DNA from: Lepidurus packardi
Taxonomy: Eukaryota; Arthropoda; Branchiopoda; Notostraca; Triopsidae
NCBI GenBank assembly: GCA_023053545.1
Contig: JAKZAN010000004.1
Coordinates: forward strand, 5,146,001-5,210,000
DNA length: 64,000 nucleotides
Direction of reading: 5' to 3'
Shown here: piece by piece, positions 1 through 64,000 of the stretch
How the letters are laid out: every line of letters starts with the position of its first letter
Numbering within the stretch: position 1 is the first letter of the stretch
The notes under the pieces: generated by a model
The model's database searches: none
What the model was told of the DNA's origin: nothing
Seen by the model: only the letters and a program-made list of their open reading frames with translations
Made by a program: the position numbers and the translations under genes

Positions 1-3000
1 TTTCCAAGATCCTCGCATTATTTCGCAAATCGCGTAGGGACATCTGTTCGGCGGGGTTAAAAGAATACCTTGGAGTATCAAGGCCACTACTTCTTCATTT
101 GAGTGTCCGTAATAGGGCTGTTTCCCCAGCGAAAATACTTCCCACAGCACTATCCCAAAGGACCACACATCGGACTCGGGCGTAAACTTGCCATATAAAA
201 TAGATTCGGGGGCCATCCAACGCACTGGTAATAGCCTTGATCCACCAATCTATAGCAAAGCGAAAAAAAACTATTAAAATAACACAAACTGACAACAACG
301 AAAAAACTTGCCTTGTAGTAGTCGCACGTATAAATATCTCGACTCATCCCAAAATCCGAGATTTTCACTCTCAGACCGTCGCCCACTAAACAGTTGCGAC
401 AGGCCAAGTCTCGATGTACGAAACGCTTGGTTGACAAGTAACACATGCCCCGTGCTATCTGTTCACAGATATGCATCAAATCCCTCTACTCCAAAGCAGA
501 CATATTACGTAAAAGGTCTGATGTCTTGAAGCGGATTATTATACTACGCACTTGAGTGAAAGCAGTTAGGTAAGATCTTTCGTCCATTTGACTTGGCTTG
601 TGACTGCCACCGTTTCGCATATCGCCACGCAAAACTCCTGTCAAGTCCCCATAGGGCATAAACTGGAAAACCATAGAAGGTAATTGCCCGTTTTCTATAT
701 GTAGAAATTCCAATTCAAACTATTACTTTAAGACACTTTAAGACTATTACTTTAAGACGCGTATTTTTGCCTAATTTGAAGTAGGCTTAAGAAATAGTAC
801 TAGTTTTAAGTGCTCTTTTTAATACCTAAAATCACCAAGCCTATGAGCGACAAAATATTGTCATGTTGAAATGATGCCATCACTCCAGCTTCCCTCAACC
901 AATCTTCGGCTGTCTCGGGAGTCACTTTGTCCTTCAGCACTTTGACAGCTACTGTCATTGATCTTCCCACGTCTTGTTGCCAAATACCTGTCACAAAAAG
1001 AAGTATAAATCATAACGTTAAAGAACTCCCACGTCTGACGCTTTTGAATCACAACTCTTAGCTCAAATCAAGAGGCTAATACAAGGGACTGCACATTCTT
1101 TTCGAACAACAATCTATACATTCTATACCTTTGAAAACCCTGCCGAAACAGCCTTCGCCAAGTTCTCGTCCTACGATAAGATCGTCCGAACTAATAACAT
1201 CTACTCCTCTTAGTGCCTCCATGGTCAATAAATTTTCCCAGCCCATATTACTGGACAGCTCATATTGGGGATTGGGTGTGAGACGCTCTTGAAGCCAGCT
1301 TCCTTTACTCAGGCTGACTGGACTCTGCTGCGTAAACCAAGCACTTTAATACAACTTTACAAGCACTCGCTTTTCTAAAGTATAATAATGTTTTTCTTAC
1401 TTGGTCGAGATGACTACTCGAAAAGACTTTCGCTGTATAACGCTTTTGCAGCATCATATTTCGTCTTCGCCACCGCGCAATGAGCACTAAAGCTAGCACC
1501 AAGGTAACACCCACGCCAGCCACGGCTGTACTGATAAATCCGACATTCTGCGTAGCCAGTCCTTGCTCTGTTCCCAGTACCGTGGAATTGTACTGGTTTA
1601 CAATCCACAGTGAATCCAGCGCGGTAGAATTATGCGCTAACTAGGAAAACAACAATACTTTACAATCAAATTAACGATTATTTCTAATAAATAAGGATTA
1701 TTTCTCTAGTCAAACTGAGTAGTTTAGAACGACAGGAGATTTTCAGATCGAAGTATGATAAACAATTACCGTAGCATTGTTAGTCGGGTTGACAGCAACC
1801 GATGAGTTGATCCTCAAGGAACGCTGCTCGTTATTAATACTGATGACATTCTCGAAAGACACGGGCTGATGCGGTACTAGAAAAAAGAAACCGAAATAAT
1901 CAAAACAGTCTCTTTTTTAGTAATAGTCAGCCCTTTTTTCTCCTTTTTACAGTGCAAACTCCCTCCTGTAGTGCCAATGTCCTTTCCCTCCCCATCATTA
2001 ATCAAAAACTTCCTTTCACAATTTGCCCCCAATCGTTTTACTTGCCTCCCCAACTTTTACATTGTATAACAGAAATGGATTCAGCCTTTAAACAAACTTA
2101 CCGACGCGCCGTTTGGGACAAGAACCATCAGCAGCTGGAGGGGCGTGGTCATGGGGACAAATGCATCTGTACGATCCTTTCCCGCCTTCTCGTAGGCACG
2201 CAGCTTCAGGGCCGCAACTCTTACACGATGCAGACGTCAGTGGTACTAGGCTTGGCATCAAACCTAAAAGCGAAAAAATACACGAACACCTCGATCAGTT
2301 ATTATTATTATTTTCATGTTAGCTTAGAAAAGCTCTACATCCTATTCAAACTGCAAACATTTGGTGCTCCCTTATACTTTAGATATGCCATGTATGGGGA
2401 GATACCTAGGCATAGGCTGTATGCATGGTGAAATTCGAATGCCTGGTACTACAAGGGGCAAACAATAACACAGGAACCGATCCGTGTCGAATCCAACAGT
2501 ACCGTTAATACTATTTGGACAAACGCTTTTTATTTACTTTGCTTAGGATCAAACTGTTTAAGGCGAGCTGCACGCGTTTGGATCTAACTACACGTTTTTC
2601 GATGAACCAATCAACAGAGCAAAAATGCCGCCTACACGTTTTGCCGATCAATAAAGCTGAACTTCATATCCACACCCCCGTCAACTAAAATTAGCTTCCT
2701 TTGTCCACCCCCTAGTCCCACTAATAGTACTTTTTATGGCAGAATTTTATGCGGTGTTCATTTCCCCTCCACTTGTACCTCCTCCCACTCCTCTTTTTTT
2801 CCATACATCTACTTTGCTGTGCTTGGAACGTTGGAAGTTTATCTGGTCATCATCACGCAAAAGAAAGGAGCAAGGTAGTAACAAAACGAGGGCGGATCAT
2901 TATGTTACGTTAACGTTTGGAAAAGCTACAACGGACTTTTTACGCGATGAATTGCTTAAAAATGAAAGGGGGAAAAACAACAAGTACGGAATTCTATGAC

Positions 3001-4312
3001 GTTAGTGGCTCAAAGTACTTGTGGGGGAAGACCTGCTGCTGAGTCCTTCAAGCCAAAATTTCCCGTAAAACTTAATTAGCCAAAAATGGGTTCCGGAATA
3101 TCGGTTATAACTTACACTAATTTCCGTTCTGCAACCCCCAAAAAAGTTTTCTCCATCCTTTGGCCATGAGTGACAAAAGTGAACGGTACATGTATATATT
3201 CTTCATACGCAAAAAAAGAGAAAAAATTATGTACTTTTATGCGAGTGATACCTACGAGACTTGTCAAATTTTGACACATGCTTTACATGACGTTCGGTAT
3301 GGGCAATCTCCGTCCAATCTCTTTTAATAAGCTTAATGCGGGTCAAAATGGCGTGAATCCCAGACGTTAACAGGACAGACGCAAAGCGAGTTTTTGTTCC
3401 TCGTACCTACCGTCAAAAACCTTCTATAGCTTCATTATTTCGCCACTAAAAAAGTTACAGGACAGCTCAAGCAACAACTAGCTCAACAGCAAAGTCAGTA
3501 ATTCGAAAGTAAATAGTTCCCCATAATTCTTTTTATTTTTTTAAGTACTGCACTTTCAAACTTCGCCTACGAGTATACTTTCACCTTGCGTGTTGCTTCG
3601 CTTAAGACATAAAAAATAACAAGAATAACAACCCTGTTTGGATGCCACATTGGTACACTATCCCTGCGAAACGGTCTTTTAATAGCTTTTCCCCGGACAA
3701 ACAAGGGTCCGAAGTTGGAAAACGCTTGTTTAAATCGGTTAAGATGAGGCCTAGCAAGAGATAAATGATTTGTTAAGTGGACATTGGCGCCCGTTTTGTT
3801 TACGTTTGCCCGCTTAAACGAAGACATGAGGCCTCCTAGCCTCTAAAATAAGGGCGATCGTCCGTCACTTTTAAAACAAGACCGTATGGGCACTTGACAT
3901 AGGACACCTGGGGCCCCTCTTCTAATCGAATTTTAAACAACGTGCCGAAAGTGGGAAGATACCAATAAGCGTTCATCGCTTGTACCTAGCGTATGCGATA
4001 AAACAGAGCAAACATTATCTGATCCGCACTCTTATTCATATATCTTTTAATTTTGCTAGCCCCAAGAAAAACTACTTAGATCTTCGAATACAACTGAAAA
4101 GTATTCTAAAGATCTTCAAATACAATTGAAAAGTACTTTAATCCAATGCCACCACCGTTCTACCATTTTTCTTTTAAGATAACCCAGTCTATGAAATGAA
4201 GGTAAATCTTCATATTAGGTGACAAAAACTTACCCAGATTCAGGGGTAACTTGGGCAGTTGAGGCTGCACATTCTCTAAGACAGGTACGGTGTTGATTTG
4301 CATGGTCCCACA
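1..4312 (-). CDS. Receptor tyrosine kinase with EGF-like ectodomain, Trk/ROR-like kinase (partial, runs off left edge)
   Basis: A single-pass receptor that would phosphorylate tyrosines after ligand binding. Exons read on the minus strand, 5' to 3': 4234-4312, 2102-2245, 1770-1876, 1401-1640, 1129-1327, 826-987, 552-694, 312-485 and 1-249; all phases join. Seen in order: a six-cysteine EGF-like module (about 2110-2240), a hydrophobic segment followed by ARWRRR (1401-1640), a juxtamembrane NPQY, the glycine loop [15 protein letters not shown] lysine, catalytic [11 protein letters not shown], activation loop DIYTCDYYK, then RWMAPES and DVWSFG. The YxxxYY loop, the GG that follows it and the NPQY site resemble Trk, but no leucine-rich or Ig modules are visible. 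ROR- or MuSK-like membership is possible. The intron 250-311 begins GC rather than GT (AAG|GCAAGT). The 5' end is unresolved: a small exon at 4672-4701 (ATG, ten codons, GTAGGT donor, phase 0) could precede 4312. All catalytic motifs in view are intact. Confidence 0.82.
2246..4233. other. Intron of the receptor tyrosine kinase gene
   Basis: About 2 kb between the EGF-like exon and the next upstream exon. The joining donor (G|GTAAGT at 4233) and acceptor (TAG before 2245) agree in phase. I see no protein-like reading frame here. Apart from the 32-bp tandem duplication at 4078 I see only AT-rich unique sequence. Confidence 0.5.
4078..4141. repeat. 32-bp tandem duplication, two copies
   Basis: Two adjacent 32-bp units (4078-4109 and 4110-4141) each begin AGATCTTC and end TTCTAA or CTTTAA. 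They differ at a few positions only. They sit in an intron of the receptor tyrosine kinase. Confidence 0.8.
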
Positions 4313-5927
4313 CTGGACAAGTTTTCCCACAGTCAAGGCAATTTTCGTTTTCCTCCACTTGAAATTAAGCTGACAAGTGGGGGCAAAATAAGGTCAATGT
4401 TCATTGGTTTCACGGAGATAATGGTTTTTGTTGCCGTTTCCTATTTCCACACGTTAAAAGCACATGAGCTCGCATCTCATCCCACTGACAAGAAAAGCGT
4501 TTTCGCCTTCCACTCCACAATCCCGTTCGACTACAGGCTTACGACTAACTCGATGAAGTTGTCTCTCTTGAGCCCATATAGTAGTAGTTTTAGCTATAGT
4601 ATGCTTGTCTCCATGCACAAGCGACTGCGTTAAAACGGAGATGTGACAGTAGCTTCATGGACTACACCTACCTTCGCGCATACTACGACCGACGACCACA
4701 TCCCAAATCCCCAGTAGGAAATGGGTAAAAAACAACGCAAAATATTTGAATACATATTAAGCGAAAAAAAAAAACGAAAAAAACTCATTTGAGTCGATGT
4801 AAACTGAAGAAATATTCAGAACCTTTTTTGTCAGAGAGCGTTAAAAAAAATAACCATCATAAGCCTTGAAACACCTGGACCTTAACGTCGCTTGTCAGAT
4901 GGAGTGTGTAATATCATCTGTGATCCATTACAGTTGGACTCGAGACGAAGGGTTCAATTGCTGATAAGCTATAAATATGATCCAAAATCCCCTAGGTTCT
5001 ACGGAAATGTAATTAAGTATAAGCCTGAGAAACATTTCAATAATAAAGAAAAGGAAAGTAGGTGAGTTATAGATAGTTTGGCCAAGTTTGAGAATGTTAC
5101 GTTATGCTTTCTAGCCTCTTAGAAGTTCACGAGCAAAGCAGCAGCAGCATCCACCTGGCTGGAAAAAAGGGACCTCAAGTCAGGAGATGGGTGTTATAGA
5201 GAAGCTACGGATGGAGTCCACATGGCATTTCTTTGGCGGGAAAACACAGTTTCGTTTCGTTAGCTCGGAGAGGCAAACACAAGATATAGGAACAACTTCC
5301 GGAATAACAACAGGCGCGGAATTTGCTTGTCGGTTGTCAAAAATCTCCCGCCGATCAAGTGCCAAGGCAAACACTCCGTTTGCAAGTGGTGCGTGTTCGG
5401 AAAAAAAAAATACTATGGACGTTTAATACAGGGTCAGGGTTGTGTTATTCCTGTTTTATCATTTAAAAAAAATCAAATGCAGCTAAACTGAATGGTGTCT
5501 CCTTAGTGGGTCACTTAGCGTTAGTTCAGCTTGGTATTTCGTTTCCTAGCTTATTTCTTTGGTGTGTGTATTTGTATGTCCGCGTTCGACTACCTTTTTC
5601 GCTGAAAACAAGGGCCCCGATTCCGAATTGACCTTCTTTCTCTCCTCTCTCTCCCATTCTCTTTCTTTGGACGTCCGGCTCCTGTACAATCATATTTTAA
5701 AATAATAGTTAGACTAACTGTTTTAAGGGACATATAAGGCCACAGCTGTCACAGCTAGTAGTTTTTAGCATAATCCGCTCTAATGTCATGTAAGATTACA
5801 ACAGAACCAACGTCTCTCATCAGAATAGGGGTATGAGATACAGTTTTAAGCGCACGACGAAATACAGACTTGCTAAAAAAAACATTCAAGATTAAAAAAA
5901 AAAAAAAAAAAAAAAAAAGCATATACC
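4313..5927. other. Presumed 5' region of the receptor kinase gene; no confident exon
   Basis: This stretch lies between the most upstream supported receptor exon and BPNT2, both on the minus strand. The only coding hint is a ten-codon ATG segment at 4672-4701 followed by GTAGGT that is phase-compatible with the exon at 4312. A minus-strand frame at 5180-5374 resembles no family I know. A poly-A run lies at about 5895-5918. Confidence 0.4.
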
Positions 5928-7302
5928 TCATGAATTTGACTTTGAACTGGAATTGAGTTGTTTCAGGATGCGTTGATGGCTATGCAAAGTTGCTAAGACG
6001 CCCTTGGTGTTCAAGGATGGGTCTTGGGCTCCATACAAGAGCTCGTTACCGTCTAAAGTAGTTACTTTCCCGCCTAATGCTTCTAAAATGGCATGCCCAG
6101 CGCAAATATCCCACTTCTTAATTGCTGTAACGTGAACGTAGGCCGTGACCTTTCTCTCAGCTACCAGGATGCTTTTGTATCCTTCGCAGTAAAAAAAGGG
6201 GGGGAAAACAAATTCATTTTTGGAATACTCTGCTATTAATATGAAATTCAATTCTTTTAATAGACCAACCGGCGCCAGCTGCTTTTTGTACGTTCACGTT
6301 GGGAAATCCATGATGAATAAAATCCTCAACTGAGCCAGAATGTGATATGGAAACCACGAAGTCCTCATTTAGTTTCTATAGTCAAAACATTGAGGGTATC
6401 AACTGCTGTTGGAATTCATAAATTGTTAATAACTTACATCATACTTTGAATTCTTCAGGTTATCAGACACTCCTTTCCCATTCCAGCCCCAATAGCTTTT
6501 CTTTTCAAAAGGGTAATAAATAACGCCTATGACAGGCTTTCCGTCAACCGCAACGCATGCCATTGTTGTTACATATTGCACCAAGTTTTCTGTTCAAAGA
6601 AGAATAGCAATTTGAACAGTTTTGTGATTACTCGAAGAATAAGACAGAAAGTTTCTGTACCGGTATATTCTTTCGTGGCATCCAAAGGGTCAATCCAAAC
6701 TGTTACGGAGTCTGCAGGTATTAGTTCATCATCTAAGTGATAATTCTTAAGCTCGGGGTGAAGAAGAGGGATATCGCTACTTGGAGCACCTGGCGACAAA
6801 GGAACAGCGTCACGCTCCTCAGAAATAACCTATATACGTGACAACATTTTCGAACGTAGTAGCTTTCTGATTAATTGACATATCCTTCATATGAAGTCCA
6901 AATCAAGACTAAGGCTAAGACTCGAAGGCTAAAGACACATACCTTAATATTTGGGAATTCCTCTTGAATAAGAGAAACCATAACCCTATGGGATTTCAGG
7001 TCTCCATCAGTCAAAACGTCATTCACTCCTTCTTTGGTTTTTCCTTTACTCTTGGTATTCAAGGTCCGGCTGTTGTTCTGAATTCCTGCATATTGACGAA
7101 CTAGGCGCACTTGTTCTCCCCCCAATTGTGCGGCTGTGAAAGCCACGGAAAGTAATTCTTTCAGATTGACTAACTTGCTTCTATCAATAGGTGTCTTAGG
7201 CGATAAACCATAGGCGTTGTAAACCAAAACTAGGCTGACGATAGCTACAGCAAACAAAGCTAAGAAGACGTTCCTTTTGGCAAAAATTTTGCACCGTCTC
7301 AT
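5928..7302 (-). CDS. BPNT2: Golgi-resident PAP 3'-phosphatase (BPNT2/IMPAD1, inositol monophosphatase family)
   Basis: Hydrolyses 3'-phosphoadenosine 5'-phosphate, the by-product of Golgi sulfotransferases, to AMP; this role is established for the family. Exons on the minus strand: 6943-7302, 6661-6829, 6438-6589, 6270-6375 and 5928-6181, together 1,041 nt (346 codons plus TGA), close to the usual length of about 360. The chosen ATG at 7302 gives a short basic head and then a hydrophobic segment (residues about 9-27) as expected of a type II Golgi protein. Metal and substrate motifs are intact: DVLTDGD, SEE, WIDPLDATKEYTG and KKWDICAGHAIL. The donor at 6269 is GTTGGT, weak, but phase and family alignment across AAGAG|YKS support it. 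An in-frame upstream ATG (MYELLIRTESVT...) could lengthen the head. It lies upstream of the receptor kinase on the same strand; their functions are unrelated. Confidence 0.93.
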
Positions 7303-8441
7303 AGTCACACTTTCGGTTCGTATTAGCAACTCATACATCTTCAAAAAGCTACACAGTACGGAAGACTGAGTACGATAACTTAGGAGATTGTATAATATGT
7401 TAATTGCAACACACCATTCCACGTAAGCAAAATGACTGTCACTTCATAACAACAACGATTTATCACGTGTTACAACGTGAGCCTTTTTACTACTGCTACC
7501 ATCTACTAACAGTCGTTCGAAATGGCTCACCGCGCAGCTTAAGTCGGATGTAATACGTAAAAGATTCGTAGCTGCAAATGTTAGCTAGCAAAAAACCTTG
7601 CAAAAGCTAGCAAAAAATAGCATGAGTCATACAGAGCTCAGCATTTAGAAACTGCTATAATAAATTAAGATACATTGCTCAAGAGCTTTAAGAAATGATC
7701 CGTTTTTATTGGCCAATTAATAAACGTCGGACAATGATACGAAGCGCATAACAACACGACTCTTTCAGTTCATAAAACACATACTCAGCGCAAACATTCA
7801 ACACAGAAGGCACTCTTCCTTACGAACTTTTCTTATATGGTCATGGACATACTGAACTATATAGAAACACAAAAGGGAAAAAAAGTCATTCTGATATTTC
7901 CCGTTAAAAAAATCAAAATAATTACACTTTCAATGTCACTGCTTTTCCAAAGAGTCTAACTCAAAAATGGTACGGAAGCTCTCTGCTTCTTCTGCTCGTC
8001 AGAGCAAAAAAAATAACACGCACAGTGCGGATTGCAATTTGGACGTTGTTCAAGACAGCTGACTAGTTACTATAACTGCGTATTCCCATCCTGTCCTTCC
8101 GTTCTGCATGGGAATCATGAACTCAAGGCTCTTTGTTGTGCTTTTTTTTTCGCTTTCATTTTTTTCCTTTTTACTGGCAATGCTTCGTCATCTTATTTTC
8201 CTTTTTCTCACGAACAAAGGTGTCTCAATGAGATCATTCCGGCCGTCGCCTTTTCATTTAGTTCCAGTACAAAACAGGCAGGAATAATGCCAATGAATTT
8301 ACGAAAAACGTAACGTGTCACAGTAGTTAGCTCTTTTGGTTTAATCCGCTTAGTGAATCTTTCTGGTTTTTGTATGTTTTTTAGCTGCTTGCAAAATCTA
8401 AATTAGCTGTCCTCGGTTCTCTTGGCAATCAAACGCTTTCT
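7303..8441. other. Spacer between BPNT2 and cadherin 3' end; no gene seen
   Basis: About 1.1 kb holding the BPNT2 upstream region and, on the minus strand, the presumed cadherin 3' untranslated region. An ATTAAA on the minus strand near 8340-8345 is about 100 bases beyond the cadherin stop and could be a poly-A signal. The open frames here show no family resemblance. Confidence 0.5.
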
Positions 8442-11400
8442 TCAGCACCACGATTCCGAATTGGGATTCGCGTATCCATCCTCGTCACTTTCATCACTGG
8501 AATGTTCTCCATACATATCAGCCAACTTCTTAAACCGGGGTCCAAATTCCGATAGATATTCGAAGTTCATGTCACCATCGTCAGTTCCTGTAAACCCAAG
8601 TCACAATTATGATACTATCTACTACAAATTGCTTAACAAAGTTTCATACCTGAAGCTAAGGAAGAAAGTGAAATCTGGGAATTGCCTTCTCCTTCGTAGG
8701 CATAATGTCGCATATCATCGTAAGGTAAGCCGTCTGGATCGTGGTCCACCCTATCTTTATTATCATCCAAGAATGCGCTAATGTTGGCTTCGCCAGACCC
8801 AGGCGCTTTCTTTTGCTTAACTTCGTCCAATTTGCCGTTCCGCCCAATCAAAGGTTTGCCGTCTGGAGCCATTCGCAACAAGGACAGATCATAGCCAGTC
8901 ATGTCACCTTCGCCACCTCCTTCGTCCGAATAATTGATAATATTCTCCCGAATATCGTCGTTGAACTCCTTCAAAGTATCGTGGACTCGTCTTCTTCTCC
9001 AAACCACCACCATAATCACCAAAACTTGAGGGAAAAACGAATCATTTAGCAACTTTTTCGAGAACATTTGAAAGTCACAGGCTTACCAATAAGTATAAGT
9101 AGCAGTACAATTAAGGCGATGAGAAGTTCGTTGCCCATGGCATACCCTACAGATGGACCCACGATTACACCGTCGCAGGTATAACTCGTGTTTTGGGAGG
9201 CAGCCGGTCGGCTAACATCGTAAACTTTCCCGTTGAAGGTCACGTTACTGATGCAGCCCGCATAACCATCAGTAGTAGGTATTTGCGTCCAGCCCAATGT
9301 CATTCGAATGTTCCTTAGATTAGTAGGAGTGCCTCCGAGCTGCAAAGGTCCATTGACGTTTAAGAACTCATTGGGGCCGACAGGAACGCTTCGCACATGG
9401 CAGGCGTCTCCACTGTTGCAGTCGTCTATACTCATAAAGAGTTCCTATGCAATTCAACAACAACAAAGAATTACAACTCCATTCGTATTGCCCATAACCT
9501 AAGCCGCGTTCGTTTTGTCCAAAGCTTAAGCCGACTTAAAAATCTACTCAAGACTTCGGGCTTATAAGCGTTCAAGATAGGTAGACTTCCATAGACTTCG
9601 GGCTTATAAGCATTTTCTTTAGCTACTCGACTTAAGACTTTGAAAGTTGACTTTTAGTTTCGGTCTCAAGTCAGGAAAGTCTGTAGCGAGTACTCTTGTG
9701 GCCAGACTTAAACTTAACCCCGTCCCTTGTTTATTTATCTCCTTTGTCGATATCGAACAATTCATACATTGCTTTTCTTTATTTTTTTTTACAAGCACCG
9801 CCCCATGGGTGGAGCAATTGAAAACTTGTGCTTATAAGCGTTCGTCTTGGACTCAAGACTTTCCAAGTCGACTTCTGTAAACTTTGAAAGTTTAGGCCAA
9901 AGCGAACGCTTATAAGCGTAAGTCAAGGAAGTCTGGCTAGTCTAACTTTAAGTCAAAGGTGCAAAACGAACGCGACTCTAATTCTGTAATACTTGTAGGA
10001 AAAAAAATTACCTTCGCATCCCAATGTACGTGAATAGAATGTTCTTTCTCATCCATAAGTAACTTCTTGTCGGTCATCAATTTTAAAACTTGGGTACCAG
10101 ACCCCAGATTAATATACGCTTGAGGTAATCCGTTTACAATTTCCAAGGCCAGGAAATCTGTCAGAAAAAGAAAACTGGTTTTAAGTTTCATGTTTTTGAC
10201 CCTTGATTCTATCGCGTCAAAATTACCGGTAACTTTGTTGTTGACCGGTACTGCAGAAGGTCCAGCATACAAAACTAGACCATCCGACGCTGCCGGTCTT
10301 AGCTTAAGTCTCAAGTTGCCTTCAGTGCAAGCCGCTAATGGTTCGTACAACGCCCAGCTCTTTCCTGAGAAGGCCACATCTAAGCCTTGGCAACGGGGCC
10401 CATCAAACCCTTCCAAGCAATTGCATTTAGGGCCCGTGGCCGCAGAAACGCACGTTCCACCATTCATGCAAAAGGTTGGATCCCCGCACGAGGAAGCAAC
10501 ACTATCGGAGTCAGCCAAGCAGACGCATTGAGCTTTGGCACGCGCGTCCACACCCACGAAGGAAGATGTGTTGGTGAAAATCATGTACGGTTTATCCACG
10601 ATTTCCAAATCGTTTGAACAACTACCATCGCAGGCCATGTGCTCATACAAGCATTCGTCCACTCCAATCATTTCAATCCTCGCGCCCATCAATTTGCCCA
10701 ACTTAAAGAGAAAATGTCATTTTAAACTACTCCTCATAAAAAAAGGATATGAAACCATTACTTCTTCAGCATTTTCGGCCATTTTGGTGTTAATTTTCTC
10801 GGGCGCGTAATAAGGCGATCCATGAGCCGAGTAACGAACGTCAATAAAACTTTCATTGCCCATTTTCTTAGGCACAACCGTAAACAAATCAACGTTCTCT
10901 TCCGGAATTCCAAAGATGCTGGCCACTTTGCTTCTCAACAAATCTTTCTTGCTAACCTGCAAAACAGTTAGGCGTTTATGAGTAACAAACAAGCATAACG
11001 CTCTACGAAATCTAGCCAACATACCCCATTTATAGGCGTTAAAAACTGTTCTTGGGTGATCCCTGCCAGTCGAATGGACCCCGATTTGCGGACAGCTTCT
11101 TCGGGTATTTCCTTGACTGTCACGGTGACTGTTCCTATGGCATCTTCATTCCGCACGCGGTCATGGACAGCCACTCTCAATGTGTAAATGCCTTCTGGGG
11201 TACCGGCTCGAATCGTAATATTGCCTTGGGGCGAAACCGAAAAGTATGGGCTGCGAGGTTCCATGAGACTGAAGTCTTTGTCCGGCAAATCCCAGTCATC
11301 CAAATCGCTGACGTACACCCGCCCAATAACCAGCTCCGGCAGCAGGCCTTTGTAGTTGAAGACCGAAATGGAACTCGCGCCATCAGACATAGGGTTATCG

Positions 11401-14400
11401 TTGATGTCGCCCACAACGAGGGTCAAAATAGATACGCCTTTCTGCTTAGGGATGCCCGAATCCCCGAGCGAAATGGGAATCAGATATTCCTTGCGTTGCT
11501 CGCGGTCTAAAGTACTCGTAACTTCCAGTATGTAGTTTTCTCCGTCTTTTGTAACCCGGAAAAGTTGTTTGATATCTTCATCGGCCGATTCGTCAATTGA
11601 GGCAGTAAACGGTCCACTGTTGGACGGACCATCGTAATCGGCAATTTTCAGCGCGGTGACACGGCCAGCGCCTTGCTCTTCCCGCCACACGACAGGTCCC
11701 TAAACACAATAATTTTTTTTAAATTTTATATAAAAACATTAAATATATGAAGAAATAACAATAATAAATAATATCAATAAATATTTTTTTATTATTATTT
11801 GGCAAGTATCCATTGGAATAATAATGCATAATAATAGTAAAATAATGAAATAAAAAAAACTAAAAATTTATATAAATGTACAAAATAAAACATTAAAAAA
11901 ATATAACTAACGAATTAATCTGACTGTTTTCCTTAAAAACCTACAACTAATAGAGAAAAAAGATGGTGTATAATTACCATATCGAGGTAAGGAGCGTTGT
12001 CATTGATATCGTCGAGTTCGACTAAGACTTGGAGGGTACTTTCCATAGTTTTGGGGTCATCACCTAATCGATCCACTGCAGTAACGAACACACTCCATGG
12101 CGAGTATCCATTGGGTCCATCTCGGTCCAAAGGCTAAATTGGTCCAATTGTGAAAAAAACATAAGCTTCTAGAGAAGTCCAATTTTTAAATTGGATAGAT
12201 TGCTTTTTACCTTGATGATGAAGAGCTCGCCTGTGACGTTATCTATGCGGAAAGCATCCGCATCATGGCTATTGACCAATAGGTAATTGACGTAAGAGGG
12301 CACGCCACTTTCAGGGTCAAAATCGGGATCTTCAGCATGGATTTTCACAATGGGGTCTGTCGGAATGCTTTCCTCTTGAATGCCTCGAATGACCAAAGGA
12401 GCTCCCACTGTTACATCAAAGACAGGCGGTTTGTTGTTTACGTTTTCTACTTTGATGTACACGGTCGTTTTTGTATCAGGATTCGCTCCATCTGAGGCTT
12501 TTACAGTCAAATTATACTAAAACAAAATACAAAAACAAAATTAAAAACTCCGTTTAGTCATTTGTTGAGCTGTTAAAATCACTAGATTACCTGTTTAACT
12601 TTCTCGTAATCCAAAGGAGTGTTGACCCTAATTAGACCCGTTTGGGTTTCGATATCAAAGGCGTTACCGAGATTTCCATCCGTAATGGAGTAGGTAATGC
12701 TATAGTCTAATATATAACGATAACAAGGGTTATGTTTCTGTATACATGATTTGTGAATATACACATACCGGTATCGTTATCTAAAGCTTGCACATATATG
12801 ACTTGCTCGCGAACGTCGGCGTTTTCCTTGATACTGGCCGCGTAAAAGTTTTTCGGGAAATAAGGTGCGTTATCGTTGGCATCTCCTACTTCTATAAAGA
12901 CTTTCTTGGCCGCTGCAAAAAAAAAAAAAAAAAAAAAAAAAATATATATTTAGAAATGACCTCAACACGAAACTGGGTTCCTAAGCCTACCTTCATTAGG
13001 TTTCCCGTCGTTGTTTAAAGCTGAAGGTGCTCCGTCATACGCAATGACGTTCAAGCCGTAGGATTTTTGCGTCTCTCGATCCAAACTTTGCAACGTGTAG
13101 ATGTCGCCCGTGTTGGAATCAATCCTGAAGAGCTCCTCAAAATTGGCAAGCCGATACTTGACCCAATTATTGGGTGAAGTGCCGTCCTTGTCAGTGGCCT
13201 GGATCTTGACGACGAATGTATTGGCGATCGAGTTTTCCATCACAGATGCTCGATCCACGGGAATGAATACCGGCTGATTGTCATTAACATCGGTCACTTC
13301 AAAGTCCACAACTGTTTCTGATGCTCCGCCTCCGGTATTCTAATTTTTTAAAAATCTCATTATTTATTTATAAAATCTTTTTTTTTTTTTTAAATCATTT
13401 TTTTTTAAATCATTATATAGAAATATTCCCGAAACTTACCTTCACGCGGACAGTCAGGGTGTATTGTTGCACAGTCTCGTAGTCTAACGGCTTGGCTAAT
13501 TTGATGTCGACGAAATTGCCTCGCTCTAGGATCGTAAAGGTCCCATCCACGTTGGTTTGCTGCGTTTGCCCATTGACGAGTTCAAAGAAAAGCTCGCTGG
13601 AATCATTCAAATTTGACCGGGCTTCCAGAGTGGCCACCGGCGTTTTGTAATCCCCGTAATTTTCTCGAATTTGGATGGTAGCTGACGGAATGTTGGTAAA
13701 AACAGGCGGGCGGTTCTTGGAGGACGCCACCTCGATGGTAATATCAACTGTGTTGCTCAACGAAGGATTACCACCGTCTTGGGCGATGCCTTTCAACCGG
13801 AAGAGGTACTTTTCTCCTTGCTACACCCCCAGAAACGTGTTATTCATACTGTCGAGCTTTGCCCCCTTCGCTTTTTATACAAATAAAAAACAAAATGTAC
13901 CGTTAATGTTTTGTTGAGAGAAATAATGCCGGAAACGTCATTTATGGCAAAGTAACCAGCGTCGTGTGCCTTATCCACTTGCAAGCTGTACGTCACTGTG
14001 GCATTTTCACCAAAATCTATGTCCGTAGCTGCAATTCGCATTACTGGGCGTCCCACCAGCGTGTCTGAAGGAACTGATTCGTCATAAGACTACATGGAGA
14101 GGGGGAGAGAAGGAAAGTAACGGATACGAACGTCAGTTTCATTAAAACTAGCAACTTCTCACAGTCTCACTAACAGGCAGCCCAAAAACAAGGTCCGAAA
14201 AAAGCTCAGCTTACCACTTTATCGAATATGGGGCTGTTGTCGTTCACGTCAGTAATGTTGACCGAGAAGGTGCAAATGGCTTCCAACGAGGGTGTGCCAT
14301 GGTCCGTAGCTTTAACAGTCACGTAGGCGATTTTCTCACGAGCGGGTTCGTCACGGTCAAACCACTACATTCAACCCATACAAGAAATGCAATAATAAAA

Positions 14401-17400
14401 CACAATTAGCTCAAAATTCGCCACGATTCTAACTCATTCAGCTCGCATTCACTTTACCTTGCTGGTAGAAACAATACCGGTCGTTTTGTTCACTTCGAAA
14501 GGTCGGGAAGCATCAGCGGTAATTAAGGTATAGGATACCTCCCCCGCTGGTCCAGTATCGTTATCAATGGCGCGAATCTAAATTTATTCCATAAATAATT
14601 GACTTTCTTTAGAGATGGAAGACAGCTTTTCTTATGCTTTTATTTTTAATAAGAAATTCAACTGAATATTAAAAAACTAAAGAAACTTTCAATATATTCA
14701 AACCTCCTTTACCACGGTGTACTGCAAGTAGTTGATGATTTTATCGAAAGATGGCATTATTGTTATAGCTTTTCTCATTGTGCTTTTAGGACATTTAACA
14801 AGTAAAAGAAACAAAAACGGACAATCGAAAGAATCTTTCTCTAAAGACATCTTAATAACAAAATCTACTTTACCTGCTGCTTAAGATTTTGATAAATGAT
14901 TTATTCAAAATTTCCATAACTTGAACATTGTGAAAAATTGGTGAAACCGATACTAAAAATGAAACTCAGCAGGTAAAGTAGATTTATGTCTCCATGCATG
15001 ATTGTCACCACAGTATAGAGGTTTCATACTGAAACCTTTATACTGTGATTGTCACAATACAATTTTATTATATTGCACAAAGAATGAGAATTTTCGAATC
15101 AAAATTTGACATGCTTTGACAATTTGACATGCATAAGGGTTTCCAGTATACCGTGGCATTAAAATATCAGACAATTTTTTTAAATATTAAGTTGAAATTC
15201 TGATTATACTTAGTATCAGGCTTTAATTCAATAAACACCCAAAGATAAAACATTTATAAATAAATAAATAAAAGGAGCTACGAATTTCCTCCCAAAAAGG
15301 TCTAATAGAAGTAGAAGTACTGTACATTCTGCTTCCAAAATAGACGGAAAACGTTCTAATTATACGTACTCGAGTGACATATGCACCGGGTCCATCACCT
15401 TCGGACACAGATGCCGAAGAGCAATCGACGAATTGGGGTCTAAATACATTCTGCTTTTGGTAATCCCTCAATTTGGTGCCACTTCGTTTAGGATCCTGAG
15501 AAAAACAAAAAGCGATTATAACAGCTGGAACTTCCAGGGCAAAACATGTTCAACAAAAATCATTACAGTGGTCACAAAATATAAGCTCATTAGTAGATTG
15601 GCTGTGTCGCCTCCAGGCTAAAAGGAAGCCTTTTTCGACTCGAGTAGTATTAGCAAATGCAAAGAATGAGCAAAAAGAAAGGGACGACAAAGTGGCCCAG
15701 GCTCGGATTTCAGCTTGTCTTGTCCGCATGAAGCTGAAGCTTCGGCTCCACCGCGTGCCATATGGATATACGGACCTTTCAATCTTCTTTCCCCTCCCCT
15801 TTACCCCTTTTCCAAGTCCAACATAAGAAAATACATATATTTAAAAAAATATAGTTTGGAACCATACCTGCGAGGATCGTTGATCCAATTCTTGGCTCGG
15901 ATCGCGTGTAGAAAAACCATCCAGGGCAACTACTCTTGTGCTCAAACGATTACCGGGGTTCCTCGATACCTGACGTCCGGATCGGCTTAAAACTGTCCAA
16001 TCTGAATCCGCATCTCTCTCAGCTGCTTGTTCAAGCAAAAACAAATGCTCTGCATTCAAGTGGCTCTGATCCTCTGATTGAGGACGCGGATGTCGTCTGC
16101 CTGAAATAACGGAAAAAAATACATAAATACGCCATTTTATAACAATCATTTCTAATCCCTTGACAGTAAATCCTAGTTTAGCTCAACACCTTCCATAGAA
16201 TTAACACACCCTTTCCATGTTTTTTTACAGCACATTACAGGAACTGACAGTGTGTAAAACATGGGTTGATCTGCCTCATTCTTCTGTTCCTGATTAGGCA
16301 CAATAAGAAATGGGGAGGGTTTTTAAGGTGAATCAAGTCATCAGATAATATGGGGCTCTAAAACTAGAGAATGTTTTCTCTCTTTTCCCTCCGGATGCCG
16401 TTCTACAATGCTTTGTCATGCCGGAAAACACAAGGTGGGGGACTAGGACAGGATGAAACTTAATACAAAACGAAAAGAATAAAACGGGAAGACGACTATT
16501 ATGCTTAGGAAGCCATACACCAACTCCTTTTCGGCTCTTCAGGTAGCATCTGAACTTAATCTCGCAAGGATCAAGACTCCTGGGACACGAGGAAGAGAAA
16601 TGATGCCTTTTCGCAATTTTACAAATTGCACTCAATCGTCCTCCACCCTTAGAAAACTTTCCCAACAGCTGGCAGACATAGTTCCCGAAACATTTGTACG
16701 GTGCTTAATGTTCCCTGATACTATTTGCCCTTATCTCTACCGCTTTATTTCCCCCACCCCCTTCCTACTTTTCCCACAAAGTCAGGCCGGGACTCGTGGC
16801 GTTACTTGGGCCTGCTGGCAATAGAGCAAAAATACTCCAATACTGAAAAGTTTCAAGTTCCCGAACGTTTTATCTCGACATCACGGCGACTCGTCGTGTT
16901 ACCCCGGCTTGATCTTGCCTAGCTCTGCACCTTGTATTCTGGAGCCTGTGTGTGATATCAGCCATTAATACGTTATCTTGTTATCTGCCTTGAGGTTTCA
17001 AGTATCTTTTCCTGATTAGAAGTAGCCATAGCAACTTATCTGACCGTTGGGAAAACACCCAAGCTAGAGTGCTGCACTAGCTGTACAATAGACTAATCTA
17101 ATACGCTCTGGACCTCGCATGAATACCTTACTGTGCAACATAAACAAGAAGCTAGACAAAGAGAAAAGAGAGGCCTAGGCAACGTGAATTGAGGGTTTTA
17201 CGGATTCCGATTTCCCAAACATGCACAAAGCTGCTGTTTCCGAATTAATGAAGTCATTATAGATCTTCTCACACGCAACACACGCGAACCACGTGTGAGG
17301 CGTAATGTGATAGGCTTTTTCCAATTAGGCTCACAGCTCGTGTTTATGTGTACAGAAATTTTGTTGAAAGGAAAACTTGCATGCAGATGCTTCTAGTGCT

Positions 17401-20400
17401 TACGTTCGGTACCCATAGACACTTATTTGTTTATACGCATTATCCATACTGCTCGCTGCTTCTTCCTTTTTCGCCCCTCTAGGTTTTTTGTTTAGGTGAC
17501 TGGGAACTTGATAGGATTAACTCAGGGAGTTTAGTACCGAGAGCAGAGGAAGCCCATTTGCCGTGTGGGAGAGCAGAAAGTGCCTTTTGTTTGGGTCAGG
17601 CGCCAACTTTTTACAACCTAATAGCGCGGACGTGGCGAGCAACACTGAATTTCCTATCGCGTCTATAATAAAAATCCCCTCCCCTTGCTGTAAAACTGTG
17701 GGAGCTTTAAAGTCACAGGAGTTTGCTACTTGTCTCCTTTTCTCCCTCACTGACCTGCTTAACGCGCCCAAGTTCAGGAAAATCACGTTCCGATTTCACC
17801 AGCCACAAACAGTCTTTCACTTTTACCCCATAACGACTGCATGAAACTGTACAATTGCAAGTTCCTCGTACAGCGACCCTAAGTACAATAGTGACTAGCT
17901 AAAAATGTACCAACGATGGTACATTGTAAAACATCGTTCAAACGATGTAGAACAAATGTATAATGTAGAAACAAATGTAAAAGCTACGGGAAACGATTTC
18001 CGTCTATCAAAGTGTGACTTCACCTGCAAAAAAAAAAAAGAAAAAAAAAAATCGTCACGAACTAGTAAACGGTAACAGCTTCGAGGCGAAGTCGCCCTCT
18101 CATTGAACGGGTATCTTCCCATGAACACTTTAACATGGACCCTACCTTGCATATTTTTAAAGTATTTCTTCTTTTACAAGCTTTGTATCATTATTGTTTA
18201 CTTATTTTAAAAAGTACACGCACCAGTTTAGAGTCCACGACAGAAGGTATATCAGGAAACCTGATAGCCGCTGACTTTAAATTTTCAGAATTTTAGTTGC
18301 GAAATTAGAAGCTGACGTAGGCATACTTTATCGAAAGTCAGGATATGAATCAAGAAAGTGATTGTTAAGCGGTTATCTTATCGCTGGATTTCCTTGGAAA
18401 AATAAGAACAAAAATTATCGAAAAGTCAACCGGAGCTCAATTGGCCACTCCCACGAATAAACCATGACGAAGTTTATTTCTCTCACTAACACTTCCAAAT
18501 AACGCAATCCGCACTGGTAACTGAATGCATGAGAAATGAAGTGAGCTTCACTGTATACATCATGACTCGGCTATTTTCTACCATTTTTTTAAGGTTCGAC
18601 ACGTCAAAGAAAAGCTTTTTAAAAAGGGGACAGTCAAGGTTGGAGGGATTTCTTTACAGCAACGGTTTTTCATCTTCAATTTACACCCAGCCCCTTTTTC
18701 TCTTTTTGCCTTTCCTTTCAAAACCTGCGAACGCTAGCCCGCTAATTAAGAATGCTGACTGAGAACTCTGGTTCGGATTCCGATTCCAGACTGGCCATCT
18801 AAGGAAAATTGGGTTGTATAAACCAAGATATCGTATTGCGAGAAAAAGGAAACGAAACTCCCTCAAATTCCAATTTCAATGTCTGCGCCGTCTCGTGCTG
18901 ATAACAAAAAAGAAGACAAGTACCAAAAAAACAACACGAAATAACTTGTAAAGCCAGTAAAGCTCTGAAAGCCACTTGAGCCAGTTCTATTCGTATTTAA
19001 AGCTCGTGACCGTAAACGGTCAAGGAGACGACTTTTCGGTTAGGGTAAGGAACAACGGAATTTCGAGACTAATTTGAATTGAGCCAAGTTTTTCCGTTCG
19101 GCGAAGACGGACCAATGAGGAAGCCAGGATGCTAATCGTTTGCCTTATGGCGCTGTTTTCAACTTCAAAAACTTTGTGCAGCGCCCGGAAAACCAACAGT
19201 TTTTTTTTAAACTAGCTTCAAAACGTTCCGTTCGTTAACCAAAAGTCTCTGAACCACCTCCCACCCCAAAAAAAAGAAAGAAAACTTGAAGACGAGAAGG
19301 GGACAAGAAAGCAATTAGCATCCACAGATGACCTATGGTAGACCCATCTCAATCAATCCGCTACAAAACAAAAACCACATTTCAGGCATCGTCTCCATCC
19401 TGTCTTTCTAATTACCCCATGCAAGTTTCTATCACATTCAATATTTAAAAAAAAAATCTAGGGAAAATAAACGCCCCTCCCCAAAAAAAGACTTGCTGAT
19501 CTACTGAAGGTTATAAACTTTTTCCACCCTAGAAAATCCTAAAGAAAAGGTTGAAAGAAAGCTTAGTGATTCTGGATGTTTTGTTTCCGGCATCTGTGAA
19601 GCACAGACGCCATAAGGATGTATCTGTGTAACATAAACCGTTCGTATGGACGAAGTTAAATCTATATCTTTAAAAAAAAAAAGTGGCCAGACTAGGGGCT
19701 CCCAACTTCCAACGAGGCAATCTGACGTTTTTCAAATGAGCCATAACCGGTTTTAGGACGACTTTTCCAACGGATTTTTTCTTCAGACGAATACGGGGTC
19801 GGTTGTGAAAAAGCCATTCTATTATCTTATAGAAACTTAATCTAAAAAGACATTCAATGCGTTCTCGCATCAACTTTTGGGAGCTCTTCTCGAGTTCTTA
19901 CAAGTCAAATGGAACCTAAACCCCAATATCCGACAATCATGCGGGTTTATCTGACGTTCCAGAAAGCGGAAAGTCGTCTCCACGAGAGCCTAAATCTTCG
20001 GAAGGCTCAGCAACTGCGCCATGCAAGAAGCACCAAAAACAGGGAAACCTGTTGCGTTTGTCCATTAGATGGACAGGTCCAGATAAGTTGTAACGCTCCA
20101 TCACATCACATATGTTGGAAATGTTTCAGCCATGAGGTTTAAGACGTAGAACTCAAAAGACGAGAGACTTAGCGACGTTGAAAAAGCGTGTGAAAGATGT
20201 ATGGAAAAGAAATAAAAGGAAAAAAGAAACGGAAAAGAAGGGGGAGAGATAGGAATACTAGCATATTCATAAGGGCAGGTGAGTTTGCATGATTTACCCC
20301 TACAGGGTTCCATTTCAAAGGGGGAAAAGGGCATCAGATTTTTGGCTTGACTGACAAGGATAGAAGACGAGTTTAAAGAGGATTTCCATCTATCAGGGGT

Positions 20401-23400
20401 AAAAATCTCGCTATCTCCCAGCGCAAAATGGAACCCGCATTAGCCGCTCTCATTACGACCCTTATTATAACAAGAATTTTGCAATACGCCTAGGTGAGAC
20501 TGTTCAAACTTCCACTTTAAACAAAATGCACCTGCATTGCTACAGGGCACAACGAAAAAGAAAGTGTCGCAGGATATCAAATGCACCAGACCTGACTTTT
20601 AAATAAATAATTCAATTCTACAAAGTTTCAAAGTTTTTTTTTCAAAATTTCTTATGAAGTTTAAAAGTTTCAGTTTCTTTGAAAGTTTGAAAACTTTCAT
20701 ATTTTAGAACTTCTAAGGTTTCCAAACTTTCATACTTTTAAACCTTTCTGCGTTTTGAAAGTTTTAAAAGGTTCAAAGTTTCAGTTTCAAGATGTTGAAA
20801 GTTCTAAAAGGGAACAACGAATTCGCCTTGTAGCACGATTTGGGAACTAACATGTGAACAACAAATTCAAATATGGTCAAAGGTTGCATCGTGGCAATGC
20901 TTCATCATCGCTTCGCCCACATTGGTTTAGAGCTGCCCAATCGCAGTTCATAGGTGGCTCTGGTTTGGTTAGTCAATACTGCGCCATTTAACACGCTAAT
21001 TTGAAGAAGATGTATAGTGACTTGAGTCGGAAGCTTTTGGCATCTCTTAGCATTGGAATTTCGCTTGCCTGAGCACAAAAAAGCGACGGATTTGTGGGTC
21101 GCATGGATATTTGGATACTGAGCAGACTTCCGACCAAGATTTCGAGACAAGACAAGGGTTGTAATTCAGGGTATAAACAGTGTCAAAGTTCACCGATCCA
21201 GATCCTGAATCCTTGTACTGTATATGTTCAGTCACGCTGTTGCACGCCTCGCATAAATTAAGGCTATCTTTACAAGCTTTCAGAAAGCTTCCAAAGGTCA
21301 CTTTCTGTAAGAAACCCTGTCCATATCGCCCCTACCACCCCGCCAGTAAAGCTGCACAACATCGAATGACTTTCCTGACTTTTTTAAACATTAACGGCTA
21401 CTTCGTGGTTTTGCGCACCAATATGGAGCACGCTCCTAAACTTGTTTAAAAAACTCCCTTTTTTCTAGCAGTATTCCACGGGCCACGGAAATACTTAAAA
21501 TATCGTTATGCTACGTTCTATGAGTCAGCGGAAGTGGTTTCTTAACCGAAATCGTGCCTCGGAAATACTCGAGTCAGACGTGATGTTCACGGCCAGGAAA
21601 CCACCGGTGAGTTATATATGACTACGAGGCCCTCAAGAAAGCTTTACATACGTACTACAAAGTTGACATTAACAAGGCGCGAAAGTCAAGGCGAAGAAAG
21701 CCGTTTTGCCACCACTAATGCAACGCCAGACCTCTCTTTCACTCATTTGCTCATCTCGCATTCGTATAAATAACAAAAAGTCAGAGGCCAGGCCCTTTAC
21801 AGCCTCACAGACGACCCCCAATCGACACGTTGAAAAGCTCATAGAGCATAGACGTTCCCGCTCCAGTCTTCTCCCCCCACCCCAATGCTCTTGTCATGAT
21901 TTACTGCGTTTTTCGATCCTCTTAATGACATTCCCTCCCCAACACGTCATCTTATTTCATGCTCTTATTATACCCTCGGGTAATAAAAAGAGCCTAAATT
22001 ATACTCAACAAAAGTGCAATACTGCAACGCAGTAATATCAAGTCATAAGTAATGTTCACATCCCCTTAGCACAGAAAATTAAAAAAAGAAAAAGAAACAA
22101 ATTTAGTGCAACTCCTATCCCAGTTGTAGAAGGGGTTCAGAAGTTATTTTCCCCAAACACATGTGTTTTTAAGGTTGCTGAGAAGTCTTGCGCTAATAAA
22201 ATCTTAACGATACGACGTGGCAAGAATGCCATTTCAGTCCGGGGAACTTGAAAATTTGACGCGTTTCTTATCTTTTTTCTTCCCCCTGTAAAAATCTGCC
22301 TTACGGCACCCATATGGCGATTTTAACCTTACCAGGACCTTGCACGTCCATCTCATCCCAATACAAGAAGATTTTCAGACTTGGGATGCGGACAAAACAT
22401 GTATTGTCAACTTACTAGTTTGATCTAATCAGCTCACCAACGCACGATTTCCCTTTCGGCTCACTTTACAAGCCACTGAGATGTGAGATCGAACCTTCCT
22501 TTGCAAGGAAGCTTTAAAGGAAGACTCGAGTTAAACCACCAATTATTCAGCGATCTCAATTTCCAGGACGTTGCCCATGTGCATTCCTATATAACATTGA
22601 TTCTTTAGGAAGTTGTGCTCGCATACTTTTGTATTTGCCGCCTCCTTTTATCACAGATAATACCTTCATCCTTTAGAATCCTTTTTGGCGCATGCACTTG
22701 AATACCACAAGGGAAAAAATCTTTAGAAAACCTTGAGAAATTATGTTATCAAAATCCCGGACGCTAGGGAAGAAAAACTTGTAAGCTTGTATGAAAGGGA
22801 AGTGATCGGGCTCTAAAATAGCGACTAAATTATAGCTTGAGGCGATCTTGACAGCCCGAGTGAGCGAGAGGTCATTATTCGAACATCAATGACCTTAGAA
22901 GGTGCTACACTTGCTGACAGCTGGATGACATGTCAAAGCAAAAGCCTTGGAAGCACATTTCACACCTCACCAAGTCTTTAGAACACATATCCACCCTCCT
23001 GCCCTTACAATGCTTTTTCAACACACATCAGCCGATCACCGCATCTCTTAAACCTTATTTATGCCCCAAGTGCTCCTTAACTACACATGGCCTCAAGGCA
23101 TGCTACGGAAAGCTCGAAGAATTTGCCCCGAGTTTCCTCAAACCATGCGAAAGCCATTCTTGGCACTGCTCATTACCACAGAGGGGGGGAACCATACAAT
23201 GCAACCCAAAATCATGTCCAGCTGTTTCAAATACAAGTACGTGGACCCAAACCTGCGTTAGGGCTTGTTCGCCATTTCATGATGGCCGGGATCCTTGCCG
23301 CAATCCGGCTAACCAACCAGGGCAACGCGTCACAAGGACTAGGCATTCCCGACACGGACCCCGACACAAGGAATTCTCGACAAAAGAACTTGTGTCCCCG

Positions 23401-25852
23401 ACACAAGAGAAAAGCTACTCAAGGACTTCTCGATACAAGTATTATGAGACACAAGGACTAAGAGACACGAGGACAACGCGACACAAGGACTACGGACCCC
23501 GACACAAGGACTATGGTGCCTTAATCTTTCAAGGGACCAATAGCATTTCGAGCTCAAAAAGTCCCTTGCTCATTGGTTAGGCGCCAACAAGCTTAAAAGG
23601 TGTCTCCACTGTATTAAAAATTACGTCCCATCGACTAAGAATACCGTCGTAACTACGAACCCCGACTTTAGGTTAGGACTTGGCTAGGTTTGGGGTTTGC
23701 CGTGCTTAAGTCGGAGTTCGTAATCCTTGTGTCGGGGATAGTAGTCCTTTTGTCGAGAAGTCCTTGTGTCTACGTCCCCCAATGACAGTAGTGGCCTGGC
23801 CGACTGGCACTGGCAAAGCTAGTACGGCATGCCTCGCAGTTTCTCAATAATGAAAAACAAAGAAATGTTAACTTATTTTTATGCCTTTTAGTGCAAGTAT
23901 TGCAACCTGAAATAAGCTGATCTTAAAATCGCCCTTCTACTAAATTTTAAATAAAACTAATATCAATTTATTTTAAAATAAAAATTTCCTAAATCTTAAA
24001 TCTTTGTGCTAGAGATAAGATACTCAATTTTAGCAGGTTCAAACCAAAGAACTTGGGCTACTGTCTCTCTCTTTTCTGGTGCGTTACAAAATGTGACAAG
24101 GTGTCCAACCAAGCCTGATGACCCAACCACGGATGTCAGTATCCGGTACATATCATCCAATGCATCACATAACGCTCTACAGCACAGGTACGGGAAATCT
24201 TACGTCGAAGTTTTATACAGTTCTCAGGCTTTGTATTCTCTAAATCCTTTCACACTCCTAGTCTGCTCCAACGGATCACTAAGACCAAGCCAATGAAGAC
24301 CAAGACTATCCCTTGCTTGTCTATTACGTTTTATATCCTGGCCTCGCTTCATTACCGCACTCGAACCGAAAGCTGATCAAAAGCCTCCAATTTCCCTTCT
24401 ATGCCACTCCGCATTTCCTTAAAAAATAAATAAATATGAAAGGGACAGGAGGAGCGAGAAGGGCAACTACAAAAGATTCCCATAACGTTTTCGCTTCTGT
24501 GCACGGAACAAGAGCACTCCAATTGTCACGCTGCGGTAACATTCCTTTGAAAACCGAGTGGAATCCACTAGTAAATCACAAAGAGCATTCCCCTCCCCCC
24601 CGCCTTCCACTATTGTTATCTTAAAACCCCCTCACTCTTGCAGGTCAGAAATCCAAAGCTTTTCAGGGATAAACTATCTTTTCGAATCTTTCTGGACAAA
24701 GTTGCGTCAAAGTAAGGGACCTTGTGTAAGTACAAAGTACGATAGGCAGTTTATTAACACAAAGAGCCAGTCAAACTGTCTAATCGTGACAGGGGGATTG
24801 AATTAGCTCGTATTCAGCTTGAAATATGACGAAAAGATGTCAAACATCTCAACAGTTTTAGTTTTTACATATAAAAAGCCATATTCTTTTGTAATCGACT
24901 TGAGCTTGATAGTGCTTTTTCGGCATTTCGTTCATAGAGCAAACCTTACCTTCGCCTTAACGCTAACCGTCATCATAGTCTTGGTTAGCTTTAGTGGCCA
25001 TCCATCTTAAACCATAACAAAAGGCCCTGGCTCAGGCGTTTGAAGAGCCACTCTTGCAATAGCCTCTAATGACATGCTCTATGGAATACCGCGGCCCTGG
25101 AAGTTAATTAAGGTACCAAAGAGTAGTACTCAAAACGCTAGCCTAACCTCTTTTCTTCCCTATAAAACTCTAGGGCACCTGCAATGCTAAAGGTCAGCCT
25201 TGGGCAAGCCCAGGATAACAATAATAGGCAGCAATAAGGGGGGAGGAGTTCTAATATGCAATAAAAAAGTATACAAAGAATAAGATGAGAAACTGAACAA
25301 CATTCTTACAAAGAAAAATAAAACTATCGCACTACGTGAGTCAGAGCGAAAGACAAATCTGACGCCGCTCAAGGGAATAATTAAGTTCTTGGAATCATGG
25401 CGGTGACATATGGGTGTCATTAACCCTAAAACAGTCGCAAGTCAAGCCCTCTTCCAGCCAGAAGGGACTAATGGGGTCCATTTGGAAAATGCCAGAATGC
25501 GCGACTCCCCCCCCCCCCTTGTGCAGCTCAAACGCAAATATAGGGCTGGAAACAAGCCCTTGTTCTCTGGGGAGGGTGAGCCTGGCCGAACTAGTAGCGC
25601 TACTCCGGCTTAGTTTAGTGAATACACTACAGGGAATCCCAAGTCGCCAAAAAATCAAGCCGGGGGTAACGCTACGCGTCCCGGCCAAGGCTCGCTGACT
25701 ATTACCGGCACTGACTTTCTTTTTTTGCTCCTTCTACTTACTCTCTTCTACTTCGTTACATAACAAAGAAAAACTGAAACTGGCTTACCTTGCAGTTCTG
25801 TGCAGCACACGACAATCAAAACGAAAACGATAAGATTAATCCTTGCCTTCAT
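8442..25852 (-). CDS. shg: Classical cadherin, short DE-cadherin/Shotgun type
   Basis: Calcium-dependent adhesion receptor of adherens junctions, linked to actin through beta-catenin (family knowledge). Nineteen exons: 25789-25852, 15868-16100, 15370-15495, 14458-14577, 14215-14364, 13901-14089, 13440-13820, 12991-13339, 12769-12912, 12591-12706, 12211-12516, 11978-12133, 11025-11699, 10762-10956, 10227-10701, 10012-10157, 9087-9444, 8650-9024 and 8442-8587, total 4,704 nt (1,567 codons plus TGA). Exon 1 encodes a 21-residue signal peptide and joins in phase to exon 2 across 9.7 kb. Then come about seven cadherin repeats (DVNDN, DANDN, DINDN linkers, LDRE), the non-chordate linker domain (RVYVSDLDDWDLPDKDF, SAHGSPYY), one EGF (residues about 1140-1175), one laminin-G, a membrane span (about 1380-1402) and a catenin-binding tail with IRENIINYSDEGGGEGDMTG and SLSSLASG. 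One EGF and one laminin-G, and total length, match Shotgun rather than CadN; a CadN2-like paralogue is the alternative. Confidence 0.9.
9503..9976. repeat. Foldback-like interspersed repeat, core copy 1 (intronic)
   Basis: Lies in the cadherin intron 9445-10011. It starts GCCGCGTTCGTTTTG and ends CAAAACGAACGCGAC, so its ends are inverted repeats, and it contains several CTTATAAGCGTTCG motifs in both orientations. About 9660-9775 matches 58640-58740 closely (the shared stretch starts GCGAGTACTCTTGTG), which shows that it is dispersed. No open frame for a transposase is present, so it is non-autonomous. No clear target duplication was seen. Confidence 0.8.
12917..12942. repeat. A26 homopolymer forming a cadherin polypyrimidine tract
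   Basis: Twenty-six A on the plus strand, read as T on the cadherin sense strand. It ends four bases before the acceptor of exon 12769-12912, so it acts as an unusually pure polypyrimidine tract. Its length is likely polymorphic. Confidence 0.85.
14861..14985. repeat. 125-bp element with 19-bp perfect inverted ends
   Basis: The left end 14861-14879 (AAATCTACTTTACCTGCTG) is the exact reverse complement of 14967-14985. The interior is AT-rich and non-coding. It lies in a cadherin intron (14578-15369). I found no convincing target duplication, so it may be a short MITE or a genomic palindrome. Confidence 0.75.
15000..15055. repeat. Hairpin flanked by a 9-bp direct repeat
   Basis: Arms 15009-15026 and 15030-15047 pair at 17 of 18 positions around a 3-base loop. 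The hairpin is bracketed by GATTGTCAC at 15000-15008 and 15047-15055. It is in the same cadherin intron as the element at 14861. It resembles a very small palindromic insertion with a duplication, but origin is inference. Confidence 0.65.
20605..20810. repeat. Degenerate AAAGTTT/AAACTTT satellite-like tract
   Basis: Roughly 200 bp built of imperfect repeats of AAAGTTT and its complement, for example GAAAGTTTGAAAACTTTC. Period is irregular. It is non-coding and intronic. Confidence 0.65.
23321..23777. repeat. Foldback-like element with GACACAAGGACT sub-repeats (copy 2)
   Basis: Both ends carry arrays of a short motif, GACACAAGGACT and GACCCCGACACAAGG, inverted with respect to each other: forward at 23321-23515 and reverse at about 23700-23777. 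The right end, read in reverse (GGACGTAGACACAAGGACTT), matches the left end of the element at 58270; the left end matches that element's right end. The central part differs from the core at 9503. I saw no clear target duplication. A 216-codon frame across it is chance, produced by the repeats. Confidence 0.78.
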
Positions 25853-28800
25853 TTTCACCGTTTTTCAATTTTCTGAATAATTCCAAAGTATGTGTAAACA
25901 CGAAAAAAAAATCCGTTCACTGAAGAAGGGGGCGTATAAAGCCTCGAATTAATCACACGGTATCAACATCCATCCACTTCCACCGCCAAGTTGCCTTCTT
26001 TTTGGTCAAACCAACACGATTGGCACTACTTGAAACCACTGCAAATGGATAACATCCATACGTTAGATGGTAATGGTCCCTTAAGCATTTCCATTCCGCG
26101 ACGAGATAATTCTGTAACGAGATAATAAATCATGCCAATTAATTGTTAATAAAAGCGTATATGTAAATGAAAGTCCTTTGTTTCTTAAAAAATGTACTTT
26201 GTACGCAAAATCTTTTGTATTTTTAATGTTCGGATAACAACGACAAGTCAAGTCGAAATCTTTGTTCGGCGGTCATTTTGTGTGGGTCTATAAAACCAGA
26301 GCCTTGAAATGCTTGAAACCGGACCGGAACGCCCGAAATGGCGGACAACAACCTGTTGGGCCTTTTGGGGTTGGCGTTGGGGCTTGGGAAACAAACGGCA
26401 GTCCCGTTGCTTGCCCCTTTTCCTTCTTCGTTCGGTTTCCACCTTCCACCACACCTTTATTCTAATTCTTTTTGAGTTTTTCCTTGTCCCTTCTCTTTCT
26501 CTCTCTCTTTAACATTAAGCTATGGCATTTTCACTCTTTCTCACTTGTGGAGCCACGGTAAACGGGCAAACCTTCTCTCTTTTTACCTGCGAACGCTACG
26601 GGGACGGCAGATGGGAAAGGGACAAGACAAAACATACGCCTTCCTGACTTCCAAGCTGACTCGCGTTCCTTATCTTGGCTTTGCGTCCCCCTTGAGGCCC
26701 TTGATGGCGCCTTGTTATAAGAATGCCTGGGCTCTGTTTAAGGATTGCATTCGAAGAAAACAGGGAACGTTACCAAACCCTGATACTGACATACCTGGGA
26801 CATGGCGTCACGACAGGAAATTACACCCTGAGCGTGCACAACTTATACAATGGGAAATGTAGGCCATACTAACGTGTTTAGTAACGTTCCAACTTCCATG
26901 GGAAAAAAAAGTATGAACGGATTAATTCAAGAAGAAAACAGCATCCTGCATGTTCCGATTCCCAGCCTTTTCTCCATAAATAAGGAAAAAATAGGGAGAT
27001 CATTTCCCTTACCCTTTTTAGATTTTAGTCATATTTTGATACCTTTCTTTAGACGTGTACTGCCATAATGGGTAGTATATTTTCGAAAGAATTTCAATGG
27101 TTTTTCAGCTTTTTAGTTTCGTTATTCGACAGTTGTTTACCTATTATAAGTAATTTTCAAGTATCCGTAAGTAAATCCGCGGCTTGAGAACTGTAACAAT
27201 ACAGTAGCACACTCTAGCAGCTGCTCACGAGTTCGAAGACGAAGACCGGACTATCCACGGCAAACTGACCCCAGGCCAGACAACTGCACTCTTCAAAGCC
27301 ACGCCAAGGACTGAAGCCTCGCTTGGGCGCCAGGAAAAATGAGTTGAACCGCGGAGTTACAGGAGAACGGAGCGGCGGAGCGCCACTGTCCCCTGGTAGG
27401 TAAAAAGCCGGAAGAAAAAACTGTTTCTCACCAGTTTATGATTACATCGTACAAAAAAGTGCACATTGGAATCGCAGACTCCATGCCGACTGAGATTAAT
27501 GAGCAACAACGTCTTGAAAACTCATTAGCCTTTTCATTTCTGCATTTTTTTATTAACGCCAGAACTTCCCAAAGGATTACTATCCGTAAACAGAAACAGC
27601 TTTACAATTTTCACGGAATGCATATAGATAAGAAAAAAAATCAGAAAAAGTACTGATGTAACGAGTTTCTGAGACTAGGTGATTACCGGACGTCCATACG
27701 CGACGAGGAAAATATAACGGATGCTAACAGAAGGAAGTCATCCAGCATGAGTCATGGATGACGTGCGGCAAGCATTCGAAAGGTGCTGAAGTCATGTTTG
27801 CTCTTGCTGGATGATAAGACCACGACAACCTAGAAGGATATAGCCACCGGATCTGACGTCTACTAGGAGGACCTACTTTACTTGTTTCTGGCTGCATTTT
27901 CACCTCAAGGCTGGGGTTGGCCCTACTGTCCGGTTGACAGAGCATTCAAATGCTTCTGACATACCGTAAGAACAAAAGTAACAGCACCTTCTTTCCAAGA
28001 TAGGTGAATCAATAGGTGGACACGATTCCACCTTTTTTTTCCCCAGCGACTTGACCACGCCACAAGATCCGACTTTCAATTTCCCATCCTTTCAGTTAAA
28101 CAAGACCCTGCCACATCCAACCCAAAAGCCGTGTAAGTGCCATGAGTCCCACAAATTCCGGAAGTTGTTGATTCCGCCTTTTTTCCCCCACCTAAAAAGG
28201 GCGTTTTACCTATTAGCATTACCGCTACTGCTACTGTATACATATCATCCAATTTGTTAAACAATACTATAGAAACAGTTTGCAGTTTTGTTTCGTTTTT
28301 TTGGGTCCAAAGGTTAAGTAACCTTTTGCTCCCACATTCCATCGCAATTTCATACCGTAACCATTTGATCTACTAAACATTTGATTCCAGCTTCTGCTTT
28401 CTTGTCACTGGAAGGCAATGTGCCGAACTCAGCGAAATACAATGCCAATTTCCTAGGGAACCAAAGTAGAGGAACAAAATGCAAATATATATAATAAATA
28501 TATAATATATAAATATAAAAAATAGTCCAGGGCCCCGTGAAAGACCGTGTCATTGCAAAACCAAGCCAGTGTTTGTGACGTGACAATATTCATCCAATTA
28601 ATAAATATTTTTTTTGTATGCATTTCATGTTAATTTAATTAACCAGTCTTATTTAATTAACCCTGTTGATGTTCCTGTTAATGCGTTATCCTGTCTTGAT
28701 TACTTGATGACAATACAAAGCTGTGATTTTGCTAATAACTAAATTTTTTAAGTTTTACATAAATGTTGTAAGAGCTGACGAACCAAAAAGTACGTCCAGC

Positions 28801-29257
28801 TCTCTGAAGTCTTGATTAAAACTATCGACAAGACCTTCATTAACTGTCGAACGTCTACCCATACACTGAAACCTTTTTAACAGGGTTTGGAGCTTCCCGA
28901 TTCTTTGTATAAACGTTTTATTTATTTGTAATTTTGATTACTGAAATAGGGATTCCTAAAATGGTGGCTATGCATAGGGAATTTTTCATTTCGAATTCAC
29001 GTTTATTAATGATAATTATACCGACGTTTATTTTGTACTATTGTTTTTTTATAAAAAATGATCGGAACTTTGGTATGATCGGATACTTTTTGATCCGGAT
29101 CCAGCCTTTTACTTTAGGGATTTCAGCAGCATGGTTGCACTTGTTAATTCTAGAGGGCAAGTAATTGTTTAGTGTTTCCTTAGATGGCGTTGGCTGTGTT
29201 CTTAAGCCAGAATAAGTTTCGAAGTCCCGAAGAGAACAGTCAATTTACTGTCAAAAA
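25853..29257. other. Intergenic region upstream of the cadherin and of AIMP3; no gene seen
   Basis: About 3.4 kb between the divergent cadherin start (25852, minus) and the AIMP3 exons (plus). It should contain the cadherin promoter and 5' untranslated region and any missing AIMP3 5' exon. The open frames show no recognisable domain. A short AT repeat is at about 28485-28520. Confidence 0.5.
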
Positions 29258-29768
29258 ATGGTGCGTTGTGCCCTAAGTCTAGAAGAGCAAGCTTTAGTCC
29301 GACAATGGAAAGAATATAAGAAAGTTTTCTTGGATCCGCTAGATCCAGTGGAGCAACAACTTCCATTCGTGATTCTCAAGGTTAGGAATTAGCATAACAT
29401 AAAGATTGCTTAAATATTTTTAGAAAAGACGCACTAACCATTCTAATACTATAAAATCCTGTACAGGAGCTCAATACCGCCTTAGCAGATAGATCCTATT
29501 TCGTAGGCCACCGTTTCACAGCAGTTGATGGAGAAATATGTACCGCCCTTTACCATACCTACGTAAGAAACATAAGAAACGTTCGTTTAATTAATCTAAA
29601 TGATTTCCTTTCTAGGCGGCCCTCCCTTTCCAAGTCAAAGAAAAACTTATGCACTTGTCCCGATGGTTTAGTACTGTTCAGCATCAGCTTTTGGCAAACG
29701 GTGGCAGCACACAACGCAAATTAATATCTTTTACACGTACTTTACTGTATTCAAACAATGCTCATTGA
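29258..29768 (+). CDS. EEF1E1: Aminoacyl-tRNA synthetase complex auxiliary protein AIMP3/EEF1E1 (5' end uncertain)
   Basis: A scaffold subunit of the multi-tRNA-synthetase complex with a GST-like fold (family knowledge). Exons 29258-29380, 29467-29562 and 29616-29768 join in phase 0 and end TGA, giving 123 codons. Seen: LEEQALVRQWKEY, then YFVGHRFTAVDGEICTALY, VKEKLMHLSRWFSTVQHQ and the C-terminus FTRTLLYSNNAH, which match the helical GST-C half and the LYTNSH-like tail of EEF1E1. The usual N-terminal half of about 50 residues was not found. The ATG at 29258 is the first in this frame after a TAA at 29213, but an upstream exon spliced at a nearby AG is likely. A separate short frame opens at about 29194 and may be a leader frame. 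ATTAAA at 29784 is a candidate poly-A signal. It is tail to tail with THOC1, about 100 bp apart. Confidence 0.82.
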
Positions 29769-29866
29769 AGTTCAGTAATGTACATTAAAAAAGGCATGTC
29801 AGCATGAGGCGATTTTGGAGTTGGTGTTTACTTAAGAACGTTTCAGTTTCAGTTGGAGCGCAGAAT

Positions 29867-32704
29867 CTAGCTAGAAAGGATTCCATCTGCGAGATGCTTT
29901 AAGCCCAGCCCTTCTAGAGTATACAGTAAACTGTCAGGTGTTGCATCATCGCCTTCGTTTTCCAACCAAATTTGCAGCATGGTTTGCGCTTGCAGTTCAG
30001 AGGTGGGTTTCTCCGATTCAAAATACTCGACCTGCAAGACATATAAAATTTGGTTAAATGAAGCGAGAGAACAAAAAAAGTGCTTTGTACTTCATCCACA
30101 TGAAATCCAAGTTTCGGTGCCAGTCTCTTCCATTCGCCTCCTAATCGTTTCGCCAATTCGATTAATTGTTCTAAAGTGCAAAGCTCCACTTTGACCTTCT
30201 TAACTTCCTCGATCTCTTCGTCTACTAAAATAATTACGTAAAAATTAGCTACTGTTTTTTCCTCTTTTTAAATTTTTGTTTTTTAATTAAAAAACGTACC
30301 TTCGTTGCGAGTTTCTTCCTCTTTGCTGCCCAAATCTTCCGATTCGGTTGGCATGTCGTCAATCTGCTCCAGTTCCGGTTCCTCAGGTTCTACTTTCACT
30401 GCTGTGGAATGGTTTTGCTGCGGGAACAAGTTTATTACCTTAAACCGTTTCTTTTTGTACTATTTTAGAAGTTACCGGAAAGTCCTTCGCAACTTTCTTA
30501 ATTAGTGTTTCCAAGTAATCCGGCAACTTGGAAATTTGTGTATTCCCTTGGGTGAAAAAGTGAGGTGTTTTTCTGGCCAGTAGTCTTAAAGCACGCCATG
30601 CATAATTACTATTATTGACCAGCCTAAAATGCCAAAACTTGTTAACCAATTTCTTGCATTTCAGCAAATGTTACTTGTAAGTGCACTCAATTTGCTTGCT
30701 AGGATCGGCTTGTTCAATGGCTTCTGCAAAATGCTCTTCCATTAGTGGCAAGAAATCTCGTTCTTTGGATCGGCACGCTTGTATATTATCCGGACACAAA
30801 TTCCACAGCCTCGTCAATTCGGCACTAAGAAGAATTCTGAATCAAATTCCCCTTCATGGAATCAACTTACTTTCCCATAAGGACTTTTTTACGTGCCACC
30901 GCATCTCGTATTTGATCCCCAACTTTGCGCTTAAGGCGTCGACGTGGTTTCTTCTTTTCAGTACCATCGTCAGCCAACTCCACACTTGGTTTTGCAGTGC
31001 GAAATTCTTGGCAGCCGTCATTTTTCCAATTACTCCATAACTCTTCTCTCTAAAAACGCACAATATAGAGTGGTTTTTCGTAAGATCCATTTTACGACGT
31101 ACTTTCAAGACATGGCGGACACTTTTAGCAAAAGCAGGGCCATCAGGGGGCGTGTCTTCGAGTAACGAATAGATCTTTTCCACCGCTTCTTTTACCCATT
31201 GGCTTTGCTCTTCGTTCAGCTTTTGGTTGTCCCTAAGGAAAGATATAAAGATAACTTTAACACTATAAAGATACTATAAGAAAGCTCGAGGCGTACTGCT
31301 TAAATTTGACATTGCACTCTAGGTACTGGAAAAGAATCAGGAACTGTAGGAGAACATAACGACGGAAATTGGAGTCCCCCAATTGTAATTCAAGCAGCCG
31401 TTGGTTGGTTAGATATTTAGCAAAGTAATGCTGAGTGGCAGCTTGCCCACCATCCAAGTTCATTGCACGAATAGCCTTTTTCTGCTTCAGTTGCTGCCGT
31501 TGATCCAGCTTATAGCTAGAAAAAGCGCTCAGGATATCACTGGAATACTAAAACATAAGAAAATGAAGATAGGAAACCGGCTAAGAGCCAAAGTGAACTC
31601 ATTTTCTCTATAGGTTACCACAGCAAACGATTTCCAGGGAGCCTTACTGTAGCACTGATTCGGATTGCGAAAAAAATCTTGTAAAGCCCAGAATTTTCGG
31701 TAGAAATTATAATCAACGCGGAATCTGGAAGTGCATAACTTATAATTATTCCTAAACGGTGATAGAAGTTTCAAAACAAACTTCTTCTTTTCTCTGGGGT
31801 CCTCATCGATATTATCGTCCAAGCTAATATGGGGTTCTCCATCACCGTCTTCTTGCGTGCCAAACGAGGTTACATTATCCAAATTAAATTCACTGATGAT
31901 ATTTAAGCCTGTCAATGAAACACAGTTAACTCAAAATTAATGACAGATTAAAGAAAACCTACCTGAGCGTTCTGAGAATGGGAAGAACTTGGCTAGAAAT
32001 AACAAAATCCTTCCGCAGAAGACGGTGTTTTGGGAGCGCGATAAACGACGTAGGAGATCTGGAATTAACCTGTAGAAATATCTCGGCAGTACAAGAGAAC
32101 CGGTTACTCACCATTGCATAAACGCAACAAGTTGTTTTTGCATGCGGCAAAGAACATGTCTTGTTTCCAAAATGTAACTTTTGTTTCCACACAGGAGAAA
32201 AGTTCTTCGCATTTATCCAAAGTGAGAGCATCGAATATGTCTGACAGCAAGATCACTGGCATGGTTGGAGAACAGCAATCGCTCACAGCCGCATCACAAC
32301 AAAGCTGCACGACTCGTTCGTACTTTGACAAATCATGTTCTTTGGTCGTCTGGACGGATGAGTCAGTACCAGCCTCGGCCAAAAGACGCATAACTTCATC
32401 ACGGAAGACTTGGTCAGCGACTGCCTTTTTGTCCGTCTCACTAGCGGAATTCCAAACAAAAATTAACTATTTATCTAAGTGTCGTACATTAAGTAACTTA
32501 CAAGTATTTCGCGCTCTTGACACTCTTGCAAAACGCGTCTATGTTTCCCATCTCGATACATGGTGACAAAACGAGCTGTATAATAATTAATATATTAATA
32601 GAACGCAAATATTAATTTAGTCTGAAGATTATGGATGGTAAGAGTTCTTAAAGACGTACCGAAGTTTCCGTCCGTAAGGTATCAAACTGCGCTAAATTTG
32701 ACAT
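29867..32704 (-). CDS. THOC1: THO complex subunit 1 (THOC1/Hpr1)
   Basis: Subunit of the nuclear THO/TREX complex coupling transcription to mRNA export (family knowledge). Thirteen exons: 32660-32704, 32502-32575, 32112-32440, 31963-32058, 31619-31908, 31297-31547, 31103-31232, 30871-31049, 30675-30824, 30476-30623, 30300-30417, 30091-30224 and 29867-30031. They total 2,109 nt, 702 codons plus TAG, against about 657 in human. Recognisable stretches: [89 protein letters not shown]. An acidic linker (residues about 565-600) precedes a C-terminal death domain (about 607-700; [18 protein letters not shown]). At the 32058 border the TTCCAG acceptor is required; the nearer CTACAG at about 32070 would put a stop in frame. 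It shares a 276-bp upstream region with PSMG4. Confidence 0.95.
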
Positions 32705-32980
32705 GATCCTTTATAAGCAGAAAAGCAAAACGAATGCCTAATTGCCCCGGTCCAAGCCACAACACACAAATTGCCGATCGCGGAAACTGAATTGTGCTCA
32801 ATCTTACGCATAGATGGCGAAAGAATGCATCTCATGCGACGCGGGTCGCGTTGCAGATTAGAAACGTATTGTTACCGCGTTTTCCCCTTGGTTTTAGTAC
32901 CGCCTATCCGTCGATTCACTGTTTACCTTTTCAAAGAGTTTTGTTAATTAATTTTGTTTGCATTGAACGTTGAAGTGAAA
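32705..32980. promoter_or_regulatory. Divergent promoter region THOC1/PSMG4
   Basis: The two start codons are 276 bp apart and point away from each other, so both promoters must lie here or inside 5' leaders. No TATA box is evident. There is a GC-richer patch at about 32820-32890. The assignment rests on gene layout, not on a recognised binding site. Confidence 0.6.
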
Positions 32981-33367
32981 ATGAGTACAGTGTCAATAGA
33001 CTTTGCGCCGAGCTCGATAAAAATTCATCAATTCTTCAGTAATATCATGAACATGGACATAGTTTTTCAAATGTATCCATTGGAAGGCAGTTTATTTATA
33101 TGGATTGGTACAGTTTCTGAAGCATCGTTCAAAGATCTATCTGTTGCCATGATTACGCCTTACGAAAAACAACCGTTGAGCATCAAGCTTTTGGGAGACC
33201 CGGTCGCCTCTGATGAAACGTCCACCATGATGGCTCTTCGACTTGCTAAACGATTGAAAAAGCAAGTTTTTGCCAGCTACAATATCCCTGGTGATCCCGT
33301 TCAAATACTTCCTCTGGTCGAACAAAGATTAGCTGAAGAGGTCCATGTAAGACCAGACCTTTTCTGA
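32981..33367 (+). CDS. PSMG4: Proteasome assembly chaperone 4 (PSMG4)
   Basis: Small chaperone that, with PSMG3, helps assemble the 20S alpha ring (family knowledge). Single exon, 128 codons plus TGA, close to the usual 120-125. Seen: SLFIWIG, LSVAMITPYEKQPLSIKLLGD, ALRLAKRLKKQVFASYNIP and VEQRLAEE, the order and spacing found in PSMG4. The ATG at 32981 was chosen because it starts just before the conserved block; an in-frame ATG-free extension upstream adds MFALNVEVK-like residues only if a non-AUG start is used. An ATTAAA begins five bases after the stop. It is head to head with THOC1. Confidence 0.93.
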   Translation: MSTVSIDFAPSSIKIHQFFSNIMNMDIVFQMYPLEGSLFIWIGTVSEASFKDLSVAMITPYEKQPLSIKLLGDPVASDETSTMMALRLAKRLKKQVFASYNIPGDPVQILPLVEQRLAEEVHVRPDLF

Positions 33368-34913
33368 AATACATTAAACGACAATTGTCTGCAAAATAAT
33401 ACAAAACATACATTACGTATTTGCACGTTATCACATATTTACAGGATACGTTTAGGTGTAAGGCCCGTTGCGATCGCGTGGTCTGTTACACATGCGCTGG
33501 ATCCTCAGTCTTCAATCTGCACCAGGAAAGCGTTCTTGTCTATCGTCTTCCTTAGTTTGCTTCCTAGACAGCTTGAGCAACATTCACTGTTAAGTTGCTA
33601 CCTTCTGTTCAGTCGAGTTCAACCCTCCATCCAAGTTCTTTCTTGAAGTGCTGTACTTGTGTTCTTTGAAGCATTCATAACTTTACTATTGGGAAATTTC
33701 TAACTTATTTTTTTAGACAAGTTCGTATAAAACTAGTCCAAGTAACTTTGTGCCTCCAATTTAGGAATGTATATAAATTTATCTTCGTAACTGTACCTGG
33801 CTCATTATTTGTGTGAAAAACGAGCTGGGAGCTGCATTGCTGGTGTGGTTATTAGTCAGTGTATAAATTACAGCTCCTCTTCGTCTCATATCGTCGAGTT
33901 GGACGTAAAGGAAAAGGGAAAACTGTTCCGGCTTCTAACTAACCATATAACGCAGAACAACCCACCAAAAAGGTGAGAAAAGGTATGTTCACTGTCTTCA
34001 CTAAACAGATTAATTCATGTCAAGGACTATCAGCCTGCATCAGTAGCATGTATTCTTACTTCCATTTGCCCATATCTTTTAGCCACTATTTTTCGACCTT
34101 CGCATAACTGTTCCATTTCTAACCTCCATCAGTCATTGTTGCATATCTGCGAACTTCTTTCGTGGCCTTCTGCTTTTCTGAAACTTTTTGAGAATAAAAG
34201 CCAGTGGCCATTATAATTCAGACTTAATTTCGCATTAGCTAAGACATAGTCGGTTTGCTCAGTTTCAGAGGAAGCTTATAAAGTTGCTTTTTATGTGTTT
34301 TTACCACAATGCCCCACACTTGTTCAACAATCTGTATGTGTGACTTACGCAACGAAATTTCCCTTCTGTGTCTCAGTTGAGTAGACTAATTGCTTGGATT
34401 AAAACATTCTCATGTATTTCGAGCAAAAGGACTAGGGCAAAGTTGAGAAGCTGTTTTTCCCATGTTTCTGGCCTAGTTTTAGGCCTTTATAAACTTCTTG
34501 CTTAGGCAGAATTTTTTGAGAAGGTTCAAGAAACTTTTTGTAAATCTTTTGTTTAACGTGCTATACATGAACAAATGTACACCCGTAGACAGGAAAAGGA
34601 AAATCGGATGAGCTTTTTAAAAAATGGCAGTTTGATTTATACAGTTTAAATCCTAAGCCCGTTGGATGCGTTTATTTTTATATTAACAGTTATTCTTTTA
34701 CAGGTAAAACTTAACCCATCCTTTGATTGAGGGCCTGCATATCGGAGTGGATCACTGTATGTATAATTACAATTGAGAAGAGCAAAAGATCAAGACCAGT
34801 ACAACCCAGACTGGCTAGGATGCTGAGTTGGGTCAATTGTATTCCGAGAGACTAATGCTCATTTGTCGTGGCCGCGGGGAACAAGCGAGTGCTATCCAAT
34901 TACCATTTGCAGC
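33368..34913 (+). other. Probable 5' untranslated region of the Fife/RIM gene
   Basis: No coding sequence is seen. A donor-like AAAAAG|GTGAGA at about 33972 and an acceptor-like TTTTACAG at about 34704 suggest one or two non-coding 5' exons and an intron before the ATG at 34914. This is inference from splice-site consensus only. Confidence 0.35.
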
Positions 34914-37900
34914 ATGCTGCCCACCAATGTGGTTTCCTTCGTCAAAAAGGTAAGGGATAACGATATGTTCCTAGGTTTTTCTACGTGTCAGAACTTCAGA
35001 ACTTGAATTTGTAGTGTCTGACGTCAGAGAAAGTTTTGGGTTCTTGTGTATATATTACAGGCATAAATGAGTCTCTTGCTTGAGCTGAAGCTTCATTAAT
35101 GACACGCCGGATCTTGTGGTCTTGATTACCGCGAGTGTGAACATGTCTTAAGACACAACGCCACCCTATCAATCAGGGTTGTACCTAAGCCTAAAAAAAA
35201 GAACTTAAATGAAGTCCAAGCCCATTTCGTTCCGTTAAGGCAAATCAAGTTCCAAGCCCTAAGCCTCGCTCATCTGAAAATTCAAGCTCAAATCAAAATC
35301 CAAGCCCTGAACAAAAGAACTTAAATCATGCAGAAAGCCTTCTGGTTGGATTTTAAAGTTCTACGTTAAGCCCATTCCTTTATTTTAGCGCATAACGTAC
35401 AAACGTCTCTGTACAATTACTGCATATACATTGTGTTGCATCTTAGGAACATAAGTTTCTCAAACACGTCAGGGGTCATTTTAGATCGGTCGGGCCTTAA
35501 AATTTTCCCTCCGTAGCTGAAAATTCTCTCAACCGGAGCTGAGGTTGCTGGTGTATGTAAAAACTGCGCAGCTACTTTGGCTAGATGGGGGAATCTGATC
35601 GAATTCGTCTTCCAATACTCATACACATCAGTCATTTTTGGGACGCAGGTTTCAGCCATATAAGTATCTAATTCACATGAGACAGACTTCGGTTGCTCCT
35701 GTTCCTGGGGTGCCTCAAATAGCAGACTATCTAAGCTGCAACGGGAATTTTCTAAACGGGCGCGCTTTGACGGGGGGGCGGAGGGACATTGTTGAACACA
35801 TTGAATCTCGTCAGTTTCACAAACTTTGAGTTTGGCAGTTATAGACCTACGCACATCGCACGCTTCTTCTAGGTTCAAGCACCAGCTTCCTAATTTGAAT
35901 CTGGGATCCAGAGCTGTTGACATTTTAAACGAGTCAAGGTTTTCATAGCGGGACATTCGACAGTCAATGGAAGACTTCAGGGTATTTAAAATTACATTAC
36001 AGTGGTATGGTTCAAACGCTGCTAAATAACGCCTTATGGCTCTTACAAACGGGATAGCACAGCTGATTGTTGGGTTTTTCTCGGTCTGAATAAGTTCTGT
36101 GACATCTTCAAAAATTTTAAACAACTCGATAAATTCACAAAGAAAACTACGATCATCGGAAGTTATTCTGCTATTTGGGATGCACCTATCCAGGTCCTTC
36201 GCACTGATCTTTACTACGGATCTGATGGCTTTCAACTGAGAATTCCAGCGAGTCTGGTTAAAAGAAACCGGTATTATTTTTAACGCATGCAGAGCTTCGC
36301 TTGCAGACAATGATTGTTTGCTTCGCCTAATGACATTCGAGACTTTCTGAAATACAGCTTGAAATTCATCACATCCCTTTAACCCATCTCGCACTACTAG
36401 TTGTAATGAGTGTGCAAAACATCTAACGTGAAAGACGTCTGAAGGAAGCTCTGTTTCTAAATCAGAAGCTAAGCTCTCTTGGTTAACTAACGTGGGTTCG
36501 CTGTCTTCTCCTTCACTATCAGAAAACTCTTCTGAGTCCACACTAATTTCATTGATGTCTAAAAGTGGTAGCTCCACTGTAAAAGCCTTCACCATATTGG
36601 TTGCGTTATCGGTCACGATGTAACTAATATCTCCGAAAACTAAATCAAAAGAATTCAAAATGCTTTGTAGTTCGGAGACTATGTTAGTAGCTGTGTGCCG
36701 CTCGGCAAAATGTTTGCAAGTTAAAGTAAAACTATTCAAAGACCAGTCTTTCAAGAAATGACCAGTGACCCCTAAGTAGCCCTGCATGGAACGACTTGTC
36801 CATAAGTCCAAAGTTAGACTGACGGGGGAGGACCGCGATTTCAAATTTTCTTTTATCTTCGTGGTAGCTAGGCTGACATAATGAGGTACAATGGTACCTG
36901 TCAATGATCTACGGGTTGGTAGCTCATATTTGGGGTCAAGAGAGAAAAACAATTTCCTAAAAACTTCATCGTCTACTATGCTAAGGGGAAGCATTTTGGA
37001 GGTGAGCAGGGTTACTACTTGCATCGTCAGAGATTTCGCGCGAGTGCTAGACGAAGGATAGCAAGAAGAGCTACTTCCGCTCTGCGATGGTATAAAATGA
37101 ACGGAAATGTCTTGGGCCAGAATGCCGATTGAAGCTGCGGATTGGTCTTTTTCTGTCAAAAACTTGCCATGTTGGACTGGGTGCTTACGCTGTAAAGGAA
37201 AATAGTTGCAGGATATTAGCGAAAAACACTTAAAATATTTTTCATGACATAAGCTTATATGCTTATAATAATTACCTTAAGATGTCGAATTAAATTTGAA
37301 GTTGCTCGGCTTGACGCGGAGTAAACTTTACAACAAGTTTTGCACGTAACTTTAAATGAGGTATCTGTTAACTGGTAACCCTTTACTAGGGAAAAGAATG
37401 AATAAATGTTGGACCCCTCCATACTTTTCAGCGATTAGGAGTCGACTGTTGGTTAGTCTTAAAAAAATTTCCGTTTCCCGTTTCATAGAAAGGCGATTGC
37501 TGAGAAATTGCGATTGTGATTGTGATTGGTGAAAGGCGTTTGCTGAGCTCACCTTTACCCCAATAGTTCAGAAAATGAACTTTCATATCCGCCTCGTATA
37601 AGTAAGATGCTTTCTACTTAAGCCCTTTCCAAATCACTGTCATACGGTTGCCTTTAAGTTCAAGACCAAGGTCAACTCACTTCAAAATGAGCTTGTGAAA
37701 ATTTCTCAAGCCTTAGCATGTTATAAAAACAGTCTTAAATCCGATTTAAATCCGGCTTAAGTTCAAATCCGTACAACCCTGCTATCAATACAATAGAGAC
37801 AAAGGAAAGGAGTGATTATATTTAGAACGCGGGGGAGGAAGGAAATGGCGTAGATGACGTTCATTGAACACATTATACATAATTGTTATTCCATTGTTTT

Positions 37901-40900
37901 GGAAGTTATAAAAGATATAAACCTACTCCAGATCTTTTCTTGTTTTGCGAGAAAGATGCTCAAAGCTTTAAAGATATCACTGGTACCGGTAAAACGTTTG
38001 AGATGGATTCAGCCCAAAGTTTTCGGAAACTTCACCAGTTTATTCGTGTGGGTGTTAATAATGTTGTTCGATTTGTTCTTTTGTGTATAACGCAACTGAA
38101 ATTGGTTATGAAGAAATTTCCTTTTTGAGCTGTCTTCGTATACAGTATTTTTGAAAGGATGGAAAAGAATGTTAGGCCGTTTTGAAGGTTAAGTGTAGGG
38201 CAAATGTGTTAGACGTGTCGAGGTTTTCCAGTTATAGGGAATCAGGAACAAGCGGAAACCTCCCTTCCCCTTCACATTGTGGATTTTGGCGAGGAAAGCA
38301 TCGTGATTATGCAAATTGGATGGCAAAAGGTTGGATAAATTTAGTGCTCCCTCACATCAGACTAGCTGGTGTCTTTTGTATCCGATTCTATGATGCCAGG
38401 ACAGGAAATATTCATTTGGGGTACTAAAGTTGTGCATCAAGGGACCCGGATATTTTGCTCGCTGATTAGAAGAGATGTCTTTAGAAGCAATTTGGTGCGT
38501 TAGGTGGCTTATTTTGCTTTTAGCTCGGGGCTAAATTATAGCTCTGCATGGCTTGGTCGCGGGGTGTGGCTCGAGGAAATGTGTGCAGATGGCGAAGATA
38601 ATTTCGTCCGCTACTACAATAGCGGCACCTGTAGCTCGCTATTTTCCATCTCAATCTCGGAATATGGAAGCCCGAAGGGTATTGAAAGTTGTCCGCAGCT
38701 CGCTTGTAAGTTCGTGCACCCGATTAGTCGGTTAAAAGTTGTATGCGTGTAACCTCATGTATAACTTTATAAATGAACACCGTAACAGTGTTACTTCGTA
38801 CACCAACGAAAGGAGTTACGAACCCCTTGGTATACTGTTGAATCGAACAAGCGCTGTTTATGGGCTTTATTAACTTCATCAATGTTTTTATTTAACTTGT
38901 TTTAGTAGGGCTTGATTACATTCATGTATGCTTATTATACTTCATAGCACAAGGGACCACGGAGGAATTAAGGGATTAGAACACAAAACTGTATATAGTG
39001 GAAGATTGAATTGCAGTGCTGGCAACATCACGTTGTAACTCTTTTTGCTTTGATTAACAGATGGTGGCCCCAAGTGAAGCTGATACGGGGTCTGGTAAAG
39101 CGACAGCTCGATTATCGAAATTGAAACAAACTTTGACGTCTGGTCTGCAGCAAGCTCAAGAGTCAGGTAAAAGCTTGACACACTTTTCGTTCTATTTGTT
39201 TCCGACAAGCTTCTAGACAGAGAGAGTGATGCTTTATTAGCCTGGCTGTCAGGCAAAACAGATCAGGTCGTTTGTTGTAATATTGGGGAGGAGATCTAAC
39301 AGCGTTGTTTTGTTGGGGTTTAAAAACTTGGATTAAAGGGATATTTGATATGTCTTCCTTTCCGCGCTTAGTCAATAAGTTGTCACCCACGCGGCCGTTC
39401 AACGCCAAATTAGATCTGTCATCCACTCATCAAGCCACAGAAACCGAGTTACATCGATTATTGGGGAAACCCAGTGCGCCACTGAGTTTGCCCAACTTGC
39501 AGCAACAGGGCACCGAGACTCCAGTGGCTCTTACTTCATCCCACATTCCGTGAGTACACTTTTATTTTTACATTCCTTTTTTGTCCATCATCCTTCATCA
39601 GCTTCTTAAGTCTGGGACTACTGGCAAGTAGTCTTGAAAAAGTAAGCTTGTGGAAAGTAAGGGAACTTGGAGGTTTGCGTGCACGCTAGCCATTAAACAA
39701 CCTCTAAAGAAGGGAGTTTTGACAGAGGTTTATTCTAACACCACTTCTAAAATATAAAAAGAGCCAGTGTAGCTATTCTTTGTGTAAGACTTTAAGTGGC
39801 CGGACGGTGTATTATCGAAGCCAGTCTCATTAGTTTGAAGTATAGCAGTCCAGGGGTTTCGTTTGCATGTTTAACTAAGGTGGACCCTGGCTTGTCAAGT
39901 TTGGTTTAAAAAAAAAAAAAGTTTACATCATAGCTTGCATAGCTTGCTTGTCACTTAAAAATCACGCACGCGTCTCCCTCGGGGATGTATTATTCATTTA
40001 TAGAAACCAGCCACTGAGCGAGTTAACACCAAACCAGAGTAACTGGACGACTTTCGGTTTACGACCAACATTCACTCGGTTACAATTCATTATTGCGTAA
40101 TTTTGCTATGGATGAAGCCAGACCGAACTAAGAGCGTTAGCAGGAGTTGTATCATTGAGTTTAGGCGTGGTATATCGACCTATGTTTGTCTTTATTTCGT
40201 TTTTTAAAAGAAGACGAAGTTTTCTTTCTTATTTTTGTTTCCGCCATGCACTTTGTTCTCGCAAAGAAATGGAAAAGCAGAGTTTGACCAGTAAACCAAC
40301 TTGAAGATAAGAAAGTTTCCTGAGAAGAAGGTTTTAAACTTTATAGTATGGGTTCCTGTTAATTACTGCTGTTTGGCAACCTTTTCCAGGTCGTCAGTCA
40401 GAAAAGCATCAGGACCACCTGATCGAGCCACTTCGTGTCGTGTTTGCGTTCGAAGCCTTTCTTCCGGAGATGTCTATCACCGTCTCTGCACACAGTGTGG
40501 ACTAAAAGTGTGTGACGATTGTGCTTCTTACTCCTTAGCGTCGCAAGACGAGAAAGAACAGGTAAGCGAACTTTTACCGAAAACATTTTTTTTTCGGTGC
40601 GAGAGAAATTTAGATCTATTGATTTTCTACCACCCCCTTTCTGGTGTAAGAGAACATTTGCCTCCTCGTAGTACTGTACACTGCACTCCCGGGTCTAGGA
40701 GCAGAGGCTTGAAAAATTGCCTGCAGCTTTTATGGACCACTCTTGTCTTGCCTACCTGTAGTGTAAAAACCCTCCAAAATGCAACACCTCATTGTGTATT
40801 TTTCTTTTTCCTTTTACCTGAAAGTAAGCGCTTGATAAAATGTCTTTGTAACCGCGCGAGAGCCAAAAAGCACAAGAAATTTATTTCCAGTACACAAAAG

Positions 40901-43900
40901 TTGAGAGGGATTGCTGTCTACTAGGTAATGGGTTATGGCTCAGCCATTGAAACGATAAGGAAAGGTGCTTAGTCCTGTGAAGCGCTCTTTTCTTTTGTGA
41001 GCTCAGGATGGGAAAGTTTAATTATAAATTGAGGTTTTAGTGATAAAACGTACGAACTAGAATATCTAAGGGTTATTGATTGGTGGTATAGACCAAGGGT
41101 GAATGGCACGGCATTTACCCTAGTCTATTGCCAAGGATTGCTGTGGTATGTGTAACAAGCTTTTGCATCACGTGACAGTAGATGGTCCCTAACCGACGAA
41201 GTCAATTACGAGAGGGAGAGTGAAAAGACTGACGCACCTTTTATACTATATAGGTGTTAGCTTTACGACCACCCAAACTATATGGCTAGGCAACGTAACT
41301 ATCCCTACTCCTCCATCTGCCCCCAAAAAGCTAGCGAGTGGAGTAATTGCAAGCCGGAATAACCGAAACAGTCCCGGTTACGAACAACTTTTTGCGCAGT
41401 TCACCTTCCGTTAATTAATTATTGTGTCATTGCACCCTTGTGCTATTGGCTAAAGGCAGGCGGAATTAACGCAACGAGTTCCCGTAGGACCTTTGGGGAA
41501 ATGTCGGTTACCATTTATTTTCGACGGGATAGTTATGAATTGCTGTATAGTACTTGCTTTTAATCCCAAGTAAAACCCAAAGCAGTTTGGTAATTAAACT
41601 CTACCATTTTCCGACATCCTCCCGATAAAGCTACTGGGTTTATATTTGCGTAACACCTCCTTGCTTTGGCGTAGGAAGTTCTCTCTTTAATCTGTTGCTT
41701 TTTTGCGATTGACGATTAGGAGCTGTACGACAGACAGTCTTGCTTTTTCCCTGACGAGGTTCGCATCGATCCATCCTGTATGGAACTGTGATAACGTCCT
41801 TCATTGTTGTAAGAGTCTTACACATTTTTTTCTTTTCATTTTAGGGGGGGGGGGGGGGGTTGAGGGCGGCGGGGCGGGATAAGCTGGCTCGGTTTTCTAT
41901 TTATATTTTATTTTCACTTCTTTCCGAGAATCAAATATGAAATGAAGGCAATGACCGCGTTAGCTTAGTATACGTTTTAACTACTTCGTCGCTAGCAAGG
42001 CAAAATACCTTTACCTGTCAGAGTCAGACGTTCAATCCTGGATGCAACAGTGAAGATAAGTCGCACACTGGAAACGTGTTCTATTCCCGAAGTTTCTCAT
42101 GTCATCTCGTTATTATGATCGTTTTTATTAGAATACTTTTTTTTCTTTTTTTCCTTGGGAGAAGTGCTGCACCGTGTCAATAGATCGTCTCTTTGGCTCG
42201 GAGCATAGGCAAAGGGCTTACGGAGAACGTGAAGAAGCGAACTTGGTACGAAGATCGATATTCCATGAAAAGATGTATGCTCTTGCTTTTGGCCCATAGC
42301 TTGGATTTCTTACCGTGGTCTTTTCTTCTGAGAGTCTTTCGGGAACCGCAAACACAAACTCAGAGTATTTAAGTATTGACATGGAAAGCGCAGATTTTTG
42401 CAATTATGGGCAAAGTTATTAGATGGGCTAGTTCCTCTCTGTTCACTGTTTTCTGCTGAGAAACTTCACCGGAACTTTATTTTCATATTTGCAAATTAAC
42501 ATTCTCTTCCTAGAGTTTGCGGTAGCGTAACAACATCAAAAAGAAATTGTGGCTATCGTCGTTTACAAGTCGTGAATCAATCTTCTCCACCTTCGTTTCT
42601 TAGAAATACCCCCTAAAAAAAGATAAAAACAAAAAAAAATTCGAATGTGTTTGACTTTCGTACTTTTTCAAATCTGTACACAAAGCAAATTGAAATTGAA
42701 TAGTTTACAGAGTTGCAAACCCATCATCTACGATTTTGATATCAAGCAAGCTTTAAATAATTCAGTAAGGTATCACGAAAATGAGATGACCATAAACTAC
42801 GCAGTACATACTACATACAAAACATGAGTCTGTCATAGGCAGTTGCATTTAGTAAGGTATTACGAATCTAATCTGTCTTCAGAAGTCTTACGAACCTATT
42901 CTCCGCCCAACTTCGTCTGGTTGGAATATAATTCCGGGAATTGCTAGCATCCTTTTTTCTACGGGGTATTATGGGAATTTGGGACGCTTCCATAGTCTCG
43001 TAGATGGATAGAAAATCTTATGAGACACGGATTGCTCTCATTTTGAGTTTTTTACGTCTTTCACTGAAAGTAAGATAATTTGGGGAAGCACAATGAAAAT
43101 TCCAGTGGTAAAAACGTAAGCTCACAGGACCGTAAAGATCATTGCTTCGAAATTCCTGCCGTTCGTGGAAGGAACTCTTGTGTAACATTCCTCACGCCTT
43201 TTCCAGTATGACTTTTGGTCGGCATCGTTTCCTTTTTTTTCTAGTTTCATGAAATTAATTCTTGGCGGGATTTATTTTTATCTTAACATGTAGAACACGT
43301 GGAAGTGTAGTATTTGTCGCCGGAAGAACCACAATGTGGCACGCGATGTCGCTGGTGATCCGACTAATCTGTCTTATGCCGGTACTCCCACGCAACTTAC
43401 TCTTAAGACCATTCTGGGAACGGAATCCAATAGTGGGTCCTTACCGCGACGACATTCAGAGCAGACGCTCCCTGCAGGCAAAGTTGCGGAAGCTTTAACC
43501 AGCGTCCATGGCTCCGCTTCCGCTGGCCCGCAACAGCACCGGTCATCATTGCGTGAGTCGCGACTACCGACAACAGCAGAAACGGCCAGTCGAAATCAGG
43601 CTTTGCCCTTAGACTATCAAGTCGAGATGTATCGATCTGGCACTCCCGCACTTGACAACAACGTGGCGGTATCCGCTGCTTCGTCTTCTACGACCAGGCA
43701 GCGTTCCCAGCACCACCACCATCAGCAGCTCATAGGCCGAGACAATCGCGGTGAAGAGCGTATGGTGGACAAAAGCCAAATACAGGTTGCCTCTTTATTG
43801 AAACCTCGGCGTGACGGAAGTTTGGAGTTGGATCGGCATCGACGCAAACCCAATGTAACGGAAAACGGTACCCGTAGCAAACATTTCCTTCAGCCAACGC

Positions 43901-46900
43901 ACCATAAGGTTTATGCAGTCCGTAGCGTGGAAGATCTGAGGCAGGCATCCAATGCCAATTGGGATCGGAGTCGAACTCAGAGGAAATCTTATATTGACAA
44001 AGATCGAAATCAGCGACGCAAAGGCAGGACATTTCTTTAATGTTATCAGTAGTTCGAATTTTCTTTTCTTTTTTTTTTCTTTTCTTTTTAACAAATAAAA
44101 GTATTTGTTTCAATTGGATTTTCTGGATTTATTTGGGGACTAATTTAGATAATTGCACTGAAGAAGAGCGTTGTACTGCCACTCCTTCTCCGCGACCGGC
44201 TTCGTCGACTTCAGCTTCGGCTTCCGAAAGTTCTATTGAAGAAGTAGATTTGCAGGCAGTCACTGAATCGGCTGATACATGGGGATTCAGGCGTGGAAGT
44301 CAGCGCCGAAGAGCGCGGGTTCAGAGGCAGAAGAGTCGCGAGGCAGAAATGCTTGAAGACCGTCGACGCACAACACGAGATCACTCGAGCAGTAAGACAT
44401 CTGCATTTTTTATTTTATTTTTTTAATGATTCATGACATTTTTTGATGATTTTTCTGAGTACTTGTCGAGCTTTTGGATTTTTTTATTTTGCATTGGAAG
44501 GAATTGTATGCAGTAATATAAAGAGTTAATTTCAGGTGTACAAACATTCAAATGTATTAAATTCTTTCAATTGGGTTCTTCCGAACTTCTGTAGGTCCAC
44601 GTCAACAATTGCTGGTACCTTTGGGTGCTAAGGTAGTTCCTAGGCGCTTACAACAAGGTGTTGACGCCACAGCTACAGTGAGCACGAGTTCGTCACATCA
44701 GGTTTATCGGCGTTACAGTTCCGAGTCCTCGGATGCGAGTAGTGATATTATGGGAACGACGGAAGGAGTGCAGCGCGCTTTGGCTGGAGCCACTGCAGAC
44801 GGCACCGGTACGGCAGAAGACGGGCCAGAATGTCTGCGTTCTTCCTTTCGGCGGAGGTCTTCCTTCCGGGCTTCGCGTAGCAAGCAGCACCGTTACGAGT
44901 TGGACGTCAGTGACGGATACGATGCTGATGAACAATCCAGTAAGCCAGTCTATAATTTGTAGACTATTGCCCCTCTCTGCATGGCTACCTTCCTGGTTAT
45001 CCGCCAAAAACGAAAGCTAGAAATGAAAATAAAAGCTTCTAGTTAACTTGAAGTTCGTAGTTGTTTATACCCAAACAGATATGGCTGATCTCGTTACTTT
45101 TGTATCAAAAACATAACAAGCTCAACAGGCAGGTAGAAGTCTGACAGAATTGTGTTTCTTTTTATTTTCCCGAGAACGAGAACGAGGAGGGTGCGTGGGG
45201 GCATATCAGAAATCAAAAGTAGGGATATGTTCAGCATCTGTGATTTCGGTACTGTGTGTGACTTACGCGCTTACCTAAATAACCGAATCCTAGCTAAATA
45301 AATCGAAGGTTACGTATTGATTCTGAACAGTTTCTTTCGTTTACGTTTAGCCTAGCTTCATTATGAATGTCGTTATCTTAGTTGTGGTGTCGTTTGATGT
45401 CTTTTAGCTATCAAGGATGTCAATGAAGCTTTAGATATGAAAAGGAGGTCTTTTCCTTTGGCCCATATAACATTGTGCCGCTGGGGCTTGTTCCTCTCTT
45501 CTGCGTATATTTCCTGGCAAGTTGTTGTTTATTGGCCGAAATGAGATATAGCTCCAAAGGTCGATACCGATCCTTTAAAAGCCGAAAGAAGAATACGGTA
45601 GTAAGTGTAGACCAGGAGATAGATTAGGGAAGAAAAGGAGGTATAATTCTTTATATAAGCATATGTTTAAATACAGGGCTGTACTACGCAAGTGGAGTGT
45701 ATAATAGGTCGCGGCATGAGGTATTGACTTTATGTCAACTTGCCAAAGAAAGAATTTCGGCATTTTTTATGTCCCTCTTTTTGTTCCATTCGCTTGTCAA
45801 TTCATACTCGTTAGGCATGTTTGCTGCCCTGTCCTTATTCTTGTTGGGCGTCTTGCCCTTTTCTCGGTTCTTTTCTTGGCGAACTACGCTTAGCTCTTCC
45901 GCTTTTTTTCTTAATGTTGCAGTTGAAACCATGCATTCGAGCCCATCACCTGTTTCGCCTGAACTGCCTTTATCCGGGATGCATTTCAACTCTGCGCGAA
46001 GACTCACTCCAAGCAATACGGAATCTTTGGAAGACGATGCCTGTGAGGGTTCGAGGAGTCGGAGTCCGCGAAGTTCTTCCAGACTCTCCCTGGGGGCTAA
46101 CGCCAGTGACGAAGAGACTCGCCGTACCAGACGTCGGTCTTCACAGTGGTAATTCTTTGTTCACACTCTCCTAAATCTTCAGGTTTATTTACTCAAAAAA
46201 GTTTTCGAGAGAAAAGGCAAAACACAAACAGTAGAACTTGCAAGGTATAGAAATGTTTGTTGTGTAAAAGTGGCTTCCACTAATTTGTCTGTTTCGAACG
46301 ATTACTTTTGTTTCTTAGAGCGTTATGTAAGAATTCTCTGTTTGAACTCATACCAAGATTGCCCTTTTTGTCTATTTTTTATTATTTAATAGTGTATCTA
46401 TATAAGGTTGCCGAGCAATCCGACTAATACAAGTCCTTGGGGAACGGGGTGGGGTGTTACAGGTCGGAAGGACGTGCTTTGCCAACTCCGCCTCTCACGC
46501 CCCGGAATTCGTTTCAATTACCTAAACGAGATGAACGAGCCACAAGTTCAGCGGAGCAGCAGCAGCATTCTTTAACTCGAGGAAACTCTAACCCTGTAGA
46601 AGGCGAAGCCATTCGTATTGTCATTCATGACGTTGATTCGGATCGCCACATAGGTAAATCTATCGGAAAACGGTTTTTTCTTTCCATTTTTTTTGTGCTT
46701 CAGAATCCAATATGTGTCCAAAACATTAAGTTTGATGAATTATAGACTTCCCTGAAGTAAAGGGCTGTAGTAACAATTTACTTGTTGCTAGTAACTACAT
46801 CATTTTTTTTTATTTCTTGCCGCTGGGTATTGTTACACAAACATCGCAAGATGCACTTGTTTGCACTGGGTTTCATAACACAGACACTGGTTACTCCTGG

Positions 46901-49900
46901 GACCTTGCTTTTTCTGTAATATTGTCTTTGTTATCTTCCCACCAGGTCCAACAAGTGGAGCCGGTCCTGTACTCGTCAAGGAACATCCAAACAGTCGCTT
47001 AATTCGGCTACAGAAAGAAACGGTTGATTTGCACAACAGTGGAGGTAAAAGAATTCTCATCGAGAAGTTTGTAGTGTGCCATAAAGCCGGTTTCATAAGT
47101 GTAAGTTCTGGCTCCCTTAAACCCCTAATGCACAGGCACTTGGCATCGACGGATAGCATGGGAAAATCGGAACAACCTTTTGTTAGACCCGGTACATTTT
47201 TCTTGTTATTTCTGGGGATCCGGCGTGAGCTGGGCTAGTTGCCCCCTCGTTTTTTACAATTTTTTGATAAACCTTGTTTCACTCTTTACAGTAGGCCCGG
47301 TACATATTATTACAGTAGACTCGGTACATATTATTTAAGAAAATATAGTCTTTGACATAAAGTTTAGCATGTGAAGAGCCGATGTACTAAGCGTAGGTTT
47401 TCCTCTGTAGTTCTTGGTAAATTAGAAGTATGTGATTTTAATTGTGACCAATGAAAATTCATTTGCTACTGTGTGAAATTATCTGGAGTGAAAAATCTTT
47501 TGATAATTATCAAAAGATCTTAGCGCACTAGTCAAAGTTTTAATTCGAAGCAGTAAAACGAACTGGGCTGATCCAATTTGTTTTAGTAGCCGTTCGTGAA
47601 TTATTGGCAAACTATTACATGTAACCGGCGAACAAGAGGATCACGGGATTGGCTTACGGTGCTTTTTTTTGCCATGATTGCTGTTTACTTCCATACTTAA
47701 AGTAGTAAGTAGATTCGGAGGAAGTCTAACAACGCAAGTGAATAACAAGTAAAGCGCCCGTAAGCCACGCCTGTAATGTTTTTCACTACTACTACGTTAC
47801 GGCTTTCGTGGTGGGAAACTGCCGAAACTTCGCAAGTCAGTAACTCAGGAAGGGCTCATTAGAAAAATTTTTAACAAGAAATCACTGTTCTTAGAATAAT
47901 GTTTTAAATAAGAATCCATCAAAATCCCAATATGCGATTTTGGTGGCTATTGCCCTTTAATAGCTTAATTGCTAGAGTATACGACTGTAATCGTTATTTC
48001 TTAGTGTTTTAAAGCCTAGTTTGCGAGTTCCTGGCAAGTTCATTCGTTTTTTACTATTTTACTAAGCTTGACTAAGAATTCAGTTACAGCTTGGGAGGTA
48101 CTAGTACAAAAAAAATACTAAAAGGGGAATTAAAAAAAGAGTGATGCCTAGCGTGAAGCAGCCAAGCTCACTTTATTGGTTTCGGTCTTTTTCTTATTAA
48201 GATATTCTTAGACTTATAGGGATCCGCGTGAGTAAAAATAAAGCGCAAATGTTCCTCTACAACGGACTTACTGAGAATAATAATCATTGAAACAATTGGT
48301 CAAGATAACAAAATATTGACAAATTCTGTTCTCGTTGTTCCCTTTTTCCTTATTTAAAAAAAGTCCGTGGGTTTGGACTTTCCGTAATTGGCGGCAAACC
48401 TAATGCTAGTGGACGGTTAGAAACTTGGATCAACCGTATTCGTCCGGACGGACCTGCTGATCGAGCATTCTTATGTAAAGGGCAAAAGGTAAATTTTTCA
48501 TCATTATTTGTTTTACGCAAATTCCGATTTGCAGCTTAGCTCGATTTCTTACGGTCTCTATAATCTTTGCAGCTATAAGTGGAAACCTGGCATGACCTAC
48601 CTATTTTTTTTCAATGGCTTCAGCCTCGTTGGGTTTTGAAGGTTAAGCCTGGTCAAATAAGGGTGCAATAGGGCTTACGCTGTGCAAAAAACCGTTTGAC
48701 ATATTTTCTATAGAAAGTCGGAACCTTTCATTGTAAGGTTAGAGCCCCCGGATCCCTGAATCAATAGCAACGCAAAGCCAAAGCTATGACTTGGGAACCT
48801 TCAGTGGAGGCTCCCTTTTGCAACTGTTGCTTTTTTCTTTCTTTTTTGCTTTTGCGTTGTTTTTTGCGTATGTTTGTTGTCTTCTACCTTTACTAGAGAT
48901 GTTTTTCGTTGCAAGAAAAACTTGAATCGGGATAAACGTTGAAGGCGGGCATAATTTGTCATCTACGATAGATCGAGTCCGCTCAATACCAACACGTTGC
49001 TGTGGGTAACCTCAAGTAAGGAAGCGCATCGTCGAGCATGTCATTCGTCACGTGCTTTGAATCTTAGAGCACGTCTATTCTTTTCCTGCCTTCTCCTTTA
49101 AGTTTAAGGAGAGGACAGGAGAGCAAGCGATAAATGACCGAAAAAGCAAAGCGTCTATAATCGATTGATTTGATGAGGAAAAGGATAATACTTTCTCTAT
49201 TTTTGCCATCTTATATAGATTGTTCGCTGGAATGGAATTACGTTAACGGACAGGACTTTCGAAGATGTCCAAGCGATTTTGGAGCGAACCAATGATGTAG
49301 TTGATATCGAAGTGGAAGTCAATAGGTAATGTGTCGCCCTTTTGTATGGCAGTAGCCACGAAAAATCATTGGAGATTTTGATGTATGTCTTATAGTCGAT
49401 AGTATTCTGAGAAATATTTACTTTCATGTCTATTTTTTTTAATGTCGTTCTTGAGTTATAAACATGGAAACTTTCATTCAATGACGTCTGAGACGTATCA
49501 TGGCGTGGCTTGCGACGCTTGTTACCATGGTTACTGTTACCATCTGTACTTAAAAAACAGTAAAGAAAGCTCTTGAATGCTATGGATACTGATACACTAG
49601 TTATGTCAGCCAGCCACTTGATCTTATTAAAGAAAATTATAGCTTTTTTATTTTTCGAATGAAGGGAAGGACAAAATCACTAAAAGTAGTTTGTTTGCTC
49701 GTTTTTAAGTCAAAGTTGTTTTCTCTTGGCTGGTACCCTTTAATAAGTCAAATCATCAATGTGTCCTGCTTCGAATGGAAGCGAACAATCTTAAGAAACA
49801 AGTGCTGTGAAGGTGGGTGTATGGAACTTAATTGATTAACGAGTTTGTTGTGATAGTGACGACAAGGAAGAGGATGGCCCCTCGCGTTTCGATAGCAAAC

Positions 49901-52900
49901 GGAGCGTAGGCCCAAGTGCTCGCAAAGCTTCCGGTTCTCTGAACGTGTCTCAAGGTAAATTGTGAACCCCCTCGCTGTCTGTCTTTCAGTCTCCCTAGTT
50001 TCTATAGCTGTGGAGTAAAAAACTCTCCTAATCTTAACTACAGAGTATTTTGTATCGATCCAAAGCTTTGACGCTGCCTGGTATTCCCCAGTAAGAAAAC
50101 AGAACATGGCGTGATCTACCCAGCACTGTCACTTCCGTACTCTCTCCCCTCCTCCTTTCTCACTCCTTTCCTTTTACCCTCTCCCTATCTCTGTCAACAT
50201 TTGGTACATATCTAAATATATTTTCCGGTCGATCCTCAAGCCTGCGTTGTTTACTTGAAATGTCCGGGAGCCAACTTCCTTTTAATGCCGTCGACTTCCT
50301 TTTTCTTGTCCAGATTCCGAACCGGAAAAATCACCACCAGCTTCCCCAACTCGCCGAAGATTACCTAAGACTCCAGCAGTAATATACGTTTTCTTAATTA
50401 ATTTCTCCTTTTTGAAACAACCGTTAGGTATTCTTAACTTGGGCTTTCCACGCTTTCATATTTTTTTTTCCTTTTTCCTCGTCATACAGGATTTGATGCA
50501 TACGGTGGAAGCTGCAGGTAGAATCCAGCTGCGATTGTGGTACAATGCTGACCGAGGGGGGTGGTTAGTTTGCACGGTAATAAAAGCGGAAGAAATTCGG
50601 TCAAGAGAACAAGACGGAATCATTTGTTGGGTGCAAATAAATCTTCAGTCGCCAGGGTAACATTTCATGCTTCTCTGACTACGTGTTTGTTAGTTTGCTT
50701 GTTTGTTGCTTGCTTTGACTTGGGACTCATCTCAAATACATTTATGTCTTACTATGTTAGGGGTACAAAGCGAAATTTTTCGACGGAGATGATGGAAACT
50801 TGCCGGTCGCCTTGTTGGGACTCGATTTTCACCTTTTCGGATCTGGACGAAAATGAGCTCTTGGATTCTGTGCTGGAAGTTAGCGTATGGGAAGAAGCCA
50901 TGGACAGGGAAAAAATTTGTTTGGGTAAGTGTATCCCTATCAAATGTCAAATGGAAGATAACACGGCAAACCGACTTGGCCAATCCGGGTTTGCAACGTG
51001 ATACCCTAGTAGACGGTACGCTAAAGACAATTTAACGTTAATCGAGCTCAACTAGGCCTAGGAGGGAGAATTGGTGACGCAGTCAAGACGACAAACTGAA
51101 GGTCCATTTTAGTAACGCTTGAACCATTCAAGTTCTTATTATTTACGTTTAAGGCATGTACGTGAAGGTGTAGCACCTTCATACGGTTAAACACTTCCCC
51201 GTCAGAATGTCTTTCGGACGGCAAAGATGGACGTTTTTGCGAGCATGTTTGGCTAGTGAGAATGTTTTCACAAGAAAACGAATCGAAAAGTTATTGTTTT
51301 AGGGAAAAAAATATTGAAATAATGTAAAGAGGGTGCTTCCCTTCTATCTGGATCGATCATTTTATATTTTAAGGGCAAAGAAAAGTATCAGAGCGAAAAG
51401 TGATTCTTTCTTTCATATCCGTGTTTGTTTCCAATCGTACTGTACTGTACCCGGGTAAAAGTTTTTCCGAAGTGAAGAAATATGCTTATTTGTCAACTTG
51501 CGCTTACTAAATGAGAATTAAGGTGTCTATATAGAAGGGACTTTAAGTGGAATTAGCTGATCGTCGTTAAAGTTATGAGAGTTTCAACGACCTCATGAAT
51601 TGTAGAGCACAATCCAACTGTTAATGTGGGATTATGGGATTAACTCAGGATTAACGTTTCCCGTCTAGTCTAGGTTTTAATCCGGCTTTGTCTACAACAA
51701 ATTGCCCAACAACGAAATATACATGCAATAAATATAAGAGAGTCACCTAAACACCTCTCAAAGTAAGAAATCGTCTAAACTCAGAAGTAAATGCTATTGA
51801 TGTTGTAGTAAGTTCGTCACCAGTTAACCGTATTTTGGTTTCATCGTTCGAAACTTATAATTATAAATAAAATAATAACAAGCTACGTCTCTTGGAAGGG
51901 CAATTAGACTATAATTAAAGCAAGGAAACCCCCGGCAACGCTCACTCGGTCCTTTATTTTTCATTGTTTTGCCATCATTTTCATTGTAATACCGTCATTT
52001 GAAGCTGAGATAAATGCGAAGTATTGTGAGGGGGGAAAAAATAAAGTAGTACTAAATAGTACTCGAGCTTTGTTATGAATAGAATAATGTTTTCATAATG
52101 TATTTATATTTTTTTTATTTTTTATTTTTAATCTAGGCGAAGTGGTGCTGCAGCTGGGTCGAATGTCCCTTGAAGGTAGACCCATATGGTACCAATTGGT
52201 AGACGATGCCCGAAGGAACGGAGCGCGTTCAGTAACACCCGGTGATTCTAGATTAGCATATGCAAAAGATGACTTTCGGAGAAGGTACCGGACCTTGTCG
52301 GGTAAGTACTGTTTGGTGTACTGAATCAAACCCTTGTCGACTTTGGTGTAAGATTTGTGATGAATTTTGGGGATTATTTCGTGTAGACGACAATGACAAT
52401 TCCCTTGAGCTGAAGAACTATGACACAGACAGCAGTAATGGAGGACCTCTACCGAAATCTACATCGGCAGACTTCAACTTGTCATTTTTACGCCCTGAAC
52501 AAGCCTGGAAGAGCGGCGTTTCAGCTCCAGCTTCTTTAGCATCATCACGAAGAGGATCTTCACATGGATCCCCCATTATAATTAATCTGGACCAAGCTCA
52601 AATTGATCGTCTTTTGCCACGCTCATTACCGCCTTCCAGAAGAGGATCCAACGCTTTTGTAAAAGCGGATTCAGCCGAATTGGACACCAATCTAAGTTCA
52701 GGTAATTATCTTTCTCCTTTCGTGTCTTTTTGCTTAAATGGCGTGTTTTAATAAGCCCTTCATATTGGAATATTTTAGCTGAGGGATTGCTTACTGTGGG
52801 AAGAAAGGAACCTAAAAGAAGCCTTAGTTTTCGAATGAACAGAGATGAGAATTGGGATAAAGACGCCAAATTATCACGCTCGGCTAGTTTACGGTGTGGG

Positions 52901-54089
52901 ACAGAAGAAGGTGATTTTTTCTTTTTTTAAATTTATATTTATGTGACAAATGGTTCTCATCTCGGCAATTTCTTTTCGTGCACTTTAGGACATAATGGGG
53001 TGGACCAATCAAACATTCATCTTAGGTAAGTTTAAGCATTTCGTAGCAATGATATGGTGTTCCTAAACAATGGGATCAGAAGACTAATTTTGAAGCGTGT
53101 GCTATTTGATGCAGTAGTCCCATACACATTTTTATTACCAGACGTATTCCCGGTCCTGGTTCTCGTTTAGACGCAGTAAGTTTGGGTCTCGGACCAGCCC
53201 AAATTCCCCCATTGCACCTTGCAGGTTCGGTTATAATTCACATTCTCTTCTTTTTTACACATTCTTCCTTTCCGAATCCTTGGAACGTCTGCGGTACTTT
53301 ATCCTATACACCATAATGGCTTTCTTTCGCACAGTTAATGTCTTTTTTAGCACTGTAATTTTCTCCTCGTGGCTTTTTGTTCTCTACCGTGGTACAAATC
53401 GCCTTTTGAAAGCAAAATTTTTTGCTGTTTTTCAATTCTCTGCTCCGTCTCTATTCCGTTTATAACTTTCAGGATTCGATACTTGACGGTGTCGAATGTA
53501 CTTGTTATCGCTTTAGAAGGTACGGGAATGAAAAGCGTTTTTTCTTTTGTTTTTTTAAACAACAGTTGTCGCCGGACAGTTGAAACTGGGGATAATCATG
53601 ACCAAAGGCCAGATGGAAGTGGAAGTCATTGGCGCGAGAAGTTTACCGAAAGGGCCCGGCAACATGCCGCCAGGTAAAAGGTAAACTGTAACTTCCTAGC
53701 TCGATAGTAATGTGTCGTTTGCTATTGGTTTTTCAGACACGTACGTCAAGTTGTATATCCGTGACGAGGATCTATTGGTAGCAAAACGCAAAACGCGCAT
53801 AATGCGACAGACAACTTCTCCGCTGTTTCATCAAACATTTTGTTTCGCTGCAAGGGACCTCACTCGGCGTAGTCTCCTTGTCTGCCTTATGGATTGTTCG
53901 AGTCGACAGTTAAATAACGGGCGAAACTCCAAGTTGGGAGTCATGTCAGCTCGTACTTTAGGTTTGGTAGAGCTATCCGTGAATCGTTTACCACTTTCAG
54001 CCCTCAATATTGCTTGGTACCCTATATTTACCATCGGAGACGATTACCGATTATTCATTTCCGATGACGAGTCCTTAAATTCAGATTAA
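34914..54089 (+). CDS. Presynaptic active-zone scaffold, Fife/RIM class (zinc finger, PDZ, C2A, C2B)
   Basis: Family members tether vesicles and calcium channels at release sites. Exons: 34914-34949 (tentative), 39061-39166, 39339-39549, 40390-40561, 43294-44023, 44149-44391, 44595-44939, 45923-46148, 46463-46653, 46946-47044, 48364-48488, 49219-49325, 49857-49954, 50314-50378, 50490-50656, 50761-50924, 52137-52301, 52387-52701, 52779-52910, 52989-53025, 53115-53224, 53566-53673 and 53737-54089. Total 4,305 nt, 1,434 codons plus TAA; every phase closes. Zinc finger (about residues 132-185) has four CxxC pairs; Ser/Arg-rich linker; PDZ (787-864, GFGLSVIGGK); C2A (about 925-1080); C2B (1282-1420, GQMEVEVIGARSLPKGPG, YVKLYI). 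The finger lacks the RIM-typical SGAWF and the PDZ end (TFEDVQAILERTNDVVDIEVEV) looks more Fife-like, so Fife is my first choice and RIM/unc-10 the alternative. Both C2 domains lack an obvious full set of calcium-binding aspartates. One intron (44024-44148) appears to be GC-AG. Confidence 0.87.
35166..37789. mobile_element. Complete hAT DNA transposon with target-site duplication
   Basis: The element proper is 35174-37781 (2,608 bp). It begins CAGGGTTGTAC and ends GTACAACCCTG, an 11-bp perfect terminal inverted repeat. It is flanked on both sides by CTATCAAT (35166-35173 and 37782-37789), a perfect 8-bp duplication as expected of hAT insertion. It encodes one open transposase on the minus strand. 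It lies between the first two Fife/RIM exons, antisense to the host gene. Perfect duplication and open frame suggest a recent insertion. Confidence 0.96.
35417..37422 (-). CDS. hAT transposase with BED zinc finger
   Basis: Cut-and-paste transposase. Two exons, 37276-37422 and 35417-37189, joined in phase 0 across an 86-bp intron (AAG|GTAATT...TTACAG), giving 639 codons plus TAA with no internal stop. The BED finger is split by the intron: C27, C30, H47 and H52 with the second His in RKHP. The RNase-H-like catalytic core shows LTLDLWTS (first Asp), YIVTDNATNM (second Asp), the insertion-domain CFAHSLQL and QTRWNS, and the C-terminal dimerisation block ending TSAPVERIFSYGG, which contains the expected catalytic Glu. 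An acidic stretch (about residues 255-285) precedes CFAHSLQL. A domesticated ZBED-like host gene is unlikely because the frame sits exactly inside intact transposon ends. Confidence 0.95.
41844..41859. repeat. G16 homopolymer
   Basis: Sixteen G in a row followed by TTGAGGGCGGCGGGGCGGG, within a 2.7-kb Fife/RIM intron. The G-rich strand is the sense strand. Several GGG runs make a G-quadruplex possible. Length may be unreliable in the assembly. Confidence 0.8.
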
Positions 54090-54679
54090 TCTGCTGCACA
54101 GTTGACATCCGAAGAACCTTCTATTCGTGTCACTTCTAATTAATCGTAAAGAGCTTGGATAGCATGCAGAAACGTATCTGACCAAAGATGAAAAGAGTTA
54201 CCGGTCTAGTCTCTTTATCTCATCAATTTTTTAACTTTACGTGTTCCCCAGTTTTGCTATCTTATGGCAGAAGACAATCCGTATTTTTCCCCATCTCAGG
54301 ATTTTACACGTATTTTTTTAATGTTCTCTTCGACCGTATGGTTTATCTATTATTATTCTTTCTATTGCAAAGCTTTGCCCTGGATTGGAACTCTTTGTCT
54401 TAGTGGGAACACATCTATAGAACATGCGTTAAATACAATGCAGGGTTGTGGTGAATTAATGGAAGTGCTAACAAGAATTCTTTTGGCATTTTTGTGCCAC
54501 CCTTTTAGTAGTACTAGCCGCAGCACACGGTAAAGGCGTATTACTGTATGCCATGTAACGCGGGCAAAAAAGCCATCCATTGATCAGTGAGATTCAACGG
54601 TCGGTAATCGCGGAGAAATTATGGATACCTACTTATAACTTATCCAATTAAGGAGGTCATTTATTAGAACAATGAAAGA

Positions 54680-54963
54680 GCCTTATTGTGGTCGTGCTAT
54701 CGGTGAAACTAAATAAAACTGCTATCGGTGTAGTTTTGGTAGCTCCTAGAATAATCCTTAGGGCTCTGTTTCGAATTTTCTCAAGGCATTGCAGTTTTTA
54801 ACATTGTTATCTTTGAATACTATGGAGCCATATTCAAACTTTGATCTTATTAATCCTTGATAGAGGGTTTTCATAACTTGTTGGCTTCTCCCCCAACTGG
54901 TCCCTGCTAGTGTACTGAGCATCCCTATAGCTTTAATACCTTTTTTTCTGATGGCTTCCAAGC
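54680..54963 (-). mobile_element. LINE reverse-transcriptase 3' fragment with a frameshift
   Basis: The minus strand reads EAIRKKGIKAIGMLSTLAG, then TLYQGLIRSKFEYGSIVF and, after a change of frame near 54795, CLEKIRNRALRIILGATKTT. This order (AL..L.G..W, LY..L.RS..EYG..V, L..IQNRALR...GA..TTP) is typical of the region after the polymerase domain in jockey/CR1-like non-LTR elements. The frameshift and truncation at both sides show a dead fragment. It begins about 590 bp downstream of the Fife/RIM stop and may overlap that gene's 3' untranslated region, where an AATAAA occurs at 54712. Confidence 0.85.
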
Positions 54964-55033
54964 TTCACCCCTTTCTAGAGTTAATCCGCACCGTATATGA
55001 CTGAATCCGCTTTTGTGCATTTGCTGCTTTCAG

Positions 55034-55165
55034 GTGTAAAGAAGAAACGGTTGGGGTAGCCTAACGTTCCTTCGCCTCGCCTTAGTCGCGCTCGTACATC
55101 CAAACATGTTGGACGTGGAGGGAGTTGGTGTCATGACTAATTTTTGGGACAGATCTCTTTTTAAG
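55034..55165 (+). other. Orphan exon-like segment
   Basis: The segment is bordered by a good acceptor (GCTGCTTTCAG) and a good donor (AAG|GTAAGT). Within it an ATG at 55110 opens a short frame to the donor (MLDVEGVGVMTNFWDRSLFK). I recognise no family. It could be a non-coding exon of the Fife/RIM 3' end, a separate transcript, or chance. Confidence 0.3.
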
Positions 55166-55295
55166 GTAAGTTAATTTTACTCTGGTTAATAAAGTTAATT
55201 TTAAGGTTTGTAATTACACACAAAACACCTATTGACCCATAAATATTAATTTAACTTTATGTGTGGTTAGGGTGCGGTGTTTCAAACGTATGATC

Positions 55296-55549
55296 CACAA
55301 TATACAAGTTTACCTTCGTATATGTAAACCTGTATATATTGTGGTTTCTTTTTGTAGATATTTTATTACGTTCAAAACGGATGGTTTTGTTGAATTTAGG
55401 CTGGGCGAGTCCAAGCAAGATGCACAATATACAAGTTTACCTTCGTATATGTAAACCTGTATATATTGTGGTTTCTTTTTGTAGATATTTTATTACGTTC
55501 AAAACGGATGGTTTTGTTGAATTTAGGCTGGGCGAGTCCAAGCAAGATG
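55296..55549. repeat. Exact tandem duplication, 127-bp unit x2
   Basis: Copy 1 is 55296-55422 and copy 2 is 55423-55549, and I see no difference between them. Each unit starts with an imperfect hairpin (CACAATATAC... pairing with ...GTATATATTGTG) followed by TTTCTTTTTGTAG, which resembles a splice acceptor. Overlapping frames repeat accordingly but match no family I know. Confidence 0.9.
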
Positions 55550-56955
55550 CCGCTGGTATTATTCTTTGTCATGGTTGCCTGCTCCAGTTCGCATTTATTT
55601 TTCTTAGGAGAGACAGCCTTAGGAATGTTTGCCTGTTATGCAAATGAAGCTCAGTGAAATCGTTGCGTACCACGTGGTAGAGTTATTGATTCAGGTAAGA
55701 TCGTTCAAAATGTGCTTAATAGTTTAGTAGAATATAATAGATCCGTAATAATAAAAGGACTGTAGCAGGAGATTCACCTTACGTCGCGCTTATTACATAA
55801 TTATATAATATGGCTTAAAAAATTGAATCTGTGTGACTAGCCAATGATCAGAGATTTCTTGATATGCTACTGGCTCCTGACATGGTTAGATACAGGTCGT
55901 TCTTCTTTCGAATTGTTCTTGTGTCGACGGTCAATATTGCACCACAGTGACGATTATAGTTATTGGGTTGTGCAGTTTTAACGCTGGAAGAACTTCCTTA
56001 ACTGCACCGATCTCTTGGTAATATACAATCTATCATATGTTTAAATGATTTCAGACCTAACGTATTTACCTTAGGTGTTGTTTAACGTTAGTTGCTTTCT
56101 AGTTTGGGTATACAGAAAGAGAAGGCTATATGGAAAGACCCTAACGAATATCCCTTGCTGCGTTCACGAACCAAATGGATCTTTTGGCTATTAATGTGGT
56201 GGTTTTCTGCAGTTTTATGTAAATAGTTTCAAACCAGTCTTCCGTGAACTATTTAAGAAATTGAACATGGATTTTTAAATTTTGTGTTTACATTTCAATG
56301 ATTAACCCTTCCAACTGCGACTGTTGTTGTAAACGTTTGTCCCTCCCAAACATACACTAGCACATGCACTGACTTTTCCAAATCTGTTGGAATTGTTATT
56401 CTGTGTCTTTGCTTAGCTCCAAAAATGTGATTTTAAAATTATGCAAATGAGACTTTTTTTAGACATCGGAATCTCTTGTTTGCTTAGTTGTTGTACCCAA
56501 ACGCTCCCCGTAAAAATTGTGGTTTCCAAAATTGTACTTTTTATTGTACGATTTCTAATTCTTGAAATAAAAGTGAAAGTTTGGGAAATTTTTGCATGAT
56601 TTTTCATAAAAGCCGCGAAAACGGGTGTGACCTCCACAAAAAGGACGAATCGTATTTTTGGATAGGACAAAAATGGGGCGTGGTTTCTTTTCGATCTGTA
56701 AAAGCATTTTCTGGGCTTTTTTCCATAAGGATCCCTGCACGATCAAGGGGGTCCCCTTCAAAAATCATCAAAAATTGAGAGCCTCGCCCCTTTCCCTGTT
56801 GCCAACTCCCCTGCTCGGCTTCCTATCCCGGATATTCAAGCTCGTGATGCCAAAGCATCACAATTTCGAATAGGGGTACAGGAAGCTTGTCGGGAAGGCA
56901 TAAGGTACAGAGCAAGGAAGCCATCTAATATTTTGTTTTTTTGACGAAATAAAAG

Positions 56956-57026
56956 TGCCTCGACCTGGTTTCGATCCGACGACCTCTCGCACCTAAGTCT
57001 TGCGCTTTATACACTTGGTCACAAGC
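56956..57026 (-). pseudogene. tRNA-like remnant (box A and box B present)
   Basis: On the minus strand TGACCAAGTGTATAAAGCG resembles a pol III A box and GGATCGAAACC a B box, at tRNA-like spacing. The acceptor and T stems pair poorly, so this is probably a decayed tRNA gene or the head of a tRNA-derived SINE rather than a working tRNA. Confidence 0.3.
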
Positions 57027-58260
57027 TTATTTTAAAATTGCGTTGAACTTCTATAAATACAACAAATGAGCAAAGCTGGTGTGCGTGGGTAACAATCTTT
57101 TGTTCGATTTATAAAAATACGACGGTTCGCTTTAGCCATACCTCGTATTCTCTAGATGTTGTTATATAATATATATATATAGAAGTTGTTGTATCATGTG
57201 TTGTGTATCAAATAATCCGAGTTGAAACTTCTATAAATAGAACATAGAAACAAAAACTGCAGTTCTACAGCTTAGCTCGCCGTGCCTTGAACGCACCGAC
57301 CTCTTTTACTTTTATTGTACTGAAAACCAAGTAATGCTCTCGTAGTGAATACAAAAAAATAAATCACAGAACAAGCACCGAATCACAAAAATTTGTTTGC
57401 AAGAAAACGTTCTGTATTTTTCTTAAAGCTTCACTGTTTCCTCATATGCAAAAAGGCCCCCAGATCATATTCCTGTTCGTAGTTCCGTACTCCATAACTA
57501 CGGCAAATCCTGGAAAGAAGCTTGGTAAGGACAAACATTCGGCGAAATGAACTACAACTTCGTAAAATTTAAAAGAAATTTTTGTAAGAAAAATGTTGCT
57601 TAAATATGCCTGGTTTAATGAATCTCTCATTTGACCAATACACGAAAAACGAGTATGGTACATCAGTTTCCCTTTACGTTAGATATTGCGAACAAGTTGA
57701 CAAGTATGGATTGTCCTTTACCACTTCTTTTCTTTTTCGTTCAAGTTTAATTTCTTCATTAAAAAGATCAGTGCACGTAATCCTGAATTGTAACGTCAAG
57801 CGATTTGGAATGAATTTGTGAAACATTATGTCAATACGCGAAATCTTGAGTTGTAGGTTAATCGGATCCCTTATTAAATGGCCAGATGCCTTTAATAGAC
57901 CCCCAACTTTTAAGAGATGTTGTAGAGTTGGATAATGATCGTGGCCGAGTTGTCGCCTGGCATGGTGTAGTAGAGGCAAGATCGGCGGACCGACTGGGGG
58001 GAAGGGGCGTGGCAAACAAATCTGAGAGAGCAGGGCGTGGTTGGCGACGCTCAGGTATACAAGCTAGTGAGTTATCTAAATAGACAAAACTACAATTAGA
58101 GCTTAACTACAATACTGTGTACTACTCCTTAAAAAAAAGCAACAGAACGAAATAAAACATCCGGATCTGCGCGACGATCCCGGCTAGTGAAGTCATCCGA
58201 TCGGCTAATATCTATAATTCATAGTTGCGCCGTTTGTTTATATCTAAAAGAAGGCAGAGT

Positions 58261-58973
58261 AACGCTACAGGACGTAGATACAAGGACTTCTCGACATAAG
58301 GACTACGGACCCCGACACAAGAGCCCGTTCGTTGACGAAAGTTTAAGCCGACTTAAAAGTCTACCCAAGACTTTGCTCTTATAAGCGTTTTCTCTAGCTT
58401 GTTGACTTTTAGTTCTGGTCTGAAGTCAGGCAAGTCTATAGTGCAGCAGTTCTCAAACTGTGCTCCACGGTAGGCTTGCAGGGGCACCGAACGATTCCTA
58501 TAATTGCATAGATGCAGCAATTATATAGGCCAATGTTCTAAGGGGCGCCGCGCGAGCTGCGAATATGTTCCAAGAAGTGCTGCGACGAATTGGGGGATAC
58601 TGTTAGTGCGCCGCGAACGAAAAAGTTTGAGAACACCTGCTATAGCGAGTACTCTTGTGCCCAGACTTAAACTTAACCCCGCCCCTTGTTTATTTATCTC
58701 CTTTGCCGATCTCGAACAATTCATGTATTGCTTTTGTTTACTTTCTACAAGCACCGCCACATGGGTGGAGCAATTGTATATTTATGCTTATAAGCGTTCG
58801 TTTTGGATTCAATATTTTCCAAGTCGACATCCGCAAACTTTCAAAGTTTAGGCTAAAACGAACGCTTATAAGCGTAAGTAAAGGAAGTTTGGCTAGTCTA
58901 AGTCGAAGGTGCAAAACGAACGCGGCTCTTGTGTCGGGGTCTATAGTCGTTGTGTCGCGTTGACAACGCTACA
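58261..58973. mobile_element. Foldback-like element (copy 3) with 9-bp flanking repeat and nested insertion
   Basis: The element is 58270-58964, bracketed by AACGCTACA at 58261-58269 and 58965-58973, a probable 9-bp target duplication. Its outer ends carry the GACACAAGG sub-repeats, inverted relative to each other, that also mark 23321-23777. Its core (about 58320-58927) is the same family as 9503-9976. It has no transposase frame. The 9-bp duplication would suit a Mutator-like origin, but this is inference; hAT with one chance extra base is possible. Confidence 0.8.
58436..58647. mobile_element. Nested 196-bp hAT-type MITE
   Basis: The insert is 58444-58639. Its ends, CAGCAGTTCTCAAACT and the complement of CAGGTGTTCTCAAACT, are 14/16 identical and have the TTCTCAAACT signature of many hAT elements. 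The flanks CTATAGTG (58436-58443) and CTATAGCG (58640-58647) are an 8-bp duplication with one mismatch. The related repeat at 9503-9976 has CTGTAGCGAGTACTC uninterrupted at the matching place, the empty site. Confidence 0.93.
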
Positions 58974-59059
58974 ATTCGGGTCTGACGTTACGCAAAACTT
59001 CGGTAGCTTCAGAATGAAATAGGCTAGAATTTAAAGGAACTTATAAATTTAGCACTTAC

Positions 59060-61356
59060 CGTGTATGGGCGTTTGTTCATATAGAGATCCATGGCGTTGT
59101 CTGTCAACGATTTCGCGTCGTACCTGTACCGGTGATTGAATTTCCATGCATTGTTCCGAAGCTTTACCCCAGCTAAACCAAACCCAAAATGAAAAAGCGT
59201 GAGCAGTTATAACACCTAGATTGAGCAAAAGTATGGCTTTTACCTTCTGAAATCCAAGAAGCATTGGGAAAACGCCTGGTTCCACTTATCTAGATCACGT
59301 TTAGCGGTGAAATCTAGTGGGTAAACGATCTCTCCATGGACTAATTTCAAAGAAGGTTTGTTTTCAAGCAATAGGGCTGTGAACTATACAGCAGTTGAGG
59401 ACCAAATGGTAAAACCTTTCCTTTTAGAATGATTCTGAGTCACACTTACTTTGTTGACTTGTAGTGTCACCTCAGCTTCATTTCCAAGATCCTTAGCACT
59501 TTCTTTTCCCCACCATTGCCAAACGAATCCATTTAATTTCCCATAACCTGCTCGCGTCTGCCATTGGACGGGACCTTCTGTGATGTCCGTGAATGCATCT
59601 GGCTGGGCAGCCAAGCGGAGGCAAAACTGACCGAACAGAGGTAACTGGGAATGTGCGTTTTCTTCGTATAGAGTGCAAAAAAAAGTTAGATTTTACTTTA
59701 TTTTTTTTGCTGAGGAAGTTTACCGAGATTTTCCAATGATAAGTCATGGGATTTAATAGCATCATTGGCGTCGCTGAGCTTGAGGCTACAAGAAGCAACC
59801 AACTCAAACTTGGGACCCCTACAGAGATACAGGAGTTTAGTAGACTTTCTTTGGGAGATAAAATATTCATTAGCATAGCAGAAACATTAGCATTTACGGG
59901 TCTTCCTGTGCTCCTCCGTCTTTGAGTTTGGCAGCCATTTTGCGGCCCAGGGTTCGAGTTATTGAGGAATGCAAAGTACGCGATATTTTCCTCGGAGTGG
60001 AAGCCAGAGCCAAATCGTCTTGCAGGACACATGCATAGACTTCCACATTCATGGAAAAGTCGGGATCAATCTGAGAACTAATATCACAAGTTACTAATAC
60101 TAATACAAAAAAATAACAGAAATTGTGCTAAAAAAAACTTACAAGTAAAGTGTATCCGTAAACGTAATGTCCGTCACGGAACGGTCAACTGGGGTTACGA
60201 GTTCTGTGTCTTGAACTTCTGTGCCGATGGACGCGACACAAAAGACAGCAAAACGGCGATAATCGCCTCGATTTTTGAAATGGTCTGTTTCCTTCCACAT
60301 TAAAGGTAACCGCAATTCCGACACTGCGACTTTTCCACGGCACGGTGCATGAGTTTCCTCTCTAATGCAAAACAAGCCATTCCAAACCCAAATGAAAACA
60401 TTTTACAAAGAATAGAAGATTTCACCAACCGGTTCGAGGAGGGTGCCACTGCTGCTCCCCGCAACTGCAACTCGGAACGCAAAGCAGCCATGCGTGCATT
60501 AGAGACTCGTAGAGTTTTCGCTGCTTCCAGATTCTGGCTCGGGTGCTTACACGCCGCCAACAAACGAGTTGTTCCTTCCCGAATTCGAAGCTCCACATCT
60601 AGTTTTTGCTCCAAATCATACTCCTGCAAAAAAAAACAAAAAAAAACGTCAAATCAGTTCAAACATTCGAATCACAAGCTAAAGAGCTAAACCACATTGC
60701 CACACCATCGCATGAAAGGAAACCGAGTAAAGTAACCGCAAAAGTTTTAGAACGACTCTAAATTTCATCGCTGATTCCTTAAAAAAAAAAAAAAAAAAAA
60801 AAAAGAAAAAAAAAATATATTAAGATATTGTATGTGTGTTTCAGGAGTTGACGGAAATCCGTTTAGGAGGTTAAAAGTGTGCCCTAACATTTTTTCACCC
60901 CATCTCGCTTGACAAGAATACTTAGCCACACATGCCCCATGAATTCATCCCTTATTTTCAAGCTGGAGAATGCTCGTTAGCAGCGCATGGTTCCCCGCAT
61001 GTAACCAGGTCGTAAAACATGGCTCACCCAACCTTTAACTTTCAACCATATGTGTAACATATGCACGGCACCTACCCGGCGCAACGCCTTGTGGCACATA
61101 CAACAACACAACACTCATTGATCAAGGCGAAGTGTGTAGAGTGCATGGTATAATACGGCACCTTGAGATGATGTGCAATTTGGCGGAGATAATAGACATC
61201 CAGATCTGCAATGGCTTCCGGCTGCTCCGAGGATGACGGAGGGGCGGTTTGAAAATGGTTATCAATGTCAACAGTCGCGGTCATACCCGGCAAACTTGAA
61301 CGGTGTGGCTTGGTTCGGAAAGACGAGCGGAAGCGGGAATCCATTGCAATTAGCAT
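59060..61356 (-). CDS. RTKN: Rhotekin (HR1 and PH domain Rho effector), 3' end unresolved
   Basis: Rhotekins bind GTP-loaded RhoA through an N-terminal HR1 coiled coil. Exons: 61162-61356, 60426-60623, 60143-60357, 59898-60077, 59724-59818, 59450-59661, 59244-59383 and 59060-59172, 1,348 nt in consistent phase (449 codons so far). Seen: EYDLEQKLDVELRIREGTTRL (HR1), the C2/anillin-like LPLMWKETDHF and FSMNVEVYACV, then the PH domain from LPLFGQFCLRLAAQPDAF to LDKWNQAFSQCFLDFRSWGK. Three acceptors are not the nearest AG but are required by phase (60357, 60077, 59661). ATG at 61356 or 61344 (MDSRF) is the likely start. The last exon ends at a good donor (CACG|GTAAGT). If unspliced the protein stops three codons later at TAA; family proteins run about 100 residues further, so a downstream exon was probably missed. 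Confidence 0.86.
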
Positions 61357-64000
61357 ATGAATAACAACCAAATCACGCGTATGAAGAATGCCCGTCTGTT
61401 TCCTTAACGTAGCCCACACGCAAATACACAAATGTTTCTCCTTTTTTTCCACCTAGGTTGTCCTTTTCAATACTCTAGAAACCGAAATCCTTGGAAAAGG
61501 AAAACGACCGATAGACGAAGCCGTAAATTAAATGGATAACTACGACTACGGTGAAGAATGGGTTTTCTTTTGTATACTTTTTCATGTATACTATTTAGCT
61601 ATAAGACGAATTTAGAGTGCTGGGTTCGTAGAGTCACACTTTCGTCACCAAAGTTGCGGAGTCACCAAAAAGCTTGGCTATGAATCAAGTTTCAGTTAAG
61701 CTGGCTTCTAACCATGCATGATGGCCTCTAAAGATAAGAGACAGAGAAGCTGCTTTAGAGAACTAAGAAAAGGCTAACATCAATGTTGTCAAGGTTAGGA
61801 CAATAGTAATAATCGCCTCTCGAACGCAAAGCATGGCCTTTTCCCTTTCACTCACAATTGCTCTTTCATTTTGGCTTTAACGCTAGGTAGTCAAGATCAA
61901 CCATGTTCAAGCCAACGCTGTAAACCAATCTGTTGAGGTCACTTTTTTCCTTGTCAACTTCAAAACAGTTAATTAACAGCAAAAACGAGCTTTGATTACA
62001 GAACTAAGGCTCCCTTGGTTACGCCAACACAAATATGAAAACAACCCCAAAAGCCCGCCTAGCAACTCCCAAACTTGTCAAGAATCCATAGTTTTTGGTG
62101 ACAGCTTTAAACCTGAATTTTTCTTATATGAATACATGAATATTCGAAAGTTATCCCTAAACCTCTTCTGAAAATACCGCACGATCACAACTTGTCCTTG
62201 TGCCAAACCCAAAACCCATCCATCAAAGTAGCCAAGTAGGCTGTGGCTTATAATAAAAGCATTGTTGTCCTACTTTGTGATATTCTACATTCATAACAGG
62301 CCACATTTAAGTTCACTTTCGACACTTTCGTTATCCACTGCTCTCAATAATGAAAACTGGGTCTTTCGTATCAACAATGAAAACTGGGCAATGAAAACTA
62401 AAGGCTAGAAGGATGAATTTGGCTCTTAAGCAAGGAACACGACTAGATCAATAACGTTGATACTCGCTAATCAGGAATCCTAAGCGCACAAGCTTTTGCG
62501 AGCTAGAACCCCTTTGATTTGGTAGGCTTTCGTCTCGAATGCCGGCTCGAGAACTACTAAAAGCGTAACTATACCAAGTGGCTGAAAAATCTTGGATCCG
62601 CCTTCGAGAATGACGACACTAGCTGACAGTCTTCGTACTGTACCGTACAGTACGTTTAAAGTTGCACTAAAAACAGCGAACGTTTTCTGTGTCGAAACCA
62701 CACTCGCGGTTAGCGGGTGGACTAGCGTGGAGCCCTTGAACAAAACCAGTGAGTTTTCCACTACGTTGTTCACGTTACGGTTGGAAAGAAATGGGAATAG
62801 AATACAAACGAATTCGACAATACGTTTACAGCGCACCTGTTAACAAATACCCGCGTCAGAAAAGTGCGTGGTCGAATTTGCCGTGCGTGACTAACCCAGT
62901 CCACCCTTTCATGAGACTTTTTTTTAATGAAATTACATGACACTCCTATGTGAATGAAGTCAGACTAATGAACAAGAGCACTGCTGGACTAAAACAGTAA
63001 TCCACTACACAGCATGGAAGAGGGGAAAAGGATACCAACAGTTTTTCATTTGCTTCCATCGTGTGATGAATTCAAATGTATTGGAGTCTCATCACTAGAT
63101 GAAAAATATTTTTTTTTCAGGTTTTACTAAACCAGAATCGACATTAACTTCTCATTAGCCCGCCCATGCTGTATCTTTTATATTCGACATGGCAATTCCT
63201 GCAGTGCGCTTCGAAGTTAATGGCCTCTTCGAAGTTAAGTGCAAAGAATCTTGGAGAAAGTCAAAAGATTTTTTCCCCAGTTTAAATGATTTGCCTACAG
63301 CCAGTTCTTATCAGAAAGGTCAACGATCTCATAAAGCTTCTGATTTTATTTGTCATTTTTATTTTACCTTTTCTGCACTGTCATAAGGTTAACACAATTT
63401 GGGAGACTTTCTAGCGTTTTCTCAAGCGAACCCATAAAAGAGGCAACTTCCTACGTCTGAAATGGCAACAGTATAGCACTTATAGTCACTTGGACCAATG
63501 CATCAAACTTTCTCTATCGAGTAGTTGTGGTAACGTGAGTCAATTGACTAAGTACGAACAAGTTGAGACATGACTAAGAGCAATGGAGTGGAGTTGTAAT
63601 AAAAATTGGGAATATAACGTTGTAAGAAAAGAAAGGCATATATAAATGACTGCCTTAGGAAGTCTATTATAGTCGGCTACCACAAACACGTCCGTTCGGG
63701 GAAAAAAGAGCCACGCCATCGGAAAAAATAGTTTTCCGCGGAAACCAATGACGTAAAAATGAAAATAACGGGTTTTACTATATAAAAAGAAAAATTTCTT
63801 TAGAAAAATCAACAGCCGGCCCACACTGCTCACTAATGTTTATTTAAAAAAATTAACCAAATCTAACATCCGAACCATTTTACTAGGCAAAAACAAGACC
63901 TTATATGTGCTAAATAGGTTAGTTTTTTAAACCTAGAAAGAGAAAACAAGAAAAAACCTCATTTATTTGTTGGGCTTATAACACATGAACACAAGGCTAT
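61357..64000. other. Upstream of rhotekin; no gene recognised
   Basis: The first part probably holds the rhotekin 5' leader; an acceptor-like AAGGAAACAG lies at about 61397 on the minus strand. The remaining open frames (for example 62480-62836 minus) show no family resemblance, and no further coding, RNA or repeat signal was seen. Confidence 0.5.

Follow-up and report, generated by a model that had tools for sequence, protein, structure and literature searches.

A very probably autonomous and recently amplified hAT transposon family in thirteen near-identical copies

The window, that is, the whole 64,000-bp stretch of DNA analysed here (C3:5146001-5210000 of assembly G000, which holds 108.6 Mb in 344 contigs), contains a complete hAT element of 2,608 bp at positions 35174-37781. 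We hold it to be very likely that this is an autonomous 2.6-kb hAT DNA transposon, the family of which was amplified very recently. It is an ordinary element in an unusually clean and young state, its family being new, recently active and of a type already known, and from the sequence we infer that it could still be active today.

Structure of the element and of its surroundings

The initial annotation had described perfect 11-bp terminal inverted repeats (TIRs), a perfect 8-bp target site duplication (TSD) and an open 639-residue BED-finger transposase with core motifs. We recovered the ends to the base, the TIRs matching at 11/11 bp and the two 8-bp copies of the TSD matching perfectly, while Pfam and an alignment with the Hermes transposase confirmed the coding part. 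The features of the element and of the gene around it are as follows (window positions).

34914-34949, plus strand: candidate first coding exon of the host gene, 36 bp, 12 codons, donor AAG|gtaagg (sequence reading)
35166-35173, unstranded: left TSD, CTATCAAT
35174-35184, plus strand: left TIR, CAGGGTTGTAC, 11 bp, on the 3' side of the transposase gene
35212-35373, plus strand: five AAG(T/C)CC subterminal repeats, proposed BED-finger sites (putative function)
37189-35417, minus strand: transposase exon 2, 590 codons and stop, with D177, D243, C306xxH309, R363W364, E603 and the hAT dimerisation region
37275-37190, minus strand: predicted transposase intron, 86 bp, GTAATT...TTTACAG (GT-AG), splitting the BED finger
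37422-37276, minus strand: transposase exon 1, ATG at 37422, 49 codons, most of the BED zinc finger
37771-37781, minus strand: right TIR, GTACAACCCTG, 11 bp, on the promoter side
37782-37789, unstranded: right TSD, CTATCAAT
39061-39166, plus strand: putative next host exon, after the acceptor ...aacag, starting ATG GTG GCC
53700-54089, plus strand: host stretch with a C2 domain in the C2B position (PF00168, E 7.1e-10), RIM/synaptotagmin-like

The two exons join into an open frame of 639 residues plus stop on the minus strand. Pfam found in it a zf-BED domain (E 2.4e-10) and Dimer_Tnp_hAT (PF05699, E 1.6e-17, 63.5 bits against a cut-off of 21.4), and the best PDB match by sequence was the Hermes transposase (E 2.2e-20). 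We assumed the offset between the PDB chain and the Hermes residue numbering, as well as the names of the RW and CxxH motifs. With this numbering, the alignment pairs D177, D243 and E603 with Hermes D180, D248 and E572, which are all three catalytic residues. In Hermes, altering these residues affects or abolishes transposition, according to the available part of PMC2533014.

We also looked for repeated motifs close to the ends. AAG(T/C)CC occurs five times in the left 243 bp against 0.6 expected, a count reached by none of 300 shuffles, although motif and end lengths were picked after viewing word counts and the shuffle control is thus not independent. The right 359 bp contain one occurrence, reached in 106 of 300 shuffles, and the middle one more, so that enrichment is limited to the left end; plain AAGT is not enriched. 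The BED finger of Hermes reads AAGT with AT-rich DNA after it and bound isolated AAGC poorly, as given in the available text of PMC10368747. Considering this, and the lack of AAGT enrichment here, we put forward the reading of AAGCCC by the BED finger of the window transposase as a prediction.

The element had also been placed inside a synaptic gene. This is probable, the C2 domains downstream being RIM/Piccolo/Fife-like, and the intron position is likewise probable and depends on the candidate 36-bp exon. The domain in the C2B position matches synaptotagmins and RIM1, and a C2A-like exon pair downstream has RIM2 as best PDB match (E 2.6e-6). A zinc finger of the host gene resembles FYVE_2 and Piccolo fingers (under every Pfam cut-off, best PDB E 0.09), and a PDZ-like exon gave no Pfam match and only weak PDB ones (E 0.08). 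We take the order finger, PDZ, C2A and C2B to be the layout of RIM/Piccolo/Fife active-zone scaffolds, and the host gene looks like a member of this type. Since its first confident coding exon, at 39061, directly follows an acceptor, an exon must lie upstream, and the candidate at 34914-34949 has a strong donor and the same phase as the exon at 39061. The element therefore probably lies, antisense, in intron 1, where it presumably leaves the host gene unaffected.

Other features of the window and of the assembly were noticed on the way. A Proteasome assembly chaperone 4 gene (PAC4, E 2.9e-21) lies just upstream of the host gene, at window positions 32948-33367. The window also holds two copies, 87% alike, of a dispersed repeat (9681-9979 and 58640-58929) and a 132-bp tandem duplication of 99% identity (55292-55423 and 55419-55550). 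TTAGG telomere repeats reach the end of contig C3, and TTAGGC repeats are absent. Many COX1-like nuclear mitochondrial fragments with TGA codons are found on C1-C6, with one stop left when read in the invertebrate mitochondrial code, and COX1 frames free of in-frame stops, as in bacteria, are found on C52, C214 and C43, which are possible symbiont or contaminant contigs. The telomere motif and the mitochondrial code agree with an arthropod source, so that this small genome is probably that of an arthropod.

Copies of the family and their age

Using the element as a query against the genome, we obtained 23 matches, of which 16 correspond to thirteen copies of the window family and seven to a second family. 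The thirteen copies (L009-L021, L009 being the window copy) are all full length, the count being a lower bound for the 108.6 Mb. Each one possesses both ends and a perfect 8-bp TSD, at 12 distinct sites; identical ends and 8/8 duplications in 13/13 copies at 12 different sites exclude that the element structure arose by chance.

Divergence among the copies is close to zero. Over their 2,608 bp, L010, L011 and L012 do not differ from the window copy at all, and one substitution against it was counted in each of L013, L014, L018, L019 and L020, two in L015 and three in L021. In total, 10 substitutions were counted in 33,904 bp, zero to three per copy and none common to two copies; one of those in L015 changes a base of the right TIR (position 2606). 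Seven substitutions are coding, 5 of them missense and 2 silent, a mix that shows no trace of selection for keeping the copies and would be expected if these are young and neutral. The whole frame is kept in 9/13 copies, namely seven without an insert (L009-L015) and, outside their inserts, L019 and L020. It is broken by an insertion in L021 and by 2-bp deletions in L016, L017 and L018, leaving 200, 200 and 535 residues. As probes of the genome, we also took 247 bp of one element end and 242 bp of the other, which could miss derivatives with very short ends. They matched the thirteen copies only (13/13 and 14/14 candidates scored), and internally deleted relatives of the common type were thus absent from the matches.

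At mutation rates of 2.8e-9 to 5e-9, the private substitutions, averaging 2.9e-4 per site (95% Poisson 1.4e-4 to 5.4e-4), give a mean insertion age of about 59,000-105,000 generations (95% about 28,000-194,000), a rough dating as it uses 10 substitutions and depends on assumed rates.

An empty-site paralogue was found in the same genome for 5 of the 12 insertion sites. The clearest is that of L017, which sits in a 7.4-kb tandem array where the element is missing from the adjoining units at C1:3658014 and C1:3675434; these have one GTCGGGAC each, and the 600 bp of joined flanks match at 99.83%. For the 11 other insertions we searched with joined flanks of 90+90 bp, scoring 40 of 501 candidates, and found matches across the joint in at least five places for L012, at least 11 for L014, at least 23 for L020 (one covering 166 of 180 bp) and at least one for L021; for L018 a single flank proved to be a repeat. 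In these 40 of 501 candidates there was none for L010, L011, L013, L015, L019 or the window copy, whose empty CTATCAAT site the initial annotation had proposed to look for in other individuals, and with so few candidates scored this absence is weak evidence.

Taken with the proposal of an intact, possibly active hAT element, these results are favourable. The search for near-identical copies that the initial annotation called for recovered the thirteen full-length copies with a TSD on each, and two findings that might have spoken against it, an absence of related copies or the presence of decayed ones only, did not turn up. The proposal is further backed by the empty sites and by a frameshifted copy for which a jump is the simplest origin, as described below. 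Present activity still belongs to what is inferred.

Nested elements, a passenger copy and a probable short hop

Three of the thirteen copies contain insertions of other complete elements, which are younger than the hAT copies they interrupt.

L019:1056-4623: 3,568 bp between TTAA tetranucleotides, in L019
In L020: another hAT, 3,757 bp, TSD GTTGGTTA
In L021: a LINE, 5,051 bp, with poly(A) and a 12-bp duplication

The insert of L019 encodes a protein of 944 residues in which a Mutator-like transposase is joined to a YqaJ nuclease domain, and it has at least one full copy in the genome, its relatives being only 65-70% alike (40 of 56 candidates scored). The hAT within L020 has at least six near-identical full copies (40 of 175 scored), and the LINE at least three near-full and at least six shorter ones at 99-100% (40 of 94 scored). 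Under uniform insertion, 3 events within 34 kb would imply some 9,600 later insertions across the genome; surviving insertions are therefore probably concentrated in tolerant DNA. Pairs of family insertions lie 34, 119, 474 and 859 kb apart, a clustering that may simply mark the places where the genome tolerates insertions.

The sharing of one TSD by L012 (C5) and L016 (C1) is explained by their position inside two copies of the same MULE-type transposon of about 11 kb (C5:10838296-10849248 and C1:3625677-3636681), 99.7-99.8% alike. These copies are bounded by different 9-bp duplications, TGGAAGTAG (9/9) for one and ACCTATAA followed by A or G (8/9) for the other. The common context with distinct duplications indicates that the hAT element was copied as cargo. 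The C5 copy has an open frame of 1,480 residues that is broken in the C1 copy, and a MULE transposase domain (E 6.2e-10) lies in an 871-residue part of the C1 frame. By eye, we also recognised C2H2 fingers and OTU-, SWIM- and PHD-like motifs in the 1,480-residue frame (L036/L037; L029/L030/L031 in the C1 copy), and the MULE site occupied by the hAT element is empty in at least five other places.

L016 and L017 are 34,154 bp apart, have different TSDs and share the same 2-bp frameshifting deletion, being otherwise identical, while L012 does not carry this deletion. The order of events would most simply be insertion of the hAT element, transposition of the MULE, deletion in L016 and a jump of the defective copy to give L017. 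As a frameshifted L016 would have given rise to L017, the transposase probably acted in trans, supplied by another copy. The shared deletion could also be recurrent, a product of gene conversion or an assembly error; it falls in a TTTT run. The array around L017 (C1:3653282-3676000, L032-L034) consists of 7.4-kb units 99.5-99.9% alike, with an LTR-retrotransposon RNase H-like piece seen by eye. Rfam searches of L030, L033 and L036 returned nothing.

Spread of the family and comparison with known systems

By the mechanism we propose, the two-exon antisense gene would be spliced and translated into the transposase, which would bind the element ends through its BED finger and cut with an RNase H-like DDE core, a chemistry transferred from Hermes. 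The excised element would then be inserted elsewhere, the 8-bp stagger of the joining reaction producing the 8-bp duplications, and copy number would rise whenever the sister chromatid or the homologue is used to restore the element at its donor site. One extra copy came from the ride inside the larger MULE transposon.

We asked which other histories could account for the same copies. A burst that was over some tens of thousands of generations ago, followed by piRNA or other silencing, with copies still too young to decay, has in our estimation a little under an even chance: the divergence of 2.9e-4 per site would correspond to roughly 30,000-190,000 generations at the assumed rates, and three copies are already split and three frameshifted. 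On the contrary, four copies including that of the window are identical and seven are uninterrupted with an open frame, so that nothing in the DNA prevents activity. We give very little credence to an origin of most copies by segmental or tandem duplication or as an assembly artefact, which would fit the 99.7-99.8% similarity of the L012 and L016 surroundings over about 11 kb and the location of L017 in a tandem array. The other 1-kb flanks of the copies do not match one another, except for a repeat fragment common to L018 and L020, there are empty sites, and the 12 different perfect TSDs refute such an origin for 12 of the 13 copies.

That the host has recruited the window copy, either as a gene or as a regulatory element of the synaptic gene, is highly improbable. 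Its open frame and its probable position in intron 1 of a RIM/Piccolo/Fife-like gene would agree with this, but it lies antisense, retains both ends and the TSD and shows no private sequence change, being identical to other mobile copies. A more ambitious reading seems to us unlikely. In it, the family would be mobile today and a recent arrival in the host lineage (perhaps through horizontal transfer), and it would spread in parallel through its transposase, which would also move frameshifted copies over short distances, and inside an active MULE that carries it; a sister family would have the same AAG(T/C)CC code, read by the BED finger. Fragments of older relatives in this genome (C1:3186470-3187283 and C2:937878, 59-65% protein identity) make a long-standing presence of this transposon lineage possible, and a recent horizontal arrival is not required. 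The search for relatives among viral contigs (2 pattern matches) and among prokaryotic genome contigs (17 pattern matches) confirmed none; a literature text search with the two TIR sequences gave no transposon title among the matches listed.

The reading we retain, an autonomous hAT element in a very recently amplified family, leaves knowledge of how hAT elements work unchanged and makes the family a good test case for transposon activity. The family is young and intact, its whole copy set is at hand, and every insertion can be ordered, several with empty sites. With seven uninterrupted open-frame copies and ends that suggest a testable BED-binding motif, it could supply a new transposon tool, and it offers a case of nesting among transposons young together.

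Membership in the hAT superfamily was confirmed by the 8-bp TSD, the CAG... TIRs, the C-terminal dimerisation region and the DDE, RW and CxxH residues. The Ac group has the TSD consensus nTnnnnAn. Among our 12 sites, T is at position 2 in 8, A at position 7 in 9 and both in 6; by strand, T2/A7 is found in 17 of 24 (P 3.5e-5 against an assumed 0.295). The Buster consensus, nnnTAnnn in the available part of PMC3517528, is seen as TA at positions 4-5 in only 4 of the 12 sites. The TSD pattern, which is a comparison of consensus sequences, thus leans toward Ac rather than Buster, and the Tip group is defined by placement with Tip100/BuT2, as far as the text available from PMC3942097 goes.

The second hAT family of the genome allows a closer comparison.

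L022-L028, on contigs C6, C16, C4, C3, C3, C6 and C1 of G000: copies of about 2.76 kb, TIR CAGGCTTGGGC

It shares 66-68% DNA and 61-64% protein identity with the window family over long stretches, and its frame opens at the same place after exon 1. Its copies are 99.1-99.9% identical, which would make it equally young; both ends and perfect 8-bp TSDs were found in 5 of the 7, and for the other two no left end is present within the sequence read. It differs by its TIR and by the enrichment of AAGTCC at both ends, with 8 and 9 motifs of this type against 0.4 and 0.6 expected, and 3 in the middle.

Local hopping is known for Tol2, the medaka hAT, for example over 153 kb in Xenopus, which can be set beside the 34 kb between L016 and L017. 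According to the part of PMC2848417 available, the Tol2 hops were forced by injected transposase, while ours is deduced from one shared deletion.

Finally, Hermes of Musca domestica (Ac group) is among the closest known systems. The two are distant in sequence, the local match (E 2e-20) being confined to the catalytic core. As described in the available text of PMC10368747, Hermes has a CCHC BED finger that binds AAGT well, whereas the finger of the window element is, by sequence reading, CxxC...HxxxxH, and its enriched repeat is AAGCCC, at one end. On the other hand, both have an alignable DDE core, the RW and CxxH motifs, a C-terminal dimerisation region and an N-terminal BED finger, and they also have in common, as far as that text goes (PMC10368747), 8-bp TSDs and AAG-type subterminal repeats.
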